In this document: positions 1 to 64,000 of the stretch, in pieces
Numbering within the stretch: the stretch's first letter is position 1
How the letters are laid out: each line of letters begins with the position of its first letter
Assembly: GCA_021827985.1 (NCBI GenBank)
Contig: JAKATL010000008.1
Coordinates: 1-64,000 of the forward strand
DNA length: 64,000 nt
Reading direction: 5' to 3'
Source of the DNA: a bacterium
GTDB lineage: Bacteria > Chloroflexota > Dormibacteria > Aeolococcales > Bog-877
Translations under genes and position numbers: made by a program
The notes under the pieces: generated by a model
Told to the model about the DNA's origin: nothing
Databases searched by the model: none
What the model saw: the letters and a program-made list of their open reading frames with translations, nothing else

Positions 1-130
1 GTCCCTCGGGCGCGGCTTCCACCGCAACGCCCATGCCACCGCGGTCGTCCCTCGTGGCGACTTCGGCCCCAGGGCGCTCGGCTACGCCCCGCTCAGAGTC
101 GCTTAGAGTTGCAGAGACGCTTGGTGGTGG

Positions 131-1072
131 GTGGTGGCGGCCAACGTCTTCCTGGGGGTGAACCAGGCGCTCACCTGGACCATGTCGGTCACCGCCAAGA
201 TCGATCTCGTGGGGCCGGTCAACCGCGGGCTGGCGGTGGGCATCGACGAGGCCGCCGGGTACGTCGGCACCGGCCTTGGGGGAGTGGCGGCGGGGCTCTT
301 GGCGGCATCCTTCGGGCTGCGTCCAGCCCCGTACCTCCTCGCCCTTGGCGTGATCGTGACCGGGGCCGCCCTGACCTGGCTGGGAGCAAGGGAGACCCTC
401 CCCTTCGCGCGGGCGGAGGGAAGGGGGCAGCCCCCCTCGCGAGCGCCCGGCCTCCGCCGACTGTTCACCTACATGTTGTGGCAGGACCGGACCATGCTGG
501 CCGCCTGCCAGGCGGAGCTGGTGAACAAGATCGCCGATAGCCTGGTGATCGCCATCTTTCCCCTCTACTTCCTCAGCCAGGGCCTCACCCTGGCCGCCGT
601 GGGGCTGCTGGTCGGCGAGTACGCGCTGGTATGGGGTCTTGGGCAGGTGGGGAGCGGCTGGCTCGCCGACCGCCTGGGGCGCAAGCTCCCGATCGTGTCC
701 GGGACCCTACTGCTCGCGGTGGGGGTGGTGGCAGCCCTCCTGGGTGGCGGCGGAGGGCTGAGCTTCGGAGCCGCGGGCGCCATGGGCGTTGGGATGGCCC
801 TGGCCTATCCCAACCTGCTCACCGTGGTCGGGGACACCGCGAGGCCCTCGTGGAGGGGCGGGGCGCTGGGCGCCTACCGGCTCTGCCGGGACTCCGGGTA
901 CGCGCTGGGGCCACTCCTGCTGGCCCTGGCCGGAATCCGGGCGGCGTTCCGGCTGGCGGCCGCGCTGCTCGCCCTCTCGGGCGTTTTCAGCCTCGCTCTG
1001 CTTCAGGAGACCGAACCCAGCCGCCGGAGGGGAGATCCCGCCTGGACCCGCCATCCGGACCTCAACGGGTAG
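131..1072 (+). pseudogene. MFS transporter, 5'-truncated
   Basis: About 313 residues of a major facilitator superfamily permease. The readable part begins inside what should be transmembrane helix 4 (WWWVVAANVFLGVNQ), continues with the helix 4-5 loop (KIDLVGPVNRGL), and carries the mid-protein loop motif ADRLGRK (near residue 182) followed by the second six-helix half. MFS proteins are normally about 400 residues, so roughly 90 residues (helices 1-3) are missing. In frame, a TAG stop lies at 104-106, and none of the three forward frames in bases 1-130 encodes hydrophobic helices. The GTG at 131 is therefore only the first usable codon, not a convincing native start. I infer a 5'-deleted remnant or a rearrangement or assembly join near base 107. 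The substrate is unknown. Confidence 0.6.
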
Positions 1073-1285
1073 CCGGCCAGGGTCCTTCCCCCGCGGCGCG
1101 CCGATTCGCGGTATGGTTGGCACGACAAGCGGCCCGCCGGTTGCGGCTGGGCCCGCGGCTCACCCGACCGGATCGCCGGCGGGGAGCCACCAAATTCAAG
1201 CCTTGGCAATTTCAAGCCATCGGTCCGCTGCGGAGGAAGTGGCGCCCTGACGCCCCCCAATCTGACCCTGGAGCGCCTGCACCTG

Positions 1286-3811
1286 GTGGTCCCAGAAAAG
1301 TCGCAGGCCATGTCCTTCCTTGAGGCCCTGAACGGCCACGGAGAGGGTGATGCCCGGCTTCACTTCGCCGAGCAGCTCGCCGAGGTCGGTGAGTTCGCGG
1401 TCGTCCCGACAGGCTCCGACGCCAGCGGGGTCACCCTCCTGCTACCCGGGCTGGACGTGAGCTGCGTCCCGGTGCACCGGGCCCGCACCGCCCCCGAGAA
1501 GGAGGCGCTCAAGGTGGAATCCGTCCGTCCGGCGCCCCCGGACCGGGACGGGCCGGGACGGGCGGCCATCATGATCCGCTGCTCCAGCGCCCTGGTCTCG
1601 GCCAAGGAGGGGGAGCCCAGCGACACCTTCCACCTGCTGCGCCTGGCCCGCCTCGCCCACCGCTCCAAGGAGCCCGACCCGATCCTGCTTCAGACCCTGG
1701 CGCTGGTCGACGGGCTGGAGGCCGCCGAACGGGGGCGAGCAGCCACCCAGCGGACCCCCTTCGAGGCGGTGACCGAACTGTGGCGCTGCCGCCAGTGCCG
1801 GGGCCTGTGGCGCCCGGACCGGGACGAGCGCTGTCCCTCCTGCGGCCGTGAGATCCAGGAGCAGGACCGCCGCCGCCCCGAGCCGGGGAGGCTGGAGTTC
1901 CAGGTCCCCAAGGACCATCCCATCGCCCTCACCGTGGATGCGGCGGTCATGGTGGAGCCCGAGGACGAGCCGCACTACCTGGGCCGGGTGACCCGGATCG
2001 ATCACCGCCGCCACCTGGTGGAGGTGGCCTGCAAGGCTTATGAGGCACCCGGCGAGGTCGGCTGGATCACCCCCTCCTTCAACAAGCAGCTCTACCAGGC
2101 CAAGCGCGCCACCCTGGCCTCGATCGCCGCCGGGGATTCCCGCAGCCTGCTCCTGGCCCAGCTCCTCATCGACCCGAAGTCGGTGTACGCTCCCGCCGCC
2201 CCGCCGCGCCCCGACTGGGTCACCCCCTCGATGCACAGCAATCCCGCCCAGGACCGGGCCATCGGGATCATGGTGGCGCTGGACGCCGGGCAGGCGGCCC
2301 TGATCCAGGGGCCCCCCGGCACGGGCAAGACCACGGTGATCGTGGAGGCCATCAAGCACCGGCTGCGGGAGCGCCCAGAGGAGCGGATCATGGTGTGCTC
2401 GCACAGCAACCTGGCGGTGGACAACGCCCTGGAGCGGCTGGCCGGGACGCCGGGTCTGAGGGCGGTCCGGGTGGCCAAGGCCGAGCGGGTGAGTTCCACG
2501 GTGGACGCCTTCCGGGTCGAGGACGAGGACGATGAGCGGCTGGTGTCCGCCAACGTGGTCTTCGCCACCTGCGCCACGGCGGCCACCTCGTCCATCACCG
2601 CCGACGAGACCTTCGACCTGGTGATCCTCGACGAGGCCAACAAGGCCCGCATCGACGAGGCCCTGCCCTGCCTGCGGCTGGGGGCCGCCCTGGTGCTGGT
2701 AGGGGACCACAAGCAGCTGCCGCCGGTGGAGGACGACGCCATCTACCAGATCGTGGAGGACCGGCCCGACCTCGAGGCCATCGTCGACACCAGCCTCTTC
2801 GAGCGCTGCTGGGACGGGGGCGTCCCGGACCGGGCCCGCTGCCTGCTGGTGGAGCAGCACCGGATGCACCCGGAGATCGCGCAGTACATCAGCTCGGCCA
2901 GCTACGACGACCTTCTCGAGAACGCTCCCGAGGTCCTGGAGTACCCCTACCTCACCCGCCGCCCCTTCCCGGTAGCCCTGCACATGGTGGACACGGCGGG
3001 CCTCCGGGGCGGACGCGAACGCCGGGGGGCCGGAGGCGCCCTCCGCAACGACGCGGAGGTCAGGGTGTGCGCCCAGGTGGTGCGCCTCCTGGACGAGCGG
3101 GTGGACCCCCAGCTCTCCCTGGCGGTGATCGCCATGTACGCCGACCAGGTCGACCGGCTGCGCCAGTCGCTGAGCCGGCGCCACTTCCGCCGTCCGGTGA
3201 AGATCGACACGGTGGACTCCTTCGAGGGCCGGGAGGAGGACATGGTGGTGATCTCCCTGGTGCGCAGCAACGAGCGCGGCCGCATCGGCTTCCTCCGCGT
3301 GCCCAACCGACTCAACGTGGCCATCTCGAGGGCCCGCCGGTTGGTGGTCTGCGTCGGCGACGCCGACACCCTGCGGGCTGGCGAGGAGAGCATGTACGGG
3401 CGGCTGGTGGAGGCGGCCAGGGCCTGCGGCGGGTACCTGCGCGCCACCGAACTCCTCGGACCCAGGACCCGCCCGGGGCGGCCGGTGGTCCGGCGCCCCG
3501 AAGGGGAGGAGGCCGGGCAGCCGACTGGGCCCAGGCGGCACCGGCGGCGGCGGCGGCCGGTGGTCCCTGGGGAGGCTGTGGCCACCCAGGTGCCCGGGGA
3601 GGCGCCCCCTGCCGGAGTGCACAAGCGGCGCCGGAGGCGGCGGCGGCCCGCGGTCGGGCCGGACGGCCAGCCGGTGGTCAGCTCCACCGCGCAGCCCCGA
3701 GGGGCGGCCCCATCGACCCGCCGGCGCCGGCGCCGGCGCCGGGGCGGTGGGGCGGGCGGGCCCGGTCCCGCGCCACCGGGGGGGACTTCTACAGAGGGAG
3801 GTGCGTCATGA
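1286..3811 (+). CDS. SF1 DNA/RNA helicase (Dna2/IGHMBP2-like) with Zn ribbon and Arg-rich tail
   Basis: A roughly 840-residue superfamily 1 helicase. Reading from the N-terminus: an unassigned N-terminal part; a four-cysteine zinc ribbon (C168, C171, C183, C186); Walker A GPPGTGKTT (342-350, K348); a DEAN form of the Walker B box (449-452); motif III GDHKQLPP (473-480); EQHRMHPE (523-530); the motif V region TVDSFEGRE (642-650); and the motif VI region VAISRARR. These motifs are typical of the AAA_11/AAA_12 (Upf1-like) group, which unwinds nucleic acid with ATP. The last 105 residues are Pro/Gly-rich with three Arg clusters of 8-9 basic residues, probably for nucleic-acid binding. The GTG at 1286 is chosen because in-frame coding-like sequence precedes the ATG at 1310, which is an alternative. 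The stop overlaps the next start (ATGA). The substrate is unknown. Confidence 0.85.
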   Translation: MVPEKSQAMSFLEALNGHGEGDARLHFAEQLAEVGEFAVVPTGSDASGVTLLLPGLDVSCVPVHRARTAPEKEALKVESVRPAPPDRDGPGRAAIMIRCSSALVSAKEGEPSDTFHLLRLARLAHRSKEPDPILLQTLALVDGLEAAERGRAATQRTPFEAVTELWRCRQCRGLWRPDRDERCPSCGREIQEQDRRRPEPGRLEFQVPKDHPIALTVDAAVMVEPEDEPHYLGRVTRIDHRRHLVEVACKAYEAPGEVGWITPSFNKQLYQAKRATLASIAAGDSRSLLLAQLLIDPKSVYAPAAPPRPDWVTPSMHSNPAQDRAIGIMVALDAGQAALIQGPPGTGKTTVIVEAIKHRLRERPEERIMVCSHSNLAVDNALERLAGTPGLRAVRVAKAERVSSTVDAFRVEDEDDERLVSANVVFATCATAATSSITADETFDLVILDEANKARIDEALPCLRLGAALVLVGDHKQLPPVEDDAIYQIVEDRPDLEAIVDTSLFERCWDGGVPDRARCLLVEQHRMHPEIAQYISSASYDDLLENAPEVLEYPYLTRRPFPVALHMVDTAGLRGGRERRGAGGALRNDAEVRVCAQVVRLLDERVDPQLSLAVIAMYADQVDRLRQSLSRRHFRRPVKIDTVDSFEGREEDMVVISLVRSNERGRIGFLRVPNRLNVAISRARRLVVCVGDADTLRAGEESMYGRLVEAARACGGYLRATELLGPRTRPGRPVVRRPEGEEAGQPTGPRRHRRRRRPVVPGEAVATQVPGEAPPAGVHKRRRRRRRPAVGPDGQPVVSSTAQPRGAAPSTRRRRRRRRGGGAGGPGPAPPGGTSTEGGAS

Positions 3812-4671
3812 CCGAGTCGCAGATCAGTTCCCTGTTCGTGGCGGGTGCGGGCCTGATGGGAGCGGGCATCGCCCAGACCGCCGCCCAGCGGGGCCTTCAG
3901 GTTCAGCTCTTCGATGCCCTTCCCGGAGCGGCGGTGCGGGCGGTGGAGCAGATCCGCCAGCGCCTGGAGCGGGCGGAGCAGCAGGGCAAGGCAGCCTCGG
4001 GGACCGCGGCTTCGTGCCTGTCGCACCTCCACCCCTCTGAGGCCGCGACACCGGAGGCTGGCACCCAGGTGGTGATCGAGGCGATCACCGAGAAGCTGGA
4101 CCTCAAGCTCCAGTTCTGGACGGAGATGGGCCGGAGCTGCGGCCCGGAGGCGCTCTTCGCCAGCAACACCAGCTCCATCCCCATCACCCGCCTGGCGGCC
4201 GCCAGCGGCCGACCGGAGAGGTTCATCGGGATGCACTTCTACAGCCCGGTGCCGGTCATGGAGCTCGTGGAGCTGGTGCCCGGCCTGCAGACCTCGGCCG
4301 AAACCTACTCCACCATCGAGGCGCTGGGCAGGCGATTGGGCAAGCGGCCGGTGCGCTCCGCCGACGCCCCCGGCTTCATCGGGAACCGGATCCTCATCCC
4401 CTTCCTCAACGAGGCGATGCGCGCTCTACAGGAGGGAGTGGGCAGCGCCGAGGACATCGACCAGGTGGCCAAACTAGGGTTCCGCCACCCCATGGGCCCG
4501 CTGGAGCTGGCGGATTTCATCGGGCTGGATGTGGTCCTGGGTATCTGCCGGGTCATGCACGAAGGGCTGCACGAACCCCGGTATGCCCCGCTTCCGATCT
4601 TGGAGCGCATGGTCGAGGCCGGGCGGCTGGGGCGCAAGAGCGGACGGGGCTTCTACGAGTACAGCGGCTGA
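3808..4671 (+). CDS. 3-hydroxyacyl-CoA dehydrogenase (3-hydroxybutyryl-CoA dehydrogenase type)
   Basis: A 287-residue NAD-dependent dehydrogenase that interconverts 3-hydroxyacyl-CoA and 3-ketoacyl-CoA in fatty-acid beta-oxidation or butanoate metabolism. The Rossmann motif GAGLMG is at 13-18. By spacing to the characterised human enzyme, the catalytic residues are S122 (in SNTSS), H143 (in GMHFYSP), E155 and N193 (in GFIGNR). The C-terminal domain has HPMGPLELAD and ends GRKSGRGFYEY, as usual. The length matches stand-alone HBD proteins. The start ATG at 3808 is fixed by the ribosome-binding site GAGGGAGG about 5-7 bases upstream; an open frame extends much further upstream but lies inside the helicase gene. 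Translational coupling to the helicase (ATGA) is clear, but a functional link is not obvious. No thiolase or acyl-CoA dehydrogenase is nearby. Confidence 0.93.
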   Translation: MTESQISSLFVAGAGLMGAGIAQTAAQRGLQVQLFDALPGAAVRAVEQIRQRLERAEQQGKAASGTAASCLSHLHPSEAATPEAGTQVVIEAITEKLDLKLQFWTEMGRSCGPEALFASNTSSIPITRLAAASGRPERFIGMHFYSPVPVMELVELVPGLQTSAETYSTIEALGRRLGKRPVRSADAPGFIGNRILIPFLNEAMRALQEGVGSAEDIDQVAKLGFRHPMGPLELADFIGLDVVLGICRVMHEGLHEPRYAPLPILERMVEAGRLGRKSGRGFYEYSG

Positions 4672-4684
4672 GCTTCGGGGTAGT

Positions 4685-4699
4685 TCCCGCGGCCCGGGA
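4685..4699. terminator. Possible bidirectional hairpin between convergent genes
   Basis: The inverted repeat TCCCG-CGGCC-CGGGA lies in the 36-base gap between the convergent dehydrogenase and esterase genes. It has no T-run, so it is only a weak candidate for a transcript-end hairpin. Confidence 0.25.
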
Positions 4700-4707
4700 G
4701 GCGGTCT

Positions 4708-5802
4708 CTAGGGGGCCAGCCGCTCCGCCAGAAAGCGGATCCCCATGGGGTAGCGGTACTCGATGCCGCCGTGGCCCCCGTCGAAGAGCTCGAGCCGCAC
4801 GTCTCCCACCCCCGCGCGCCGCAGCTCGAAGGCAACCGCCGTCGCCCCCACCTCGAGGCTGTACTCGTCATGCCGCCCCCCATCCAGGTAGGCGGCCGTG
4901 AGGCCCGCGGCCCTCCCGGGGTCGGCGGCCACCATGCGAACGGGGTCCTTCTCCAGCCACCTTGCCCACACCTCCGGGCGCATGGCCCCAGTGCTCAGGT
5001 CAAAGGGCAGCTCCGGCGTTCCGTCGGTAGCGGCCGAGTAGCAGGCCGCCATGCAGTAGGAGTTGATCAGCACCCCGTCCTCGGCCCGGCTGGTCCCCTC
5101 CCGCGCCCGGAAGTCGCTCCAGAAGGCCTCGAAGGAACCCTGGTAGCTGTCGCGGAGGGCACGCACGACCTGGGGGAACTCGGGAAGGTAGCAGTACTCG
5201 AACAGGGCGTCCCCGGCATGGCTGGCGAAGGCGCTGAATAGGTCGGGGCGGAGAAGTGGGGTGATCATCGCTCCGTAGCCACCACTCGACTTGCCCGCCA
5301 CCCCCCGATGCTCGCGGGCGGCCAGGGTCCGGAACTCCCGGTCCACCAGGGGCACCACCTCGTCGCAGAGGTAGGTGTGGTACCTGCCGGTGCCCGCTGA
5401 GTCCAGGAACTGGCTCCCTCCGAGAGAGGTCCAGCAGTCCACGAACACCAAAAGGCAGGGCGGAGTGGCCGGGTCGCTGAGCAGCCCGTCGTACAGCTCC
5501 GGCGGGGTGCGGCGGAAGGCCGTGCGATTGCGCCACATGTCGATCTGCCCGGTCATCCCCTGGAGGAGGTAGACGACCGGGAAGCGCCGCCCGGGGTCCT
5601 CCCGGTAGGCGGGTGGGAGATATACCCACAGGGGCCGGCGAGACGGGTCCTGCAGGTGATTGCCCTCCAGCGCCCGGCTGGTCACGACCATCTCCACCAG
5701 CTCTCCACGGAGCGGTTGGGCCCACGGCGAACCCTCGTAGCGCCCCCTCTCCAGGAGCGGAGGACGATCTTCGTCTCCGGCGCGGGCTAGGTCCTGGACC
5801 AC
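4708..5802 (-). CDS. Alpha/beta-hydrolase esterase (enterochelin-esterase / FrmB-like)
   Basis: A putative serine esterase of the esterase-D / enterochelin-esterase fold. Seen: the strand PLWVYLPPAYR followed by RRFPVVYLLQGMTG; the nucleophile elbow G-K-S-S-G-G-Y-G (VAGKSSGGYGAM, typical GxSxGG); a later acidic segment; and the histidine region FDGGHGGIEYRY near the C-terminus. This gives a complete Ser-Asp-His layout. The protein is cytoplasmic by appearance, since no signal peptide is seen. The GTG at 5802 is chosen as the start because the longer open frame runs into the neighbouring marR gene; no strong ribosome-binding site supports it, and an internal start is possible. Natural substrate unknown. 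Confidence 0.75.
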   Translation of the reverse strand: MVQDLARAGDEDRPPLLERGRYEGSPWAQPLRGELVEMVVTSRALEGNHLQDPSRRPLWVYLPPAYREDPGRRFPVVYLLQGMTGQIDMWRNRTAFRRTPPELYDGLLSDPATPPCLLVFVDCWTSLGGSQFLDSAGTGRYHTYLCDEVVPLVDREFRTLAAREHRGVAGKSSGGYGAMITPLLRPDLFSAFASHAGDALFEYCYLPEFPQVVRALRDSYQGSFEAFWSDFRAREGTSRAEDGVLINSYCMAACYSAATDGTPELPFDLSTGAMRPEVWARWLEKDPVRMVAADPGRAAGLTAAYLDGGRHDEYSLEVGATAVAFELRRAGVGDVRLELFDGGHGGIEYRYPMGIRFLAERLAP

Positions 5803-5908
5803 CCCTCGAGGATAAGGTGTGACGGGGGCCCCGGGCGCGGGCCGCCGGGAGGCCGCCCGCGGCTCCCTCAGGTGGCGACGTCTGGGCCTCCGGTGAGAGC
5901 TGGCTCGC

Positions 5909-6331
5909 CTATTCCATCCTGGTGAGCGCCTGGCGAAGCCGGTCCACGGCGGGCGATCCGAGCAGCCCGCTGAGCCGGGCATCCTGACTCTGCACCGCAA
6001 GCCGAACCAGAGCAGCCGCCTCCCCGCCCCGGGGGGTGAGCTGCAGCAGGACGCGGCGCCCGTCGCGGGGATCCGGGATTCGGGAAGCGTACCCGCGGTC
6101 CACCAGCGTCTGGCTCAGCCGGCTCAGCCCCTGCTTGCTGGTTCCCAGCTTCAGGGCCAGCTCCTGCGGACCGAGCTCGCCCCCTGCCAGAGTCCCGAGG
6201 ACCCAGCTCCCGCTCCGGGGCAGGTCGGACATGCCGTGAGCGGCCAGCCGCTTCCTGATCTCTCTCCCGTACAGGCGAAGGGCCCTCTGCAGCAGGCCGA
6301 CGAGCGGAGTCTCAACCGCCGCTTCGGTCAC
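5909..6331 (-). CDS. MarR family transcriptional regulator
   Basis: A 140-residue winged-helix regulator. The helix-turn-helix segment GPQELALKLGTSKQGLSRLSQTLVDRG is followed by the wing signature DPRDGRRVLLQLTPRG, which is diagnostic of MarR (consensus DxRxxxxxLT). Flanking helices form the dimerisation part, and the length is typical. MarR proteins repress nearby genes until a small ligand is bound. The gene is divergent from the DUF998 membrane protein across an AT-rich 86-base gap that contains an inverted repeat, so autoregulation and control of the neighbour are likely. The ligand cannot be predicted. Confidence 0.93.
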   Translation of the reverse strand: MTEAAVETPLVGLLQRALRLYGREIRKRLAAHGMSDLPRSGSWVLGTLAGGELGPQELALKLGTSKQGLSRLSQTLVDRGYASRIPDPRDGRRVLLQLTPRGGEAAALVRLAVQSQDARLSGLLGSPAVDRLRQALTRME

Positions 6332-6349
6332 CGGCGTACCGCCCCCCCG

Positions 6350-6370
6350 ATAGTCATCATTGTGTACTAT
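6350..6370. promoter_or_regulatory. AT-rich divergent promoter with inverted repeat (possible MarR operator)
   Basis: ATAGT (6350-6354) and ACTAT (6366-6370) form an inverted repeat with an 11-base spacer. It is by far the most AT-rich stretch locally. TATAGT read on the minus strand (6366-6371) could be the marR -10, and TACTAT on the plus strand (6365-6370) could serve the DUF998 gene. An operator inside overlapping divergent promoters is the usual MarR arrangement; the binding itself is inferred. Confidence 0.45.
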
Positions 6371-6417
6371 ATGCTTCCGCGCTGGAGTCAGAGCGGTCGG
6401 AACGGGGAGACTTGGAA

Positions 6418-7068
6418 ATGAGCCGCGAGGAAGTGGACCGAGGTCCTCACCCGGCCCGCCGCTGGGCCGGCATGGCCGCGGCCGGGGTTGTCACCTACGT
6501 GCTGGTGGACGTCACCCTGGCGCTTCTCCGCCCCGGCCTGAGCCTGGTGCATAACCCTGAGAGCGACTACGGAGTGGGGCCTTTCTCGTGGCTCATGGAC
6601 CTGAACTTCCTGCTGCGCGGCGCCCTCACCGCCTGCCTCTTGGTGGCTATCGTCAGGTGCTGGCGGCCGTCGCCACTCGGCCGTCTCGGAGTCGTCCTGA
6701 TGGCGGTGTGGGCTGGCTTCTCAGCCCTTCTCGCGGTATTCCCGGACGATCCGCTGGGGACGCCGGCCACGGCCAGCGGCGCCATTCATCTCTTGCTGGC
6801 CCTGGTGGCCTTCCTGGGCGCCCTGGTGGGCACCTTCCTCCTCTCCCTGGCGGCGGGCCGACTCCCCCCACTGCAGCGCGTGCGCGGATGGCTCCTGGCT
6901 CTCTCCGTGCTCGCCGCGCTGCCCTTCCTGGCCCTCCTGCGGGCGGGCTTTCGCGCCGACGGCCCCGGCGGTCTCTACGAGCGAACCTTCCTCGCCCTGG
7001 AGCTGGCCTGGATCCTGGTCGCCGCCTTGAGCGTGGTCCGGGAGGAGGGCGTCAGCTCCGCCCTCTGA
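6418..7068 (+). CDS. DUF998 family integral membrane protein
   Basis: A 216-residue protein with about six hydrophobic helices. It has the DUF998 hallmarks: a first helix followed by NPESDYGVGPFSW, then the loop FPDDPLGTPATASGAIHLLLA between helices 3 and 4. The function of DUF998 proteins is not established. The ATG at 6418 is chosen because GGGGAGA ends 7 bases upstream; a TTG two codons earlier is the alternative. The divergent marR gene suggests ligand-controlled expression. Confidence 0.8.
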   Translation: MSREEVDRGPHPARRWAGMAAAGVVTYVLVDVTLALLRPGLSLVHNPESDYGVGPFSWLMDLNFLLRGALTACLLVAIVRCWRPSPLGRLGVVLMAVWAGFSALLAVFPDDPLGTPATASGAIHLLLALVAFLGALVGTFLLSLAAGRLPPLQRVRGWLLALSVLAALPFLALLRAGFRADGPGGLYERTFLALELAWILVAALSVVREEGVSSAL

Positions 7069-7201
7069 AACTCGCGGCCCTCCACGGCGGTGGGTCGGCA
7101 CCGATTCCCGGGGGGCGGGGGCCGAAGCAAGGAGTGCCGCGGCGCCTGAGCCGAATGAGGCCAGGCGCCGCGGGCGGCTCAATGACTCAGCAGGGACGGC
7201 C

Positions 7202-7221
7202 CCCGGCTGAGATCAGCCGGG
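7202..7221. terminator. Perfect inverted repeat over a stop codon
   Basis: CCCGGCTGA-GA-TCAGCCGGG is a perfect 9-base inverted repeat that includes the stop codon of the minus-strand gene ending at 7213. It sits between convergent genes, as a transcript-end hairpin would. No U-tract follows on either strand, so it is not a canonical intrinsic terminator. Confidence 0.4.
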
Positions 7222-7785
7222 TGTGGGCAGGGAGGTGGGCCGGCCCTTCCCGGAAGGAGTCGGCAGGGAGCTTGGGCGCCCCTTCCCGGGCGGGGTGGTG
7301 AGGGAGCTGGGGCGGCCGCGACCCTTGGGGGTGGGCATGGGATTGGGCGTGCCGGACGGGTTGGCGTGAGCGGCCCGCTGCTGCTCGCCGTGCATCTTGG
7401 CGTAGGCGCTGATGCAGCGGCCCACGTTGTGCTGGCCCTCCGACCCCGGGCTCGCCGTGATGGCCGGCGGCAGGTATTCGTGCTTGCACCCTTGCAGGGC
7501 CTGGACCACGTCCTGCCCCCAGGTCACGGGGCTGACGCTGTGGGTGACCACGGTGGCGGCGGCTCCGCCCCCTACCGCGGCCGCGGCCAGGGTGATCCCC
7601 GCCGCCGCTTTCATCGAGAGACCGGCCAGGAACTGGGGCAGCATCGACATGTGTCGTCCTCCTTGCAGCGCCAGGGAGCGATACCGGGGCGCCGGCGGCG
7701 CCAGCCGCCCTACGTTCGCCTGCTGCTGGTGGAGCTCCTGTTCCAGCAGCCGGTCGAGGTCCGGAACGCTACTTCCCTGGGGCAT
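7213..7785 (-). CDS. Small membrane protein with repeat tail, encoded with an ECF sigma factor
   Basis: Unrecognised 190-residue protein. It has a Gln-rich N-terminal helix (LEQELHQQQANVGRL), one Ala/Gly-rich hydrophobic segment (near residues 60-85) and a short domain with two cysteines. It ends in three 12-residue repeats of the form GKGRPSSLPTPS. The ATG at 7785 overlaps the upstream sigma-factor gene by 17 bases and has GGTGAAG just before it, so the two are co-translated. Single-pass proteins in this position are often anti-sigma factors, but no HxxxCxxC zinc motif or other anti-sigma signature is visible. The role as sigma-factor partner is an inference from context only. Confidence 0.65.
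   Translation of the reverse strand: MPQGSSVPDLDRLLEQELHQQQANVGRLAPPAPRYRSLALQGGRHMSMLPQFLAGLSMKAAAGITLAAAAVGGGAAATVVTHSVSPVTWGQDVVQALQGCKHEYLPPAITASPGSEGQHNVGRCISAYAKMHGEQQRAAHANPSGTPNPMPTPKGRGRPSSLTTPPGKGRPSSLPTPSGKGRPTSLPTPG
7216..7323 (-). repeat. Three in-frame 36-bp coding repeats
   Basis: Three tandem 12-codon units encode GRGRPSSLTTPP, GKGRPSSLPTPS and GKGRPTSLPTPG at the very C-terminus of the sigma-linked membrane protein. The tail is basic and Pro/Ser/Thr-rich, unlike the rest of the protein. Unit number may vary between strains. Confidence 0.85.
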
Positions 7786-8383
7786 CTTCACCAGAGGAAA
7801 CGCCCTTGGTCGGTGAATCAACCATCCCCTCTCCGTACTCACTTCCCAGCCGGGCCCGGAGCCGGGTCTTGGCCGCCGCGAGCCGCGAAGCCACCGTCTG
7901 CTCCGGGACCCTTAAGGCGACCGCGATCTCCCGGTTGGAGTAGCCGTGAAGGTGACGCAGGACGATCACCGCCGCCTGCTTTGGCGGCAGGGCGGCCAGC
8001 TCCCTCGTGAGCACCGATCCCTCGGCAGCGGTGGGGTCGGGACCGGGCGCCGGTTGGCCCAGCCGCCGCACCAGCTCACCCACCTGGCGCAACCGCTCGC
8101 GGCGGCGGTGGGACACGGCCACATTGATGGCGATCCGGTGGAGCCATGCCTCCGCCGGAGCCACCTCCCGCCACCGCGGCCAGGCCCGGTAGGCCCGGAC
8201 GAAGGCCTCCTGAGCACAATCCTCGGCGGCCTCGCGGTCGTGCAGCATCCCCACCAGGGTCGCCATGATCCGGGGATACGCCACCCGGTAGAGACGGTCG
8301 AAGTCCTCGGCGTTCCCGGGCCGGTAGGGCGCGCCCCCAGGCTCCCCGGACGGCGGGTCGGGCGGAGCCGGTGGGGTGGTCAA
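7769..8383 (-). CDS. ECF-type RNA polymerase sigma factor
   Basis: A 204-residue extracytoplasmic-function sigma-70 family protein. Region 2 is seen in FDRLYRVAYPRIMATLVGMLHDREAAEDCAQEAFVRAYRAW. Region 4 (LPPKQAAVIVLRHLHGYSNREIAVALRVPEQTVASRLAAAKTRLR) carries a clear helix-turn-helix. The two are joined by a variable Pro-rich linker; region 3 is absent, as in all ECF factors. The start is TTG 8383 by frame, with no strong ribosome-binding site. It lies 56 bases downstream of pcm and overlaps the next gene, whose product may regulate it. The regulon is unknown. Confidence 0.93.
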   Translation of the reverse strand: MTTPPAPPDPPSGEPGGAPYRPGNAEDFDRLYRVAYPRIMATLVGMLHDREAAEDCAQEAFVRAYRAWPRWREVAPAEAWLHRIAINVAVSHRRRERLRQVGELVRRLGQPAPGPDPTAAEGSVLTRELAALPPKQAAVIVLRHLHGYSNREIAVALRVPEQTVASRLAAAKTRLRARLGSEYGEGMVDSPTKGVSSGEDAPGK

Positions 8384-8439
8384 CGCGCACGGGCCATCGA
8401 AATAGAAACGCCCCAGCTATTCCGGTCACCCAGCATGGG

Positions 8440-9054
8440 TCAGTCGAGCAATGGGACGAAGCGGCAGAGCCCCAGCTCCTCCCGCTGCCACCCCCCACCG
8501 ACACCACGGCGAAGACGCACCAGCTCCTGCTCCTCCGGGGCCCCCAGCGGGGCCAGGATGGTGCCCCCCGCGGCCACCTGCCCCAGCAGCGCCTCCGGCA
8601 CCGTCTCGGTGGCGGCGGAGATCACCACGGCCTGGAAGGGAGCGCGGTCTTCGGCCCCCCGGCGGCCATCCTGGCAGCGGACTTCAACGTTCCCGACCCC
8701 GGCCCGGCTGAGGTTGTGCCGAGCGATCGCGGCCAGCTCAGGGATCAGCTCCAGGGTCACCACCTCCAGGGCTCCTGCGGCGCGCAGCACCGCGGCCATG
8801 TAGCCGCTGCCGGCCCCCACCTCCAGCACCCTCGCCCCGGAGAGGGGAAGCAGCGCCGCCACCATGGCCCCCACCATCTCGGGCTGAGAGCAGGTCTGCC
8901 CGAAGCCTATGGCCAGAGGCCGGTTCTGGTAGGCAAACGGCCGAACAAGGGCCGGTAGGAAGAGCTCCCGCCGGACCCGCCGGAGCGCCACCCCCGCCGC
9001 CGGAACCAGGGCGGGCGCGAGCCGTCCCCAGAGCTCCTCGCGCTCCTCCCTCAG
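8440..9054 (-). CDS. pcm: Protein-L-isoaspartate O-methyltransferase
   Basis: A SAM-dependent repair enzyme that methylates isoaspartyl residues in damaged proteins. Seen: the family pattern RRELFLP...YQNRPLAIGFGQTCSQPEMVG, then the SAM motif VLEVGAGSGYMAA, then VTLELIPELA, and the C-terminal segment GTILAPLGAPEEQELVRLRR. The start is problematic. There is no ATG, GTG or TTG upstream of the conserved N-terminal helix; the closest GTG (8991) would leave only about eight residues before RRELFLP. A CTG at 9054 overlaps the stop of the preceding lipoprotein gene (CTGA) and gives a normal-length protein of 204 residues, so I place the start there. Last member of the gcv-pyrE run. Confidence 0.88.
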   Translation of the reverse strand: MREEREELWGRLAPALVPAAGVALRRVRRELFLPALVRPFAYQNRPLAIGFGQTCSQPEMVGAMVAALLPLSGARVLEVGAGSGYMAAVLRAAGALEVVTLELIPELAAIARHNLSRAGVGNVEVRCQDGRRGAEDRAPFQAVVISAATETVPEALLGQVAAGGTILAPLGAPEEQELVRLRRGVGGGWQREELGLCRFVPLLD

Positions 9055-9764
9055 CCGGCGCTCAGGATCTGGAGGCAGTGGTTGACGTCCTCGCTGTACA
9101 GGTCGGTCGGCACCCGGGCCGGGACCGCGCCCCGGCCCACGGGCATGAAGAAACCGTACTGGGGGGAGGGGTTGACCAGCGCCAGTGGGATCCCCTGTCG
9201 CACCGGAGGGAAGACCGCCAGCAACCAGACCGCGGCCCCGGGGTTCACGTCCGCCGAGCAGAGGTCCAGCCGGTTGCTGGAGAGGACCAGCACGGGCCGG
9301 ATCGGGTCGTAGTAGCTGAGCTGCACCTGGCCCCGCGCCCCGGGGGGCACGAGGTGAGCGGTGCCGCCATTGGCGGCGGTGGTCTCCAGAACCGTCTGAG
9401 TGAGGCCCACGCCGCAGGTGGACGCCCCTGGGTTCCGGGCCAGGGCCACCACCTCCAGGAGTGGTCCCAGCCCCGCCAGCTGGCGAGCGTCCCGCGCCTC
9501 CGCGCCGGAGAGGAGGGGGAGGATGTCTGCCAGCGGCACCGGCCGGCTGTAGTAGAAGGCGATGCTGCTGTGATCCACGTAGAAGCCGCCGTCCGGGCTG
9601 CAGGCGGCGCTTCCCTGGCTCAGCGGCCGCGCCTGGGAGCTGACGGGGAGCTGGCTGGTGAGAGCCCGCTGGGCGCCCGCGGCGCTGGTCACCCCGGCTC
9701 CGCACGCCGAGAGGGCGAGGGCCAGCAGGGCCAGCGCCCCGACCGCCTTTCGGGCCGAGGCCAC
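9051..9764 (-). CDS. Predicted lipoprotein, unknown function
   Basis: A 237-residue secreted lipoprotein. The N-terminus VASARKAVGALALLALALSAC is a textbook lipoprotein signal peptide with lipobox LSAC, so the mature protein would start at Cys and be anchored to the outer face of the cytoplasmic membrane. The mature part has several Cys residues and no family I recognise. The GTG at 9764 starts 2 bases after the pyrE stop, which rejects the much longer open frame. A conserved-looking motif SYYDPIRPVLVLSSNRLDLC sits mid-protein. Its place between pyrE and pcm says nothing specific about function. Confidence 0.82.
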   Translation of the reverse strand: MASARKAVGALALLALALSACGAGVTSAAGAQRALTSQLPVSSQARPLSQGSAACSPDGGFYVDHSSIAFYYSRPVPLADILPLLSGAEARDARQLAGLGPLLEVVALARNPGASTCGVGLTQTVLETTAANGGTAHLVPPGARGQVQLSYYDPIRPVLVLSSNRLDLCSADVNPGAAVWLLAVFPPVRQGIPLALVNPSPQYGFFMPVGRGAVPARVPTDLYSEDVNHCLQILSAG

Positions 9765-9766
9765 GG

Positions 9767-10351
9767 CTACCGCCCAGGACCCGGGGAGGGAGAGTCGGCG
9801 AGAAGCTCCGAGCGGGTGAAGATGGCTCGCAGCCGATGTCCGGCGGCCTCCACCCGCTCCCTGCCCCCCTCCTCTCGGTCCAGCAGGGTGTAGAGGCACA
9901 CGACCCGGGCGCCGGCGGCCTGCACCCGCTCCGCCGCGTCGAGGAGCGAGCCTCCACTGGTGAGGGCGTCGTCGACGACGGCCACCGGCTGGCCCGCGGT
10001 GGGGGGAGGGCCGGCGAACTCCCCGCCCACCCCGTGCTCCTTGGTGCCCTTGCGGACGATGAAGGCCCCCACCCGCGGGCCCTGGTCCAGGGCGCTGCAG
10101 AGGGCCACCGCGGTGACCATGGGGTCGGCGCCCAGGGTGGGCCCGCAGACCGCCTCGGCACCATCCTCGCGGGCGAACTCCAGGAGGGTCCGCCCCACGA
10201 GGAGGGACCCCATCGGGTCCAGGGTCACCAGCCGGCCGTCGAAGTAGTAGGGGCTGCGACGGCCGCTGGTCAGAAGGAAGTCGCCCACTCTGAAGGCCCG
10301 GTCCAGCATCAGCCGGAGAAGCGTCTCGCGCTCCTCAACGCTGAGCGGCAT
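9767..10351 (-). CDS. pyrE: Orotate phosphoribosyltransferase
   Basis: A 194-residue type I phosphoribosyltransferase: orotate + PRPP to OMP, step 5 of UMP synthesis. Seen: TSGRRSPYYFDGR near the N-terminus; the catalytic Lys loop VRKGTKEHG; and the PRPP-binding loop VVDDALTSGGSLLDA (consensus often DVxTTGGS). The start codon shares one base with the gcvPB stop (TGATG), so translation is coupled to the glycine cleavage genes. Glycine cleavage supplies one-carbon units to purine and thymidylate synthesis, which gives the neighbourhood some logic. No other pyr genes are nearby. Confidence 0.93.
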   Translation of the reverse strand: MPLSVEERETLLRLMLDRAFRVGDFLLTSGRRSPYYFDGRLVTLDPMGSLLVGRTLLEFAREDGAEAVCGPTLGADPMVTAVALCSALDQGPRVGAFIVRKGTKEHGVGGEFAGPPPTAGQPVAVVDDALTSGGSLLDAAERVQAAGARVVCLYTLLDREEGGRERVEAAGHRLRAIFTRSELLADSPSPGPGR

Positions 10352-11835
10352 CAGCCGCCGGTCTGGGGCCGCCAGCGCAGCACCAGCTGGCGCGCCGCTC
10401 GCACCTCGTCCACCCGCCCCACCGGCGCCTGGTGGGGCGCCGAGAGCAGGACCTCGGGGTCGCGTCCCCCCTCCTCGACGATCAGGCGCACGATCTCCGC
10501 CAGGTCGTCCAGGGAGCGCTTGGACTCGGTCTCAGTGACCTCGAACATCATCGCCTCGGGGACGGTGATGGGGAAGTAGACGGTGGGCGGGTGGACCCCG
10601 TAGTCGATCATCCGCTTGGCGATGTCCAGGGCCCTCAGCTCCGGGTGGGCCGAGCGCTTGGGGGTGGCCACGAACTCGTGGAAGGTGTCGGTCTCCAGCT
10701 GGGTGGGCAGCACCTGGCGAAGTCGGGAGCGCAGGTAGCGGCTGTTGAGCACCGCATCCCGGGCGACCTCCCCGATCTCGTTCCCATAGGCCAGGATGTA
10801 GGCGTAGGCGCGGACCAGCATGCCGAAGTTGCCGAAGTAGGAGCGGACCTTGCCCACGCTCTGGGGGAGGTCGGAGTCGAGGAGGTAGCCGTCCTCCTGG
10901 CGGCGGATCCGGGGGACGGGGAGGTAGGGCTCCAGCTCGGCCCGCACCCCCACCGGACCGGCACCGGGCCCACCGCCCCCATGGGGGGTGGAGAAAGTCT
11001 TGTGGAGGTTGAGGTGGACCACGTCGAAGCCCATGTCCCCGGGCCGGGCCACTCCCACCAGGGCGTTCAGGTTGGCGCCGTCGTAGTAGACGAGGGCTCC
11101 CGCATGGTGAGCCATCTCCGCCATCTCCTCGATCGAGCGCTCGAAGATTCCCAGGGTGTTGGGGTTGGTGAGCATCACCGCCGCCACCTCGGGGCCGAGC
11201 TTGGTTCGGAGGTCCCCCAGGTCCACCGTGCCGTCGGCCGAGCTGGCCACCGTCGCCACCTGGAAACCGAGCTGGGCGGCGCTCGCCGGGTTGGTTCCGT
11301 GGGCGGTGTCCGGCACGATCACCTTGGTCCGAGAGTGGTCTCCCCGGCTGCGGTGGTGCGCCTGGATCATGCGGAGTCCGGTCCACTCGCCATGGGCCCC
11401 CGCGGCCGGCTGCAGCGAGACGGCGTCCATCCCGGTGATCTCGCAGAGGAGGCGCTCCAGCCTCCACATCAGCTCCAGCGCCCCCTGGATCGAGTCCACC
11501 GGCTGCCAGGGATGCAGGTCGGCGAACCCCGGGAGTGCCGCCACCCGCTCGTTGATGGCGGGGTTGTGCTTCATGGTGCACGACCCCAGGGGGTAGCCCC
11601 CCTCCTGCAGGTTGTGGTTGCGCCGCGCCAGCCGGCCGAAGTGCCGGGCCAGGTCCGGCTCACTCACCTGGGGTATGCGGGCGGGGACGCGGCGGCGCCA
11701 GCGCTCCGGGATGCCGTCCTCCGCGGCCGGGCCGGGCACCCCCGCCGACGGCAGCCTTGGGCCGGACCCGGCCTCCTTGGCGATCTCGAAAACCAGGGGC
11801 TCCTCTCCGGACCACGTCGGCTCCGGCCTGCTCAC
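10351..11835 (-). CDS. gcvPB: Glycine dehydrogenase (decarboxylating) subunit 2, P-protein beta
   Basis: The 494-residue PLP-carrying half of the split P-protein, which decarboxylates glycine and passes the aminomethyl group to lipoyl-GcvH. Seen: the N-terminal YPLGSCTMKHNP; LQPAAGAHGEWTG; DTAHGTNPASAA; VMLTNPNTLGIFE; and the PLP-lysine segment HLNLHKTFSTPHGGGGPG (Lys in NLHKT). The start GTG at 11835 overlaps the gcvPA stop (GTGA). The two-subunit P-protein is the form found in Firmicutes, Thermotogae, Chloroflexi and archaea, rather than the single chain of proteobacteria and most actinobacteria. Confidence 0.95.
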   Translation of the reverse strand: MSRPEPTWSGEEPLVFEIAKEAGSGPRLPSAGVPGPAAEDGIPERWRRRVPARIPQVSEPDLARHFGRLARRNHNLQEGGYPLGSCTMKHNPAINERVAALPGFADLHPWQPVDSIQGALELMWRLERLLCEITGMDAVSLQPAAGAHGEWTGLRMIQAHHRSRGDHSRTKVIVPDTAHGTNPASAAQLGFQVATVASSADGTVDLGDLRTKLGPEVAAVMLTNPNTLGIFERSIEEMAEMAHHAGALVYYDGANLNALVGVARPGDMGFDVVHLNLHKTFSTPHGGGGPGAGPVGVRAELEPYLPVPRIRRQEDGYLLDSDLPQSVGKVRSYFGNFGMLVRAYAYILAYGNEIGEVARDAVLNSRYLRSRLRQVLPTQLETDTFHEFVATPKRSAHPELRALDIAKRMIDYGVHPPTVYFPITVPEAMMFEVTETESKRSLDDLAEIVRLIVEEGGRDPEVLLSAPHQAPVGRVDEVRAARQLVLRWRPQTGG

Positions 11836-13187
11836 GCCATCACCTCGGCCGGACGGGCCTCCTGGACCACGCCGAGCAGTGCGGCCCGGTAGCGATCGAT
11901 GGCCCCCGGCGAGGACATCTCGGTGGCGCAGATCAGGATCCGGTTCCCCTCCAGGGGATGTCCGGCGAGGATGCCCTCCTCCGCGAGACGGCGGCAGACC
12001 TCCGCCCCGGGCAGCGGCGTCTCCAGGACGAACTCCCAAAGGAACTCTCCGGGGAGGGGAAGCCGGCAGCCCGGAAGCTCGGAGAGGAGCTGGGCCAGCC
12101 GGTGGGCCCGCCGGTAGGAGATGTCGGCCACCTGGCGGAGGCCGGCTGAGCCCATCTTGGCGAGATAGGCGGTCGCCGCCAGCGCCATGAGTGCGTGGTT
12201 GGTGCAGATGTTGGAGGTCGCCCGCTCCCTGCGGATGTGCTGCTCGCGAGTCTGCAGCGTGAGGGTGTAGGCCCGGCCTCCCCGGCTGTCCACGGTGAGG
12301 CCGACAAGCCGCCCGGGCATGCGTCGCACCAGCTCCTGCCGGCAGGCCAGCAGCCCGACGGTGGGCCCCCCCAGCTGCGGGGGGATCCCCAGCTGCTGGC
12401 CGTCCCCGGCAGCGAGGTCCGCGCCCTCGGCTCCTGGAGGCTGGACCACGGCGGCGGCCACCGGGTCCGCAGCCACGAGGCCGAGGGCACCCTTCGCATG
12501 GGCCAAACCCATCAGCTCCGCCACCGGCTCCAGCTGGCCGAAGAAATTGGGCTGGGGGACCGCCAGCACGGCGGCCGACGAGGCGGCCAGCGCCGCCTCG
12601 GCCGCGCCGAGATCTGTCGTGCCCCGCGCGGAGGCGGGAAGCAGCTCCAGCTCCGCACCCCGGCCGTCCGCGTAGGTCTGCAGCACGCGAAGGGTCTCCG
12701 GGTGCAGCGTCGAGGCGGCCAGGATCCGGGGTCGCCCAGTGTGGGCCACCGCCAGGAGAGTCCCCTCGGCCACCGCCGTGGCACCGTCGTACATGGAGGC
12801 GTTGGCCACATCCAGGTCGTACAACTCCGCCACCATCGACTGGAACTCGAAGATGGTCTGCAGGTATCCCTGGCTGGCCTCCGCCTGGTAGGGCGTGTAG
12901 GCGGTGTAGAACTCCGGGCGGGCGATGGTGGCCAGTACGACGGCCGGGATGAAGCGGGAGTAGATCCCCGCGCCCAGGAAGCAATCCCACCTCGCCAGCT
13001 CTCGGTTGCGGCGTGCCAGCCGCTCCAACTCGGCCGCCAGCTCCGGCTCGCTCAGCGGTTCGGGCAGCTCGAGACGGCGGCCCAGGAGGTGGCGCGGAAC
13101 CTCGCGGAACAGCTCGTCCACCGAACGGGCGCCGATCTCGGCCAGCATCTCGGCGCGCTCAGTCTCGGTGTTGGGCAGGTAGGCCAT
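11832..13187 (-). CDS. gcvPA: Glycine dehydrogenase (decarboxylating) subunit 1, P-protein alpha
   Basis: The 451-residue partner of GcvPB. Seen: the N-terminal MAYLPNTETERAEMLAEIG typical of the alpha subunit; FLGAGIYSRFIPAVV; EFYTAYTPYQAEASQGYLQTI; and YDGATAVAEG. It lacks the PLP lysine, as expected for this subunit. The enzyme is cytoplasmic, in complex with GcvPB, GcvH, GcvT and lipoamide dehydrogenase; no lpd gene lies in the window. There are 38 bases between the gcvH stop and this start. Confidence 0.95.
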   Translation of the reverse strand: MAYLPNTETERAEMLAEIGARSVDELFREVPRHLLGRRLELPEPLSEPELAAELERLARRNRELARWDCFLGAGIYSRFIPAVVLATIARPEFYTAYTPYQAEASQGYLQTIFEFQSMVAELYDLDVANASMYDGATAVAEGTLLAVAHTGRPRILAASTLHPETLRVLQTYADGRGAELELLPASARGTTDLGAAEAALAASSAAVLAVPQPNFFGQLEPVAELMGLAHAKGALGLVAADPVAAAVVQPPGAEGADLAAGDGQQLGIPPQLGGPTVGLLACRQELVRRMPGRLVGLTVDSRGGRAYTLTLQTREQHIRRERATSNICTNHALMALAATAYLAKMGSAGLRQVADISYRRAHRLAQLLSELPGCRLPLPGEFLWEFVLETPLPGAEVCRRLAEEGILAGHPLEGNRILICATEMSSPGAIDRYRAALLGVVQEARPAEVMA

Positions 13188-13225
13188 GACCGTTCCTCAG
13201 AACTTCAAGCTTCGGATGGCGGCGC

Positions 13226-13615
13226 TCAGTGCGAGTCGCTCTCCGCGAAAGCATCGTACGCCTGGGGGTCGAGAAGGCCGGCCGGGATCTCGCCCTCCAG
13301 CCGCACTCGGAGGAGCCAGCCAGCGCCCTGGGCGTCCTGGTTGACCACCTCCGGAGCGGACACCGCCGCCTGGTTCACCTCCAAGATCTCGCCGCTGACC
13401 GGGGAGTAGAGGTCGCTGGCGGCCTTGACCGACTCCACGGCGCCGAAGCGCTGGCCCGCGGTGAGGTGCGCCCCGGCCGACGGGAGCTCCAGGAATATGA
13501 CGTCGCCGAGCTGGGCTTGGGCGTGGTCAGTGATGCCGATCACCGCCTCCCCCGCCCCCTCGGGGCGCACCCACTCGTGGGTCTTGGTGAAGCGGACAGG
13601 GCTGGGGTCAGACAC
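13226..13615 (-). CDS. gcvH: Glycine cleavage system H protein
   Basis: A 129-residue lipoyl carrier that shuttles the aminomethyl group between P- and T-proteins. Seen: FTKTHEWVRPEG; GITDHAQAQLGDVIFLELP; and the lipoylation site ESVKAASDLYSPVSGEI, with the Lys modified. Length and motif order are standard. It sits in the operon between gcvT and gcvPA. Confidence 0.96.
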   Translation of the reverse strand: MSDPSPVRFTKTHEWVRPEGAGEAVIGITDHAQAQLGDVIFLELPSAGAHLTAGQRFGAVESVKAASDLYSPVSGEILEVNQAAVSAPEVVNQDAQGAGWLLRVRLEGEIPAGLLDPQAYDAFAESDSH

Positions 13616-13651
13616 AGGGGCACCTCCTCTCGACTCTGAGACGCTGGACGC

Positions 13652-14752
13652 TCACGTGGGCCGGCGATAGAACGGCAGCGCCACCACCTGGGCCGGGCCC
13701 CTCTCGGCCGGGTCGGCGCGCAGCGCCACCTCGACCTCGCTGCCTTTGGGGGCCGAGCCAGGCCGGACGTAACCCATGGCGATGCCAGCTCCCACCGAGA
13801 AGCCGTAGCTGCCGCTGGTGACCTCGCCTATGGGCTGGCCAGCTGCCAGGATCGCCTGGTGGGGCCGGGGGATCCCCCGCCCCAGGAGGCGGAGGCCGAT
13901 GAACGAGAGCTGGGGCTCGGCCTTGGCCCGGACCAACGCCTCCCGGCCGACGAACTCCCCCTTGTCCAGCTTCACCACCCAGCCCAGCCCGGCGCTGATG
14001 GGCTCTCGCTCCAGGGTGATGTCCTGACCGTACAGCCGAAAGCCAGCCTCCAGCCGCAGGGTGTCCCGGGCTCCCAGCCCGGCGGGCAGCAACCCGCGGC
14101 TCCGGCCGTGATCCAGGATGCCCTGGAAGAGCCCCTCGGCCGCCGCCCGGTCGCAGTACAGCTCGAAGCCGTCCTCCCCGGTGTAGCCGGTGCGGGAGAG
14201 TCGCACCGGCACCCCGAGCACGCGACCAGGCCGATGGTGGTAGTAGGAGATCGATCCCAGCTCTGTGCCTTCGGCGAGCGGAGCGAGGATCTGGAGCGAG
14301 AGTGGCCCCTGCAGCGCCAGCAGGCAGGTCTGGTCCGACTGGTCTTCCAACTCGACCCCGGACGGCGGCAGCTGCCGCCCCATCCACTCCAGATCGTCAT
14401 CGTGGCGTGCCGCGTTGACCACACACATGTAGTCGCCGGGGTCGCGGTACACCAGCAGGTCGTCGACGATGCCTCCGTCCTCCCGGCACATCACGGTGTA
14501 CAGCGCCTGACCGACCTCGAGCTTGCCGACGTCGTTGGTCACCAGCCGCTGGAGGTAGGCCAGGGCGCCCAGGCCGCCCACCCGGACCTCGCCCATGTGG
14601 GAGACGTCAAAGAGCCCGGCGCGCTCCCGAACTGCCTGGTGCTCATCGCGGATGCTGCTGTACTGGAGCGGCATCTGGTAGCCGGCGAAGGGCACCATCC
14701 TGGCTCCCAGCCGGCGGTGCAGGGCACCCAGTGGCACCTCCCTTTCGCTCAC
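13652..14752 (-). CDS. gcvT: Aminomethyltransferase (glycine cleavage T protein)
   Basis: A 366-residue tetrahydrofolate-dependent enzyme that releases ammonia from the aminomethyl-lipoyl arm and forms 5,10-methylene-THF. Seen: GARMVPFAGYQMPLQYSSIRDEH; RAGLFDVSHMGEV; the catalytic-Asp region LQRLVTNDVGKL; SRTGYTGEDGFELYC; and the C-terminal barrel segment GEVTSGSYGFSVGAGIAMGYV. The start GTG at 14752 overlaps the upstream sigma-like gene (GTGA). First classical gene of the gcvT-H-PA-PB operon. No glycine riboswitch is visible ahead of it, since the preceding gene abuts it. Confidence 0.95.
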   Translation of the reverse strand: MSEREVPLGALHRRLGARMVPFAGYQMPLQYSSIRDEHQAVRERAGLFDVSHMGEVRVGGLGALAYLQRLVTNDVGKLEVGQALYTVMCREDGGIVDDLLVYRDPGDYMCVVNAARHDDDLEWMGRQLPPSGVELEDQSDQTCLLALQGPLSLQILAPLAEGTELGSISYYHHRPGRVLGVPVRLSRTGYTGEDGFELYCDRAAAEGLFQGILDHGRSRGLLPAGLGARDTLRLEAGFRLYGQDITLEREPISAGLGWVVKLDKGEFVGREALVRAKAEPQLSFIGLRLLGRGIPRPHQAILAAGQPIGEVTSGSYGFSVGAGIAMGYVRPGSAPKGSEVEVALRADPAERGPAQVVALPFYRRPT

Positions 14753-15357
14753 TCTGGATCCTCCAACGCGCCCAGGACTTCCGCCATCTCCCGATCGTAC
14801 TGAAGGCGGGCCTCGTCCACCGCCCTCCGGAGCTGGGCGGTTCGGTCCACCGTCCAGCCCAGGTGAGCGGCGAGTTCCAGGTCCGAGGCCGGACGGCCCA
14901 GCTCCGCTTCCAGGGCCACCGCCGCCAGCGCCAACCGCTCCCCGTCCTCAGCCCATCGGCGGTCGGCGTCCCTGGCTGCCTGCGCCTCGAGCAACGCCCC
15001 GCGCACGGTGTCGGCGACGGCCTGCCGAACCGCCTCCTGGAACTCCCGGGGCGAGATCTGTGGGTGGGGCGCCAAGCCCTGGACCACCTTCAGCAGGGCG
15101 GTGGTTCCGTCCTGGAAGAGGTCGCCGGCGTCCTGCCCCTCGTCCCGCCGGGCCACTTCCTCGAGGACCAGCCAGAGGTGGTGTTGGGCGAGGAGCCGAC
15201 GCGGGCGGGCGTCCAGCCCCTGCTCAGAGACCTCGGCCAGGAGCGCCGCCACCTCCACGTCCGGCAGCCTCGGGTGCTCAGCCACCAGCTCGCGCAACCG
15301 GACCATCTCCCGGTCCGGCCCCTCCTCCGACGGCTCCCGCGAGGAAGGCGCTCCCAC
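14749..15357 (-). CDS. Degenerate sigma-70-like protein heading the gcv operon
   Basis: A 202-residue helical protein that resembles sigma-70 regions 2-3 without clear catalytic-quality motifs. LLAQHHLWLVLEEVARRDEGQDAGDLFQDGTTALLKVVQGL lines up with region 2 (NLRLV...GxxxxDLIQEGxxGLxxAVxxF), but the aromatic DNA-melting residues and the basic region 2.4 helix are not evident. VALEAELGRPASDLELAAHLGWTVDRTAQLR looks like region 3 (ELGRxPTxxELAxxLG). No region 4 is seen. The GTG at 15357 is chosen because a -10-like TATACT lies 7 bases upstream, as for other leaderless genes here. It overlaps gcvT by 4 bases. Function unknown; a sigma factor, anti-sigma or degenerate relative are all possible. 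Confidence 0.7.
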   Translation of the reverse strand: MGAPSSREPSEEGPDREMVRLRELVAEHPRLPDVEVAALLAEVSEQGLDARPRRLLAQHHLWLVLEEVARRDEGQDAGDLFQDGTTALLKVVQGLAPHPQISPREFQEAVRQAVADTVRGALLEAQAARDADRRWAEDGERLALAAVALEAELGRPASDLELAAHLGWTVDRTAQLRRAVDEARLQYDREMAEVLGALEDPE

Positions 15358-15364
15358 GTCCTGG

Positions 15365-15370
15365 AGTATA
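15365..15370 (-). promoter_or_regulatory. -10 box of a leaderless promoter (sigma-like / gcv operon)
   Basis: TATACT on the minus strand, 7 bases before the GTG at 15357, would place the transcription start at or next to the start codon. It is divergent from the zwf promoter about 30 bases away. Confidence 0.6.
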
Positions 15371-15400
15371 GGCGCGAGCCGGCCTGCCCCCCAGCCTCGG

Positions 15401-15406
15401 TACACT
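15401..15406 (+). promoter_or_regulatory. -10 box of a leaderless promoter (zwf)
   Basis: TACACT followed by exactly 6 bases and the GTG start of zwf at 15413. There is no room for a ribosome-binding site. Confidence 0.6.
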
Positions 15407-15412
15407 CGGGCG

Positions 15413-16855
15413 GTGCCCCCCGAGACGCTGCGGGTCCCCCCCGATCAGGATCTGGTGGTCTTCGGGGCCACTGGGGACCTCGCCCGCCGCAAACTCCTCC
15501 CAGCGCTTTACGAGCTGAGCTCGCAGGGGCTGCTGCCCCGGCACGGCGACGTGGTCGGGACCGCCACCACCGACCTGGACGACGCGGGCTTCCGGGAGTT
15601 GGCCCGCGGGGCCGTGGTGGAGTTCGGGCGCAGCCAGCTGGACGAGACCACCTTTGCCGCCTTCGCCGCGCGCCTGCGCTACATCCCGGCGGTCACTGAC
15701 CCCGGCCCCAAGCTGGCCAAGGTTCTGAAGCGGCCCCGCCGGATCATCTACCTGGCGGTCCCCCCCTCCGCCTTCGACCCCATCCTCCAGGAGCTGCGCT
15801 CCGCGGGGCTGGCCCGGGGGTCGTCCATCATCATCGAGAAGCCCTTCGGCCACGACCTCGCCTCGGCCCGGGAGCTGAACTCGGCGCTGCACCGAATCGT
15901 GCCCGAGGAGCGGATCTACCGCATCGACCACTACCTGGGCAAGGAGACCGTGCAGAACCTCCTGGTCTTCCGCTTCGCCAACACCCTGGTGGAGCGCATC
16001 TGGAACCGGGATGTGGTGGCCTCGGTCCAGCTCACCGTGGCCGAGGACATCGGGGTGGAGAACCGGGGACGGCTGTACGAGGAGACCGGGGCGCTCCGGG
16101 ACATCGTCCAGAACCACATGTTCCAGCTCCTGGCGCTCACCTGCATGTCCCCGCCCAGCTCCTTCGACCCGGAGGCGCTGCGGGACGAGAAGGTCAAGGT
16201 GCTTCACTCCATCCGCCCGGTGGCGCCGACGGACGTGGTCCGCGGTCAGTACACCAGGGGTTCAGTCAACGGCAAGATCATGCCCGGCTACCGGGAGCTG
16301 GACGGGGTCTCCCCAGACTCCACCACCGAGACCTACATAGCCCTGCGGCTGGCGGTGGACTCCTGGGAATGGGCCGGGGTGCCGTTCTACCTGCGCTGCG
16401 GCAAGGCTCTGACCACCCGCCGGACCGAGATCATGCTCTTCTGCCGGGACGTGCCGCTGCACCTCTTCGAGGGCACTGGGATCGAGCAGCTGCAACCCAA
16501 CCGGGTCACGCTCCGAATCCAGCCGGAAGAGGGTATCTCCTTCTCCTTCGAGGCGAAGCAGCCGGGGCCTACGGTGCTGGAACAGGGCGTGCGAATGGAC
16601 TTCTCCTACGGCCAGTCCTTCAAGACCCAGCCCGCAGAGGCGTATGAGCGGCTCCTCCACGACGCCCTACTCGGGGACCACACCCTCTTCATCCGCCAGG
16701 ACGAGACGGAGGCGGCCTGGAAGGCCCTTCAACCGGTGCTGGACGACACCCCGCCCATCAACCTGTACGCGGCGGGCAGCCAGGGGCCGACAGAGGCCGA
16801 GTCGCTGCTTCGAGGCGGGCGCTGGCACGACCTCTCCCACCACGTGGGCGACTGA
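15413..16855 (+). CDS. zwf: Glucose-6-phosphate 1-dehydrogenase
   Basis: A 480-residue enzyme oxidising glucose-6-phosphate to 6-phosphogluconolactone, the entry to the oxidative pentose phosphate pathway. Seen: the cofactor motif GATGDLARRKLLPALYEL; the substrate and catalytic signature RIDHYLGKETVQNLL; EKPFGHDLASA; YEETGALRDIVQNHMFQLL; and the C-terminal DALLGDHTLFIRQDETEAAW. The GTG at 15413 is preferred over the longer open frame because the frame upstream overlaps the divergent gene and a leaderless -10 precedes it. No pgl, opcA or gnd gene is nearby, so zwf stands alone. Confidence 0.96.
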   Translation: MPPETLRVPPDQDLVVFGATGDLARRKLLPALYELSSQGLLPRHGDVVGTATTDLDDAGFRELARGAVVEFGRSQLDETTFAAFAARLRYIPAVTDPGPKLAKVLKRPRRIIYLAVPPSAFDPILQELRSAGLARGSSIIIEKPFGHDLASARELNSALHRIVPEERIYRIDHYLGKETVQNLLVFRFANTLVERIWNRDVVASVQLTVAEDIGVENRGRLYEETGALRDIVQNHMFQLLALTCMSPPSSFDPEALRDEKVKVLHSIRPVAPTDVVRGQYTRGSVNGKIMPGYRELDGVSPDSTTETYIALRLAVDSWEWAGVPFYLRCGKALTTRRTEIMLFCRDVPLHLFEGTGIEQLQPNRVTLRIQPEEGISFSFEAKQPGPTVLEQGVRMDFSYGQSFKTQPAEAYERLLHDALLGDHTLFIRQDETEAAWKALQPVLDDTPPINLYAAGSQGPTEAESLLRGGRWHDLSHHVGD

Positions 16856-16864
16856 GGCCGAGAC

Positions 16865-17458
16865 CTACCTCTGCTCCCGATCCAGGTCGGGGACCAGCTG
16901 GTCGGCCTCGATCCAGCCCTCCTCCGACTCCTCGCCGGCCAGAGCCCGCACCCGCACCCAGCGACCCCTCTGCTCCAGAGAATGCAGTGGAGTGGCGGGC
17001 CGGACCGCTCGGCCCCTCTCCGACAGAAGGTCGGGCTCCCGGTAGAGGGGATAGCCGGTGCCGGCCCAGCTCTGCACCAGGGTGCACCCGCCCGGAGGGA
17101 TCGCCCGAAACCGGTAGACCGTCGCCCGGTCCCTCTCCCCCAGGGTGAGCAGCCGGAGGAGGTTGCTTGCCCTCAGCAGCGCACTCCGATCTCCCACCGC
17201 CGTCATCCGCACCTCGGTGCCGGCATCGGTGGGACGGCACTCAATGCGCACCCGGTTCGTCGGATAGGGGATCTGCCGCCACTGCCCGAAAAAGCCGTTC
17301 ATCCGGTCCTGCACCACCTCGGCGGTGTGGTCGTCGACCACCCGGAAGGTATAGGGGGGCAGGGCGGCCACCTGCTCAGCGGTGGCGAACACCTCCCGGG
17401 GGGCGGCGAACACAGTCGCCGTCCAGGAGTCCTTACGCTTGCGGCCGAGAATCTGCAC
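16865..17458 (-). CDS. SRPBCC-like protein with C-terminal SH3-type domain
   Basis: A 197-residue protein of unknown function. The first ~130 residues have the pattern of a START/SRPBCC-like fold (AAPREVFATAEQVAALPPYTFRVVD, then RIECRPTDAGTEVRMTAVG). The C-terminal ~50 residues (TPLHSLEQRGRWVRVRAL...EGWIEADQLV) look like a bacterial SH3 domain, which often binds cell-wall peptides. No signal peptide is seen. The GTG at 17458 is chosen because TAAAAT lies 7 bases upstream (leaderless); the longer frame starts inside the promoter region. It converges on zwf with a 9-base gap. Confidence 0.65.
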   Translation of the reverse strand: MQILGRKRKDSWTATVFAAPREVFATAEQVAALPPYTFRVVDDHTAEVVQDRMNGFFGQWRQIPYPTNRVRIECRPTDAGTEVRMTAVGDRSALLRASNLLRLLTLGERDRATVYRFRAIPPGGCTLVQSWAGTGYPLYREPDLLSERGRAVRPATPLHSLEQRGRWVRVRALAGEESEEGWIEADQLVPDLDREQR

Positions 17459-17465
17459 GCCTGAG

Positions 17466-17471
17466 ATTTTA
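17466..17471 (-). promoter_or_regulatory. -10 box of a leaderless promoter
   Basis: TAAAAT on the minus strand, 7 bases before the GTG at 17458, in a locally AT-rich spot. Confidence 0.6.
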
Positions 17472-17651
17472 GGGGGCGGCGGCGAGCGCAAACCGACGGC
17501 GGTCGCCCGAGGGGCCAAGCTACGGGGACTGATGTAGACGACGCCGCGGCCTCGAAAAGATCTCAACAACCCGGACCTGTGGATCTCGGCGGACCGGTAT
17601 CGTCAGGCTAAAGGCCGTCTTTTGATCTGATAAACCGGGAGCAAAGACGAG

Positions 17652-18692
17652 TCAGGTGAGGAGCGGCCTCCGGGCCAGGAGGACCCGCTCCAGGCCGGCC
17701 AGCGGGCGGTCCAGGGGTCCCAGCCAGGGCGCAGCCTGAAGGCCGGAATGCTCCTCCAATCGCCCACCCCACCTGGTCTTGAAGACCGCATAGCCAGGTC
17801 CCGGATCCCCCGGAGAGAACCGGCTCGGCACCCCCCACATGTCGTACAGGCGGCACCCGCGCTCGCGTCCCCAGCGGATGGCCGCCCAGTGGACTGAGTA
17901 CATGGCCCGGTGCGGCCCGGGTTCGCTGCCCCCGTACAGGTACGCCAGCCGGGGGCCGCAGGCGGCGACGACCGCCGCGGCCAGGGGGCGCCCCTCCTGC
18001 GTGGCCAGGACCACGCAGGCGTCCAGGCCGGCCACGACGGCCTGGTAATAGGCCAGAGGCCGGGTCTGGAAGCGCTGGCGCGCGACGGTCGCCAGGTGCA
18101 GGCGGTAGAAGGTCTCCACGCCCTCCCCGGCCATGCTCGCCACCGTGACTCCGGCCCTCTCCGCCAGCGCGATGTTCCGGCGGGTCGATGGCGGGAGGCG
18201 GCGCCGGACCTCATCGTCGCTGCCACTAATGTCCACCAGCCAGGTCCGACGGTGCTGGATGTCGAAGGGCATGTTGCGGAGCCTCAGCCGGCGCCGGAGC
18301 CCCTCCCCGGCCACAGGCCATTCCGGGTCCAGCCGGAGAACGACGACCCCTCGGCGCAGGAGGCGGGAACGGGCACCGCGGAGGAGCGCCAGCGCCGCCA
18401 GGTCATCATCGAGGCTGGCCAGAGCGGGGCCCCGCGGGGCGTATCCCCAACGAATCTGGGGGAGGCCAACTGGCCGATGGAGAAGCTGGAGGGCACCGCG
18501 CCAGCCGGGGCCGCCCTGGCCCTGGGCCACCAGGCGGGTCACCCCCCATCCGAACTGACGGCGGATCTCACCCCACCCCCAGCTCTGGAGAAGTACTCCG
18601 CCGCACCCCTCGCCCACGAAGCGATCCCACTCATTTCGGTCGGCCGGGCTCGCCTCCCGGACCCGGAGCGGGGCGGACCGAGGGGCGTACAC
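17652..18692 (-). CDS. FemAB-type peptidoglycan aminoacyltransferase-like protein
   Basis: A 346-residue FemX/FemAB-fold (double GNAT) protein. Seen: an N-terminal WDRFV...LLQSWGWGEIRRQFGW; the central PPSTRRNIALAERAGVTV, equivalent to the FemX SKTRYNIRLAxxKGV motif; and a C-terminal LAYLYGGSEPG...GCRLYDMWGVP...FKTRWGG. In characterised relatives these proteins add amino acids from aminoacyl-tRNA to the lipid II stem peptide. It resembles the protein encoded at 45539-46537. The GTG at 18692 is the first start after an AT-rich GATAAT box; the longer open frame antisense to NfeD is spurious. Number and identity of amino acids added cannot be predicted. Confidence 0.82.
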   Translation of the reverse strand: MYAPRSAPLRVREASPADRNEWDRFVGEGCGGVLLQSWGWGEIRRQFGWGVTRLVAQGQGGPGWRGALQLLHRPVGLPQIRWGYAPRGPALASLDDDLAALALLRGARSRLLRRGVVVLRLDPEWPVAGEGLRRRLRLRNMPFDIQHRRTWLVDISGSDDEVRRRLPPSTRRNIALAERAGVTVASMAGEGVETFYRLHLATVARQRFQTRPLAYYQAVVAGLDACVVLATQEGRPLAAAVVAACGPRLAYLYGGSEPGPHRAMYSVHWAAIRWGRERGCRLYDMWGVPSRFSPGDPGPGYAVFKTRWGGRLEEHSGLQAAPWLGPLDRPLAGLERVLLARRPLLT

Positions 18693-18748
18693 ACGAGGGA
18701 TTATCCGGGAGGAGCGTCGGCCCGGGGCGGTGTAAGATGAGGTAGGCC

Positions 18749-19528
18749 ATGCGCCGCTCTTCAGTCGCCGGGGCGACCTGCGGGGCGGGAGTTGGGGGGC
18801 TCCTCGCCCAGTCCACGGTGCTGGCGGCCAGCCCGGCGCGGGCCGGGCATCTTCTGCCCACGCAGTTGAGTGTGCTCGCCGACCCCACCCTGGCTTTCGG
18901 GCTCCTGCTACTGGCGCTGCTGGGGATCGGATTGGAGGCCATGCATCCCGGCGCGATCGTCCCCGGGACCGTGGGCATCCTGTCCGGAGTGTTGGCGGCG
19001 GCGGCGCTCCTCGATCTCCCCCTGAACCTTCTAGGGTTGCTCCTGGTGGCGGTCTCGGCTGGGCTTTTCGTACTCGACCTCGGGGCCCAGAGCCACGGGG
19101 TGCTGAGCGTGGCGGGGATGGCCACGGCCGCCGCCGGGGGCTGGCTTCTCTTCCGGGGACCAGGGGTCGATCCGGTGGCGCTGGTGGCACTGCCGGTCGC
19201 GCTCGGCGCCATCTGGCTCTGGCTGAGTGCCCGCGCCATGGAGGTCCGGCGCCGCGCCTACCCGGCGGTACCTCAGGAGCTGCTGGGGCGCTTCGGGGTG
19301 GTGGTCGAACTGCGAGAGGGCGGGGCTGTGGCCCGGGTGGATGGCGAGCTCTGGCGGGTGCTGGAGCGAAGCGACCTCCCCCTGGCGGTGGGTGACGAGG
19401 TCGAGGTGCTTGCCCAGGACGGGCTGACATTGATCGTGCGCCAGACGGCGGCGGGTGGGGGCGCACCGCCCTCCCGGGACCGGCGGCTGGGAGCTGAGGC
19501 GACTGGCTCGCATAGGAGTGGAACATGA
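18749..19528 (+). CDS. NfeD family membrane protein
   Basis: A 259-residue membrane protein of the NfeD family, the usual partner of slipin/flotillin proteins. There is a signal-like N-terminus, then four to five helices ([30 protein letters not shown] is the typical first NfeD helix pair). The cytosolic OB-fold domain follows from about residue 175 ([27 protein letters not shown]...[17 protein letters not shown]). The serine-protease domain of long NfeD forms is absent. The start ATG at 18749 has GAGGTAGG immediately upstream. The stop overlaps the slipin start (ATGA), so the two are made together. Confidence 0.88.
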
Positions 19529-20385
19529 GCGGAGCGCTGGCCGCCCTGGTGGTGGTCCTGATCGTGGTGGTCTTCTTCGTGCTGCTGGCCTTCGCCACCG
19601 GCTTCCGGGTGATCAACGAGTACGAGCGCGGGGTGGTGCTCCGGCTGGGGCGGCTGATCGACGTCAAGGGCCCGGGGCCGCGCCTGATCATCCCCTTCGG
19701 CATCGACCGCATGATCAAGGTCGACCTGCGGACCGTGGTACATGAAGTCCCGGCGCAGGACGTCATCACCAGTGACAACGTGACTGTGCGGGTCACGGCG
19801 GTGGTCTTCTTCAGGGTGGTCGACGCCCGGGACTCCTTCGTGAAGGTGCGCGACTACATGGGGACGATCTCCAAGACCGCCCAGACGACACTCCGCTCGA
19901 TCCTGGGCCAGTCCACCCTGGACGAGCTCCTGAGCCGGCGGGACAAGGTGAACGCCGAGCTTCAGGCGGTGATCGATGAGCAGACCGAGCCCTGGGGGGT
20001 GAAGGTGACCGCGGTCGAGGTGAAGGACGTCGACCTTCCTCAGTCGATGCAGCGGGCCATGGCTCTTCAGGCGGAGGCAGAGCGAGAGAAGCGGGCCAAG
20101 GTGATCCGCGCCCAGGGAGAGCTGCAGGCGGCGCAGACGTTGGCGGACGCCGCCACCGTGATCGCCTCTCAGCCGGCCACCCTCCAGCTGCGCTACCTCC
20201 AGACCCTCTCGGAGATCGGCGCCGACCAGAACACGACCGTGGTTTTCCCGCTGCCACTTGATCTGATCGAGCCGTTCTTCAAGCTCCGGGCCGGGTCGGG
20301 ATCCGGCAACGGCCATGTCAAAGTGGCGATGCCCGCCGAGGACCTGGTCGGAGCCGGGGAGCCCGAGGCGGGCCCGGAGGCCTGA
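19525..20385 (+). CDS. Slipin / SPFH (stomatin-prohibitin) domain protein
   Basis: A 286-residue stomatin-like membrane scaffold. It has an N-terminal hydrophobic hairpin (residues 5-27), then the band-7 domain: [73 protein letters not shown] coiled coil follows ([23 protein letters not shown]). The NfeD-slipin pair is widespread in bacteria and archaea and is thought to organise membrane microdomains and proteolysis. Overlap with the upstream nfeD gene supports complex formation. Confidence 0.95.
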
Positions 20386-21098
20386 GCCCGCCTCCTTCCA
20401 CCGCGCGCCGGTTCCTGCTGCTGGGCTCCGGTGAATACGAGCACTGGGCCGAGGAAGTGGAACGTCAGGCGCTCGATGGAGCCGGCGGTGATGGCACGGC
20501 GGTGGTGCTGGCCACCGCCAGCGCCCCCGAGGGGGAGGTGGTCTTCTCCCGATGGGGGCGCGCGGGAGTGCGGCACTTCGAGGGGCTGGGGCTTCCGACC
20601 CGCGCCCTGCCGGTACGCGCTCGCGAGGATGCCCAGCGCCGCGAGATCGCGGACGCGGTGGCCCGCTGCAGCCTGGTCTTCTTCTCGGGCGGAGACCCGG
20701 GTCACCTGAGTCGAACTCTCGCCGGGAGCCTGTTGCTCTCCGCCATCAGCGATCTGCTGGAGGCTGGCGGGGTGTACGGCGGCTGCAGCGCGGGTGCCAT
20801 GGTGGTCGGCGAGCCAGGGCAGCCCGGCGGGCGCTTCTCGTTCGGTTCGGGGCTCGGCCTGCTCCGGCGGGAAGTCTTCGGAGTCCATTGGGACGCCACC
20901 TTCGCCGCGGCCTGGAGAGCGGTCTTGAGATCACGGATCCCCTCGGGCTGCCGGCTGATCGGGATCGCCGAGCGCAGCGCCGTGCTCGGCGGAGCCGACG
21001 GCTGGTCGGTTCACGGGAGCGGGCGGGTCGAGGTTCGGGACGAGGCGGGGGCGAAGTGGTTCTCTGCGGGGGAGGAGATCCCCGGCCGCCCGGGCTGA
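20382..21098 (+). CDS. Peptidase S51 / cyanophycinase-like protein
   Basis: A class-I-amidotransferase-fold serine peptidase candidate. Seen: a first strand [44 protein letters not shown] (typical GGDQ/GGNP loop); and the nucleophile elbow [11 protein letters not shown] (Ser in CSAGA). Dipeptidase E and cyanophycinase share this layout. The only standard start is GTG 20457, which would remove the first core strand. A CTG at 20382 overlapping the slipin stop (CTGA) preserves it and gives 238 residues, so it is preferred. Substrate unknown; no cyanophycin synthetase is seen. Confidence 0.72.
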
Positions 21099-21106
21099 GC
21101 CCGCGG

Positions 21107-21122
21107 TGTTTCACGTGAAACA
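21107..21122. promoter_or_regulatory. parS: parS centromere site
   Basis: TGTTTCACGTGAAACA is a perfect match to the bacterial parS consensus bound by ParB and a perfect 16-base palindrome. It lies just upstream of parA, about 10 kb from dnaA. It overlaps the expected -35 region of the parA promoter, so ParB binding could also repress parAB. Confidence 0.97.
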
Positions 21123-21132
21123 GACCCCCGCC

Positions 21133-21138
21133 TATACT
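21133..21138 (+). promoter_or_regulatory. -10 box of a leaderless promoter (parA)
   Basis: TATACT followed by 6 C-rich bases and the ATG of parA. A -35-like TTCACG, 17 bases upstream, falls inside parS. Confidence 0.65.
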
Positions 21139-21144
21139 GCCCCC

Positions 21145-21927
21145 ATGTCCCGCCCTCGGATCATCACCGTGTGCAACCAGAAGGGTGGGGTGGGGAAGAC
21201 CACCACCGCCATCAACCTGGGGGCAGCCCTGGCGGAGAGGGGAATGCGAGTCATGCTGGTGGACAGCGACCCCCAGGCCAACGCCACCTCGGGCCTGGGG
21301 GTGAGCCCGAGTTCACTCTCGGCGTCCGTGTACGACGTGGTGGTGATGGGCCGGCCGCTGAGGGAGGTGGCCGTCCCCCTGGAGCATGTTCCGGGCATGA
21401 CCCTGGTGCCGGCCTCGGTGGAGCTGGCCGGGGCGGAGCTGGAGCTGGCGGATCTCCCACTTCGCGAGTCCCGTCTCCGCCTCGCTCTAGACGGGCTGGA
21501 TGAGTTCGACTATGTCCTGGTCGACACCCCGCCATCGCTCGGGCTGCTCACTGTGAACTGCCTGGTGGCCGCCGATCGGATGCTGATCCCGCTGCAGTGC
21601 GAGTACTTCGCGCTCGAGGGGCTCACCCTCTTGACTCGTACGCAGGCCATGGTGCGGCAGTCGCTCAATCCCGCCCTCTCCCTCGCCGGAATCGTGCTCA
21701 CCCTCTTCGACCCCCGCACCGTACTCAGTGCCCAGGTGGTGGCCGAAGTGCGCCGGCAGTTCGGGGACCAGGCGTTCGCGACGGTGATCCCCAGGTCGGT
21801 CCGGCTCTCCGAGGCCCCCAGCCATGGGCTGCCGATCACCCAGTACGAGCCGTCGGGACGAGGCGCCACCGCCTACCGCGCCCTGGCGGAGGAGCTGGTA
21901 ATGCGAAGCAGCCGGGTGGCGGCGTGA
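21145..21927 (+). CDS. parA: Chromosome partitioning ATPase ParA
   Basis: A 260-residue MinD/ParA-family ATPase (Soj) that drives origin segregation with ParB-parS. Seen: the deviant Walker A CNQKGGVGKTTTAINL (K13, K18); the switch I region LVDSDPQANATSGLG; the Walker B region YVLVDTPPSLGLLTVN; and EYFALEGLTLLTRT. The N-terminus is short, so this is a chromosomal Soj-type ParA rather than a plasmid type with its own helix-turn-helix. The ATG at 21145 is preferred to GTG 21106, which would translate through parS, and a leaderless -10 fits it. Confidence 0.96.
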   Translation: MSRPRIITVCNQKGGVGKTTTAINLGAALAERGMRVMLVDSDPQANATSGLGVSPSSLSASVYDVVVMGRPLREVAVPLEHVPGMTLVPASVELAGAELELADLPLRESRLRLALDGLDEFDYVLVDTPPSLGLLTVNCLVAADRMLIPLQCEYFALEGLTLLTRTQAMVRQSLNPALSLAGIVLTLFDPRTVLSAQVVAEVRRQFGDQAFATVIPRSVRLSEAPSHGLPITQYEPSGRGATAYRALAEELVMRSSRVAA

Positions 21928-22799
21928 GCAAGCGGCGCGGACTCGGCCGGGGGCTGGAGCAGCTGATTCCCACCGGCTCACCCGGGCTTGGAGGGGGCGG
22001 CGCCTCCTCCCCCACCAGGGAGATACCCATCTCCGAGATCGCGCCCAACCCCCTCCAGCCGCGCAGCACCTTCGACCCCGCGACCCTGGAGGTGCTGGCG
22101 GAGTCCATCCGCGAATACGGCGTCCTCCAGCCGCTGGTGGTGGAAGCGGCGGATGGAGCCTACCGGCTGGTCGCCGGTGAGCGACGCCTCCGGGCGTCCC
22201 AGCTCGCCGGACTACAGACGGTCCCGGTGGTCGTGCGTCCTGTGGGGCCAGAGCGCTCCCGGCTGGAGATGGCGCTGGTCGAGAACCTGCAGCGCAGCGA
22301 CATCTCCGCCCTGGATGAGGCTCGGGCGTTCACCCGCCTCTGCGACGAGTTCGGCCTCACCCAGGAGGACGTGGCCCAGCGGCTGGGCCGGAGCCGGTCC
22401 GCGGTGGCCAACACCATGCGCCTGCTCCAGGCCAGCCCCGAGGTGCAGCGCGCGCTGGAGCGGGAGCAGATCTCGCCCGCCCACGCCCGCGCGCTGCTGG
22501 CGGTCACCGACCCGGCTCTGCAGGCCAAGACCCTGCTCCACGTCATCGCCCGCCGGCTCTCGGTCCGGGAGACGGAGAGGCTGGTGGGACGGCTCGGCCA
22601 GCGGCGCGACCCGCCGCAGAAGCCGGGGAAGGCGGCGCAGGAGTCCGAGCTCCGCGCCCTCGAGACCGCCATCGCCCGGAGGTTGGGAACCCGGGTGCGC
22701 CTCACACAGGGAGCGCGCGGCCGTGGCCGGATCCTGATCGAGTACTTCTCCCCCGAGGAGCTATCCGGCATATGCGAGGCGCTGGGGGTAGAGCTCTAG
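21924..22799 (+). CDS. parB: Chromosome partitioning protein ParB
   Basis: A 291-residue CTP-dependent clamp that loads at parS. Seen: the N-terminal ParA-interacting segment KRRGLGRGLEQLIP; ISEIAPNPLQPRSTFD; the CTP-binding box LVAGERRLRASQLAG; ENLQRSDISALDEARAF; and the helix-turn-helix TQEDVAQRLGRSRSAVANTMRLLQ. A linker and C-terminal dimerisation domain follow. The GTG start overlaps the parA stop (GTGA). It would bind the site at 21107-21122. Confidence 0.96.
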   Translation: MSKRRGLGRGLEQLIPTGSPGLGGGGASSPTREIPISEIAPNPLQPRSTFDPATLEVLAESIREYGVLQPLVVEAADGAYRLVAGERRLRASQLAGLQTVPVVVRPVGPERSRLEMALVENLQRSDISALDEARAFTRLCDEFGLTQEDVAQRLGRSRSAVANTMRLLQASPEVQRALEREQISPAHARALLAVTDPALQAKTLLHVIARRLSVRETERLVGRLGQRRDPPQKPGKAAQESELRALETAIARRLGTRVRLTQGARGRGRILIEYFSPEELSGICEALGVEL

Positions 22800-22806
22800 C
22801 CCCGCA

Positions 22807-22822
22807 GAACAAACGTTTGTTC
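22807..22822. promoter_or_regulatory. 16-bp perfect palindrome resembling a LexA (SOS) box
   Basis: GAACAAACGTTTGTTC. Read on the minus strand with flanks it contains CGAACAAACGTTTG, which agrees with the Gram-positive LexA box CGAACRNRYGTTYC at all but the last position. It lies 8 bases after the parB stop and about 190 bases before the signal peptidase gene, with no recognisable SOS gene beside it. Another palindrome-binding regulator is equally possible. The rest of the 216-base gap holds no gene that I can see. Confidence 0.55.
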
Positions 22823-23003
22823 GCTAGGCCTCCTCCGTTCCTCGCGGCCCCCTCCTACCCCTCCATGCCGTGAGGGCCGACCACCGCGCGGGCTCTGCCT
22901 AAGGGTCCCGCGGCATCGGACGTACGAGCCTCGGGAGGGGGGTTGGAACCAGAGGACCCTCTTCCCCGCCCGAGATCAATCCGGCGGCCGCGAGGGCGGT
23001 TCG

Positions 23004-23009
23004 TATACT
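23004..23009 (+). promoter_or_regulatory. -10 box of a leaderless promoter (signal peptidase)
   Basis: TATACT followed by 6 bases and the GTG at 23016. No ribosome-binding site could fit. Confidence 0.65.
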
Positions 23010-23015
23010 GCCGGG

Positions 23016-23780
23016 GTGCTTCAGGGACCCGGCAACACGCCCACGCCGGTCCCCGCCCAGGCCCCCTCCCGGGGCCGGGGATCCCTGCTTCGGGACCTTA
23101 TCGAAGTGGTGGCGCTGGCGGCGGTCATCTACCTCCTGATCGCCTTTGCCGTCCGCCCGGTCCATGTCGAGGGAACCAGCATGTACCCGGGGCTGCACAA
23201 CAACGACCTCCTCCTCACCGAAGAGATCTCGCTTTACTTCAGCGGCCCAAGTCGGGGCCAGGTGGTGATCATCAACCCCCCCATCGCCTCATCCAACGAC
23301 TTCATCAAGCGGGTCATCGGTCTGCCTGGGCAGTGGATTCGGATCGCCCCCGACAGCCAGGGTGTGGGGCATGTCTACATCTCCAACTCCCGACCCACGT
23401 CGCCCGGAGGCGGGACCCAACTGGTCGAGCCCTACATCAACGGCGTGTGGACCCAGGAGGTGCTCTGCTGCACCAACCAGGGAACGGCCTCGCCCCTGCT
23501 GCCCCCGACCGGGAGGTGGGCCCACATCCCGGCCCACGACTACTTCGTGATGGGTGACAACCGCAACGTGTCCGAGGACTCCCGAACCTTCGGCTGGGAG
23601 CCTCGGTCCGGCATTCAGGGGATCGCCGTCCTCCGCTTCTGGCCGCTCACCCGCCTGGGTGGCATCCCGGCTCAGGAGCCCACGCTAGCCGCCGTTCTGA
23701 CCCTCGGGGCCATGGCGCCGGTGGGGGCCCGCAGGCGGCTCAGGGATAGATCCAGGTGCCGCCCGCGCGCTCCCAGCTGA
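23016..23780 (+). CDS. lepB: Signal peptidase I
   Basis: A 254-residue membrane protease that removes Sec/Tat signal peptides. It has a Pro-rich N-terminus and one transmembrane helix ([16 protein letters not shown]). Catalytic Ser lies in [10 protein letters not shown], and the general-base Lys in [11 protein letters not shown]. The conserved [14 protein letters not shown] and the strand [13 protein letters not shown] follow. Between them is an insertion of about 40 residues with a Cys pair. The C-terminal ~30 residues are basic and overlap the 3' end of ndk on the other strand by about 40 bases, which is unusual and may mean that the conserved protein ends earlier. Confidence 0.93.
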
Positions 23781-24189
23781 CCAGCTCAGAGGGCTGGAAG
23801 AAGAGCGACACCTCCACCTCCGCGCGGGCCGGGCTGTCCGACCCGTGGACCACGTTCTGTCCGATGTCCACTCCCAGGTCTCCACGGATGGTTCCTGGGG
23901 CCGCGGTCGCCGGATTGGTCGGGCCCATCATCGAGCGCACCAGGCTCACCACATTGGGCCCCTCCCAGACCATGGCCACCACGGGGGACGAGGAGATGAA
24001 ATCGATCACCGCCCCGAAGAAGGGACGCTCGCGATGCTCGGCGTAGTGGCGCTCCGCCAGCTCCCGCTCCACAGCCATCAGCTTCAGCCCCACCAGATGC
24101 AGGCCGCGGCGCTCCAGCCTCCCGATCACCTCACCCACCAGCCCGCGCTGCACCCCGTCCGGCTTGATCAGCACCAGCGTCCGTTCCAC
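23740..24189 (-). CDS. ndk: Nucleoside diphosphate kinase
   Basis: A 149-residue enzyme that equilibrates NTP and NDP pools through a phosphohistidine. Seen: [38 protein letters not shown]; the active-site region [22 protein letters not shown] (His in NVVHGSDS). The GTG at 24189 is fixed by AGGAGG 7 bases upstream; an ATG nine codons earlier lies ahead of that site. Full length for the family. Convergent with lepB and about 24 bases downstream of the M16 protease gene. Confidence 0.96.
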
Positions 24190-24212
24190 CTCATCTCCTC
24201 CTGAACTCGTGA

Positions 24213-25520
24213 TCATTCCTGCACCGCCGCCGCGAGGCCCTCGCGATCTCGGATCGGACCCACCGCCGCCAGGCGCCAGCTGGAGTGCGTGGGCAACAGC
24301 TCTCGCGCCAGCCCCAACACCTGATCCTCCCCCACGTCGCGGAGCCGTTCCACGACCTCCTCGGGGCTGAGGAGGCCGCCCGTGAGCAGGGCCTCGTGCC
24401 CCAGGAACTCGCTGAGCCCGCCCGAGCCCTCGGTCTGAAGGGCGAGCCGCCCTTCCATCTGAGCCTTGGCCCGATCCAGCTCGTGGGGCTCGAGCCCGCG
24501 GTCCGCCAGCCGCCGCAGCTCGGTCAGCGCCGCCCGGGCCCCGGTCGCGGCCTGGTCGGGACGGGTGGCCAGGTAGATCGCGAAGGCCCCGGAGTCCCGA
24601 TGCCTGGCGGTGAAGGAGTGGACGTCATAGGCCAGCCCCTGGTTCTCCCTGAGCTCGAGGAAGAGGCGGCTGCTCATTCCCTCTCCGAGGACGGTGTTGA
24701 GCAGGTCCAGCGCCCAGCGGTCCGGGGCCGCATACGGCGAGCAGCGGGTCCCGAGGAGCAGATGCACCTGCTCGCCGTGGCGCGCGATCAGGCGGGACTG
24801 AGAGGGCCAGCCCAGCGGTGGGGGCGGCCCCCCGTCCCAGCCTGAATTATCGGGCTCATCCGCCGGCCGGGGAAGCCTGGACTCCAAGCGCCGAAGCACC
24901 TCCCGGCGCGCCCGGGCCGGGGAGATGGCCCCGGCGATCACGACCACCAGCCTGACCGGGCGATAGTTGGCGGCCCGGTAGCCCTCCAGCTCCGGGGCGG
25001 CGATCCGCCGCAGGGAGCGGCGGTTGCCGGCGGGATCCCGGGCCAGAGGGTGGCCCTCCCAGATCGCCTCGTCGAAGGCCATCTGCACCAGGTCCGCCGG
25101 CTGGTCCAGATACATCTTCAGCTCCTCGAAGACCACCTCGCGCTCTCGCTCCACCTCCGCGGGATCGATCCGGGGGGCCAGCGCCAGCTCGGAGAGCACG
25201 TCCAGGGCGGTTGACAGGTGGCGCCCCGCCACCCTGGCCCAGAAGACCGTCATCTCCTTCTCCGTGCTGGCGTTCATCACCCCGCCCAGCCCCTCTATGG
25301 CCGAGGAGACCGCCCGGCTGTCCCGGTAGCGGGCGGTTCCCTTGAAGACGATGTGCTCCAGGAAGTGGGAAACGCCGGCCAGCCGGAGGGGCTCGAAGCG
25401 CGACCCCACCCCGAAGAGAAGGGAAACGGAGACCGAGCTCCTGCCGGGGAGCGGGGCCAGGATCAGCCGCGCCCCGCTGGGCAGCGTCTCCTCCTCCACC
25501 CGCAGGGCCTGGGGTGCCAA
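24213..25520 (-). CDS. M16 family zinc metallopeptidase
   Basis: A 435-residue pitrilysin-type (M16B, YmxG/PqqL-like) protease. The inverted zinc motif HFLEH is present (H52, E55, H56), with the downstream glutamate expected in the helix [17 protein letters not shown] second, inactive half follows ([11 protein letters not shown]...[27 protein letters not shown]). No signal peptide is seen, so it is probably cytoplasmic or processing-peptidase-like. The start is a TTG one base after the preceding stop, so it is read with the upstream lipoprotein gene. Confidence 0.92.
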
Positions 25521-25521
25521 C

Positions 25522-26151
25522 TCAGCTGGCCCTCAGCCGTCGCTCGGCGATCTGCGCCAGCTGGACCGCGTACTGCACGTCCATGGTGGCGGCGTTGCCG
25601 GCTGCCAGCACCACGCCCACGGCGTTGTCCTGGCGCCAGAGAACCACGAAGGAGTCGTACGCCACCCCGTTGAGCTGCTTCTGGATCACGTATCCCAGCA
25701 CCTCCTGGCCCACCTGGCCCGTGGAGATGGGGGTCCCGCCGGCGCGGACCAGCCCCTGCCCGAGGAGAGCTAGGCCATCAGCGGCGCCGGTGGCGGTTCG
25801 GAAGAGGGAGGCGGAGCTCTCGATGACCACTGGCCCCACCGCCTGGACCGGGCTGGCTGCCCGGGAGAAGTCCCGCTCGTACCCGCTGAGGCGGCCGGCT
25901 CGGTGGAGGGCGGAAAGGGTGGCGGCGTCCCCGGCCGCGAGGCGGGAGTTGCTGTAGTAACCGGCCGACGGCGAGTTGGCCTCGACCTCGAAACCCGGGA
26001 AGGGGATCTCCTGCACCGTGAGGGGCAGGTCCTCCACCGGGGTGCGGATCATCGCCGGAGCCGCTGCGCAGCCCGCCACCGCGCCTGCGGCCAGGCAGCC
26101 CAGGAGGGCGAGCACCGCCGCCCGGAGGGGGAGTTGGCCCCTCAGCTCCAC
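25522..26151 (-). CDS. Predicted lipoprotein downstream of jag
   Basis: A 209-residue lipoprotein of no recognised family. The signal peptide AAVLALLGCLAAGAVAGC ends in a lipobox (AVAGC). The mature part is mixed alpha/beta and contains a segment YDSFVVLWRQDNAVGVVLAAG that recalls exposed beta-hairpins. The GTG at 26151 overlaps the end of jag by 10 bases. It forms a single transcription unit with the YidC/Jag membrane-insertion genes, so a role in envelope protein handling is possible but unproven. Confidence 0.8.
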   Translation of the reverse strand: MELRGQLPLRAAVLALLGCLAAGAVAGCAAAPAMIRTPVEDLPLTVQEIPFPGFEVEANSPSAGYYSNSRLAAGDAATLSALHRAGRLSGYERDFSRAASPVQAVGPVVIESSASLFRTATGAADGLALLGQGLVRAGGTPISTGQVGQEVLGYVIQKQLNGVAYDSFVVLWRQDNAVGVVLAAGNAATMDVQYAVQLAQIAERRLRAS

Positions 26152-26828
26152 CCGCCCTCGGTGGGCTCTGCCCCTTCGCGGGGGACGGGCCGGATCACCA
26201 CGTGGCGCTCGCCGTCCGCACCTTCGCTCTCCGTCGCCACCCCAGGCAGGCCCGCCAGCGCCAGGTGCACCGCCCGTCGCTCGTATGGGGGCATGGGGTT
26301 TAGGCGTTGAGCCCGTCCGGTGCGCACCACGGTCTCGGCGACCCGCTCCGCCATCCGGCTCACCACCTGCTCCCGCCTCTCCCGGTAGTGGGCGATGTCC
26401 ACGATCACCCGCGAGCGACCCGGCTCCGCTCCCAGCATCAGGTTGAGCACCGTCTGCAGCGCCCGCAGCGACTCCCCCCTCCAGCCGATGAGCACCCCCA
26501 GGTCGTCACCCTCCACCTCGAGCACGGTGGGTGGGAGCTCACCGTCCTCGCCGGCGGCCCGCGCCAGTCGAGCCTCGACCCGGGCCTCGATCCCCATGAG
26601 CTCGAGGAGCCGCTGGAGCTTCTCGCGGGCCCCTCGCGCCTCCTGGGGCAGGGGAGTCACCCTCACCCGGGCCATCGCCCCGGTGAGCCGCTCCCCGGCA
26701 ATCACCGGGGCCCCCGCGCTCACCACCTCGACCGCCGCCTCGTCCTCCTGGAGCCCGGCCTCGGCAAGTGCGCGGGCCAGCGCCTCCTCCACGGTGGCGC
26801 CGCTGGCCTCATGGGTGGGCTGGTTCAT
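26142..26828 (-). CDS. jag: Jag/KhpB family RNA-binding protein
   Basis: A 228-residue protein in the classical rnpA-yidC-jag locus. An N-terminal Jag_N domain (ATVEEALARALAEAGLQEDEAAVEVV) is followed by a KH domain (GVLIGWRGESLRALQTVLNLM). The C-terminal R3H domain follows (PMPPYERRAVHLALAGLPGVATESEG). In Firmicutes KhpB binds RNA together with KhpA and affects cell division and elongation. The start overlaps the yidC stop (ATGA). Confidence 0.95.
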   Translation of the reverse strand: MNQPTHEASGATVEEALARALAEAGLQEDEAAVEVVSAGAPVIAGERLTGAMARVRVTPLPQEARGAREKLQRLLELMGIEARVEARLARAAGEDGELPPTVLEVEGDDLGVLIGWRGESLRALQTVLNLMLGAEPGRSRVIVDIAHYRERREQVVSRMAERVAETVVRTGRAQRLNPMPPYERRAVHLALAGLPGVATESEGADGERHVVIRPVPREGAEPTEGGWS

Positions 26829-27871
26829 CGGCGCCCCACCCGCCGGGCCGGGCGCCCTGACCTGCTGGTCCCAGCCGAGGGACGACGCACCGCCGCTCCC
26901 CCGGACGGCTGCTCTGGCTTCCGGGGGCGGCGGGCCAGGGCGCCGCCGCTCGCACCCGCGTCCCCGGGCCCTCCGCCCCGAGGCAGCTCTCCGAATTCCG
27001 CGGCCAGCTTGGCCCTTGGAGAGTTCGCGGGGTACCAGCCGGCGCCCGGGACCCAGGAGGGCACCTTGAGCCCTCCCCATCCCATCATGGTGAACACCTG
27101 CAGAACCATCACCAGGCTCTGGGTGATCCAGTAAAGGCCAATGCCCTGGTAGAAGTTGAGGGCGAAGAAGGCGATCATCACCGGCATGAGGTAGGTGGTC
27201 TGGGACATCACCCGGTACATCTGCCGTTCCGACTCGCTCATGTCCGGGCGCGCCGGCTGCATCATCATCTTGGACTGCATGTAGGTGAGGATCCCGGCCA
27301 GCACCGGGACCACCAGCAGCAGGGGGTCGCCCATGATCCCGCCCTTCACCTTGAGGGCCACGTCGTTGAGGTTGGAGATCCAGAGGAAGCTGGCGGCGTG
27401 GCCGTGCAGCCCCTTGGAGAGCTTCTCGATGACCAGGTAGAGGGCGTAGATGAACGGCATCTGGATGAGGAGGGGCAGGCAGCCGGAGAGCTGGCTGAAG
27501 GGGCTGAGGCCATGGCGGCGGTACAGCGCCATGGTCTCCTCGTTGAGCCGCTGACGGTCCTTCTTGTACTTCTGCTGCAGCTCCTTGAGCTCGGGCCCCA
27601 GCCGCCGCTGGTCCGCTTGGATCTTCCACTGGGTGCCGATCTGCCAGCGGAAGAGCGGGAAGAGAGCGCCCCGGATGATCAGGGTGAGGGCGATGATGGC
27701 CAGCCCGAACGCCCCCACAGCATTGGTGGGGCCGAAGTTGCGGAAGCCCTGGTCGAGGAGGTAGAGGATGAAGCCGACCGGGGTCAGGAGGACGTAGAAG
27801 AGCACCGCCAGGAAGGGGTTGGTGGGCGGCGGCGACATCGGGTTGATGAGGGCGACCATCTCAGGTGCCAT
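26825..27871 (-). CDS. yidC: Membrane protein insertase YidC/Oxa1
   Basis: A 348-residue insertase of the five-helix (Gram-positive) type without the large periplasmic domain. Seen: the first helix [16 protein letters not shown]; the groove Arg in [17 protein letters not shown]; the cytoplasmic coiled coil [38 protein letters not shown]; the conserved [22 protein letters not shown]; and a basic, Pro/Gly-rich C-terminal tail (last ~75 residues), likely for ribosome contact. No lipobox is present, unlike SpoIIIJ of Bacillus. It overlaps yidD upstream by about 11 bases. Confidence 0.96.
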
Positions 27872-28106
27872 GGGGCACCTCCTCCTGGGGCAGGGGCACC
27901 GGGTCGTAGCCCCCGGCGTGGAAGGGGTTGCAGCGCAGAATCCGCCGCACCCCCATCAGCCAGCCCCGTCCGAAGCCGTACAGCTGAATGGCCTCATACG
28001 TGTAGTGGGAGCAGGTCGGCTCGTACCGGCAGCCCCCCACCAACCCGAGCAGCGGGCTCAGCGAGACCTGGTAGAAGGTGATCAGCCAGAGGGACAGCTT
28101 CTTCAA
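27861..28106 (-). CDS. yidD: Membrane protein insertion efficiency factor YidD
   Basis: An 81-residue member of the YidD family with the invariant pattern [25 protein letters not shown], [28 protein letters not shown]. It sits between rnpA and yidC as in most bacteria and assists YidC. It starts with TTG overlapping the rnpA stop (TTGA). Confidence 0.96.
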
Positions 28107-28432
28107 AGCGCTCCTGCCCGGGCCAGCACCCGGTGCAACGCCTCCCGGAGCTCCGGGAAGGTTGCGGGGAGCGCCGCCGCGGTGGGGATCACCACCACAT
28201 CCACCGGCCCCATGGAGGGGAGCTCCCGATCACAGAGGGCGCGCAGCCGGCGGCGGGTCCGGTTGCGGGCCACGGCTCCCCCAAGGCGCCGGGAGACGGC
28301 GAATCCGATCCTGGGGTTGCCGTCCGGGCGCGGGCGCACCTGAACGCGAACGAGAGGGTCCCCGGCGCCGCGCCGCTCAGCCCGCACTGCCGCGAAATCC
28401 CTGGAGCTGCGGAGGCGGTTACGCCTTCTCAC
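28103..28432 (-). CDS. rnpA: Ribonuclease P protein component
   Basis: A 109-residue basic protein that binds the M1 RNA and aids tRNA 5' processing. Seen: [43 protein letters not shown], with the RNR box; and VVVIPTAAA near the C-terminus. The GTG start overlaps the rpmH stop by 4 bases (GTGA), which sets the start firmly. The RNA subunit gene rnpB is not in the window. Confidence 0.95.
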
Positions 28433-28575
28433 CGCACCCGGGCGGGCGTCAGCCGGCGCCGGCCCTTGAGGCGCCGCCGCTTGAGGACGCGCACTCCCCC
28501 CGGGGTCGACATCCGGGCGCGAAACCCGTGCACCTTCCTCCGATACCGCTTCTTGGGCTGGTAGGTTCGCTTGAT
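28429..28575 (-). CDS. rpmH: 50S ribosomal protein L34, apparent ATC start codon
   Basis: The 48-residue L34: (I)[28 protein letters not shown]..., matching the family from the second residue on. At the position of the usual ATG the sequence reads ATC. Immediately upstream the frame reads TAG AGG AGA CCG GTC, so it is closed five codons before, and there is no ATG, GTG or TTG before a GTG at codon 15, well inside the conserved protein. GAGGAG ends 7 bases before the ATC, an ideal ribosome-binding site. I infer initiation at AUC (as AUU is used for infC elsewhere), or a G-to-C sequencing error. The stop overlaps rnpA. Confidence 0.9.
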
Positions 28576-28703
28576 GACCGGTCTCCTCTAGGCCGCCAGC
28601 CCCCGCGGGGCACGGCACCCTTCCACCTCGCACTGGGCGCGGACGTGAGGAAGGATACCAGAGGCTGTAGAGACCCTCCCCTGGGGATTCGAGGCCGCGT
28701 GAA

Positions 28704-29279
28704 CTAGGGGCAGCTCCAGCTGCCCTCGACCGAGCCGGAGTTGGTCCCAAACGTGGTGGTGTTCCCCGAGGACTGGACCGAGGGCTCCTGCCCCACGGGG
28801 GGGCCGAACTGGATGCTCACCGTCCCACTTCGCCCGCTCCGCCCCACCTTGAGGGTCCCGACCCCCTCATAATTGCCGTCCTGGAACCCGGCTTCGTACT
28901 CCGTCGGGGACAGGCTCCCCGAGGCGCGCACGGTCATGGTCACTGAGTCGGAGAAACCTCCCTCAAGGGGGGGGTCGTAGAGGTTCTGCCCCGGCTGAAG
29001 ATGGGTGAGCGCGACGACGACCGTCTTCCCCTGGACCTGGCCACTAACCCGCACCGTACTTCCACCGGCGGAGCAGGAGACCTGGGCACCGCGAGCGGGG
29101 AGGATCCCAAAGAGGTTCTCGCCCTGGATCAGGAAGGAGTTGGCCGCCAGGCCGTTCCCGCTGGGGCTTGGACTGGGTCGCTGGCGGACCTGGAGGCTCC
29201 CGGAGGGGCCCAAGCCGCAGCCACCAAGGAAGAGCGCCACCGCCAGGGCGGCCGGCGACCTCGCTGCCCACGACCACAT
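28704..29279 (-). CDS. Predicted lipoprotein, unknown function
   Basis: A 191-residue lipoprotein. The N-terminus MWSWAARSPAALAVALFLGGCG carries a lipobox (LGGC). A Pro/Ser linker (RPSPSPSGNG) is followed by a beta-rich mature region in which alternating polar/hydrophobic strands and Gly/Ser turns dominate, ending in CP. No domain is recognised. A -10-like TACGAT lies 8 bases before the ATG, so it is probably transcribed on its own and not with rpmH. Confidence 0.75.
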   Translation of the reverse strand: MWSWAARSPAALAVALFLGGCGLGPSGSLQVRQRPSPSPSGNGLAANSFLIQGENLFGILPARGAQVSCSAGGSTVRVSGQVQGKTVVVALTHLQPGQNLYDPPLEGGFSDSVTMTVRASGSLSPTEYEAGFQDGNYEGVGTLKVGRSGRSGTVSIQFGPPVGQEPSVQSSGNTTTFGTNSGSVEGSWSCP

Positions 29280-29409
29280 CCAGTGGAATCGTAGCGCCAC
29301 CCCCGCCGCCCCGGAGGCCAACGCTCCCCGGGCCCGCGCCGGTCGAGAGTTGGGGCGCCCCGACCTGGCCCCCGGGGCAGTCCCTGGGCGTCGGCGGAGG
29401 GCTGGCGAG

Positions 29410-29762
29410 GTGCGCGCCTCCCTGGAGGCCCGTGACCTGGAGGGGTTCGGGCGCTGCTGGCCGAAGACGTCCGGTGGGGGGACGACATTGTGCCCAATCG
29501 CTGCCGAAACCGCTCCCAGGTTATCAACACCTTTCGCCGCCAGCTCGCGGGCGGCTTGGAGGGCAGGGTCTCCTCTCTGGAGATCGGACCGGCAGGCATC
29601 CTCTGCCGACTCACCGTGCCTTTCCCGGCGGAGAAGGACGGAGCCCGAACCAGGGAGCTGTTCCACCTCTACCGCGTGAGCGGGGAGAGGATCACCGAGA
29701 TCGAGCCGTTCGTGGATCGGCGCCCGGCGCTCGCGGCGCTGGGCTCCGGGCCGGCAGCCTGA
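29410..29762 (+). pseudogene. NTF2-like (SnoaL) protein gene with a one-base frameshift
   Basis: An NTF2/SnoaL-fold reading that needs two frames. From GTG 29410 the first frame gives VRASLEARDLEGF. A second frame then reads RALLAEDVRWGDDIVPNRCRNRSQVINTFRRQL and continues to the stop at 29762. Joined at about 29446-29450, they make the expected 'small helix, D-rich strand, cone-shaped beta sheet' of this family, at a normal ~118 residues. One base appears to be missing next to GGGGTTCGGG. Either the gene is inactivated or the sequence has an error. The ORF starting at 29490 is only the 3' part. Confidence 0.55.
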
Positions 29763-29772
29763 CCGGCCCGCG

Positions 29773-30192
29773 TCAGACCAAGCGGATCTCCGGTCCGACC
29801 GCCCTGAGCCTGACCGCATCCGGGCCCAGGTTCAGGAAGACGTCCACCACCACCTGGTACATCCCCAGTGGGAGCACCCGCCCGGGCACGATCGGGGTGG
29901 TGCCAACGATGGCGATGATCGAGATGGGCTGTTCGGGGGCAAGGATTGCCCGCCGCCCCACGCCCGCGACGCGGCCCGAGAACCACCCACTGGGGTCCAC
30001 AGCCCCAGGCTGGCGGATTCCCCCCGTAACGGGCGCTCCCCACTCGGCCTTTCGTGGGCTGCTGCCCGCCGCGGCTCGCACCACCACGGTTGCCGGCACC
30101 AAGTCCCCCCTGGCCACCTCGGCGGCTACCAGGTGGACCACGGCCCGCAGCCCGAGTCGCTCCTCCTCTCCCCGCTCCACGGGCCCGCTCAT
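29773..30192 (-). CDS. Hypothetical beta-rich protein
   Basis: A 139-residue protein of unknown family. It has an acidic N-terminus, then predicted strands LRAVVHLVAAEVARG and LVPATVVVRAAAG. The hydrophobic C-terminal half is PISIIAIVGTTPIVPGRVLPLGMYQVVVDVFLNLGP. The pattern suggests a single beta-sandwich. No signal peptide or membrane helix is seen. The ATG at 30192 is the best start; the open frame upstream is antisense to the next gene. Coding status rests on amino-acid composition only. Confidence 0.5.
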   Translation of the reverse strand: MSGPVERGEEERLGLRAVVHLVAAEVARGDLVPATVVVRAAAGSSPRKAEWGAPVTGGIRQPGAVDPSGWFSGRVAGVGRRAILAPEQPISIIAIVGTTPIVPGRVLPLGMYQVVVDVFLNLGPDAVRLRAVGPEIRLV

Positions 30193-30300
30193 CGTCCGGC
30201 CCGGTGGCACAGGCCCCTCCGGGGTTCCGCGCCCCGCCCTTGGCAGGCGCCCCGGAAGGCTTGAGCCTTGTGGGCGTGCTTTGCAGCAAGAGGAAAGCCC

Positions 30301-30942
30301 GTGAGTGAGGGCGGTGCGGGCGGAGGCGCACTGCTCAGCCCCCATCGGCTGGAGGCCTTCAGCGACGGAGTCATGGCGGTGATCATCACCGTCATGGCCC
30401 TCAGCCTGCAGATGCCCAGCTCCGCGACCTGGGCGGCGGCCGAGCACCGGCTGCCGGAGGTGCTCACCTTCGCCCTCAGCTTCACCTTCATCGCCATCTA
30501 CTGGAACAACCACCATCACCTGCTGCGCGCCACCCGGACGATCAGCGGAGGCGTGATGTGGGCCAACATGCTGCTCCTCTTCTGGCTGGCGCTGATCCCC
30601 GTCCTCACCGCCTGGATCGCCCGGGCGCCGGGCCAGAGTGTGCCCGCCGCCTTCTACGGCGTCGACGCGGCGGCCGCCGCCACCTCCTACGCGATCCTGG
30701 TACGGGTCATCATCCGCGCCAACTCCAGCTCTTCGGAGATAGCGCGAGCGATCGGAAGCGACTTCAAGGGCACGGTATCGGTGGTCGCCTACCTGGTCGC
30801 CGTCGGGCTGGCGCTGCTCTCCCCCTTCCTCGCCTATGCCACCTACTCCGGGGTGGCAATCATGTGGATGGTTCCTGATCGCCGGCTGTACAGCCCTCTG
30901 TCGGCACCTCCTCGGGCAAGTCCTGACAGGCCGCTGCCTTAG
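30301..30942 (+). CDS. TMEM175-like (DUF1211) membrane channel protein
   Basis: A 213-residue protein of the bacterial TMEM175 family, which form potassium-selective channels as tetramers. The hallmark RLEAFSDGVMAVIITVMALSL lies in the first helix. The later IYWNNHHHLLRAT (helix 3) and WANMLLLFWLALIPVLTAWI (helix 4) are also typical, with about six helices in all. The GTG at 30301 is chosen for the AAGAGGAAA ribosome-binding site 6-8 bases upstream. The C-terminal ~15 residues are non-conserved. Confidence 0.85.
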   Translation: MSEGGAGGGALLSPHRLEAFSDGVMAVIITVMALSLQMPSSATWAAAEHRLPEVLTFALSFTFIAIYWNNHHHLLRATRTISGGVMWANMLLLFWLALIPVLTAWIARAPGQSVPAAFYGVDAAAAATSYAILVRVIIRANSSSSEIARAIGSDFKGTVSVVAYLVAVGLALLSPFLAYATYSGVAIMWMVPDRRLYSPLSAPPRASPDRPLP

Positions 30943-31355
30943 GTGGCGCGGACCCCCTCGTGCCGGGGTGGCACTCGTCGGCGTGGGCTCCCTGGGAATG
31001 ATTCAGGATCCCTCCCACAAGATGCCCGGTGCCGCGCAGGTCGCTCCCTGACCACTCCCCCGTGTTAGGGCTGCCGGTGGGTGCCGGCGCACCGTCCGTG
31101 GGGTGCCGCTCCCCTCTCTTGACCGCACCCCAGTTCGCGGGTCGAAACCGGGGATGCGTTCCCCAGGGGCGGCTGATTGCACCCTTCCCGCACCGGTGGT
31201 ACCATCGCCCCGCGACTGCGGGGGTGGGCCGGACCCGGTCCAAGCTTTCTGTCAACCCAGGGTGCATCTCCCCCTCCGGTGGATTTTCCACTCCTGTGCA
31301 GAAGGTGTGAATTGCGCGGTCCTCTCTCGCCCTCCCCGGGACCGGGAAACTGGAG
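30943..31355. other. 413-bp intergenic region upstream of dnaA
   Basis: No convincing gene. Near its dnaA-proximal end there are two DnaA-box-like sequences: TTTTCCACT (31284-31292, two mismatches to TTATNCACA) and, on the minus strand, TTCTGCACA (31295-31303, one mismatch). The dnaA promoter must also lie here, and DnaA autoregulation is plausible. The first 300 bases show nothing I can name. Confidence 0.4.
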
Positions 31356-32717
31356 TTGAGCCTCTCCCCGGACCAGCTCTGGTCCGCGGCCCAGGAGGAA
31401 CTCCGGTTCCAGGTGAGCCGCCCGGGCTACGAGGCCTGGCTGAAGAATGCCCGGCTGCTCCATTTCGATGAGGGTGGCGCCAAAGCGGTGATCGGGGTCT
31501 CGACCCCGCTGGCCCGGGACTGGGTCAGCGACCGCTACGGGGCGGTGATCCGGGAGACCCTCTCGGCGATCCTGAACCAGGACGTCACCGTCGAGTTCAC
31601 CGTCCAGGGACCGCCGGGAGCCGAGCCGCTGCCGCAGGGCCAGCTCCCGGTTCCCCCTCCCGATCCTGGCGCGGACGGTGCGGGCGAGACGGTCCCCGGG
31701 CTGAATCCCCGCTACACCTTCAACACCTTCGTGGTGGGGAACACCTCCCTCCTGGCCCACGCCGCCTGCCGTGCAGTGGCGGACTCGCCCAGCCGGGCCT
31801 ACAACCCCCTCTTCCTGTACGGTGGGGTGGGGTTGGGCAAGACCCACCTCATGCATGCCGTGGGCCATGCGGTCTGGCAGAGCCACCGCCAGCGGGTGGC
31901 CTACGTGACCTCCGAGAGCTTCATGAACCAGATGATCACCTCCATCCAGGAGAACCGGACCGCCGAGTTCCGCACCCGCTACCGGACGGTGGACGTACTG
32001 CTGGTCGACGACATCCAGTTCCTAGCCGGCAAGGACCGCACCCAGGAGGAGTTCTTCCACACCTTCAATGCCCTCCAGGAGGTGAACCGGCAGATCGTCA
32101 TCACCTCCGACCGCCCTCCCCGGGAGATCCCCACCCTGGAGGAGCGCCTCAGGACCAGGTTCGAGGGCGGTCTCATGGTGGACATCCAACCTCCGGACTT
32201 CGAGACCCGGCTGGCCATCCTGCGCAGCAAGCTGAGCCCCGCCCAGGGCTGGCTGAGCGAGGAGGTCCTCTCCTTCATCGCCCACAACATCAAGAAGAAC
32301 ATCCGGGAGCTGGAGGGCGCCCTGACCCGGGTTCTGGCCCATGCCTCCATCACCGGGCGGGGCAACCCCACGATGGAGGAGGTGGCGGAGATCCTGCGGG
32401 ACATCATTCCCACCGCGGACTCCCGCCCCCTCACCGTGGAGGGGGTCCAGGCGGTGGTGGCCGACTACTACGGAATCTCCGTCGCGGAGATGACCAGCAA
32501 GCGCCGGGACAAGCACATCGTCTTTCCCCGCCAGATCGCCATGTACCTGATCCGCGAGGAGATCGCCATGAGCCTGCCGGCGATCGGCCAGGCTTTTGGC
32601 GGCCGGGACCACACCACCGTCCTCCACTCCTACGAGAAGATCTCCAATGACGTCAAGGAGGATCCCAAGGTGCTGGAGGACCTCTCCCGCCTTCGCGACC
32701 TCCTCCGAGGCGGCTGA
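31356..32717 (+). CDS. dnaA: Chromosomal replication initiator protein DnaA
   Basis: A 453-residue initiator. Domain I is at the N-terminus ([31 protein letters not shown]), followed by a short Pro-rich domain II. The AAA+ domain III has Walker [16 protein letters not shown], Walker [28 protein letters not shown] and sensor [17 protein letters not shown]. The C-terminal domain IV carries the DnaA signature [14 protein letters not shown]. The start is TTG 31356 by N-terminal homology; upstream TGGAG is close to it. Followed by a 265-base gap and dnaN. Confidence 0.97.
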
Positions 32718-32982
32718 TGCGAAGGGCACAGCTTTTCCAGACCCCCTGGGGAGCCGCATGGTCTGCCGGTGGAGACATCCGGAGGCGCCCTGGAGCGGTG
32801 GAAAGCAGGGCCGCTGCAAGCTGGTTCTGCACCGCTTATGCACAGGTCCACCGAAGTCAGCCGAGAGGGGTTTCCCCAGGCTCAACTCCCCTACTATGGC
32901 TACGTTCCCATAAGCGTGTTTCCCCGTCCGTCCGGGGCTGTGGAGACCCCGGCCCAGAATCCCGATCAAGGAGGAATCCAAG
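32718..32982. other. oriC: Candidate replication origin (dnaA-dnaN intergenic)
   Basis: A 265-base gene-free gap in the position where many bacteria carry oriC. It contains one perfect DnaA box (32836-32844). Several two-mismatch boxes are also present: TTTTCCAGA at 32733, TTCTGCACC at 32825, and the complement of TGTGGAGAC at 32939. A relatively AT-rich stretch (CTACTATGGCTACG and onward, 32890-32925) could be the unwinding element or the dnaN promoter. Only one perfect box is fewer than usual, so the assignment rests mainly on context. Confidence 0.55.
32836..32844 (+). promoter_or_regulatory. Perfect DnaA box
   Basis: TTATGCACA matches the consensus TTATNCACA exactly, within the dnaA-dnaN gap. 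Confidence 0.75.
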
Positions 32983-34116
32983 TTGAAGTGCACGATCTCG
33001 CCCCAGCAGCTGGGCGCGGGGCTGTCGGCGGTCACCCGGGCCATCTCCAGCCGCAACACCCTGCCCATCCTCAGCAACGTGCTGGTCCAGGCGCGCGAGG
33101 GTGCGATCGAGCTCACCGCCACCAACATCGACCTGACCATCCGCCACACCATGCCCGCCGAGGTCCTGGAGGAGGGAGCGATCACGATTCCCGCGCGGAT
33201 CCTCTCGGAGTTCGTCAGCTCCCTGCCCGAGGCTCCCCTCAGCTGGGAGCTGGATCCGGTGCACCAGACGGTGCGGCTGCAGTCGGGCCGCTTCGACGCC
33301 CACATCCGCGGGGTGGACGCGGCGGAGTTTCCGCCCCTTCCCGAGGTGTCCGACGGGCAGACCGTCGAGCTCGACCCTCAGGTGCTGTTGTCGGCCATCG
33401 AGCAGACGGTGGTGGCCGCCAGCGGGGATGAGGGCAGGCCGGTGTACACCGGGGTGCTGGCCGAGATCTCCGGAGCGGATATCACCCTGGTGGCCACCGA
33501 CGGCCACCGGCTGGCGGTGCGCCAGCTGAGGACTGCAGATGGGGCCCTCCCGCTGGGAGACCGGCTCTCGGTGATCATCCCGGCCCGCGCCCTCTCGGAG
33601 CTGGCGCGCCTGCTCAAGCCCATCCTCTCCAGCCCGGGCGCTGTCACCCTGGCGGTGGGTGGCACCCGCTCCCAGGTGCGCTTCGAACTGCCCGGGTACT
33701 CGCTCACCAGTCGGCTGATCGACGGGGTCTACCCCAACTACCAGAAGGTGGTCCCGGAGGGGGCACAGACCGTGGCCCGGGCCTCCACGGACGAGCTGCG
33801 CCGGACCACCAGGGTGGTGTCACTCTTCGCCCGGGACGCCGCCAACGTGCTCAAGATCCGCTGCGAGAGCTCCCAGCTGGTGCTCTCCGCCAACACCAAC
33901 GAGGTGGGGGACAACGTGGCCTCGGTGGACGCCTCCATCGAGGGGGAGAACGTCGGTATCGCCTTCAACGCGCGCTATGTGAGCGACGTTCTGGCCCTGC
34001 TGGACTCCCCCGAGGTGGAGCTGGTGCTCAACGGGACGCTGGCCCCGGGGATGGTCAGGGCGGCAGGGGACGACACCTACCGCTACGTGATCATGCCGGT
34101 GCGGGTGGCGATCTAG
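32983..34116 (+). CDS. dnaN: DNA polymerase III subunit beta (sliding clamp)
   Basis: A 377-residue clamp subunit. Seen: the three-fold repeated clamp domain, starting MKCTISPQQLGAGLSAVTRAIS; LPILSNVLVQA; the middle-domain FAASGDEGRPVYTGVL-like segment; LVATDGHRLAV; and the C-terminal peptide RYVIMPVRV typical of DnaN. The TTG at 32983 is fixed by AAGGAGG with 8-base spacing. 14 bases separate it from recF. Confidence 0.97.
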   Translation: MKCTISPQQLGAGLSAVTRAISSRNTLPILSNVLVQAREGAIELTATNIDLTIRHTMPAEVLEEGAITIPARILSEFVSSLPEAPLSWELDPVHQTVRLQSGRFDAHIRGVDAAEFPPLPEVSDGQTVELDPQVLLSAIEQTVVAASGDEGRPVYTGVLAEISGADITLVATDGHRLAVRQLRTADGALPLGDRLSVIIPARALSELARLLKPILSSPGAVTLAVGGTRSQVRFELPGYSLTSRLIDGVYPNYQKVVPEGAQTVARASTDELRRTTRVVSLFARDAANVLKIRCESSQLVLSANTNEVGDNVASVDASIEGENVGIAFNARYVSDVLALLDSPEVELVLNGTLAPGMVRAAGDDTYRYVIMPVRVAI

Positions 34117-34130
34117 GGCCGAACCTCCCC

Positions 34131-35261
34131 TTGAGGGTCGCCGAACTCCGGCTCCTCAACTTCCGGGCCTATCCCGGGGCCCAGGTTTTCCTGCGCCCCG
34201 GGTTCAACCTCCTCATCGGTGACAACGGGGCGGGGAAGACCAGCCTCCTTGAGGCCCTGGCCACCCTGGCCCTGGCTCGAGCAGCCAGGGGGGGGCTGAG
34301 CACGGAGCTGGTCCGCTGGGGAGCTTCCGAGATGGGAGTTGCCGCCACCACCTGGAGGGGAGAGGTGGAGGGGAGGCTGGAGATGCGCTGGCGAGCCCAA
34401 CCCCCCGCCGGCCGCTGGAGCAGGACGCTGCGCGCCGAGGGGGCGCCGGTGACGCCCGCGGCCTACCTCGGCAGATTGAGGGTGGTGTCCTTCTGGCCCG
34501 AGGACCTGGGGCTGGTGAAGGCCGGCCCGGAGCCACGGCGGAGGATGCTGGACGTGGTGCTCTGCCAGCTCTATCCGCAGTACGCGCAGGCCCTCTCCCT
34601 GTACCGGAGGGCCCTGGACCAGCGGAACTCCTCGCTCCGGGCCATCCGGGAGGGGAGGGCTGACCCGGCGGAGCTGAGTCCCTGGCTGGAGCCGCTGGCG
34701 CAGTACGGCGCCCTGGTCATGTCCCACCGGGAGCGTTACCTCAAGGAGGCCGGCCCGCTGGCCCAGCGGGCGGCGGGCCGGATTGGGGAGAGAACCCCAC
34801 TTGAGCTCCGCTACCTGCCCGGCACCAGGGGAGCATCTGGTGAAGGATGGAGGGATAGGCTTCTGGGGGCACTCCGGGATGCGGAGGAGGAGGAGGTGGC
34901 GCGGGGGCAGACCGTGGTGGGACCCCAGCGGGACGACTTCGAGATCGCATACGCGGACCGTCCGGCCCGGCAGTACGCCAGCCAGGGGCAGCAGAGGACC
35001 GCGGTGCTGGCGGTCAAGGCCGCCGAGGTGAGCCAGCATCTGGCCGAGGGCGGACAGTCACCGGTGGTGCTGCTGGACGATGTCCTCTCCGAGCTGGACC
35101 GGGACCACCGCCGGGGCCTTCTGGAGGTCCTGGGAGAGGGGATGGGGGTGGAGCAGGCGCTGGTGACCGCCACCGAGGATTCAGGGCTCGAGGAGGCGAT
35201 AGGCCCGTCCCAGGTCCTCCTGGTGAGCGGCGGAGAGGTGCGGGGAGGGCCGGGAAGCTAG
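34131..35261 (+). CDS. recF: DNA replication and repair protein RecF
   Basis: A 376-residue SMC-like ATPase that loads RecA at gaps. Seen: the N-terminal strand LRVAELRLLNFRAYP; Walker A IGDNGAGKTSLLEALATLALARAARGG; the signature region YASQGQQRTAVLAVKAAE; and Walker B SPVVLLDDVLSELDRDHRRGLLE. The start is TTG by homology. The stop shares one base with the following gene. Position after dnaN is canonical. Confidence 0.95.
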   Translation: MRVAELRLLNFRAYPGAQVFLRPGFNLLIGDNGAGKTSLLEALATLALARAARGGLSTELVRWGASEMGVAATTWRGEVEGRLEMRWRAQPPAGRWSRTLRAEGAPVTPAAYLGRLRVVSFWPEDLGLVKAGPEPRRRMLDVVLCQLYPQYAQALSLYRRALDQRNSSLRAIREGRADPAELSPWLEPLAQYGALVMSHRERYLKEAGPLAQRAAGRIGERTPLELRYLPGTRGASGEGWRDRLLGALRDAEEEEVARGQTVVGPQRDDFEIAYADRPARQYASQGQQRTAVLAVKAAEVSQHLAEGGQSPVVLLDDVLSELDRDHRRGLLEVLGEGMGVEQALVTATEDSGLEEAIGPSQVLLVSGGEVRGGPGS

Positions 35262-35545
35262 TGGAGGGGATCGGGGAGATACTCCCTCGGGTCGTGCGCC
35301 GCATGGGGGTGCAGCGGCAGGTGCGCCTGGCCCGGGCTCAGGCGGCCTTCTCGGAGTCCTGCGGGGAGTACCTGAGAGCCCACGTCCGGGTGGTGGCGGT
35401 GGAGGGTTCCGTGCTGGTGGTGGCCTGCGCCCATCCGGCCATCGCCCACCAGCTGCAGATGGAGTCGGTGGCGCTGCTGGAGGCGGTGAACCGGGCGGCG
35501 GGACCGCCGCTCCTCCGGCGGATGCGCTTTGTCAGCGAGGCGTGA
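35261..35545 (+). CDS. DciA-like (DUF721) helicase-loading factor
   Basis: A 94-residue protein with the DUF721 pattern: RVVRRMGVQRQVRLARAQAAFSESCGEYLRAHVRVVAVEGSVLVVACAHPAIAHQLQMESVALLEAVN. DciA proteins of this family recruit the replicative helicase in bacteria without DnaC/DnaI, and in actinobacteria the gene follows recF, as here. The GTG start overlaps the recF stop (TAGTG). gyrB, which usually comes next, is absent. Its last 14 bases overlap a convergent gene. Confidence 0.88.
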   Translation: MEGIGEILPRVVRRMGVQRQVRLARAQAAFSESCGEYLRAHVRVVAVEGSVLVVACAHPAIAHQLQMESVALLEAVNRAAGPPLLRRMRFVSEA

Positions 35546-36677
35546 GCCCGCCCAATTCCAAGATGCGCAGGGCGGCCCGGTGGGCGGCCCCGGGCGGCAT
35601 CTCCCGGCGGGCGGCGAGCCGGAGCCTCTCCAGAAGGGCGCGGTCCTCCCCCAGCACCTCCGGGAGGATCCTGGCCACCTCCCCGGGAAGGACCGCCGCC
35701 AGGGCCATTCCCCGGCCAACGGCCCAGTCCAGATTGGCCTGCTCCTGGCCCGGCAGGGCGGAGGTGAGGATCATCCCCAGGCCCGCCGAGGCAGCCTCCC
35801 CGACGGCGGTGGGGCCGGCCTTGCCAAGATAAAGGTCGGCGGAGAGGATTAGCGAACCAGGGTCCTCCAGGAACGAGAAGGCGTGCACCGGCAGCCGCCA
35901 CCTCCGCCCGGTCGCCCAGCGGAGAAGCCGCTGGTTCCGACCGCAGAGGAGGGCCACCTGGCAAGGAACTCGGGATTCCTCCACCTCCAGCAGCACCCTC
36001 TCCACCCCGCCGGCACCCTCCGCCCCCCCCGAGACGAGCAGGCAGGGGAGGTCTGGGTCCAGGCCCAGCTCCTGGCGGAGCGCGGGTCGAGGAACAGCCC
36101 GCTCAAGCCCGGGATCCAGGGGCAACCCGGTGGTCTCCACCAGCTCGGGCGGCACCCCCTGACCGAGGCAGGAGGAGGTGGCCTGTTGGGAGGGAGTGAG
36201 GAGGTGGACGCCCCGCGGCGACAGCCACCCGGGGTGAACCAGGGTGAGGTCGGTCACCAGGGTGATCAGGGAGGCACCCACCGCCCGGGCGGCGGCCAGC
36301 GCCCCCGGCCCGAGCAGGGGGTGCAGGTTAACCACCACGCGCGGCCGGGTGCGCCGGGCCCGGCGCACCATCGCCGTCCGCAGGCCGGAGAGGAGGAACC
36401 ACTCCAGCACGGTCCCGGCCGTGGGTTGGGAGAAGGCGGCGAAGAGCGGCCCCCAGGCGGCGGGAGCGCGGCGCACCAGCGGGCCGTATCCTCGCAGCAC
36501 CAGGCTGGCCTGGGGCAGCGCCCCGGAGCGGAGGGGGTCGGCGATCTCCACCCGGAGGCCCGGTCCCGCCTCGGATTGCAATGCCTCTTGGAGGGCTGCG
36601 GCCACCCGCATGTGCCCGCCTCCCGTGGTCGTCGCCCAGAGCTGGACGTCTGCCAGGGGACGGGTTGGCCCGGTGAT
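35532..36677 (-). CDS. MGDG-synthase-like glycosyltransferase, apparent ATC start codon
   Basis: A 381-residue GT-B glycosyltransferase of the diacylglycerol glucosyltransferase / MGDG synthase group. Seen: the N-terminal Gly-loop LWATTTGGGHMRVAAALQ; LITLVTDLTLVHPGWLS; LLTPSQQA; LLVSGGAEGAGG; and the donor-site segment LGKAGPTAVGEAASAGLGMIL...GQEQANLDW. The only ATG lies after the GGGH loop, so it cannot be the start. In frame upstream the order is TAG GGA ATC, with GAGGAGG ending 6 bases before ATC and no ATG, GTG or TTG between. Start is therefore placed at ATC 36677. It probably makes membrane glycolipids. Confidence 0.85.
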   Translation of the reverse strand: MTGPTRPLADVQLWATTTGGGHMRVAAALQEALQSEAGPGLRVEIADPLRSGALPQASLVLRGYGPLVRRAPAAWGPLFAAFSQPTAGTVLEWFLLSGLRTAMVRRARRTRPRVVVNLHPLLGPGALAAARAVGASLITLVTDLTLVHPGWLSPRGVHLLTPSQQATSSCLGQGVPPELVETTGLPLDPGLERAVPRPALRQELGLDPDLPCLLVSGGAEGAGGVERVLLEVEESRVPCQVALLCGRNQRLLRWATGRRWRLPVHAFSFLEDPGSLILSADLYLGKAGPTAVGEAASAGLGMILTSALPGQEQANLDWAVGRGMALAAVLPGEVARILPEVLGEDRALLERLRLAARREMPPGAAHRAALRILELGGLTPR

Positions 36678-36733
36678 TCCCTACCTCCTCGGGTGGATTT
36701 TGGCCGGCGATGCTAAAGTGAGCCCAGGACGCG

Positions 36734-37855
36734 GTGGGAAGGGCCGCGGTCTCTGTGCCAAACATCCGGGGTGTAACAGAAATCGGGGCCTCATGTACCG
36801 CGCCCACGGGGGTGAGCGCTGATCCGGAGTCGGGCGGCGCGGGCCTGAGCTGCCAGGTGGTGGACACCACCGCCGGATTGGCAGGCCTGCGCCGGGTCTG
36901 GGAGCAGATCGCATCTTCTTCCGAGGCTCCGGCCCCCTTCCTAACCTGGGAGTGGCAGGAGAGCTGGTGGGCGGTGTTCTCCGCCAGCTACCGGCCCAGG
37001 ACGCTGGTGTTCTCCCAGCAGGGGCAGGTGGTGGGCATAGCCCCGCTCTGCAGCCACCTGGAGCGCGAGGGAACCCTGCAGTTCGCCGGCGGTGAGGACC
37101 TCTCGGATCAGCTCGGCCTGCTCGCCCTCCCGGGGTTCGAAGAGCAGGTCGCCGAGGCCGTGGTGGGATGGGCCAGGGGATCCGGGGCCATGGAGATGGA
37201 CCTCCACTTCCTCCGCGACTGGGGGTGGGAGTTGCCGGCTCTGGAGCGCGCCGTGGAGCGGCAGGGACTCCGGGGCGAGGTGCATCCGGAGGAGGTCAGC
37301 CCCGCGATCGACCTGCCCACCTCCTTCGATGAGTACCTGTCCCTGCGGCTGGGCAAGAAGGACCGCCACGAGCTGCGCCGGAAGATGCGGCGGCTAGAGC
37401 AGGAGCGTCCGGGATGGCGGCTGGTGGGCCCGGACCAGCTCGGGTTGGAGGCCGCGTTGACTGAGTTCCTCCGCCTCCTCCGCGCCAGCCGTGAGGCCAA
37501 GGACCAGTTCCTCACCCCACCGGTGGAGCGCTTCTTCCGGGAGGTGGCGGAGCGCTTCCAGCGGCGCGGCTGGCTGCGGCTGGCGCTGCTCCAGGAGGGT
37601 GGAGAGCTCGCCGCCGGGACCTTCGGGTTCTGCCTGGGCCGGATCTGGTACCTCTACAACTCGGGGTACGACCCGGCCCAGGCCCACCTCTCCCCCGGGC
37701 TCCTGTGTGTGGCCGAGGGGCTGCGGGGGGCGATCGAGGCGGGCTGCCACCAGGCCGACCTGCTGCGGGGGAATGAGGGCTACAAGTACCGGCTCGGGGC
37801 CCAGGACCAGTTCCTGGTCAATCTCCGGATTTCACTCACCCATGAGGCCAGATGA
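36734..37855 (+). CDS. GNAT-fold protein of the CelD/BcsL (Acetyltransf_6) family
   Basis: A ~373-residue acyltransferase-like protein. Seen: PFLTWEWQESWWAVF; LVFSQQGQVVGIAPLC; and the central LSLRLGKKDRHELRRKMRRLEQ, which parallels the FemAB 'KxRxxLRR' helix. Also LRLALLQEGGELAAGTFGFCLGRIWYLYNSGYDP and DLLRGNEGYKYRLG. Members of this family occur in polysaccharide and cellulose loci; the reaction is generally not established. Start uncertain: GTG 36734 or GTG 36812. It is coupled (ATGA) to the MshA-like glycosyltransferase, which suggests a glycoconjugate pathway. Confidence 0.78.
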   Translation: MGRAAVSVPNIRGVTEIGASCTAPTGVSADPESGGAGLSCQVVDTTAGLAGLRRVWEQIASSSEAPAPFLTWEWQESWWAVFSASYRPRTLVFSQQGQVVGIAPLCSHLEREGTLQFAGGEDLSDQLGLLALPGFEEQVAEAVVGWARGSGAMEMDLHFLRDWGWELPALERAVERQGLRGEVHPEEVSPAIDLPTSFDEYLSLRLGKKDRHELRRKMRRLEQERPGWRLVGPDQLGLEAALTEFLRLLRASREAKDQFLTPPVERFFREVAERFQRRGWLRLALLQEGGELAAGTFGFCLGRIWYLYNSGYDPAQAHLSPGLLCVAEGLRGAIEAGCHQADLLRGNEGYKYRLGAQDQFLVNLRISLTHEAR

Positions 37856-39117
37856 CCCCGCCCGGCGGAGGTGAGCGGACCATCGCCTTCATCTCCCTGC
37901 ACGCCTCGCCGCTGGCGCGGCTGGGGAAGCGCGAGAACGGCGGCCTCAACGTCTACGTGCGGGCGGTCTGCGAGGAGCTGGGGGCGCGTGGGGTTCACAC
38001 CGACGTCTTCGTCCGCCGGAGCGACCCGGACCAGCCGCGGGAGCAGGCCATGGGGCCGCGCAGCCGGGTCATCGCCGTGGATGCCGGTCCGGCTCGGCCG
38101 CTGGCCAAGCACCAGCTTCCCCAGACCCGGGCCGACTATCTGGAGGCGGTGCGCGAGTTCACCAGCACCGCCCGCCGCCGCTACATCGCGGTCCACAGCC
38201 ACTACTGGCTGAGTGGGGAGCCGGGCGCCGCCCTGGCCCGTGACCTGGACATACCCTGGCTGCACACCGCCCACACCCTGGCCGCGGTCAAGGGAGAGGC
38301 CGGGTTCGACAGTGACCTTCCGGAGCGGCTGCTGGAGGAGCGCCGGACCGTGGCCGCAGGCGCCCGGCTGGTGGTGAACACAGCGGGCGAGGCCCATGCC
38401 CTGCGCCACCACTACGCGGCTCGTCCCGGGCAGTGCGTGGTGGCCCCTCCGGGAGTGGACCTGGTGCGCTTCCAGCCGCGCGAGGTGGAGCGGCTGAGGC
38501 GGCGGATGGGGTTGGAGGGCATGAGGGTGATCCTCTTCGCCGGCCGCCTGGAGCCGCTCAAGGGGCCGGACACCCTGGTGGATGCCTTCGCCCTGGTGCG
38601 GGAGGATCCCCGGCTCCGCGACCGAGTCCGCCTGCTCTTCGTGGGCGAGCTGAGCAGCGAGGGCGAGCGGGTCGGCCAGAGGAAGGAGATGCGCCAGCGG
38701 GTGGCGGAGCTGGGGCTGGCCGGAGAGGTGGCCTTCCTCGGAGCCCAGCCACAGGAGCGGCTGGCGCTGCTCTACTGCCTCGCCGACCTGGTGGTGGTCC
38801 CCTCCCACTCCGAGTCCTTCGGCCTGGTGGCGCTGGAGGCCCAGGCGTGCGGCACCCCGGTGGTGGCCGCCGCGGTGGGCGGCCTGAGGGAGGTGGTGGC
38901 GGACGGCCGGACGGGCCGGCTGGTGGAGGGCCGGGACCCTCGGCAGTACGCCGCCGCCATCGCCGAGATCCTGGCCGCGGACCCCGCCTCCCACCGCGAG
39001 ATGCGCCGGGCCGCCCGGCGCCGGGCCGAGCGCTTCACCTGGGAGAGGACCGTCGACATCCTGCTGCCCGAGTACGGGTTGGCCCCCGCCCTGGCCGCCG
39101 CCTGCAGGGAGGCCTGA
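37852..39117 (+). CDS. GT4 family glycosyltransferase, MshA-like
   Basis: A 421-residue GT-B retaining glycosyltransferase. The N-terminus IAFISLHASPLARLGKRENGGLNVYVRAVCEEL closely follows MshA (D-inositol-3-phosphate glycosyltransferase of mycothiol synthesis) and sucrose-phosphate-synthase relatives. Next come HSHYWLSG, the linker strand VILFAGRLEPLKGPDTLV and the donor-binding motif SHSESFGLVALEAQACGTPVVAAAVGGLREVV. Acceptor specificity cannot be read from sequence; no mshB, mshC or mshD is in the window. Start overlaps the preceding gene (ATGA). Confidence 0.85.
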   Translation: MTPPGGGERTIAFISLHASPLARLGKRENGGLNVYVRAVCEELGARGVHTDVFVRRSDPDQPREQAMGPRSRVIAVDAGPARPLAKHQLPQTRADYLEAVREFTSTARRRYIAVHSHYWLSGEPGAALARDLDIPWLHTAHTLAAVKGEAGFDSDLPERLLEERRTVAAGARLVVNTAGEAHALRHHYAARPGQCVVAPPGVDLVRFQPREVERLRRRMGLEGMRVILFAGRLEPLKGPDTLVDAFALVREDPRLRDRVRLLFVGELSSEGERVGQRKEMRQRVAELGLAGEVAFLGAQPQERLALLYCLADLVVVPSHSESFGLVALEAQACGTPVVAAAVGGLREVVADGRTGRLVEGRDPRQYAAAIAEILAADPASHREMRRAARRRAERFTWERTVDILLPEYGLAPALAAACREA

Positions 39118-39171
39118 CCCGGCCCCATCCCAGGTGTGCCGCCAGGGACCGGCCCGCGCCCATCGCTTCCC

Positions 39172-39852
39172 TCAGGGGGTGGCTGCCGGCTCCCGGTGCT
39201 GGGTGAGCCATTCCGACTCGAGGAGGGCGAAGTCGATCTCGTCGCTCCACCCTCCCTTGAACCACTCGTTCTCCAGCAGAAGGGCCTCCCGGCGCATCCC
39301 CAGTCGCTGGGCCAGCCGGACGGAGGCCAGGTTGCGCGCGTCCACGCGGGCGATCACCCGGTGCACCTTAAGGTCATCGAAGGCGAGGTGGAGGATGGCG
39401 TGGGCGGCCTCGGTGGCATAGCCGTGCCCGGAGTGATGGGGGCTCAAGACCCAGCCTACCTCGGCAGAGCGATGCTCTTGACTGTGCAGAAATAGATTCA
39501 CGTCGCCGACCAGCCGGCCGGTCTCCGCCAGCTGCACTCCGAGGATCAGCCCCTGGCCCTCGCCCGTGATCTCGGTGCGAGCCCAGGCGTCCGCCAGCCT
39601 CCGGGCGACAGCCGCGCGGTCCATGGGCAGGAAGGGGACGTAGCGACAGACCTCCGGCAGCGAGCGGTACTCGAGGAGCTCGTCGGTGTCGGCAGCGGTG
39701 AGGGGGCGCAGCAGCAGCCGGGCGGTGCGGATGGGAAAGGTGGGGCGGAGCAGCAGCGGTGGCCCCGGGGCAACCGCTGCTGCTCCGCCACCCTCGCAGC
39801 CGGGAGTTCCGTCCTCGACTCGCTCCTCAACGGGGGGGATGTCGGGGGGCAT
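39172..39852 (-). CDS. GNAT acetyltransferase (RimJ/RimL type)
   Basis: A 226-residue protein with a disordered ~35-residue N-terminus, then an Acetyltransf_3 domain: IRTARLLLRPLTAADTDELLEY; LGVQLAETGRLVGDVNLFL; EVGWVLSPHHSGHGYATEAAHAILHLAF, with the acetyl-CoA P-loop; and RVIARVDARNLASVRLAQRLGMRREALLLENEWFKGGWSDEIDFALL. Such proteins acetylate N-termini or small molecules. The ATG at 39852 has GGAGA 8 bases upstream. The much longer frame extends antisense through the divergent decarboxylase gene and is discarded. Confidence 0.9.
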   Translation of the reverse strand: MPPDIPPVEERVEDGTPGCEGGGAAAVAPGPPLLLRPTFPIRTARLLLRPLTAADTDELLEYRSLPEVCRYVPFLPMDRAAVARRLADAWARTEITGEGQGLILGVQLAETGRLVGDVNLFLHSQEHRSAEVGWVLSPHHSGHGYATEAAHAILHLAFDDLKVHRVIARVDARNLASVRLAQRLGMRREALLLENEWFKGGWSDEIDFALLESEWLTQHREPAATP

Positions 39853-39996
39853 GCAGAAGTCTCCTACGCCGATGGCACCGGTCGGCCACTGGCCCTTCCC
39901 TCCCGGCTCAGATCGAGGATGGTAACAGCGCCCGCGGCTCGGGGAGCGCGGGGGGGCTGGGGCGAGCCGGCCCCCGGATGGCATCATCTCCACCCA

Positions 39997-41478
39997 ATGG
40001 ACGGACAGGTGGTTAGCGGGGATGGAGCGCCGGTGGAAGGGGTCCAAGGGCCCCTGGTCGCCGCCTTCCGCGAAGCGCAGCGCCGGAGCGCGCCCCAGTT
40101 CACGATCCCCGGCCACAAGGGGCGGATCGGGGAGATCGATCCGGAACTCGTGGGACCGCTGGCCGCGGACCAGCCCCTGCACGGCGGGCTGGACACGCCC
40201 AAGCTGGCCCGGGGAGCCCTGCAGACGTCTGAGCGGATGGCGGCCCGCCACTTCGGAGCCGACTGGTGCCGCTTCGGCGTGGGGGGTTCGACCCAGACCA
40301 ACCTGGCGCTCTGCCTCGCCCTCGGACGGCCCGGGGACCAGGTGATCGTGGGCCGGGCGCTGCATCGCTCCCTCTTCTCCGGGCTCGTCCTCTCCGGGCT
40401 GGAGCCGGTCTGGATCCTGGCCAGCGCCCACCGGGAAACCGGCCTCCCCCTCGGCATCACACCTTCGGCCCTGCGCCGCGCCGTAGCCCTGGCGCCGGAG
40501 GCACGGGCGGTGATCCTCACCGACCCCGGCTACCTGGGAACCCTCTCGCCCATCTCCGAGCTGGCCCGCGTTGCCCACGGCGCGGGGATGGCGCTGGTGG
40601 TGGACCAGGCCTGGGGGGCTCACTTCGGCTTCCACCCGGGGCTCCCCCGGCATGCCCTTGCACTCGGTGCCGACGCCCTGGTCACCAGCGTGCACAAGAC
40701 CGGGCTCGGTCACACCCAGGCCAGCCTGGCCTGCGCCCGGACGGGCCGGCTGGAGCTGGCCCGGTTGGAGCGGGGCTTCGACGCCACCCACACCACCAGC
40801 CCGGCGGGATCCATCCTAGCCAGCATCGAGGGGTCGCTGGAGCTGATGTCGGCCCGTGGGGAGGAGCTCCTGGGTCGGGCCATGGAGCTGGTCCACGCCG
40901 CCCGGCGGCAGCTTCGGGAGGCGCTCCCTGGGGTGGGAGTACCGGATGAGAGCCAGTTCCCCGGCAGGGACGGGCCTCTTTTCGACCCCCTGCGCCTGGT
41001 GGTCCAGCTCGCTCCCCTGGGCGCTGACGGGAGAGCCGTGGAGGTGGAGATGCTGCGCCGCGGGGTGGCCCTGGAGTATGCCGACCGCGACCTCCTGGCA
41101 CCGGTGGTCACCCTGGCCGACGACTGCGGCACGGTGCGGAGGCTGGTCTCGGAGATCGTCCGGGCCGTGGGAGCCACCGGCCGGGGCTCGGACAGGCCGC
41201 TCCGTCCCCCCCTCTCCTGGAGGGTGCGCCCCAAGGTGGCCCTGAGCCCGCGGGAGGCCTTCTTCGCCGGCCACGAGCGAGTTGCCTGGCAGCTGGCGGC
41301 CGGGAGGGTGTCTGCCGAACTGGTGGCCCCCTATCCCCCGGGAATCCCCGTCCTGGCTCCCGGAGAGGTCGTCGCCGCCCACCACCTCCGCGTCCTCAGG
41401 GCTGCGGCCCGCGGAGGGGCGCGCATCGCCTACGCCAGCGATCCCTCCCTGGGCTGGCTGGACGTGGTCTCGGAGTGA
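39997..41478 (+). CDS. Orn/Lys/Arg decarboxylase family PLP enzyme
   Basis: A 493-residue fold-type I PLP enzyme of the class III decarboxylase group. Seen: the conserved entry PQFTIPGHKGR...DQPLHGGLDTP; GSTQTNLALCLAL; a DQAWGAHFGFHP cofactor-binding Asp; the PLP lysine SVHKTGLGHTQASL; and ASIEGSLELM. The C-terminal domain (SPREAFFAGHERVAWQLAAGRVSAELVAPYPPGIPVLAPGE) is the typical Orn_Decarbox_C module. It likely makes a polyamine precursor from lysine, ornithine or arginine; which one is unclear. The ATG at 39997 is preferred over GTG 39919. Confidence 0.88.
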   Translation: MDGQVVSGDGAPVEGVQGPLVAAFREAQRRSAPQFTIPGHKGRIGEIDPELVGPLAADQPLHGGLDTPKLARGALQTSERMAARHFGADWCRFGVGGSTQTNLALCLALGRPGDQVIVGRALHRSLFSGLVLSGLEPVWILASAHRETGLPLGITPSALRRAVALAPEARAVILTDPGYLGTLSPISELARVAHGAGMALVVDQAWGAHFGFHPGLPRHALALGADALVTSVHKTGLGHTQASLACARTGRLELARLERGFDATHTTSPAGSILASIEGSLELMSARGEELLGRAMELVHAARRQLREALPGVGVPDESQFPGRDGPLFDPLRLVVQLAPLGADGRAVEVEMLRRGVALEYADRDLLAPVVTLADDCGTVRRLVSEIVRAVGATGRGSDRPLRPPLSWRVRPKVALSPREAFFAGHERVAWQLAAGRVSAELVAPYPPGIPVLAPGEVVAAHHLRVLRAAARGGARIAYASDPSLGWLDVVSE

Positions 41479-41554
41479 TCCCGGAGCCGGCTCCAGGATG
41501 CAAGCGAGTCCCTTCCGGCACAGCCACAAGCTCCCCGCCGCCGCGGCCCGGCCC

Positions 41555-42451
41555 TCAGCCCATCCAGATCCCCACGGCCAGCAACGACGAGGAGAGGAGG
41601 AGGACCAGCGCCGTCTGCTTGAGGGCGGATACGAGGTCCGCCGGGTCCTGGGAGCCGGACTTGCGCACCGGGCCCTCCAGCAGGGGCACGACCACCCAGG
41701 CCAGCAGCACCTCGGCGTGGGTCACGGCGGGGATGGCGAGGATGAGCGGGACGGCGAGAGCGAGGGCCAGAAGGCCGAGGTACAGCCGCCGGGCACGGGC
41801 CGCCCCCAGGGCGACGGCCAGCGTGCGCTTGCCCGCCTCCCGGTCCGTCTTTATGTCGCGGATGTTGTTGATGAGCAGCAGGGCGGCGGCCAGGGCCCCG
41901 GGGAGGATGGCGGCCAGGGGAGCCGCCAGGGGGATGGAGCGCATCTCCACGAAGGCGGTGCCACAGGTGGCCACCTCCCCGAAGAAAAGGAAGACCGCCA
42001 CCTCGCCATACCCGTGATACCCGTAGGGGAAGGGGCCACCGGTGTACAGGGCGGCGGCGAGGATGCAGCCCGCCCCCACCGCCAGTAGCCACCAGGTCGT
42101 GATCGCGGCCAGCCAGAGGCCGAGGACCGCCGCCGCCGCGAACGCCACCACGGCGGCCGCCAGCACCGCGCGCGGTGGCACCACCCCGGAGCTGGCGGCG
42201 CGCGGCGGCCCGACCCGAGTCCGGTCGGCACCGCGCCGATGGTCGGAGTAGTCGTTGGCGTAGTTCACCCCGACCTGCAGCGCGACGGCCACCCCCAGCG
42301 CCCCGAGGCTCGGGGCCAGATGGGCCTCGCCAGCGCGGGCCGCGATGCCGATGCCGATCAGGACCGGTGAGACGGAGGCGGCCAGGGTGGCGGGGCGGGT
42401 GGCATGCCACCAGAGGCGGGCTGGGGTGAGGGGCGCCGCCGCCACGCTCAT
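41555..42451 (-). CDS. menA: 1,4-dihydroxy-2-naphthoate polyprenyltransferase
   Basis: A 298-residue UbiA-superfamily membrane enzyme that attaches the isoprenoid tail in menaquinone synthesis. Seen: the first Asp motif NYANDYSDHRRGADR (NDxxD); GVVPPRAVLAAA; YTGGPFPYGYHGYGEVAVFLFFGEVATCGT, typical of MenA; and the second motif INNIRDIKTDREAGKRTLAV. About eight to nine helices. Start overlaps the lipoprotein stop (ATGA). No other men genes are present, so the assignment rests on sequence. Confidence 0.93.
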   Translation of the reverse strand: MSVAAAPLTPARLWWHATRPATLAASVSPVLIGIGIAARAGEAHLAPSLGALGVAVALQVGVNYANDYSDHRRGADRTRVGPPRAASSGVVPPRAVLAAAVVAFAAAAVLGLWLAAITTWWLLAVGAGCILAAALYTGGPFPYGYHGYGEVAVFLFFGEVATCGTAFVEMRSIPLAAPLAAILPGALAAALLLINNIRDIKTDREAGKRTLAVALGAARARRLYLGLLALALAVPLILAIPAVTHAEVLLAWVVVPLLEGPVRKSGSQDPADLVSALKQTALVLLLSSSLLAVGIWMG

Positions 42452-44160
42452 CCGGGCTCTCCCACAAAGACGGGTGGTCCGGCGTTGAGGGGGATGGCGC
42501 TGTCGAAGGCGGTCAGCCGGTCCTGGGTGGTGGCCCCGTCGTTGGCGAGGTAGAGCTGCAGGTAGTGGCCCTCGAGCCGGGTGAAGGCCAGCTGCCGCCC
42601 GGTAGCGGTCGAGGTGACCGCCTGCGGATACTGCCCGGACACCGGCCCCACCAGCGAGGAGACCGGCCCGCCGGCGGTGGAGACAGTGGCCAGGGCGCCG
42701 CTCGGCTCGCGCAGCAGCACGACCGAGCTGCTGAGGAAGGCCACCGGCAGGCCGGCGGCCAGCTGCCGGAAGGGGTTGGACCCCACCCCCGGCGCGTACA
42801 GCCAGGTGGAGGGGTCGGCAGGCTGGCCCAGCGCGAAGGCCAGCGCATCACCCTGGGGGCTCCAGACCGGGCTCTGCGCCGGGAGCGCGGTCCCCGGCGG
42901 AGAGAGGTAGGTGACGGCGCTCAGGCTCGGGCTCAGCAGGGCCACCCGGTCGGCCAGCCCCTGAGAGCTGGCCACCGCCGCCAGGACCTCCCCATCGGCT
43001 CTCCACCCCAGTGGTCCGGCGAACGACGAGGTGGCGGAGAGGGTCACCGTCTGGGAGCTGGCCAGGGTGTACACCCGGAGCGCCCCTCCGGAGATGAAGG
43101 CCAGCTGCTCGCTGGTGGGGGCCCAGGCGACCATGGTGCTGGAGCTGCTCCCCAGGACTGAAGTCGACTTCCCGGTGGCCAGGTTGAGCACCTCCAGCCC
43201 ATGCCCCCCCGCCAGCTCGGTGGCCAGATACTGCCCGTCCGGAGCCGCCACCGCCAGGCTGTAGGTGCTGCCCGACGGAGGCGAGGCCAGGAGGCGAAGT
43301 CCGGGGGGGTCGCCGACCTGCTCCGGGGTGGCCGTGGCCAGGACCTCCGTGTACTGCCCCACCGCCGGCCCGGCGGGGAAGATCAGGGAGGGGCTGGAGC
43401 CGTACCCGGTGACCTTGAACTTGAACCGTGCACCCGCCTGGAGGTGGTTCCCGTCCACGTCGAGGGCGGCGCGGGTGACCGTCACCTGGTAGGTCTGGCC
43501 GGGCAGCAGCGGCCGAGCCGGCTCGACCAGGAAGCGCCCGGCCACCAGGGGGTTGGGGAGGACCTGATAGCCGCCCGGCGGGTCGGGGGAGAGGGAGACC
43601 GCGGCGGCGACGGCCTTGGGATTCATCGCCCGGTCGAAGACGAGGGCGGGAGCCTGGTAGGGCCCCAGGCTTCCGCCATTGCCCGGGAAGGTCGAGGTGA
43701 GGGATGGCCCTCCCTCGGTGGAGAACCCCCAGGAGTGAGCCAGATCGTTGACGGCGCCCGAGGCCGCTCGGATGCCGCCGGCCACGTTGATCCGGTAGGT
43801 GGTGACCACCGCCAGGGGATGGTTGGGGTGCAGGAGGCGCATGACCCGGTCACCGTCCGACCACCTGAAGTAGCAGCCCGTGCGCCGCCCCTCGGCCGCC
43901 AGCCTGATGTCGCAGCCCGGGGTCGGCTTGCCTCGGCGGGTCTTGATCGTGAGCCGCGTCTCCACCGAATGCGGGTCCATGGGCACGCTGAAGACGATGG
44001 TGAAGACGATGTTGGTGTGGGTCCCGCCCTGGCTGGGCGCGGGGGCCACCGCGGTGATCTCCGGGGGGGTCACCGGCCCGCACGCCGACAGAACCGGCAG
44101 AAGGGCCAGGAGCCCAGGAAGCAGGAGGAGAAGCCAGAGGGCCCGCCTGGACCCGGCCAT
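42448..44160 (-). CDS. Lipoprotein with Ig-like repeats and a beta-propeller
   Basis: A 570-residue surface lipoprotein. Signal peptide with lipobox LSAC at about residues 24-27. Two Big_5-like Ig domains follow: ITAVAPAPSQGGTHTNIVFTIVFSVPMDP... and SLTSTFPGNGGSLGPYQAPALVFDRAMNPKAV..., where the 'F(S/D)xxMxP' turn is characteristic. The C-terminal ~300 residues look like a TolB/WD40-type propeller (repeats such as LAVAAPDGQYLATEL, MVAWAPTSEQLAFISGG, PVWSPQGDALAFALGQ). Likely protein- or wall-binding. Coupled to menA (overlap) and 14 bases from the DUF4388 gene. Confidence 0.85.
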   Translation of the reverse strand: MAGSRRALWLLLLLPGLLALLPVLSACGPVTPPEITAVAPAPSQGGTHTNIVFTIVFSVPMDPHSVETRLTIKTRRGKPTPGCDIRLAAEGRRTGCYFRWSDGDRVMRLLHPNHPLAVVTTYRINVAGGIRAASGAVNDLAHSWGFSTEGGPSLTSTFPGNGGSLGPYQAPALVFDRAMNPKAVAAAVSLSPDPPGGYQVLPNPLVAGRFLVEPARPLLPGQTYQVTVTRAALDVDGNHLQAGARFKFKVTGYGSSPSLIFPAGPAVGQYTEVLATATPEQVGDPPGLRLLASPPSGSTYSLAVAAPDGQYLATELAGGHGLEVLNLATGKSTSVLGSSSSTMVAWAPTSEQLAFISGGALRVYTLASSQTVTLSATSSFAGPLGWRADGEVLAAVASSQGLADRVALLSPSLSAVTYLSPPGTALPAQSPVWSPQGDALAFALGQPADPSTWLYAPGVGSNPFRQLAAGLPVAFLSSSVVLLREPSGALATVSTAGGPVSSLVGPVSGQYPQAVTSTATGRQLAFTRLEGHYLQLYLANDGATTQDRLTAFDSAIPLNAGPPVFVGEPG

Positions 44161-44174
44161 CCCTGCCGCTGCGG

Positions 44175-45404
44175 TCAGCCGATCTCCGCCAGGTCGATCG
44201 CCGGCACGGGCTGTGGCGGCGAGGCCACGACGTCGATCCGCGCCTCCCGCTCCCCGCAGGCCGCCGCCGCCACCTGCGGCCCCTCGGCCAGCTCGGGAGC
44301 CTGGGTGCTGTAGCTGCCGCTGGGGGTTCCCTCCCCCAGCAGGGCCACCGCCACCTGCTCGCCGTGGCTGACCAGGATGCCGCCACTCACGCGCTGGTCA
44401 GCGATGAACTCGATGAGCGACTGGAAGTCCACGATCCGGGCCGGCAGGTTGATGAACACCGTCGTGGCCACGATCAGCGGAGCCACGGCGGCCACCAGCT
44501 CCGAGGGAAGTTCCACGGCGTCGATCAGGCCCTGGCCACGCCCCACATGAGCCACCAGCTCCTGGATCGCCTGCTTTCCCCTCCGGTAGTTGCCCTCCCC
44601 CCGCTGCTGGCTCTGGAGGATCTCCCCATCCTTGAACAGGATGTCGCCGCGCCGCTGCCGGTCGGTCTCGCCGGTCACCGAGACGTAGCCCGAGAAACCG
44701 TCCTGGCTGAGGGTCTTCAGCAGCATCGGGAAGTTGAGGAAGGAGGCCTTGAGGCCGGCATGAAGCGGCGGCCCACTGGGCATCGGCACCATGACCGAGA
44801 GTTGGGCCCTGGTGGCTCCCGCCGGGGGGCGGGCGGCCGGAACCGGCGGAGTCGGGACGGGGACCTTCCGCGGCGGGGCGGCGGCCGTAGGAGCCGCCGC
44901 CCGAACCGGGGCGGGAGCCGGTGGCGGCTGCATCTGCCGGGGAGGCGGCGCGTACTGCGTGGGAGGCGGTGGGGCGGCGAAGGGCTGGATGTCAGCCACC
45001 TCCACCTCGTCCACCTCCGCCTGCTCCGGCCACCCTCCGGTGGACCCCGCTGCTACCGGCTCGGGAACCGCGGCCTCCAGGTCCTCCGCCATGAGGGCCT
45101 TGGCGTCCTGGCGCTCCCACTGGCGGAGCAGGTCGTCGGTGGAGCTGTTGATGGTCTCCTCCGGCGGCAGCTTGGCCCTGGGGTTGAAGGTGTAGGCGCC
45201 GCTGCTCCACCCCAGGGCGGTCATCACGGCGCCCTCTCCCTCTCCCCCCTCGCCGGTGGCGTGGAAGAGGTGTCCGAAGAGGAAATGGAGAGAGCACTGG
45301 CTTGAGCCGTTCTCCAGCAGGAGCGTGCCGGTGGCCCGGTCCTGCTGCATCGTCTGGAGAAGCTCGGCCACCGTGGCTGGCCCGATGCTGCCCTGGTTCT
45401 GCAA
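44175..45404 (-). CDS. DUF4388 domain protein
   Basis: A 409-residue cytoplasmic protein. The N-terminal DUF4388-like part (TVAELLQTMQQDRATGTLLLENGSSQCSLHFLFGHLFHATGEGGEGEGAVMTALGW) is typical of PatA-like regulators in bacteria with gliding or two-component output. A long Pro/Ala-rich linker (residues ~140-230) leads to a second DUF4388-like unit (FLNFPMLLKTLSQDGFSGYVSVTGETDRQRRGDILFKDGEILQS) and an alpha/beta C-terminus. TTG 45404 is preferred over GTG 45476 for its GGAGAG site and family alignment. Function unknown; likely signalling. Confidence 0.75.
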   Translation of the reverse strand: MQNQGSIGPATVAELLQTMQQDRATGTLLLENGSSQCSLHFLFGHLFHATGEGGEGEGAVMTALGWSSGAYTFNPRAKLPPEETINSSTDDLLRQWERQDAKALMAEDLEAAVPEPVAAGSTGGWPEQAEVDEVEVADIQPFAAPPPPTQYAPPPRQMQPPPAPAPVRAAAPTAAAPPRKVPVPTPPVPAARPPAGATRAQLSVMVPMPSGPPLHAGLKASFLNFPMLLKTLSQDGFSGYVSVTGETDRQRRGDILFKDGEILQSQQRGEGNYRRGKQAIQELVAHVGRGQGLIDAVELPSELVAAVAPLIVATTVFINLPARIVDFQSLIEFIADQRVSGGILVSHGEQVAVALLGEGTPSGSYSTQAPELAEGPQVAAAACGEREARIDVVASPPQPVPAIDLAEIG

Positions 45405-45538
45405 GTTTGTGGATCTCTCCTGAGGGTCCGCCGCGGCGGACCAACCCTCCCCGGTCGGTCGGCGCGATACTAGCACAGGCGGGGCCGATCTCCGGGGAGC
45501 GCCTCCGGCGGTGCCGGCCCCCGGTATTGTCGCCCCTT

Positions 45539-46537
45539 ATGGAAGCGAGCCCTGGAGCCGCCGACTGGGACAGGCTGCTGGCCGGCTGGCCGGCCCCGTC
45601 GCTGCTGCAGTCGCATGGCTGGGGCGAAGTCCAGGCGAGGGCAGGCTGGCGCCTGCGGCGGTTGGTGGTGGACGTTCCCGGCGGTCCCCTGCCGCTCTCG
45701 GTTCAGGTGGGGCCGCTCGGCCCTCCGCGGGCGCTTCGCCTCTACCTGCCGCGCGGGCCGGCCTGCGCTCCCGAGGACGATGCCACGTTCCTCGCCGTGG
45801 AGCGGGAGCTGGTGCGGCTCGGCCGGCAGGAGAGGGCGCTGGCGATCGAGGTGGAGCCCAACTGGGAGGCGGAGGCGGTCCCGGCGGGGCACCCGATCGG
45901 CGCCTGGGCGCCCTGCCCCTCCCGGCAGCCCGTGGCGACCACCATCGTGGACCTCCGACCCGAGCCCGACGCCATCCTGGCCTCCTTCCACTCCAAGACC
46001 CGATACAACGTGCGCCTGGCCGAGCGCCGGGGGGTCCGAGTCCGGGAGGGAGGGTTGGACGAGCTCGACCGCTGCCTCAGGGCCACCGAGGGCCGCCAGG
46101 GGGTGAGGCTGCCACCGCGCAGCCACCTCTCCCTGGTGCTGGAGCAGCTGGGGCCGCTGGCCCGGGTGCGGGTGGCCGAGGTCCGGGGAACCACCGCGGC
46201 GGCCATTCTCCTGGCCCGCCGCGGACGGGAGCTGGTGTACCTCTACGGTGGGGCCACCGGCGACCACCGCGAGGACATGCCCAACCACCTCCTGCACTGG
46301 CGCGCGATGATGGAGGGGCGCGAGGAGGGCTGCACCGACTATGACCTCTGGGGAGTTCCTGAGGACGACCGTCCCGACCACCCTTGGCACGGGCTGGCCC
46401 AGTTCAAGCTCGGGTTCGCCGGGCGCAGCGTCCGCTACCTCGGGGGCCGCCGTCTCCCGCTGGTCCCCGGAGGGGTGCCGCTCTTGAGGGCCCTCGACTG
46501 GATCCGTCTCACCGGCCGGAATCGGAGAGCGCGGTGA
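45539..46537 (+). CDS. FemAB-type aminoacyltransferase-like protein
   Basis: A 332-residue FemX/FemAB-fold protein and a paralogue of the product of 17652-18692. Seen: SLLQSHGWGEVQARAGW; the central ASFHSKTRYNVRLAERRGVRV, a classical FemAB motif; LVYLYGGATGDHREDMPNHLLHWRAMMEG; and GCTDYDLWGVPEDD...LAQFKLGFAG. Probably uses aminoacyl-tRNA to extend the peptidoglycan peptide. ATG 45539 follows TATTGT by 8 bases, so the transcript may be leaderless. Coupled by overlap to the next gene. Confidence 0.86.
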   Translation: MEASPGAADWDRLLAGWPAPSLLQSHGWGEVQARAGWRLRRLVVDVPGGPLPLSVQVGPLGPPRALRLYLPRGPACAPEDDATFLAVERELVRLGRQERALAIEVEPNWEAEAVPAGHPIGAWAPCPSRQPVATTIVDLRPEPDAILASFHSKTRYNVRLAERRGVRVREGGLDELDRCLRATEGRQGVRLPPRSHLSLVLEQLGPLARVRVAEVRGTTAAAILLARRGRELVYLYGGATGDHREDMPNHLLHWRAMMEGREEGCTDYDLWGVPEDDRPDHPWHGLAQFKLGFAGRSVRYLGGRRLPLVPGGVPLLRALDWIRLTGRNRRAR

Positions 46538-47163
46538 GCGGCGAGCTGCCCGAGGAGGACGGCTACTACTTCCCGGTGTACGAGGAGCTGGCCTCCGATC
46601 TCCTGGAGGGGCTGGATCGGACGGGCCTGGTGGTGGAGGACATCGGCCACGAGATGGAGCCGAGCACCGGGGACCGCACCTTCCGCTGCGCCGCCCACGT
46701 CGGGGGCTCGGAGGCGGCCCCGCGCTATCAGGCCTCGCTGCATTTCCACTGGGACGCCCTGCTCACCTACCTCGGGACCTACGGGCCGGGCAGCGAGTGC
46801 GACCTGTACCACGAGCCGGGCGAGACGTGCAGCCACCGCGCCCAGCGGCCCCATCCCGGCGTGGACCTGGTCGTGGAGTACGACCTCGGGGACAGCGGAT
46901 ACCAGCTGTCCGACCTGGGCGAGGTGCAAGCCTGGATCTCGACCGTGGAGTCGCTGCTGTCCCGGGTGCTTCCCGACGACGATGGCCGGGTGGTGCACCT
47001 CAACCTCGCCTTCCGCGAAGGCGCTGTGTGGGTGGAGCGCTTCACCGCCGAGCAGAGCTGGTACCTGGACCTCAGCGAGCCGCGCGATCTCTCCCCCATC
47101 TGCGAGATGGTGGCTGCCACCCTGAGGGCCACCCCGACCCTGGCCGATCGCCTGCCGCTCTAG
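46534..47163 (+). CDS. Hypothetical protein co-translated with FemAB-like gene
   Basis: A 209-residue acidic, soluble protein with no recognised domain. It contains LVVEDIGHEMEPSTGDRTFRCAAHVGG, an alternating strand region (RYQASLHFHWDALLTYLG), a Cys/His-containing loop (CDLYHEPGETCSHRAQRPHPG) and a C-terminal helical segment. The Cys/His loop might bind a metal, which is speculative. The GTG overlaps the upstream stop (GTGA), so it is made in fixed ratio with the FemAB-like enzyme. Confidence 0.75.
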   Translation: MSGELPEEDGYYFPVYEELASDLLEGLDRTGLVVEDIGHEMEPSTGDRTFRCAAHVGGSEAAPRYQASLHFHWDALLTYLGTYGPGSECDLYHEPGETCSHRAQRPHPGVDLVVEYDLGDSGYQLSDLGEVQAWISTVESLLSRVLPDDDGRVVHLNLAFREGAVWVERFTAEQSWYLDLSEPRDLSPICEMVAATLRATPTLADRLPL

Positions 47164-47180
47164 GCTGCTCGCCGCGGCCC

Positions 47181-47630
47181 TCAGCCGGTGGGATGGGGCG
47201 GGGCCGGTAGCCCTGGCCCTCCAGGCGGCGCCGGGCGTTCCCATCGGTCGCTGGCCCCGCGCCCGCTGACCTCCTCCGCTTCCGCCCCTCCCCTCTCCCG
47301 ATCCTCGGAACCGGTTGCCCCGCGCTCGGCGGAAATCGCGGCGGGGGCGCCCAGGACCGCGTCGATGAGCCGGTGGATCACGGGGAGGGCCTCGGAGCAA
47401 CTCTCCGTCGGACCCGCGAGGGCATCGAAGGTCTCGAAGCTGGTGGGGGCGATCAGGGCCGTGACCGTGCCCGGGGAGTCGTCCGCTGCGGGGGCCCGGG
47501 GGCGGTCTCGCAGCCGGCCGAGCAGAACGGTGAGGCCCTGTCGCCGGCGGTCATCGCGAGCGCTGATCACCGCCTTCACGTCGGGGTCGAGGTGGGCGAG
47601 AGCCCGCAGGAGGCGGCGCCGCAGGGCCAT
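47181..47630 (-). pseudogene. TetR-like C-terminal domain without DNA-binding domain
   Basis: A 149-residue reading. Its first 90 residues resemble the ligand-binding C-terminus of TetR regulators: HLDPDVKAVISARDDRRRQGLTVLLGRL then ALIAPTSFETFDALAGPTESCSEALPVIHRLIDAVL, where TSFETFDALAG is characteristic. The N-terminal helix-turn-helix (about 50-60 residues) is absent, and the sequence upstream of the ATG at 47630 encodes nothing like it before running into the divergent DinB gene. The C-terminal 55 residues are low-complexity. I infer a truncated remnant, though a short functional protein is possible. Confidence 0.5.
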
Positions 47631-47743
47631 TGCGCGCCGGCGGGATCCCGCCTACAACGCCAGCCCTGCCCGCCCGACAATGGATCAGCGCCGGCCTCTC
47701 CGGCGCGACCGAGCGGGGCCACAGCCGCCAGAGGAGGCCGCGA

Positions 47744-48208
47744 TTGATCTCCAAGCCCGACTACCTGCGCTTTGTCGACGAGCAGCTGGAAGCGATGATC
47801 CGGATGGTCCAAGAGCTGGGTGACGATCTGGTCAACCGGCGGCTCAAGGCGCCGGGGTCCAACTCTCCCTTCGTGATCCTCACCCACTGCCTCGGCGTCA
47901 TGGAGTACTGGGGAGGGCACGTGGTGGCGGGCCGGTCGTCCGAGCGGCACCGCGCCAGCGAATTCGCCGCCGAGGGCGAGGTCAGGGAGCTGGTCCAGCG
48001 CGCCAGGGCCGCCCGCGACCGGCTCGTCCGGGACGTGGAAGGCGCAGAACCGGAGTCCGCCCCCCGAAGTGCTGTGGACTCCGACCCGGACATGCCCCAG
48101 ATCACCCGAACTCAGGGGGGCGCACTGCTGCACATCTACGAGGAGCTGGCCCGTCATCGGGGGCAGATGGACATAACCCATGACGTGCTGCAGTCCGCAG
48201 GGAACTGA
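47744..48208 (+). CDS. DinB superfamily protein (DUF664-like)
   Basis: A 154-residue four-helix-bundle protein. Seen: YLRFVDEQLEAMIRMVQELGDDLVNRRL; NSPFVILTHCLGVMEYWGGHVVAG; and LLHIYEELARHRGQMDITHDVL. The three metal-binding His positions are H in LTHCLG, one near the C-terminus (YEELARHRGQ) and one more (DITHD). Related enzymes include thiol-dependent S-transferases. TTG 47744 is fixed by GAGGAGG with 6-base spacing. A second family member lies at 54997-55596. Confidence 0.82.
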   Translation: MISKPDYLRFVDEQLEAMIRMVQELGDDLVNRRLKAPGSNSPFVILTHCLGVMEYWGGHVVAGRSSERHRASEFAAEGEVRELVQRARAARDRLVRDVEGAEPESAPRSAVDSDPDMPQITRTQGGALLHIYEELARHRGQMDITHDVLQSAGN

Positions 48209-48262
48209 AGCCTACTGCCTTTGCTGCGTGCCGAACCGGGACACTGCCTGACCGGGCAGAGT

Positions 48263-48268
48263 TAGGAT
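48263..48268 (+). promoter_or_regulatory. -10 box of a leaderless promoter (PIN protein)
   Basis: TAGGAT followed by 7 bases and the ATG at 48276. Confidence 0.55.
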
Positions 48269-48275
48269 CCGCCCC

Positions 48276-48677
48276 ATGACCCGCTTCGTAATCGATCCTG
48301 GGACGCTGGTGGAGATCGCCAGTGGCTCCCGGCCGGTGAACCCGCGCCACCAACTCGTGGCCCCGAATTCGATCCGCTCTGAGGCCCTCAATCTGCTGCT
48401 GACCCGGGTGCGGGCAGGCGAGCTGACGGAGGAGGCCGCCCTTCGACTGCTGGAGCGCCTCACCGAGGTCAAGATGCGACTCCTTGGGGACCGGGTCTCG
48501 CGGAGATCCGCTTGGGAGATCGCGCGGGAGCGGGGCTGGGCCACGGTTGACTCCGCCGAGTACGTCGCGGTGGCGAGGCTCCAAGCCGACGCGCTGATAG
48601 CCAGCGATCCGGATCTCGCAGCCAAGGCTGCCGGGCTCGTGGCGCTGGCGCCGCTGTCGGCGCTGTCCGCCGACTGA
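48276..48677 (+). CDS. Solitary PIN-domain (VapC-like) protein
   Basis: A 133-residue PIN-domain protein. Acidic positions fit the nuclease site: D7 in RFVIDPGTLVEI; a Glu in IRSEALNLLL; and the late cluster DSAEYVAVARLQADALIASDPDLAAKA, where D/E-A-x-Y-V-A-L-A ... L-x-T-x-D is the VapC pattern. The usual two-part site looks intact except for the SDPDL box. No antitoxin-like gene precedes or follows it (67 bases upstream contain none), so it is an orphan. RNA target unknown. Confidence 0.8.
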   Translation: MTRFVIDPGTLVEIASGSRPVNPRHQLVAPNSIRSEALNLLLTRVRAGELTEEAALRLLERLTEVKMRLLGDRVSRRSAWEIARERGWATVDSAEYVAVARLQADALIASDPDLAAKAAGLVALAPLSALSAD

Positions 48678-48824
48678 CCGGGGCCGGACGCGACCCCGGT
48701 TTGCGGGCATCCGTAACGCTGACCGGCAGCGCCGGGGCGCTCCAGCTGGGCCCGCGTCTCTACCACCCAGCGAGCCAGTGGGCCTGATTCGAGGGAATCC
48801 GACTTCCCCAGCGAGGCCGGGTGG

Positions 48825-49358
48825 TCAGAGAGCCGGCCCGGCCCGCTGGCTCCCCCGCGTCGGGACCGGCGGCAGCTGGTTTGGGAGATCCAGCCGCCAG
48901 CCCGGCGGCAGGGTCTCTCGCGCCACCTCCAGGGTCCCGGGACCGCTCCTCCCCACCGGCCAGCGGGGCACCAGCAGGGCCGCACCCAAGAGCAGGTAGG
49001 GCCGCTCCAGAAGCGCGGGGTGAGGGAGGCGGAGGCGGGGGTCCGAGCTCTCCTCCCCCTCGACCAGGATCACGTCCACATCCAGCCGTCGGGGCCCCTT
49101 GGCGATGAGCCGGCGGCGCTCCCCCTCAGCCTCCTGGGCCGTGACCAGCCATCCCCAAGGGTCCAGTCGGCCCTCGGCGAGAAGCAGTTGGTTGAGGTAG
49201 TCCGGCTGCGGCGGGGCCCCGATGGGTTCGGTGTTCCACCGCGGTGTGGCGGCCAGGACCCGCACCCCCGCGTCGGCCAGATGGACCCAGGCGGCATCGA
49301 GGTTGCGCTCACGAGGGCCGAGGTTGGAGCCCAGTGCCAGCAGCGCCCGGCCGGCCAC
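48825..49358 (-). CDS. folK: 2-amino-4-hydroxy-6-hydroxymethyldihydropteridine pyrophosphokinase
   Basis: A 177-residue HPPK of folate synthesis. Seen: LLALGSNLGPRERNLDAAW; NTEPIGAPPQPDYLNQLLLAEG; the signature KGPRRLDVDVILVEG (consensus GPRxLDxDILLY); and RLRLPHPALLERPYLLLGAALLVP. The C-terminal ~40 residues are extra and Pro-rich. The GTG starts 2 bases after the folP stop. It supplies the substrate of FolP. Confidence 0.95.
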   Translation of the reverse strand: MAGRALLALGSNLGPRERNLDAAWVHLADAGVRVLAATPRWNTEPIGAPPQPDYLNQLLLAEGRLDPWGWLVTAQEAEGERRRLIAKGPRRLDVDVILVEGEESSDPRLRLPHPALLERPYLLLGAALLVPRWPVGRSGPGTLEVARETLPPGWRLDLPNQLPPVPTRGSQRAGPAL

Positions 49359-49360
49359 GG

Positions 49361-50443
49361 CTATGCGCCGGCCCCCGTCTCACCCTTGCCCAGCCGGTCC
49401 ACCACCTGGAGCACGTCGCGGATCTCGGCCACGTCGTGAACCCGGACGATGTCGGCTCCGGCGGAGGCGGCCCAGGCCACGGTAGCGGCGGTGCCCATGA
49501 GCCTCTCGCCGACGGGGCGGTCGCCCAGGAGCCAGCCGACCAGCGACTTGCGGGAGGTCCCGACCAGAAGCGGGAAGCCCAGGAGCTTCAAGAGCGGCAC
49601 GAGGCGAAGCGCGGAAAGGCTCTGGGCCGGGGTCTTGCCGAACCCGATCCCGGGGTCCAGCACCACCTGGGAGGGCGGGAGCCCGGCCGTAAGGGCCAGC
49701 TCCGCCGACGCCTGCAGGGAGGTAGCGAGGTCCGCACCGAGGTCGGCGTACTCGACGCCCTCCTGGTTGTGCATGCAGACCACCGCCGCCCCGGCGGCGG
49801 CGGCCACGCCGGCCATCCGGGGATCGCGGCGGAGCCCCCAGATGTCGTTGACGGCGCAGGCGCCCGCCGCCAGGGCCGCCGCCGCCACCTCCGACTTCCA
49901 GGTGTCGACGAAAAGCGGGACGCCGAGCTCCCCGGCCAGCGCGGCCACCGCCGGACGCACCCTCCTCAGCTCCTCTTCCGCAGAGACCGGCTGGTGGCCG
50001 GGGCGGCTGCTCTCTCCGCCCACATCCAGGGCGTCCGCCCCCTCGGCCACCAGCTGCCGCCCGCGCGCCAGCGCCGCCTCCACGGAGTCGCCCACACCAT
50101 CTCCGCTGAAGGAGTCCGGGGTGACGTTCACCACCCCCAGGATGTAGGTGCGCGCCCCGAATCGCCACGACCGGCCGCCAAGGCGCAGCGCTCGCGGGGG
50201 CCCCTCCAGCGCCGCAGCCACCCGGAGGAGGCTGGAGCGCAGGGCGCCGGCCTCCAGACCGCGCGCCAGGGCGCGCAGCGCCGCCGATCCGGCGGTCACC
50301 GAGAGCCCATCCTCCAGCGCCTCGACCCGGCACCCCTGGGGTACCGGGGCCGGGAGCGGCTGGCCGGTCAGGGCAAGCCTCACCCACGGCCCCTCGGGGC
50401 CGAGGCCGCGGGCCAGCGGTACCAGGGTCGTGGTCTGCGCCAT
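49361..50443 (-). CDS. folP: Dihydropteroate synthase with N-terminal extension
   Basis: A 360-residue DHPS, about 80-90 residues longer than the usual ~275. The catalytic barrel starts at about residue 98: YILGVVNVTPDSFSGDG; ADALDVGGESSRPGHQPVSAEEEL; PLFVDTWKSEVA; VNDIWGLRRDP; VVCMHNQ; DPGIGFGKTPAQSL; and GTSRKSLVGWLLG. The extra N-terminal part contains ALRALARGL...LLRVAAALEGP and no motif I know. folB, usually between folP and folK, is missing. Also the target family of sulfonamides. Confidence 0.95.
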   Translation of the reverse strand: MAQTTTLVPLARGLGPEGPWVRLALTGQPLPAPVPQGCRVEALEDGLSVTAGSAALRALARGLEAGALRSSLLRVAAALEGPPRALRLGGRSWRFGARTYILGVVNVTPDSFSGDGVGDSVEAALARGRQLVAEGADALDVGGESSRPGHQPVSAEEELRRVRPAVAALAGELGVPLFVDTWKSEVAAAALAAGACAVNDIWGLRRDPRMAGVAAAAGAAVVCMHNQEGVEYADLGADLATSLQASAELALTAGLPPSQVVLDPGIGFGKTPAQSLSALRLVPLLKLLGFPLLVGTSRKSLVGWLLGDRPVGERLMGTAATVAWAASAGADIVRVHDVAEIRDVLQVVDRLGKGETGAGA

Positions 50444-50549
50444 GGCGCCAGTTTGACCGACCGGGCCCCCCGGCTCGTCCCGGCCGAGGTCACCTCAACC
50501 CGCCCGGGGCCAACGGCGCCTGGCCTGTCCTCCCTAGAATCGACGGAGC

Positions 50550-52589
50550 ATGGCGGAGGAAGGGGAACGGCCCATGCTCAACCTGGCGATCCTGGGCCAC
50601 AGCCACGACGGGAAGACCACCCTGGCGGAGGCGCTCCTGTTCGCCGCCGGGGCCATCCCCCGCATGGGCTCGACCGACCAGGGCAGCGCCATCCTCGACT
50701 TCGAGCCCGAGGAGCAGCGACGCCACATCTCGGTGCAGCTGGCCCTGGCCACCCTGACCTGGGCGGGGCGCCGGGTCACCTTGCTCGACACCCCGGGGTT
50801 CCAGGACTACGAGGGCGAGGTGCTGGAGGCGCTGGCGGTCGCCGACGCGGCGCTGGTGACGGTGGGTGCCAGCTCGGGGAGCCACCTGGCGGTCGGGACC
50901 GAGTCCGCCTGGACGCATCTCGCCGAGCGCCGGCTGCCCCGGATCGTGGTCATGACCAAGCTCGACAAGGAGCACTCCGACTTCCGGGGCACCCTGGCCG
51001 GCCTGCAGCGGCTCAGCCCCCGGCCGGTGGCCGCCCAGCTGCCCATCGGCGAGGAGCACGACTTCCGGGGGGCGGTGGACCTCATCACCGGGAGGGCCCT
51101 CATCCTCGACGAGCGCGGCGGTCAGCGGGAGGAGGATCCGCCCGCGGAGCTCCTGGGAGCGGTCCAGGAGCTGCGCCAGCAGCTGGTGGAGGCGGTCTGC
51201 GAGACCGACGACCGGCTCCTGGAGCGCTACCTGGAGGGGGAGGAGCCGGCCCCGGAGGAACTGCGCTCGGCACTCCGCCAGGCGACCGCCTCGGCCAGCA
51301 TCGCCCCCCTGTTGGTGGCGGCGCCGGCCCGGGCCATGGGGGCGGGCGCCATCCTCGACCACCTCGCCAGCTGCCTGGCTCCGGAGGGGCCGCTGGTTGC
51401 CGACGGCCCCCCGGTCCTCCAGGTCTTCAAGACCATGGCGGACCCCTTCGGTCGGGTCACCTACTACAAGGTGATCAGCGGCACCCTCCTACCGGACGCC
51501 CACCTGGTGAACGCCGGCAGCGGGCAGGAGGAGCGGTTGGCACGCCCGCTCCGGCCCAAGGGCAAGGCGCTTGAGCCTCAGGAGCGGCTCGCCGCCGGGG
51601 AGCTGGGGGCGGCGACCAAGCTGCTGCACACCAACACCGGGGACACCCTGGGTCCCCGGGGGACCGCTCCCCTGCCCGCGATCGAGTTCCCCGCCCCCTC
51701 CTACACCATGGCCATCCGGCCCAAGAGCAAGGGGGATGAGGAGAAGATCCAGGCCGGCCTGGCCCACGTCCTGGAGGAGGACCGGACGCTGCGCCTGGAG
51801 CGGGAGCCCTCCACCAAGGAGACTCTGCTCCACGGCCTGGGCGACGTGCACCTGGAGGTGACCCTGGAGAAGCTGCGCCGGAAGTACCAGGTGGATGCCG
51901 TCCTGGCCACCCCCAAGGTGCCCTACCGCGAGACCATCCGGGGCACGGCCCGCCAGCAGCACCGCTACAAGAAGCAGTCCGGCGGGGCCGGGCTGTACGG
52001 CGACTGCACCCTGGAGCTGGAGCCGCTTCCCCGGGGCTCGGGTTTCGTCTTCGAGGACAAGATCTTCGGGGGCTCCATCCCCCAGCAGTTCCGGCCGTCG
52101 GTGGAGAAGGGGGTGCAGCAGAGCCTCACCGAGGGGGTGCTGGCCGGATACCCGCTGGTGGACCTCAAGGTCCGGCTGGTGGATGGCTCCACCCACCCCG
52201 TGGACGGGAAGGACATCGCCTTCCAGCTGGCCGGGGCCATGGCCCTCCGGGAGGGGGCCGAGAAGGCCGGGCTCTACCTCCTGGAGCCGGTGATGGAGGT
52301 GGAGGTGATCGTCCCCGAGGAGACCATGGGGGACGTGATCGGCCACCTCAACTCCCGTCGGGGTCGGATCGGGGGGATGCTCCCGGCCGGGGACGGGTTG
52401 GAGCGGGTCTCCGCCCAGGTCCCACTGGCTGAGATGTACCACTTCCCCATCGAGCTGCGGGCCATGACCCAGGGGAGGGGGCGCTACCAGATGCAGTTCC
52501 ATCACTACGAGGAGGTGCCCCCGCAGGTGGCCCAGCCGATCATCGAGGCCAGCCGGGCCGGCCACACCCGGGAGGCGGCCGCCTCCTGA
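50550..52589 (+). CDS. Elongation factor G-like protein
   Basis: A 679-residue translational GTPase paralogue. G1 GHSHDGKTTLAEALL (residues ~16-30), G3 LLDTPGFQDYEGE and G4 VMTKLDKEH are present. Domain II (DPFGRVTYYKVISGTLLPDAHLVN), domain III (LHGLGDVHLEVTLEKLRRKY), domain IV (YKKQSGGAGLYGDCTLELEPL) and domain V (PVMEVEVIVPEETMGDVIGHLNSRRGRIGGM) follow. Compared with EF-G proper, switch I (DFEPEEQRRHIS) is altered, as is usual for the EF-G-like / FusA2 group, whose role is poorly defined. Probably transcribed from TAGAAT 9 bases upstream. Confidence 0.93.
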   Translation: MAEEGERPMLNLAILGHSHDGKTTLAEALLFAAGAIPRMGSTDQGSAILDFEPEEQRRHISVQLALATLTWAGRRVTLLDTPGFQDYEGEVLEALAVADAALVTVGASSGSHLAVGTESAWTHLAERRLPRIVVMTKLDKEHSDFRGTLAGLQRLSPRPVAAQLPIGEEHDFRGAVDLITGRALILDERGGQREEDPPAELLGAVQELRQQLVEAVCETDDRLLERYLEGEEPAPEELRSALRQATASASIAPLLVAAPARAMGAGAILDHLASCLAPEGPLVADGPPVLQVFKTMADPFGRVTYYKVISGTLLPDAHLVNAGSGQEERLARPLRPKGKALEPQERLAAGELGAATKLLHTNTGDTLGPRGTAPLPAIEFPAPSYTMAIRPKSKGDEEKIQAGLAHVLEEDRTLRLEREPSTKETLLHGLGDVHLEVTLEKLRRKYQVDAVLATPKVPYRETIRGTARQQHRYKKQSGGAGLYGDCTLELEPLPRGSGFVFEDKIFGGSIPQQFRPSVEKGVQQSLTEGVLAGYPLVDLKVRLVDGSTHPVDGKDIAFQLAGAMALREGAEKAGLYLLEPVMEVEVIVPEETMGDVIGHLNSRRGRIGGMLPAGDGLERVSAQVPLAEMYHFPIELRAMTQGRGRYQMQFHHYEEVPPQVAQPIIEASRAGHTREAAAS

Positions 52590-52655
52590 GCAGGCCGGGG
52601 CCCTCCGGAGTATAGTTGTCTATGCAAGTATCTGCCGCCTGACCTGGAGCGTCCC

Positions 52656-53624
52656 ATGCCCGCCATTTCCGCCGACCCCATCGCTCTGCCCCGCCTCCCC
52701 CGGGGCGAGGGGCAAGAACGCTCCGTGATCTCGGTGACCACCGCCCCCACCGGGCTGGAGGGGGAGGGGTTCCCGGTCCGGCGTGCCTTCGCTGGGGTGC
52801 CCCAGAGCCACCTCGACCCCTTCGTCCACATGGACCAGATGGGTGAGGTGGAGTACCAGCCGGGGGAGCCCAAGGGGACCCCCTGGCATCCTCACCGGGG
52901 GTTCGAGACCGTCACCTACATGATCGACGGCACCTTCCAGCACCAGGACTCCAACGGGGGCGGGGGCCTGATCACCAACGGCGACACCCAGTGGATGACC
53001 GCCGGCGCCGGCATCCTCCACATCGAGCGGCCCCCGGAGCCGCTGATCGCCAGCGGAGGGCTGTTCCACGGAATCCAGCTGTGGGTGAACCTGCCCAGCC
53101 GGCTCAAGTGGAGCCCGCCTCGCTACCAGGACATCCGCGGTGGCCAGGTCCGGCTTCTGGGATCCTCCGACGGCGCCTCCCTGGTGCGGCTGATCGCCGG
53201 CCAGCTGGGAGGGCAGGACGGCCCGGGGGTCACCCACACCCCGATCGTGATGGTGCACGCCACCATCACCCCCGGCTCCACCCTGGTCCTTCCCTGGCGC
53301 CGCGACTTCAACGCCCTGGCCTACGTGCTCGCGGGGAGCGGGGTGGCGGGGGGCGCCCACCCGGTGCGCTCCGGGCAGCTGGCGGTCTTCGGCGAGGGGG
53401 ACGGCCTGCGGCTGGCGGCGGATGTGCACCAGGAGAGCCGTCACCCGGCGCTGGAGGTGCTGGTGCTCGGCGGCCAGCCGATCCGGGAGCCGGTCGCCTG
53501 GTACGGACCGTTCGTGATGAACACCGAGGAGGAGCTCCGCCAGGCCTTCGCCGACTACCGCGCAGGCAGGCTGGGGCAGATCCCCGCAGCCCACCTGGAC
53601 CTGGGCACGCCGCTGGCGCCCTGA
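52656..53624 (+). CDS. Pirin family protein
   Basis: A 322-residue bicupin. Seen: PFVHMDQMGEVEYQPGEP; the metal-site motif HPHRGFETVTYMIDGTFQHQDSNGGGG; DTQWMTAGAGILHIERP; GIQLWVNLP; and a C-terminal RDFNALAYVLAGSG cupin half. In other organisms pirins act as quercetinase-like dioxygenases or as regulators. The ATG at 52656 has GGAG 7 bases upstream. No flavonoid-degradation genes are nearby. Confidence 0.92.
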   Translation: MPAISADPIALPRLPRGEGQERSVISVTTAPTGLEGEGFPVRRAFAGVPQSHLDPFVHMDQMGEVEYQPGEPKGTPWHPHRGFETVTYMIDGTFQHQDSNGGGGLITNGDTQWMTAGAGILHIERPPEPLIASGGLFHGIQLWVNLPSRLKWSPPRYQDIRGGQVRLLGSSDGASLVRLIAGQLGGQDGPGVTHTPIVMVHATITPGSTLVLPWRRDFNALAYVLAGSGVAGGAHPVRSGQLAVFGEGDGLRLAADVHQESRHPALEVLVLGGQPIREPVAWYGPFVMNTEEELRQAFADYRAGRLGQIPAAHLDLGTPLAP

Positions 53625-53713
53625 CGGTACCTTCAGCTCGCTCCTCGGACCCAAGGCAGGTCCTGGGCGGGTTCGATCTCGGCCCAGGAGCCGGCTCAGG
53701 CGCGAAGGTGTAT

Positions 53714-53726
53714 CGTATTTGATACG
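53714..53726. promoter_or_regulatory. Palindrome in the toxin-antitoxin-like promoter
   Basis: CGTAT-TTG-ATACG, nested with TATC-GTATTT-GATA (53711-53724), in the AT-richest spot of the region, 32 bases before the GTG start. Its position over the probable -10 suggests an operator bound by the downstream XRE protein. Confidence 0.5.
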
Positions 53727-53757
53727 GATCTTCCCGGTGGAGCGAGGAGTCCACAGA

Positions 53758-54462
53758 GTGAGCGAGCAAGGGGACAGCGCCCCGGAGATTGCACGACCTG
53801 ACCTCTTGAAGGTGCTCGAGTCGGCGGCGCGCCTTCAGGTGGCCGTGCCCGACGCGGTCCTGGTCGGCGGCACGGCCGCGGCGCTCTGGGCTGGTCATCG
53901 GATCTCCACCGACCATGACCACGTGCTGCTGGATCTCCGAGATCGCTTCAGCACCGTCCTCGAGGCGATCGAGGCAACCGACGGATGGGTCACCAACAGG
54001 ATCGTCCCGGGCAAGGTCATTCTCGGGGAGCTGGGTGGAATTGAGTCCGGGGTCCGGCAGCTGCTCCGGACCCGTCCGCTCGAGTTCACCAGGATGGCGC
54101 TGCCTTCCGGACACAGCGTCAACGTGCCCACCTGTGAGGAGACCTTGCGAATCAAGGCGTACCTCATCGTCCGTCGGAACCAGGTCCGGGACTACCTTGA
54201 TGTGGCCGCCCTCACCGAGCGTTTCGGCGTCTCCCCGTCGGCCCGCGTCCTGGAGCAGATCGACCAGTACTACAACGATCAGCGGGGTCCGGACCCCCAG
54301 GGGGTGGCCACCCAGCTGGCTCGGCAGCTGGCCGATCCGCAACCGGTGGACCGTTGGAGCACCCGCCAGCTGGCCAGTTACAAGGACGTAGACGAACGCT
54401 GGAGCAGCTGGCAGGCCATCAAGGGCGTCTGCCGGTCGCTGGCTGTGGAGATGGCGCGGTGA
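53758..54462 (+). CDS. AbiEii/MenT-like nucleotidyltransferase (putative toxin)
   Basis: A 234-residue DNA-polymerase-beta-type nucleotidyltransferase. Seen: the helical/strand core VLVGGTAAALWAGHRISTDHDHVLLDL, matching the AbiEii GG-x-A-L...R-x-S-x-D-x-D pattern (D at both positions, the second followed by H); and the second conserved block ETLRIKAYLIVRRNQVRDYLDVAAL (K...RxxxRDYxDV). Members such as MenT act as toxins that add nucleotides to tRNA. GTG 53758 has AGGAG 8 bases upstream. The following XRE gene overlaps by 4 bases (GTGA). Confidence 0.78.
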   Translation: MSEQGDSAPEIARPDLLKVLESAARLQVAVPDAVLVGGTAAALWAGHRISTDHDHVLLDLRDRFSTVLEAIEATDGWVTNRIVPGKVILGELGGIESGVRQLLRTRPLEFTRMALPSGHSVNVPTCEETLRIKAYLIVRRNQVRDYLDVAALTERFGVSPSARVLEQIDQYYNDQRGPDPQGVATQLARQLADPQPVDRWSTRQLASYKDVDERWSSWQAIKGVCRSLAVEMAR

Positions 54463-54959
54463 GCTCCCTGAAGTTCCGCAACATCGCGGCCTCGGTGGAC
54501 GACCCCGTCGAGACCTGGCCCTTCGAGGGCATCCTGGCTGCCCTGGAGCGCGGCACCCTTCCCGACTGGAGGCGGCTGGCCGCCGCCATCCGGGAGGACC
54601 CCTTCGGCCCGGTCGCCCAACAGGTCGTTGCGGCGCTGCGGCTGTCTCGGCCGTACGGCACCACCGAACTCTTCGAGAGCATCATCGAAGGTGCCCGCGG
54701 GGACTTGGCCGCCGCCGAGCGGGAGCTGGTGGCAACCCAGGTCCGGCAGCTGGTCAACCAGTCCGGGCTCGCCCGTGAGGAGTTTGCCCGAAGAGTTGGC
54801 ACCTCACGCCCGCGCCTGTCCACCTACATCTCCGGCAAGGTGATCCCCTCGGCTGCCCTCATGGTCCGGATGAGGGAGCTCACCGATAGAGCGACGGCAG
54901 CGGCTGACGGCGCCACCCCCGGAGGTGCTCCGGCCCCGGACAGCGCCCACCGCTCCTGA
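54459..54959 (+). CDS. XRE-family DNA-binding protein (putative antitoxin)
   Basis: A 166-residue protein with an N-terminal ~80-residue helical domain (ILAALERGTLPDWRRLAAAIREDPFGPVAQQVVAAL) and a C-terminal helix-turn-helix (VRQLVNQSGLAREEFARRVGTSRPRLSTYISGKVIPSAALMVRM). The GTG overlaps the nucleotidyltransferase stop, so the two are translationally coupled with the presumed toxin first. In the usual AbiE arrangement the antitoxin comes first. It probably binds the palindrome at 53714-53726. Confidence 0.75.
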   Translation: MSSLKFRNIAASVDDPVETWPFEGILAALERGTLPDWRRLAAAIREDPFGPVAQQVVAALRLSRPYGTTELFESIIEGARGDLAAAERELVATQVRQLVNQSGLAREEFARRVGTSRPRLSTYISGKVIPSAALMVRMRELTDRATAAADGATPGGAPAPDSAHRS

Positions 54960-54984
54960 GGCCGGGACCTCTCCCTGTGCCTGG

Positions 54985-54990
54985 CATACT
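54985..54990 (+). promoter_or_regulatory. -10-like box of a leaderless promoter (DinB protein)
   Basis: CATACT followed by 6 bases and the GTG at 54997; weaker first base than TATACT. Confidence 0.45.
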
Positions 54991-54996
54991 TCCGGG

Positions 54997-55596
54997 GTGG
55001 CTGAAGGTGGGGTCCCATCCGAGCAGGACGGCCCGAGGGGGCTTCCTGAGCGCAAGTTCGGCTCGGGCCAGATGTTCGTCACCCCGGAGGACGACCCGCG
55101 CAGCCCGGGCGGGTTCCGGGATGAGCGCTCCCTGCTGGTGGGGTACCTGCGCGACTACCGGCTCACGATCGAGCTCAAGTGCTCGGGGCTGGACGCCGCG
55201 GAACTGGCCCGGCGCTCCGTGCCGCCCTCCAACCTCTCTCTCCTCGGGCTGGTCCGGCACCTCGCTGAGGCGGAGAGCTTCTGGTTCCGGGAGGTGCTGA
55301 GTGGTGAGGCGCCCCACCCGCGCTATCGGCGCCCGGACGACCGGGACGCCGCCTTCAACGATGCCGCCCCGGACCCGGGCCAGGTGGAAGAGGCCTGGGC
55401 GGCCTGGCGGGAGGAGGTCCAGTTCTCAGAGGGCTTCGTGGACGCCGCCCCCAGTTTCGAGGTCACCGGCACCACCCCGGACGGGCTGGTCCTGAACTTG
55501 CGGGAGGTGCTGGTGCACATGATCGAGGAGTACGCCCGGCACGCCGGCCACGCCGACTTCCTGCGCGAGCGGATAGACGGCCGGGTGGGTATATAG
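54997..55596 (+). CDS. DinB superfamily protein (DUF664)
   Basis: A 199-residue protein. An N-terminal ~35-residue acidic tail is followed by a DUF664 four-helix bundle: ERSLLVGYLRDYRLTIELKCSGLDAAELARRSVPPSNLSLLGLVRHLAEAESFWFREVL. The C-terminal signature is HMIEEYARHAGHADFLRERIDG, with His metal ligands in VRHLAEAE, HMIEEY and RHAGHAD. Such proteins are common in actinobacteria and some depend on mycothiol. It resembles, but is not a close copy of, the product of 47744-48208. Confidence 0.9.
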   Translation: MAEGGVPSEQDGPRGLPERKFGSGQMFVTPEDDPRSPGGFRDERSLLVGYLRDYRLTIELKCSGLDAAELARRSVPPSNLSLLGLVRHLAEAESFWFREVLSGEAPHPRYRRPDDRDAAFNDAAPDPGQVEEAWAAWREEVQFSEGFVDAAPSFEVTGTTPDGLVLNLREVLVHMIEEYARHAGHADFLRERIDGRVGI

Positions 55597-55727
55597 CCGA
55601 GGCGCCGGTCGGCTGAGGCAGGCCCCGACCGTCAGTCCTTCCTTACCGCAGCTGCGACATCTCCGCAGCTCGCCCCTTGAGCGCCGCCCAGCCCGGGAAT
55701 CATCCGGGGCAGGCCTCCCGGCTGCCG

Positions 55728-56042
55728 TCAGCGCTGGTGAAGGGAGATCCAGAGGTCGGGCTTGAAGAGGGAGGCCAGCGCCAGGGGCCAGTACCTCGGG
55801 CCGTGGCCGGTGAATTCGGCGGTCTCGCCCTCGGCCACCTCGAAATTGCGCTCCGGGCTGCAGTAGCGGCCGGAGCGGAGCCGGACCGTGTGGTGGCCGG
55901 GAGGAACCGCCACCTCCACCACCTCGCGGTTGGCCAGGGTCCCGATCTGCTGCCCGTCCACCTCGATCTGCCAGCCCTCGTGCTGTGCGCCGAAACCCAT
56001 CCCGCCCCAGACCCGCTCGAGCCTCAGCGTTCCCTCACTCAT
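55728..56042 (-). CDS. Small PEGA-like protein linked to ABC exporter
   Basis: A 104-residue protein. A beta-rich segment (WQIEVDGQQIGTLANREVVEVAVPPGHHTVRLRSGRYCSPERNFEVAEGE) has the pattern of a PEGA-type surface domain (xVDGxxxG...VxxGxHxV), followed by GPRYWPLALASLFKPDLWISL. No signal peptide is present. The ATG at 56042 overlaps the permease end by 8 bases and has GGAAGGTG upstream. Function unknown. Confidence 0.72.
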   Translation of the reverse strand: MSEGTLRLERVWGGMGFGAQHEGWQIEVDGQQIGTLANREVVEVAVPPGHHTVRLRSGRYCSPERNFEVAEGETAEFTGHGPRYWPLALASLFKPDLWISLHQR

Positions 56043-56859
56043 GGTCACCTTCCTGCACCATCTGGATCCGGCGCACGGTGCCCGGTGGCCTCCCGCCGCC
56101 TCCGCCACCTCCCGCCGCCAGGGCCCGGGCCCCGGTGATCAGCCGTTCCCGGTCGAACATCGCCGCCACCACCCGCCACATGGCGATGTCGATCACCAGG
56201 AAGCCGAGACCGAACCCCACCGCCACCGGGACGCTGGGGGTGAGCACCTGGAAGGAGACCAGGGCGGTGACCGCCAGCGGCGGCAGGCTGGCCAGCGTCC
56301 CCAGCTGCTGGGCGATCCGCACGTCGCTGGCCCGGGCCGAGATGCCGGTGCCCACGGCGATCGACCAGCCGGACAGGAGGGGCGCGAACAGCACCTCGGC
56401 GAGGATCTCCGGCCCGTTGGAGAGGGTCGCCACCACGGTCTGGTTGGCGGCGAACAGGTGGGCGCAGAGGAGAACCACCCCGAAGATGACGTAGGAGACC
56501 AGTACCGAGGGGATCATCGCCGCCAGCGCCTTGCCCAAGAGCAGCTCGGAGCGGCGCACCGGGGTGGTGAGCAGGGGCTCCAACGTGCCCTGGTCACGTT
56601 CCCCGATCACCGAGTAGGCGGCGATGGTCGAGGGGAGGACCGCGGGGACGATCAGCATCAGAAGGAAGGTCACGCCGACTACCTTCTGGACGGCGCTGGC
56701 GGGGGTCGAGCTGCCCAGCCGGAAGATGTCGATCAGCGGTTCGATGATGAAGATCACCGGGAGGACCACCATGGCGCCCAGGATGAAGGGGGTGCGGCGG
56801 AACTCCCGGGCCTCCTTCCGGGTCATGGCCAGCAGGCGGCCGAGGTCCGGCCCGCTCAC
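56035..56859 (-). CDS. ABC-2 type transporter permease
   Basis: A 274-residue permease with six hydrophobic helices. Seen: the N-terminal MTRKEAREFRRTPFILGAMVVLPVIF; YSVIGERDQGTLEPLLTTPVRRSELLLGKALAAM, the ABC-2 coupling-helix segment; and a C-terminal basic/Gly-rich tail. Together with the ATPase it forms a simple exporter. Start overlaps the ATPase stop. Substrate unknown. Confidence 0.9.
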   Translation of the reverse strand: MSGPDLGRLLAMTRKEAREFRRTPFILGAMVVLPVIFIIEPLIDIFRLGSSTPASAVQKVVGVTFLLMLIVPAVLPSTIAAYSVIGERDQGTLEPLLTTPVRRSELLLGKALAAMIPSVLVSYVIFGVVLLCAHLFAANQTVVATLSNGPEILAEVLFAPLLSGWSIAVGTGISARASDVRIAQQLGTLASLPPLAVTALVSFQVLTPSVPVAVGFGLGFLVIDIAMWRVVAAMFDRERLITGARALAAGGGGGGGRPPGTVRRIQMVQEGDHE

Positions 56860-57848
56860 CGCGGCGCCGACCCGTCGTCGTCGATCAGCTGCAGATACAC
56901 GTCCTCCAGGGAGTGCTGGGACTCAGCCAGGGAGATCAGGTCGGCTCCAGCGGCCACCACCGCACGGGCCACTTGGGGCGCCGCCTGGCGCGGGTCGGCG
57001 ACGCTGAGCAGGTAGGTACCGTTACCCCCCTCAGTCCACTCCATGACCGCCGCCACGCCGGCGAACACCGCCCGGGGGTCGGGCAGGGGCGTGGCCGTCT
57101 CCACCACCAGCGAGCCGCCGAAGAGGCTCGCCCGCAGGTCCTTGGGGCTTCCCACGCTCCTCAGGCGGGTGTTGAGGATCGCCACCCGGTCGCAGAGCCG
57201 CTCCGCCTCCGCCAGCCGGTGGGTGGTGAGGAAGACGGTGACCCCGCGCTGGCGCCACCCGTTGATCAGGTCATGCACCTCCCCGGCCGCCACCGGGTCC
57301 AGCCCGGAGGTGGGCTCGTCAAGGAAGATGACCTCAGGATCGTTGAGAAGGGCGCGGGCCAGCCCGACCCGCTGCCGCAGCCCCTTGGAGAGCCGCCCGC
57401 AGCGGTCCTCGGAGCGGTCCGCCAGCCGGACCGCGTCCAGCGCCCCGGCGATGCGCTCGCCCGGGGAGCGCAGGCCGTACAGGGAGGCGAACAGCTCCAG
57501 GTTCTCCCTAACGGTGAGCCGGGAGTAGAGCCCGGGGTTCTCGGGCATCACCGAGATCCGCCGCCGGATCGCCTCGCCGTTCTGGGGGGAGAGGGGTAGG
57601 CCGGCCACCTCCGCCGACCCCGAGGTGGGGGCGATCAGGGTGCCCAGCGTCCGGACGGTGGTGGTCTTGCCGGCCCCATTGGGCCCGAGGAAGCCGAAGA
57701 CCTCGCCCCGGGCGACCTCGAAGGAGACGTCCTCGAAGGCCGCCCGATCCCCAAAGCGCTTGGTGAGCCCCGATACCCGGAGCGCAGGCCCGTCCCGGGC
57801 CGGCAGCGCCGCTCCCTCTCCCCCCGGGCCCGGAGCCGGTTGGACCAT
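56856..57848 (-). CDS. ABC transporter ATP-binding protein
   Basis: A 330-residue NBD of the ABC-2 exporter group. Walker A GFLGPNGAGKTTTVRTL, Q-loop RRRISVMPENPGLY, signature RLSKGLRQRVGLARALL, Walker B EVIFLDEPTSGLDP and the H-loop TTHRLAEAERL are intact. A C-terminal ~100-residue domain (GSLVVETATPLPDP...SLEDVYLQLIDD) is typical of drug/antibiotic exporters (DrrA/CcmA group). ATG 57848 is fixed by TATCCT 6 bases upstream (leaderless); the longer frame is rejected. Confidence 0.94.
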   Translation of the reverse strand: MVQPAPGPGGEGAALPARDGPALRVSGLTKRFGDRAAFEDVSFEVARGEVFGFLGPNGAGKTTTVRTLGTLIAPTSGSAEVAGLPLSPQNGEAIRRRISVMPENPGLYSRLTVRENLELFASLYGLRSPGERIAGALDAVRLADRSEDRCGRLSKGLRQRVGLARALLNDPEVIFLDEPTSGLDPVAAGEVHDLINGWRQRGVTVFLTTHRLAEAERLCDRVAILNTRLRSVGSPKDLRASLFGGSLVVETATPLPDPRAVFAGVAAVMEWTEGGNGTYLLSVADPRQAAPQVARAVVAAGADLISLAESQHSLEDVYLQLIDDDGSAPR

Positions 57849-57854
57849 GGCGGC

Positions 57855-57860
57855 AGGATA
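57855..57860 (-). promoter_or_regulatory. -10 box of a leaderless promoter (ABC exporter)
   Basis: TATCCT on the minus strand followed by 6 bases and the ATG at 57848. Confidence 0.55.
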
Positions 57861-58027
57861 CCGTCCCCAGTGGGCAGGTCGGGACGGGCGCAGGGCGCCG
57901 GGTGCGCCGTCCGCCCGGCTGGGTCCGGCAGGCACCAGAGTCTCCGGGTCAAGGGCGTCTGGGTGGCCGTACCTCCCATCCGGACCATCTCGGGACCGAG
58001 CACCGCCGGCCCGGTGGCCGACCTGGG

Positions 58028-59443
58028 CTAGGGAGCCCTCCTTCCGGACCAGGGCATTGCCGACTCCAGCTGGGCCGCCACCCGCAGAAGGCCGGCGTCG
58101 TCGAAGGGCCGCCCCACCAGCTGGACCCCCACCGGGAGACCCTGCCCCGTCTGCCCCAGGGGCAGGGAGATGGCGGGCTGGCCGGTTATGTTGAAGATGG
58201 AGGTGAGCAGGGCCATCTGCAGGACCGGGAGGGCCGGCCCCGGTCCAGCCTCGTGCGCGGCGGCCATGACCTCGCCCACCGGCGGTGGCTCGATGGTCAT
58301 GGTGGGGGTCACCAGCAGGTCGAACTCCGAGCCCCATCTCGCCACCAGCCGCCGGGAGAAGCGCTGCAGGGTGTGGGTGGCGGCGGTGTACTCCAGGCTG
58401 GTCACGGCCTGTGCCCCGGCGTAGGCGGCCTGGACGTGAGGCTCGGTCTCCTCCCAGGCGACCCCGGGGAAGTCCGCCAGCCCGGCTCCGGTGACCTGCA
58501 TGAAGGCCGAGACCTCCTCGGGGGTGAGCTCCACCCGGGCCTCGATCGGGATGTGGCCCAGCGCCTCCAGCCCTCGCGCCGTCGCCTCGGCCGCCTCCCG
58601 GCAGGGATCGGCCACCGGCATCCCAAGAGGTGCCTCGGTCACCACCCCCACCCGCAGCCGGCCCGGATCCCGGCCCACCTCCTCCAGGAACGGGCGGGCC
58701 GGAGGGGGGGCGTTGTACCAGCAGAGTGGATCGGGGCCGCAGATCACATCCAGGACCGCGGCCGTGTCGGCCACGGTGCGGGTCAGGACCCCCTCCACCG
58801 CGGCGCCGTCCCAGTAGGTCACCAGGGTGGGAACCCGCCCGCGGCTGACCTTGAGGCCCACCAGCCCGCAGCAGGAGGCGGGGATCCGGATCGAGCCGCC
58901 GCCGTCGTTGCCGTGGGCCAGGGGGAACAAGCCCGCGGCCACCGCCGCCGCCGCGCCTCCGCTGGAGCCCCCCGGAGTCCTGGTGCGGTCCCAGGGATTG
59001 CGCGTGGGCGGGTAGCGGAGGTTCTCGGCGGCCGTGATCAGCCCGAACTCGGGGGTGTTGGTGCGGCAGGCCAGGGTGAAGCCGGCCCGGCGGAGGGCTC
59101 CCACCACCAGCTCATCTCGGTCGGACAGCGAAAGAGGGGCGCCGCGAGACCCGAAGGTGGCCGGCCAGCCCTCGACCAAGGTCAGGTCCTTCACCGGGAT
59201 CGGCACCCCCATGAAGGGAGGGAGTTCCTCCGGGCGGCTGTGGGCCACCTGCTGGTCCGCCCGCCGGGCGGCGCTCAGCGCCTCCTCGTCGTCGCGCCAG
59301 ACGATGGCGCCCAGCTCCCCGTCCCGCTCGTCCACCCGGCTCAGGGAGGACTCCAGCGCCTCCACGCAGCTGATCTCGTGCCGCCGGATCGCGCTGGCGA
59401 GATCCAGCGCCGAAAGGTCGGCGGGCTCACGGGGGCCGCTCAT
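58028..59443 (-). CDS. Amidase signature family hydrolase
   Basis: A 471-residue amidase. The Ser-cis-Ser-Lys triad is K85 (PIPVKDL), S160 (TPGGSSGG) and S184 (GGSIRIPAS), with the spacing found in characterised amidases. The C-terminus has [27 protein letters not shown]. It is a stand-alone enzyme and not GatA, because gatC/gatB are absent and the fatty-amide-hydrolase-like C-terminus differs. Substrate unknown. Confidence 0.92.
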
Positions 59444-59483
59444 GGCACGGCCACCTTACCGCGCCGAGCTGCCGGAGCGCGGC

Positions 59484-59888
59484 TCATCCGGCGGGGAGGA
59501 AGGTGAGCCTCACCCGACGCCGGTTGTTCTCCAGATTGGTGTCCAGGAGGAGCAGGGATTGCCAGGTCCCGAGGAGGGGCTGGCCACCCAGGACGGGAAT
59601 CGAGACCGAGGCGCCGAGCAGGGCCGGCAGGAGGTGGTCGGCGCCGTGGCCCGGGGACCCGTGCTGGTGGCGATAGCACCTGTCCCGGGGCAGGTGGGCC
59701 TGAAGCCAGTCCAGAAGGTCCAGGTCGCTCCCGGCGCCCGTCTCCATGAGCACCAGGGCGGCGGTTGCGTGGGGACAGAAGGCGTTCACCAGACCATCCC
59801 GCCGTCCCCGGCAGAAGCTTCGCAGCTCCGAGGTGAGGTCGGATATGCTGCGGCCACTCGTGTCCAGCACCAGCTCCACCGTGTCCAC
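59484..59888 (-). CDS. YjbQ/UPF0047 family protein
   Basis: A 134-residue protein of the YjbQ family, reported to have thiamine-phosphate synthase side activity in E. coli. Seen: GLVNAFCPHATAALVLME; YRHQHGSPGHGADHLLPALLGASVSIPVLGGQPLLGTWQSLLLLD. These carry the conserved His cluster and the WQ near the C-terminus. GTG 59888 follows GGAGAGGCG. Stand-alone gene. Confidence 0.92.
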   Translation of the reverse strand: MDTVELVLDTSGRSISDLTSELRSFCRGRRDGLVNAFCPHATAALVLMETGAGSDLDLLDWLQAHLPRDRCYRHQHGSPGHGADHLLPALLGASVSIPVLGGQPLLGTWQSLLLLDTNLENNRRRVRLTFLPAG

Positions 59889-59930
59889 CGCCTCTCCTCC
59901 CCATCCCAGCCCCACCGCCGGGCGCATCCG

Positions 59931-60521
59931 TTGACCGGTCCCCGGTCCGGCAAGAGCGTACCGGCCCCGGGCGACCGGCGCCCCCTGTTCGTGGCGATGC
60001 TGCGGGCGGTCAACTTGGGAGCTCACAACCGCATCTCCATGCGCCAGCTGGCGGATCTCGCCGCCGATCTCGGCCACACCGAGGTGGTGACCCACCTCCA
60101 GAGCGGCAACCTGGTCTTCCTCCCGGCCATCCCGCGCGAGGAAGAGGTCTCCCGGGGGCTGGCCGCCAAGCTGGCGGAGCTGGGGCTGGACCAGGTGGAC
60201 GTGCTGGTGCGGTCGGCCGACCAGATGGCGACCGTGGCTCGCACCAACCCACTGGGAGGAGACCCCGGGGGCTGGCACGTGAGCTTCCTGACGACCCCGC
60301 CCGACGCCGCCCGCCTCTCGGCCCTCGACCCCGCCTCCGGGGAGCCGGACCGGTTCCTGGTGGTCGGAAGGGAGGTGTACCTCCGGTGCTCCGGGCGGTA
60401 CAGCGACAGCAAGCTGACCAACTCCTTCCTCGAACGCAAGCTGGGAGTCCGTGCCACCACCCGCAACTGGGCCACCGTCACCCGCCTGGCTGAGATGGCC
60501 CAGCCGGCGGCGGAGGCCTAG
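59931..60521 (+). CDS. DUF1697 family protein
   Basis: A ~196-residue protein with the DUF1697 pattern: FVAMLRAVNLGAHNRISMRQLADLAADLGHTEVVTHLQSGNLVF; DVLVRSADQMATVARTNPLG; RFLVVGREVYLRCSGRYSDSKLTNSFLERKLGVRATTRNWATVTRLAEM. The function is not established. The start is uncertain: TTG 59931 gives a 20-residue lead; GTG 59991 (VAMLRAVN) is closer to typical family N-termini. Confidence 0.85.
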   Translation: MTGPRSGKSVPAPGDRRPLFVAMLRAVNLGAHNRISMRQLADLAADLGHTEVVTHLQSGNLVFLPAIPREEEVSRGLAAKLAELGLDQVDVLVRSADQMATVARTNPLGGDPGGWHVSFLTTPPDAARLSALDPASGEPDRFLVVGREVYLRCSGRYSDSKLTNSFLERKLGVRATTRNWATVTRLAEMAQPAAEA

Positions 60522-60692
60522 GCGAGGAGGGGATGGGGAGACCTCCGTGGCACCGCCTTCCCGACCGCCGTGTTCTGGTCTCTCCGGCTGCGGCGGAGCC
60601 ACACCGCCGATCACCAGGGCCGCTTTCTCGGTCTCGCGCCCCTTCGAAGTTCGAGGCCGGCGGGGCGGCGGAGGGGCCTGCGCCCGGCCAGG

Positions 60693-61196
60693 TCAGCTGG
60701 AGATGGCCCGGAGCAGCGCCGCCTCCGCCTCGCGGTCGAAGGCGACCAGGATGACCCGCTGCACCGGCTCCGGTGCCGCCCCCGCGGCCGCCACGGCGAC
60801 GGCGGCCGCCTCCACCAGCGGGTACCCGTACACCCCGGTGCTGATCAAGGGCGCGGCCACCACCCGGCATCCCGCCCCCGCGGCCAGGGCCAGAGCGGTT
60901 CGGTAGGCGGACGCCAGCTGCTGGGGCTCTCCTCCATCCCCACCGCGCCACACCGGGCCGACCGCGTGCACCAAGTAGCGGCAGGGGAGCAGGTGCCCGG
61001 AGGTGAGCACCGCGGACCCGGTGGGACACCCCCTCGGGTACCGGGAGCTCAGCTCCGCCTGCAGGCCCGGACCGGCCCCCCGGTGGATGGCCCCGTCCAC
61101 GCCGCCACCGCGGTGGAGCTGGGAGTTGGCGGCGTTGACCATGGCGTCGCACTCCACCTGGGTTACGTCGCCGACGAGGACCTCGACCTTGGCCAC
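60693..61196 (-). CDS. Macrodomain protein (ADP-ribose binding)
   Basis: A 167-residue stand-alone macrodomain. Seen: VEVLVGDVTQVECDAMVNAANSQLHRGGGVDGAIHRGAG, with the ADP-ribose loop NAAN and GGGV; YLVHAVGPVW; and PLISTGVYGYPLVEAA. Relatives hydrolyse ADP-ribosyl esters or O-acetyl-ADP-ribose. GTG 61196 starts 5 bases after the NUDIX stop. The pairing with an ADP-ribose-type NUDIX enzyme points to ADP-ribose turnover. Confidence 0.92.
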   Translation of the reverse strand: MAKVEVLVGDVTQVECDAMVNAANSQLHRGGGVDGAIHRGAGPGLQAELSSRYPRGCPTGSAVLTSGHLLPCRYLVHAVGPVWRGGDGGEPQQLASAYRTALALAAGAGCRVVAAPLISTGVYGYPLVEAAAVAVAAAGAAPEPVQRVILVAFDREAEAALLRAISS

Positions 61197-61201
61197 GCCG
61201 G

Positions 61202-61768
61202 CTACCCGGCGGCCGGCACCAGCCGCAGGATCCCGGCCAGGGCCAGGCCCGCCAGCGTCTTGGCGTCCCGCAGCTGCCCCTGGTAGGCGAGCTCCAGGAG
61301 CTCCTCGGTCGTGAACAGCCGGGCCTCCAACACCTCGTCCGGGTCGGGATGGGGCTCCTCGACCTGGCTCAGCGCGCTGGCCCGGAAATACCAGAGCAGC
61401 TCGGTGCTGTAACCCGGGGCCAGGTAGGTCGCCCCCAGCCCCAGCCAGGACTCCGCCCCGTACCCGGTCTCCTCGGCCAGCTCCCGGCGGGCCGTCTCCA
61501 GGACCGACTCTCCCTCCTCCCTCCCCCCGGCGGGGATCTCCCAGAGGTGCTCGCCGGCGGCGTGGCGGTACTGGCGGACCAGGAGCACCCGCCCATCGTC
61601 CGTGACCGCCACCACCCCGACCCCTCCGGGGTGGTGGACCACCTCGCGCTGTGCGCGCCTCCCGGTGCTCACCTCGATCACGTCCACGGTGAGTCGCAAA
61701 AGGCGCCCCCGGAACCGCTCCTCGCTGCCCAGCAGCTGGTCCCGGCCCCCGGTGTTCTCGTCTGCCAT
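61202..61768 (-). CDS. NUDIX hydrolase (ADP-ribose pyrophosphatase type)
   Basis: A 188-residue NUDIX enzyme. The box GGREEGESVLETARRELAEETGY matches GxxxxxExxxxxxxREUxEExGU. Upstream VVAVTDDGRVLLVRQYRHAAGEHLWEIPAG and downstream LAPGYSTELLWYFRA are typical of NudF-like ADP-ribose diphosphatases. The ATG at 61768 is preceded by GGGGTGGAG. Translated together with the macrodomain gene; it would cleave ADP-ribose to AMP and ribose-5-phosphate. Confidence 0.92.
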   Translation of the reverse strand: MADENTGGRDQLLGSEERFRGRLLRLTVDVIEVSTGRRAQREVVHHPGGVGVVAVTDDGRVLLVRQYRHAAGEHLWEIPAGGREEGESVLETARRELAEETGYGAESWLGLGATYLAPGYSTELLWYFRASALSQVEEPHPDPDEVLEARLFTTEELLELAYQGQLRDAKTLAGLALAGILRLVPAAG

Positions 61769-61804
61769 CTCCACCCCTACGATAGGGCCGCCGGCAGCCG
61801 TGCG

Positions 61805-61810
61805 TATGAT
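61805..61810 (+). promoter_or_regulatory. -10 box of a leaderless promoter
   Basis: TATGAT followed by 7 bases and the ATG at 61818. Confidence 0.5.
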
Positions 61811-61817
61811 GGCCGCC

Positions 61818-62195
61818 ATGTCGGCCGTCCCCGCCTCCACCAGCCAGTTCGAGCGCACGGCGCTGGAGATCGCCGCGGCCGCCGCCCAGTCCGCCTTTCG
61901 TGCCGGGCACCGCCAGCGGCTGCGGGAGAGGATCCGGGCGACCGACCGGCTCCTGGACGAGGTGGAGCGGACCCGCCTCTTGGAGCTCACCCTGGTCCCC
62001 ACCTCCACCTGGGCCGGCGCCGTCCACCTGGCGCGGGAGGTGGCGCCGGCGCTGCTCCCCCGCCTGCGCCGCGAGCGCCACCCGGATTCCGTGGGGAGCT
62101 GCCTCTTCGCGATCCAGGAGCAGCTTCTGCGCGAGTCCCAGGGGGGAAGGCCATCCGGGTTGGCCCCGGTGATACCGCTCTTCCCCGCCACCTGA
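61818..62195 (+). CDS. Hypothetical helical protein
   Basis: A 125-residue, predominantly helical protein of unknown family: SQFERTALEIAAAAAQSAFRAGHRQRLRERIRATDRLLDEVERTRLLELTLV is strongly amphipathic. ATGs at 61806 and 61809 overlap the -10 box, so 61818 is preferred. The stop overlaps the apparent CTG start of the PfkB gene. No function inferred. Confidence 0.65.
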   Translation: MSAVPASTSQFERTALEIAAAAAQSAFRAGHRQRLRERIRATDRLLDEVERTRLLELTLVPTSTWAGAVHLAREVAPALLPRLRRERHPDSVGSCLFAIQEQLLRESQGGRPSGLAPVIPLFPAT

Positions 62196-63061
62196 GGACG
62201 GCGGGCACGGCCCCTCCCTGGGAGGTCACCGCCGGGGGCACTTTGGGTCGCGACGAGCTGCAGACCCCGGCCGGCCGGGCCTTCGTGCCGGGCGGTTCGC
62301 TCCTCTACTTCGGCCTGGCGGCCGCTCCGCTATGCACCGTGCATGCGGTGGGGGCGGTCGGTCCGGACGGGGCCGAGCTGGCGGATCCCCTGGCCGGGGC
62401 CGGGGTGGACGTGTCGGGGGTGGAGCTCCTTCCCGGCCGGAGCTATCGCTGGCGGGCCCAGCACGGCCCGGCCGGTGGCGCGCCCCTGGAGGAGCGCCAG
62501 CAGCTGGGGGTCTACTCCCGCTGGAGGCCGAGCCCCCCGCGATCAGCGCGGCAGAGCGAGATCGTCTTCCTGGGCTCCATGCCGCCCCGCTGCCAGCTGG
62601 CGCTCCTGGAAGCGATGGCAAGTCCGCGGCTGGTCGCCCTGGACACCATGCGCGACTTCATCCAGGGACACCGGCGCCGCCTGGAGGCGGTCATCCGGCG
62701 GGTCGACCTGCTCTTCGTCAACCGCCCGGAGCTGGAGGCGCTGGCCCCCGGGGGCGTGGGCAGCCTTCTCCGAGGCGGCCGGCCCAGGGCCGTGGTCCTG
62801 AAGGACTCGGCCCGCGGTGCCCGGCTGATCACTGCCCACGGGGAGTGGCTGGTGCCGGCGGCGCCCGTGGAGCTGGTGGCGGACCCGACCGGTGCCGGCG
62901 ACGCCCTCGCCGGCGGCATGCTGGGCCGCCTGGCGCAGCTGGGGCGCCTGGACCAGCCGGCGTTCATGGAGGCGCTGGTGGAGGGGACCAGGTGGGCCGC
63001 CCGGGCGATCACCCACTTCGGGCCCGAGGGTCTGCTGCGGGCCTCGCGGACCGGGAGCTGA
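62192..63061 (+). CDS. PfkB/ribokinase family carbohydrate kinase
   Basis: A ~289-residue sugar-kinase-fold protein. Seen: the N-terminal strand WEVTAGGTLGRDELQTPAG (family GSxxxDxxxxP); GPDGAELADPLAGAGVDVSGVE; FVNRPELEAL; and VVLKDSARGARLIT. The PfkB signature 2, VADPTGAGDALAGGMLGRL, has Asp in the GAGD catalytic motif. The phosphorylated sugar is unknown. The first standard start codon is too far in (TTG inside the first strand), so CTG 62192, overlapping the preceding stop as CTGA, is preferred. Confidence 0.87.
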   Translation: MRTAGTAPPWEVTAGGTLGRDELQTPAGRAFVPGGSLLYFGLAAAPLCTVHAVGAVGPDGAELADPLAGAGVDVSGVELLPGRSYRWRAQHGPAGGAPLEERQQLGVYSRWRPSPPRSARQSEIVFLGSMPPRCQLALLEAMASPRLVALDTMRDFIQGHRRRLEAVIRRVDLLFVNRPELEALAPGGVGSLLRGGRPRAVVLKDSARGARLITAHGEWLVPAAPVELVADPTGAGDALAGGMLGRLAQLGRLDQPAFMEALVEGTRWAARAITHFGPEGLLRASRTGS

Positions 63062-63086
63062 GCGCGGACCGAACCGGGCCGGCCGC

Positions 63087-63620
63087 TCAGCCCCGCTCGA
63101 GTCGGGCCTGGTGGGCGCTGTAGTCGGGGACCAGCCGGCGGTAGCTGGAACGCATCAGCGGCGAGGAGATGATGAAGTCCGCCGAGGCGCGGTTGGTCGC
63201 CACCGGGATGTTCCAGACGGCGGCGATCCGCAGCAGGGCGCGGACGTCCGGATCGTGGGGCTGGGGCTCCAGCGGGTCCCAGAAGAAGATGAGGAGGTCG
63301 ATGGTGCCGTCGGCGATCAGGCTGCCCATCTGCTGGTCACCTCCCAGGGGACCGCTGAGGAGGCACTGCACCGGAAGTCCCAGCTCCTCCTCCAGCAGCC
63401 GGCCGGTGGTACCGGTGGCGTAGAGCCGGTGGGGGCTGAGGCTCCCCCGGTTGAACCGGCCCCACTCGACCAGATCCTGCTTCTTGTGATCGTGGGCCAC
63501 CAGCCCCACCGCCAGAACCCGCGCCTCCTTCTCCTGGGCACCCCCGCCGGCCGGGATGCGCAGCGGAGGCGAGCTGTTCTCCGCGGGAGGATCCGCCTGG
63601 TGGCCCCCCTCCCCGCTCAT
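63087..63620 (-). CDS. mgsA: Methylglyoxal synthase
   Basis: A 177-residue enzyme converting dihydroxyacetone phosphate to methylglyoxal. Seen: [26 protein letters not shown]; the catalytic-Asp segment [55 protein letters not shown]. The E. coli enzyme is ~152 residues; here a 30-residue Pro/Gly-rich N-terminal extension is added. Start overlaps the upstream metallo-hydrolase stop (ATGA). Confidence 0.94.
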
Positions 63621-64000
63621 TGGGTGAAGGGGTGTACCGGATCCAGGGTGCGCACCTCCACCGGGGCCGCCTTGGTCCGGAAGGTCTCGGCGTCCTCCCG
63701 GCTGCCGACCACGAAGCCGTAGTGCATGGGCACCGCCAGGCGCGGGGCCATGGCCCGGGCCAGCCCGGCGGCCTCGTCCACGTCCATGGTGTATGTGCCC
63801 CCGATGGGCAGGAAGGCCACCTCGGTGCGCAGCCGTTCCAGCTCCGGCAGCCGGTCGGTGTCCCCGGCGTGGTAGTAGGTGTGCCCGCCCAGGGTGAGGA
63901 GATACCCCACCCAGCCGTTGGCCTTGGGATGGGCCTCCAGCCGCTCCTCTACCACGTTGTAGGCGGGGACGGTCTCGAGGTGGACCCCGGCGGCCTCCAG
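63617..64000 (-). CDS. MBL-fold metal-dependent hydrolase (UPF0173-like), 5' end outside window
   Basis: The C-terminal ~128 residues of a metallo-beta-lactamase-fold hydrolase of the YtkL/UPF0173 group: [44 protein letters not shown] (zinc-ligand Asp in AGDTD); [18 protein letters not shown]; and VPMHYG (final His ligand). The reading continues past base 64000, so the start and the N-terminal HxHxDH motif are not in the window. Linked to mgsA by a 4-base overlap. Confidence 0.88.

Follow-up and report, generated by a model that had tools for sequence, protein, structure and literature searches.

Our findings indicate that the MGDG-synthase-like gene in the 64,000-nucleotide stretch of DNA analysed here (the window) probably begins translation at an AUC codon. 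The assignment of AUC at 36677-36675 as its start is well supported by genome comparison. We consider it likely that this AUC is a real, selected start in this genus of Candidatus Dormibacterota, membership of a small set of genes sensitive to initiation factor IF3 being its most likely meaning.

The start site and its conservation

Read from the ATC, the gene has 381 codons and ends with a stop at 35534-35532. The MGDG_synth domain (PF06925) covers residues 22-186 counted from the ATC (E 4e-14, 53.5 bits, cut-off 25) and Glyco_tran_28_C (PF04101) covers residues 213-304 (E 1e-4, 22.7 bits, cut-off 22). The product is probably a membrane-glycolipid enzyme, the name MGDG synthase being given by similarity. 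The features of the locus are listed in Table 1.

Table 1. Positions in the window of the MGDG-synthase-like gene and of the elements around its start.
Feature	Positions	Strand	Remarks
MGDG-synthase-like / GT28-type glycosyltransferase gene	35532..36677	minus	PF06925 + PF04101; orthologues in 39/41 genomes searched
GGA-GGC-GGG-CAC, encoding the GGGH loop	36612..36623	minus	GGGH invariant in the protein alignment; must lie inside the protein
ATC start codon	36675..36677	minus	kept in 7/7 close genomes
In-frame TAG	36681..36683	minus	two codons above the ATC; invariant in seven genomes
Shine-Dalgarno GAGGAGG	36684..36690	minus	6 nt spacer to the ATC; invariant in seven genomes
TAGCAT, possible -10 element (CACTTTAGCATC)	36710..36715	minus	putative; kept across genera as CACTyTAcCATC

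The minus strand from 36690 reads GAGGAGG-TAG-GGA-ATC-ACC-GGG-CCA, in agreement with the preliminary description, which had noted the Shine-Dalgarno sequence 6 nt ahead of the ATC and the want of a standard start (36690-36675). Because of the in-frame TAG, this frame can have no start further upstream; its first ATG, at 36611, lies directly after the GGGH loop. ATG, GTG and TTG are absent from all 23 codons that run from the GGA up to and including the His of GGGH, both in the window genome (G000) and in six congeners (G002-G007). In the 2.83-Mb genome we counted 26 occurrences of GAGGAGG-N6-ATC and 14 of its reversed control; the motif is thus cheap by itself, and it is conservation that raises this site above chance.

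A search of 40 relatives yielded full-length orthologues in seven genomes of the same genus. Six of these, with protein identities of 95, 92, 87, 84, 83 and 83%, have GAGGAGG-TAG-GnA-ATC followed by ACC or AGC (loci L010-L015), and together with the window genome they make up the seven-genome ATC set. From codon 8 after the ATC to GGGH every difference among the seven is synonymous and in the third position, which argues that this N-terminus is translated. The earlier proposal that translation must begin ahead of the ATG is borne out. In the most distant congener (G001, 59% identity) a TTG preceded by AAGGA stands near the same place, and genomes of the sister genus (g2) have a TTG start. On the simplest reading of these alignments, the ATC start would have arisen within the genus and then been retained.

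The leader upstream of the ATC hardly varies among the seven genomes (134 of 147 alignment columns are invariant, compared with 74 of 110 downstream), so the constancy of the three ATC columns counts for little when taken alone; the argument is carried by the absence of a standard start from seven genomes. If TAGCAT is a -10 element, the untranslated leader would be about 25 nt long. We found no Rfam match in the leader, and its predicted fold was no better than those of shuffled sequences. The whole region between the gene and a divergent FemAB/GNAT-type gene (36678-36830) is almost invariant in the seven genomes, exceeding coding sequence in conservation, and two stretches of it, GGGCGcCGTACATGAGGsCCGA and CACTTTAsCATC, are retained in other genera as well. 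It also contains, on the plus strand at 36793-36822, a conserved ATG-TAC-CGC-GCC-CAC-GGG-GGT-GAG-CGC-TGA (MYRAHGGER), a possible leader peptide; this short frame runs across the GTG at 36812 with which the GNAT-type gene probably starts.

Three other accounts of the site have to be weighed. The window comes from a MAG, and the preliminary description had itself named the risk that a base-call or assembly error had made ATC from ATG or GTG. There is virtually no chance of this; it is already refuted by the same ATC in six further congeners at 83-95% protein identity, all of them separate MAGs (matching records FK3.bin63, YP5.bin5, MAS3.bin20, FK3.bin129, DBS1-1.bin61 and LL4.bin70), and the earlier view that the ATC is a start and not an error has held. 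Initiation could instead occur further downstream, at a different near-cognate codon (CTG or ACG) ahead of GGGH or at the ATG that follows this loop. CTG is in general a somewhat stronger start than ATC, and a GGAGG lies 7 nt upstream of the ATG at 36611. Yet upstream of GGGH no near-cognate codon other than ATC stands at one and the same position in all seven genomes: two or three of the seven have CTG at two positions, six and four have ACG at two others, and none of these codons has the conserved Shine-Dalgarno sequence at the proper spacing. Four of the seven genomes have CTG in place of the ATG at 36611, and a start there would remove the conserved ADVQLW...GGGH segment. We regard this account as highly improbable. 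An upstream start in another frame, joined to the gene by programmed frameshifting at GAGGAGG-TAG, seems to us very improbable. Upstream there is indeed an open overlapping frame (ORF 36328-36870, minus strand, GTG start), and a Shine-Dalgarno-like run beside a stop codon recalls the RF2 site, but we recognised no start signal for that frame. A transcript that began some 25 nt before the ATC, as TAGCAT at 36715-36710 would imply were it the -10 element, would carry no upstream frame, and G001 and genus g2 simply use TTG near the same place.

Non-canonical starts in the genome and across the order

The preliminary description had envisaged two independent ATC cases in 64 kb and a lineage in which ATC starts are tolerated, and neither proposal was sustained as a general rule or count. 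It gives no place for the first of the two cases, and scans of the window gave a single other start-like Shine-Dalgarno-ATC pair, at 37882 in a GT4 gene, which we rejected: the codon 10 upstream is ATG, GTG or TTG, a conserved standard start, in 7/7 genus genomes read. The wider scan for such pairs that it had advocated was carried out on part of the genome, 0.84 Mb of G000 (about 30%) compared with 1.31 Mb of G007. Taking AGGAGG, GGAGGT or AAGGAG near gene starts as Shine-Dalgarno sites and deriving expectations from codon use, we found in the 0.84 Mb of G000 that ATC followed these sites 10 times (16.4 expected), ATG 59 times (8.9 expected) and TTG 12 times (3.1 expected). ATC is not enriched and is thus no general start; its use is confined to a few conserved genes, infC and infB chief among them. 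Screens based on conservation only were overwhelmed by ORFs in the wrong frame and by intergenic DNA that is itself conserved. A screen for the boundary of synonymous change in the same two samples did recover infC, infB and the MGDG-like gene, each with a non-canonical start.

The infC gene starts with ATA in 8/8 genomes of the genus, in the context GAGGAT-GCGTCC-ATA-GCG-TTT-CGC or a close variant, and it is preceded by TAGCATCG, which resembles CACTTTAGCATC of the MGDG-like leader. Elsewhere in the order its start is ATA or ATC, and in almost all of 30 phylum-wide loci (L225-L254) it is ATA, ATC or ATT.

More surprising, and to our minds the most interesting result, is the non-canonical start of infB throughout the order. 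In G000 (L217, C47:139135, minus strand) the start reads GCAGGAGGAAGTGCT-ATC-GCG-AAG, and in other genera it reads GGAGGAATCGAC-ATA-GCC-ACG, TGAGGAGGAACGCTG-ATA-GCC-AAG or AAAGGAGGAGTAG-ATC-ATC-GTC. ATC or ATA stands behind a Shine-Dalgarno sequence in every relative with a readable start, in two families of the order (L207-L216, L218-L222, L224), and in several genomes the interval from the upstream stop to the conserved block contains no standard start. Bacterial IF2 commonly begins MAK; in the order's genomes its N-terminus reads IAK or IAT. An ATG found 11 codons upstream of the infB ATC in the window's genus lacks a clear Shine-Dalgarno sequence in most members; it is GTG in G002 and absent from G001. 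The pattern of a Shine-Dalgarno sequence, an Ile codon, Ala and then Lys, Asn or Thr matches most genomes of the order, compared with 2/50 genomes for its reversed control. Where the coordinates of infB are known the matches fall at its start, except for single ones in G011 and G018 and one extra in G023, and the infB loci of G011 and G018 show ATC despite the off-target match. In the class's other families the matches are not at infB where its position is known (G056, G066). Our literature searches, made among open-licence papers, found no report of an infB start at AUA or AUC.

A LivM-like branched-chain amino-acid permease may be a fourth case. In G007 (C36:1243, minus strand, L142) it reads GACGAGGAGGGCGCACC-ATC-ACT, with GAGGAGGGCGCACC-ATC and no standard start nearby, and the ATC, traced by pattern only, is kept in G001, G002, G003, G006 and G007. 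The non-canonical starts would then form a small conserved set: infC, infB, the LivM-like permease and the MGDG-like gene. A separate observation concerns a ClpC-like N-terminus (FERFSERAKEVLTLAQDE) in G000 (C47:240879, minus strand, near L099), which has no standard start within reach; translation may begin at the ACG of GGGGAGATGCCCC-ACG, or the gene may be frameshifted.

A possible role for IF3 in setting expression

IF3 and the initiator tRNA had been singled out beforehand as places where an explanation might be sought. As to the first, infC is present in one copy per genome and itself has the ATA start; as to the second, the initiator tRNA proved ordinary, with a CAU anticodon, a C1-A72 mismatch and three G-C pairs in the anticodon stem. 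No special initiator tRNA was seen among 43 tRNAs, of which 2 read as CAU, one of these being the ordinary initiator, and 13 were unread. A near-perfect Shine-Dalgarno sequence at ideal spacing would place the ribosome on the AUC, where the CAU anticodon would pair with the A and the U and mismatch the third base; because of this mismatch IF3 should destabilise the complex. According to an in-vitro survey, pairs that are weak at the third position are excluded by IF3 (PMC10158994), and discrimination by IF3 against such near-cognate codons is general (PMC5472188, PMC10158994). The strong Shine-Dalgarno sequence would compensate for weak AUC or AUA pairing, while IF3 would hold synthesis of the MGDG-like protein low and inversely tied to the amount of free IF3. 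Initiation at AUC, low output and IF3 control of this gene are thus a proposed chain of events, and the occurrence of AUA in infC and of AUC or AUA in infB in the same organisms makes it most likely that the MGDG-like gene belongs to a small IF3-sensitive set.

The ATC might also be a true start that sets only a low, constant rate, the level of IF3 having no regulatory meaning for this gene. This is rather unlikely in our estimation, if far from negligible. Such a role has precedents, since E. coli pcnB is described as translationally limited by its AUU in work cited in PMC1780047, and the AUU start of S. aureus cvfC1 works with no effect of the medium (PMC13009471). The generality of IF3 discrimination speaks against it, as does the sharing of the feature by infC and infB in the same organisms. 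Returning to IF3 control, we tentatively extend it to a broader scheme, possible though short of probable, in which the order translates infC and infB from AUA or AUC, the genus adds a glycolipid-type glycosyltransferase and a permease, and IF3 governs its own level, its balance with IF2 and a small number of metabolic genes, in effect a regulon written in start codons.

To our knowledge, very few bacterial genes besides infC are established as having an AUC, AUA or AUU start. Since gene finders accept no start other than ATG, GTG and TTG, they miss such genes. The genus-wide ATC case and the order-wide infB case indicate that such genes can be found by genome comparison alone, and they make IF3-dependent start selection beyond infC testable. 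The ATC and ATA starts of the MGDG-like gene and of two initiation factor genes hint that IF3 throttles a small group of genes in this lineage.

Comparison with known systems

Among the closest parallels to the MGDG-like start is infC itself, which begins with ATT in E. coli and ATC in Streptomyces (PMC5472188) and with AUA in S. aureus (PMC13009471). All are near-cognate AUN codons, and at infC they are discriminated by IF3; infC is autoregulated, whereas the MGDG-like gene belongs to metabolism and is not known to be linked with translation. Like sigR of Streptomyces, it is a non-translation gene with a conserved non-canonical start; that of sigR, GTC, is repressed by IF3, and starts of this kind are misplaced by standard gene finders (PMC5472188). 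The role of IF3 at sigR was tested by IF3 overexpression and with infC mutants, while the MGDG-like ATC was identified by sequence comparison. E. coli pcnB (Binns and Masters 2002, as cited in PMC1780047) is likewise an enzyme gene with an AUN start, one that limits its translation according to that citation; it differs in codon and function and in having been shown by experiment. In S. aureus, infC (AUA), ccpN (AUA) and cvfC1 (AUU) have strong extended Shine-Dalgarno sequences and give about 10% of the output of AUG (PMC13009471). The MGDG-like gene shares with ccpN and cvfC1 the pairing of a very strong Shine-Dalgarno sequence with an AUN start, although those two were mapped by ribosome profiling and reporters and our case by comparing genomes. 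The MGDG-like gene probably joins the known group of genes in which a non-canonical start is subject to discrimination by IF3.
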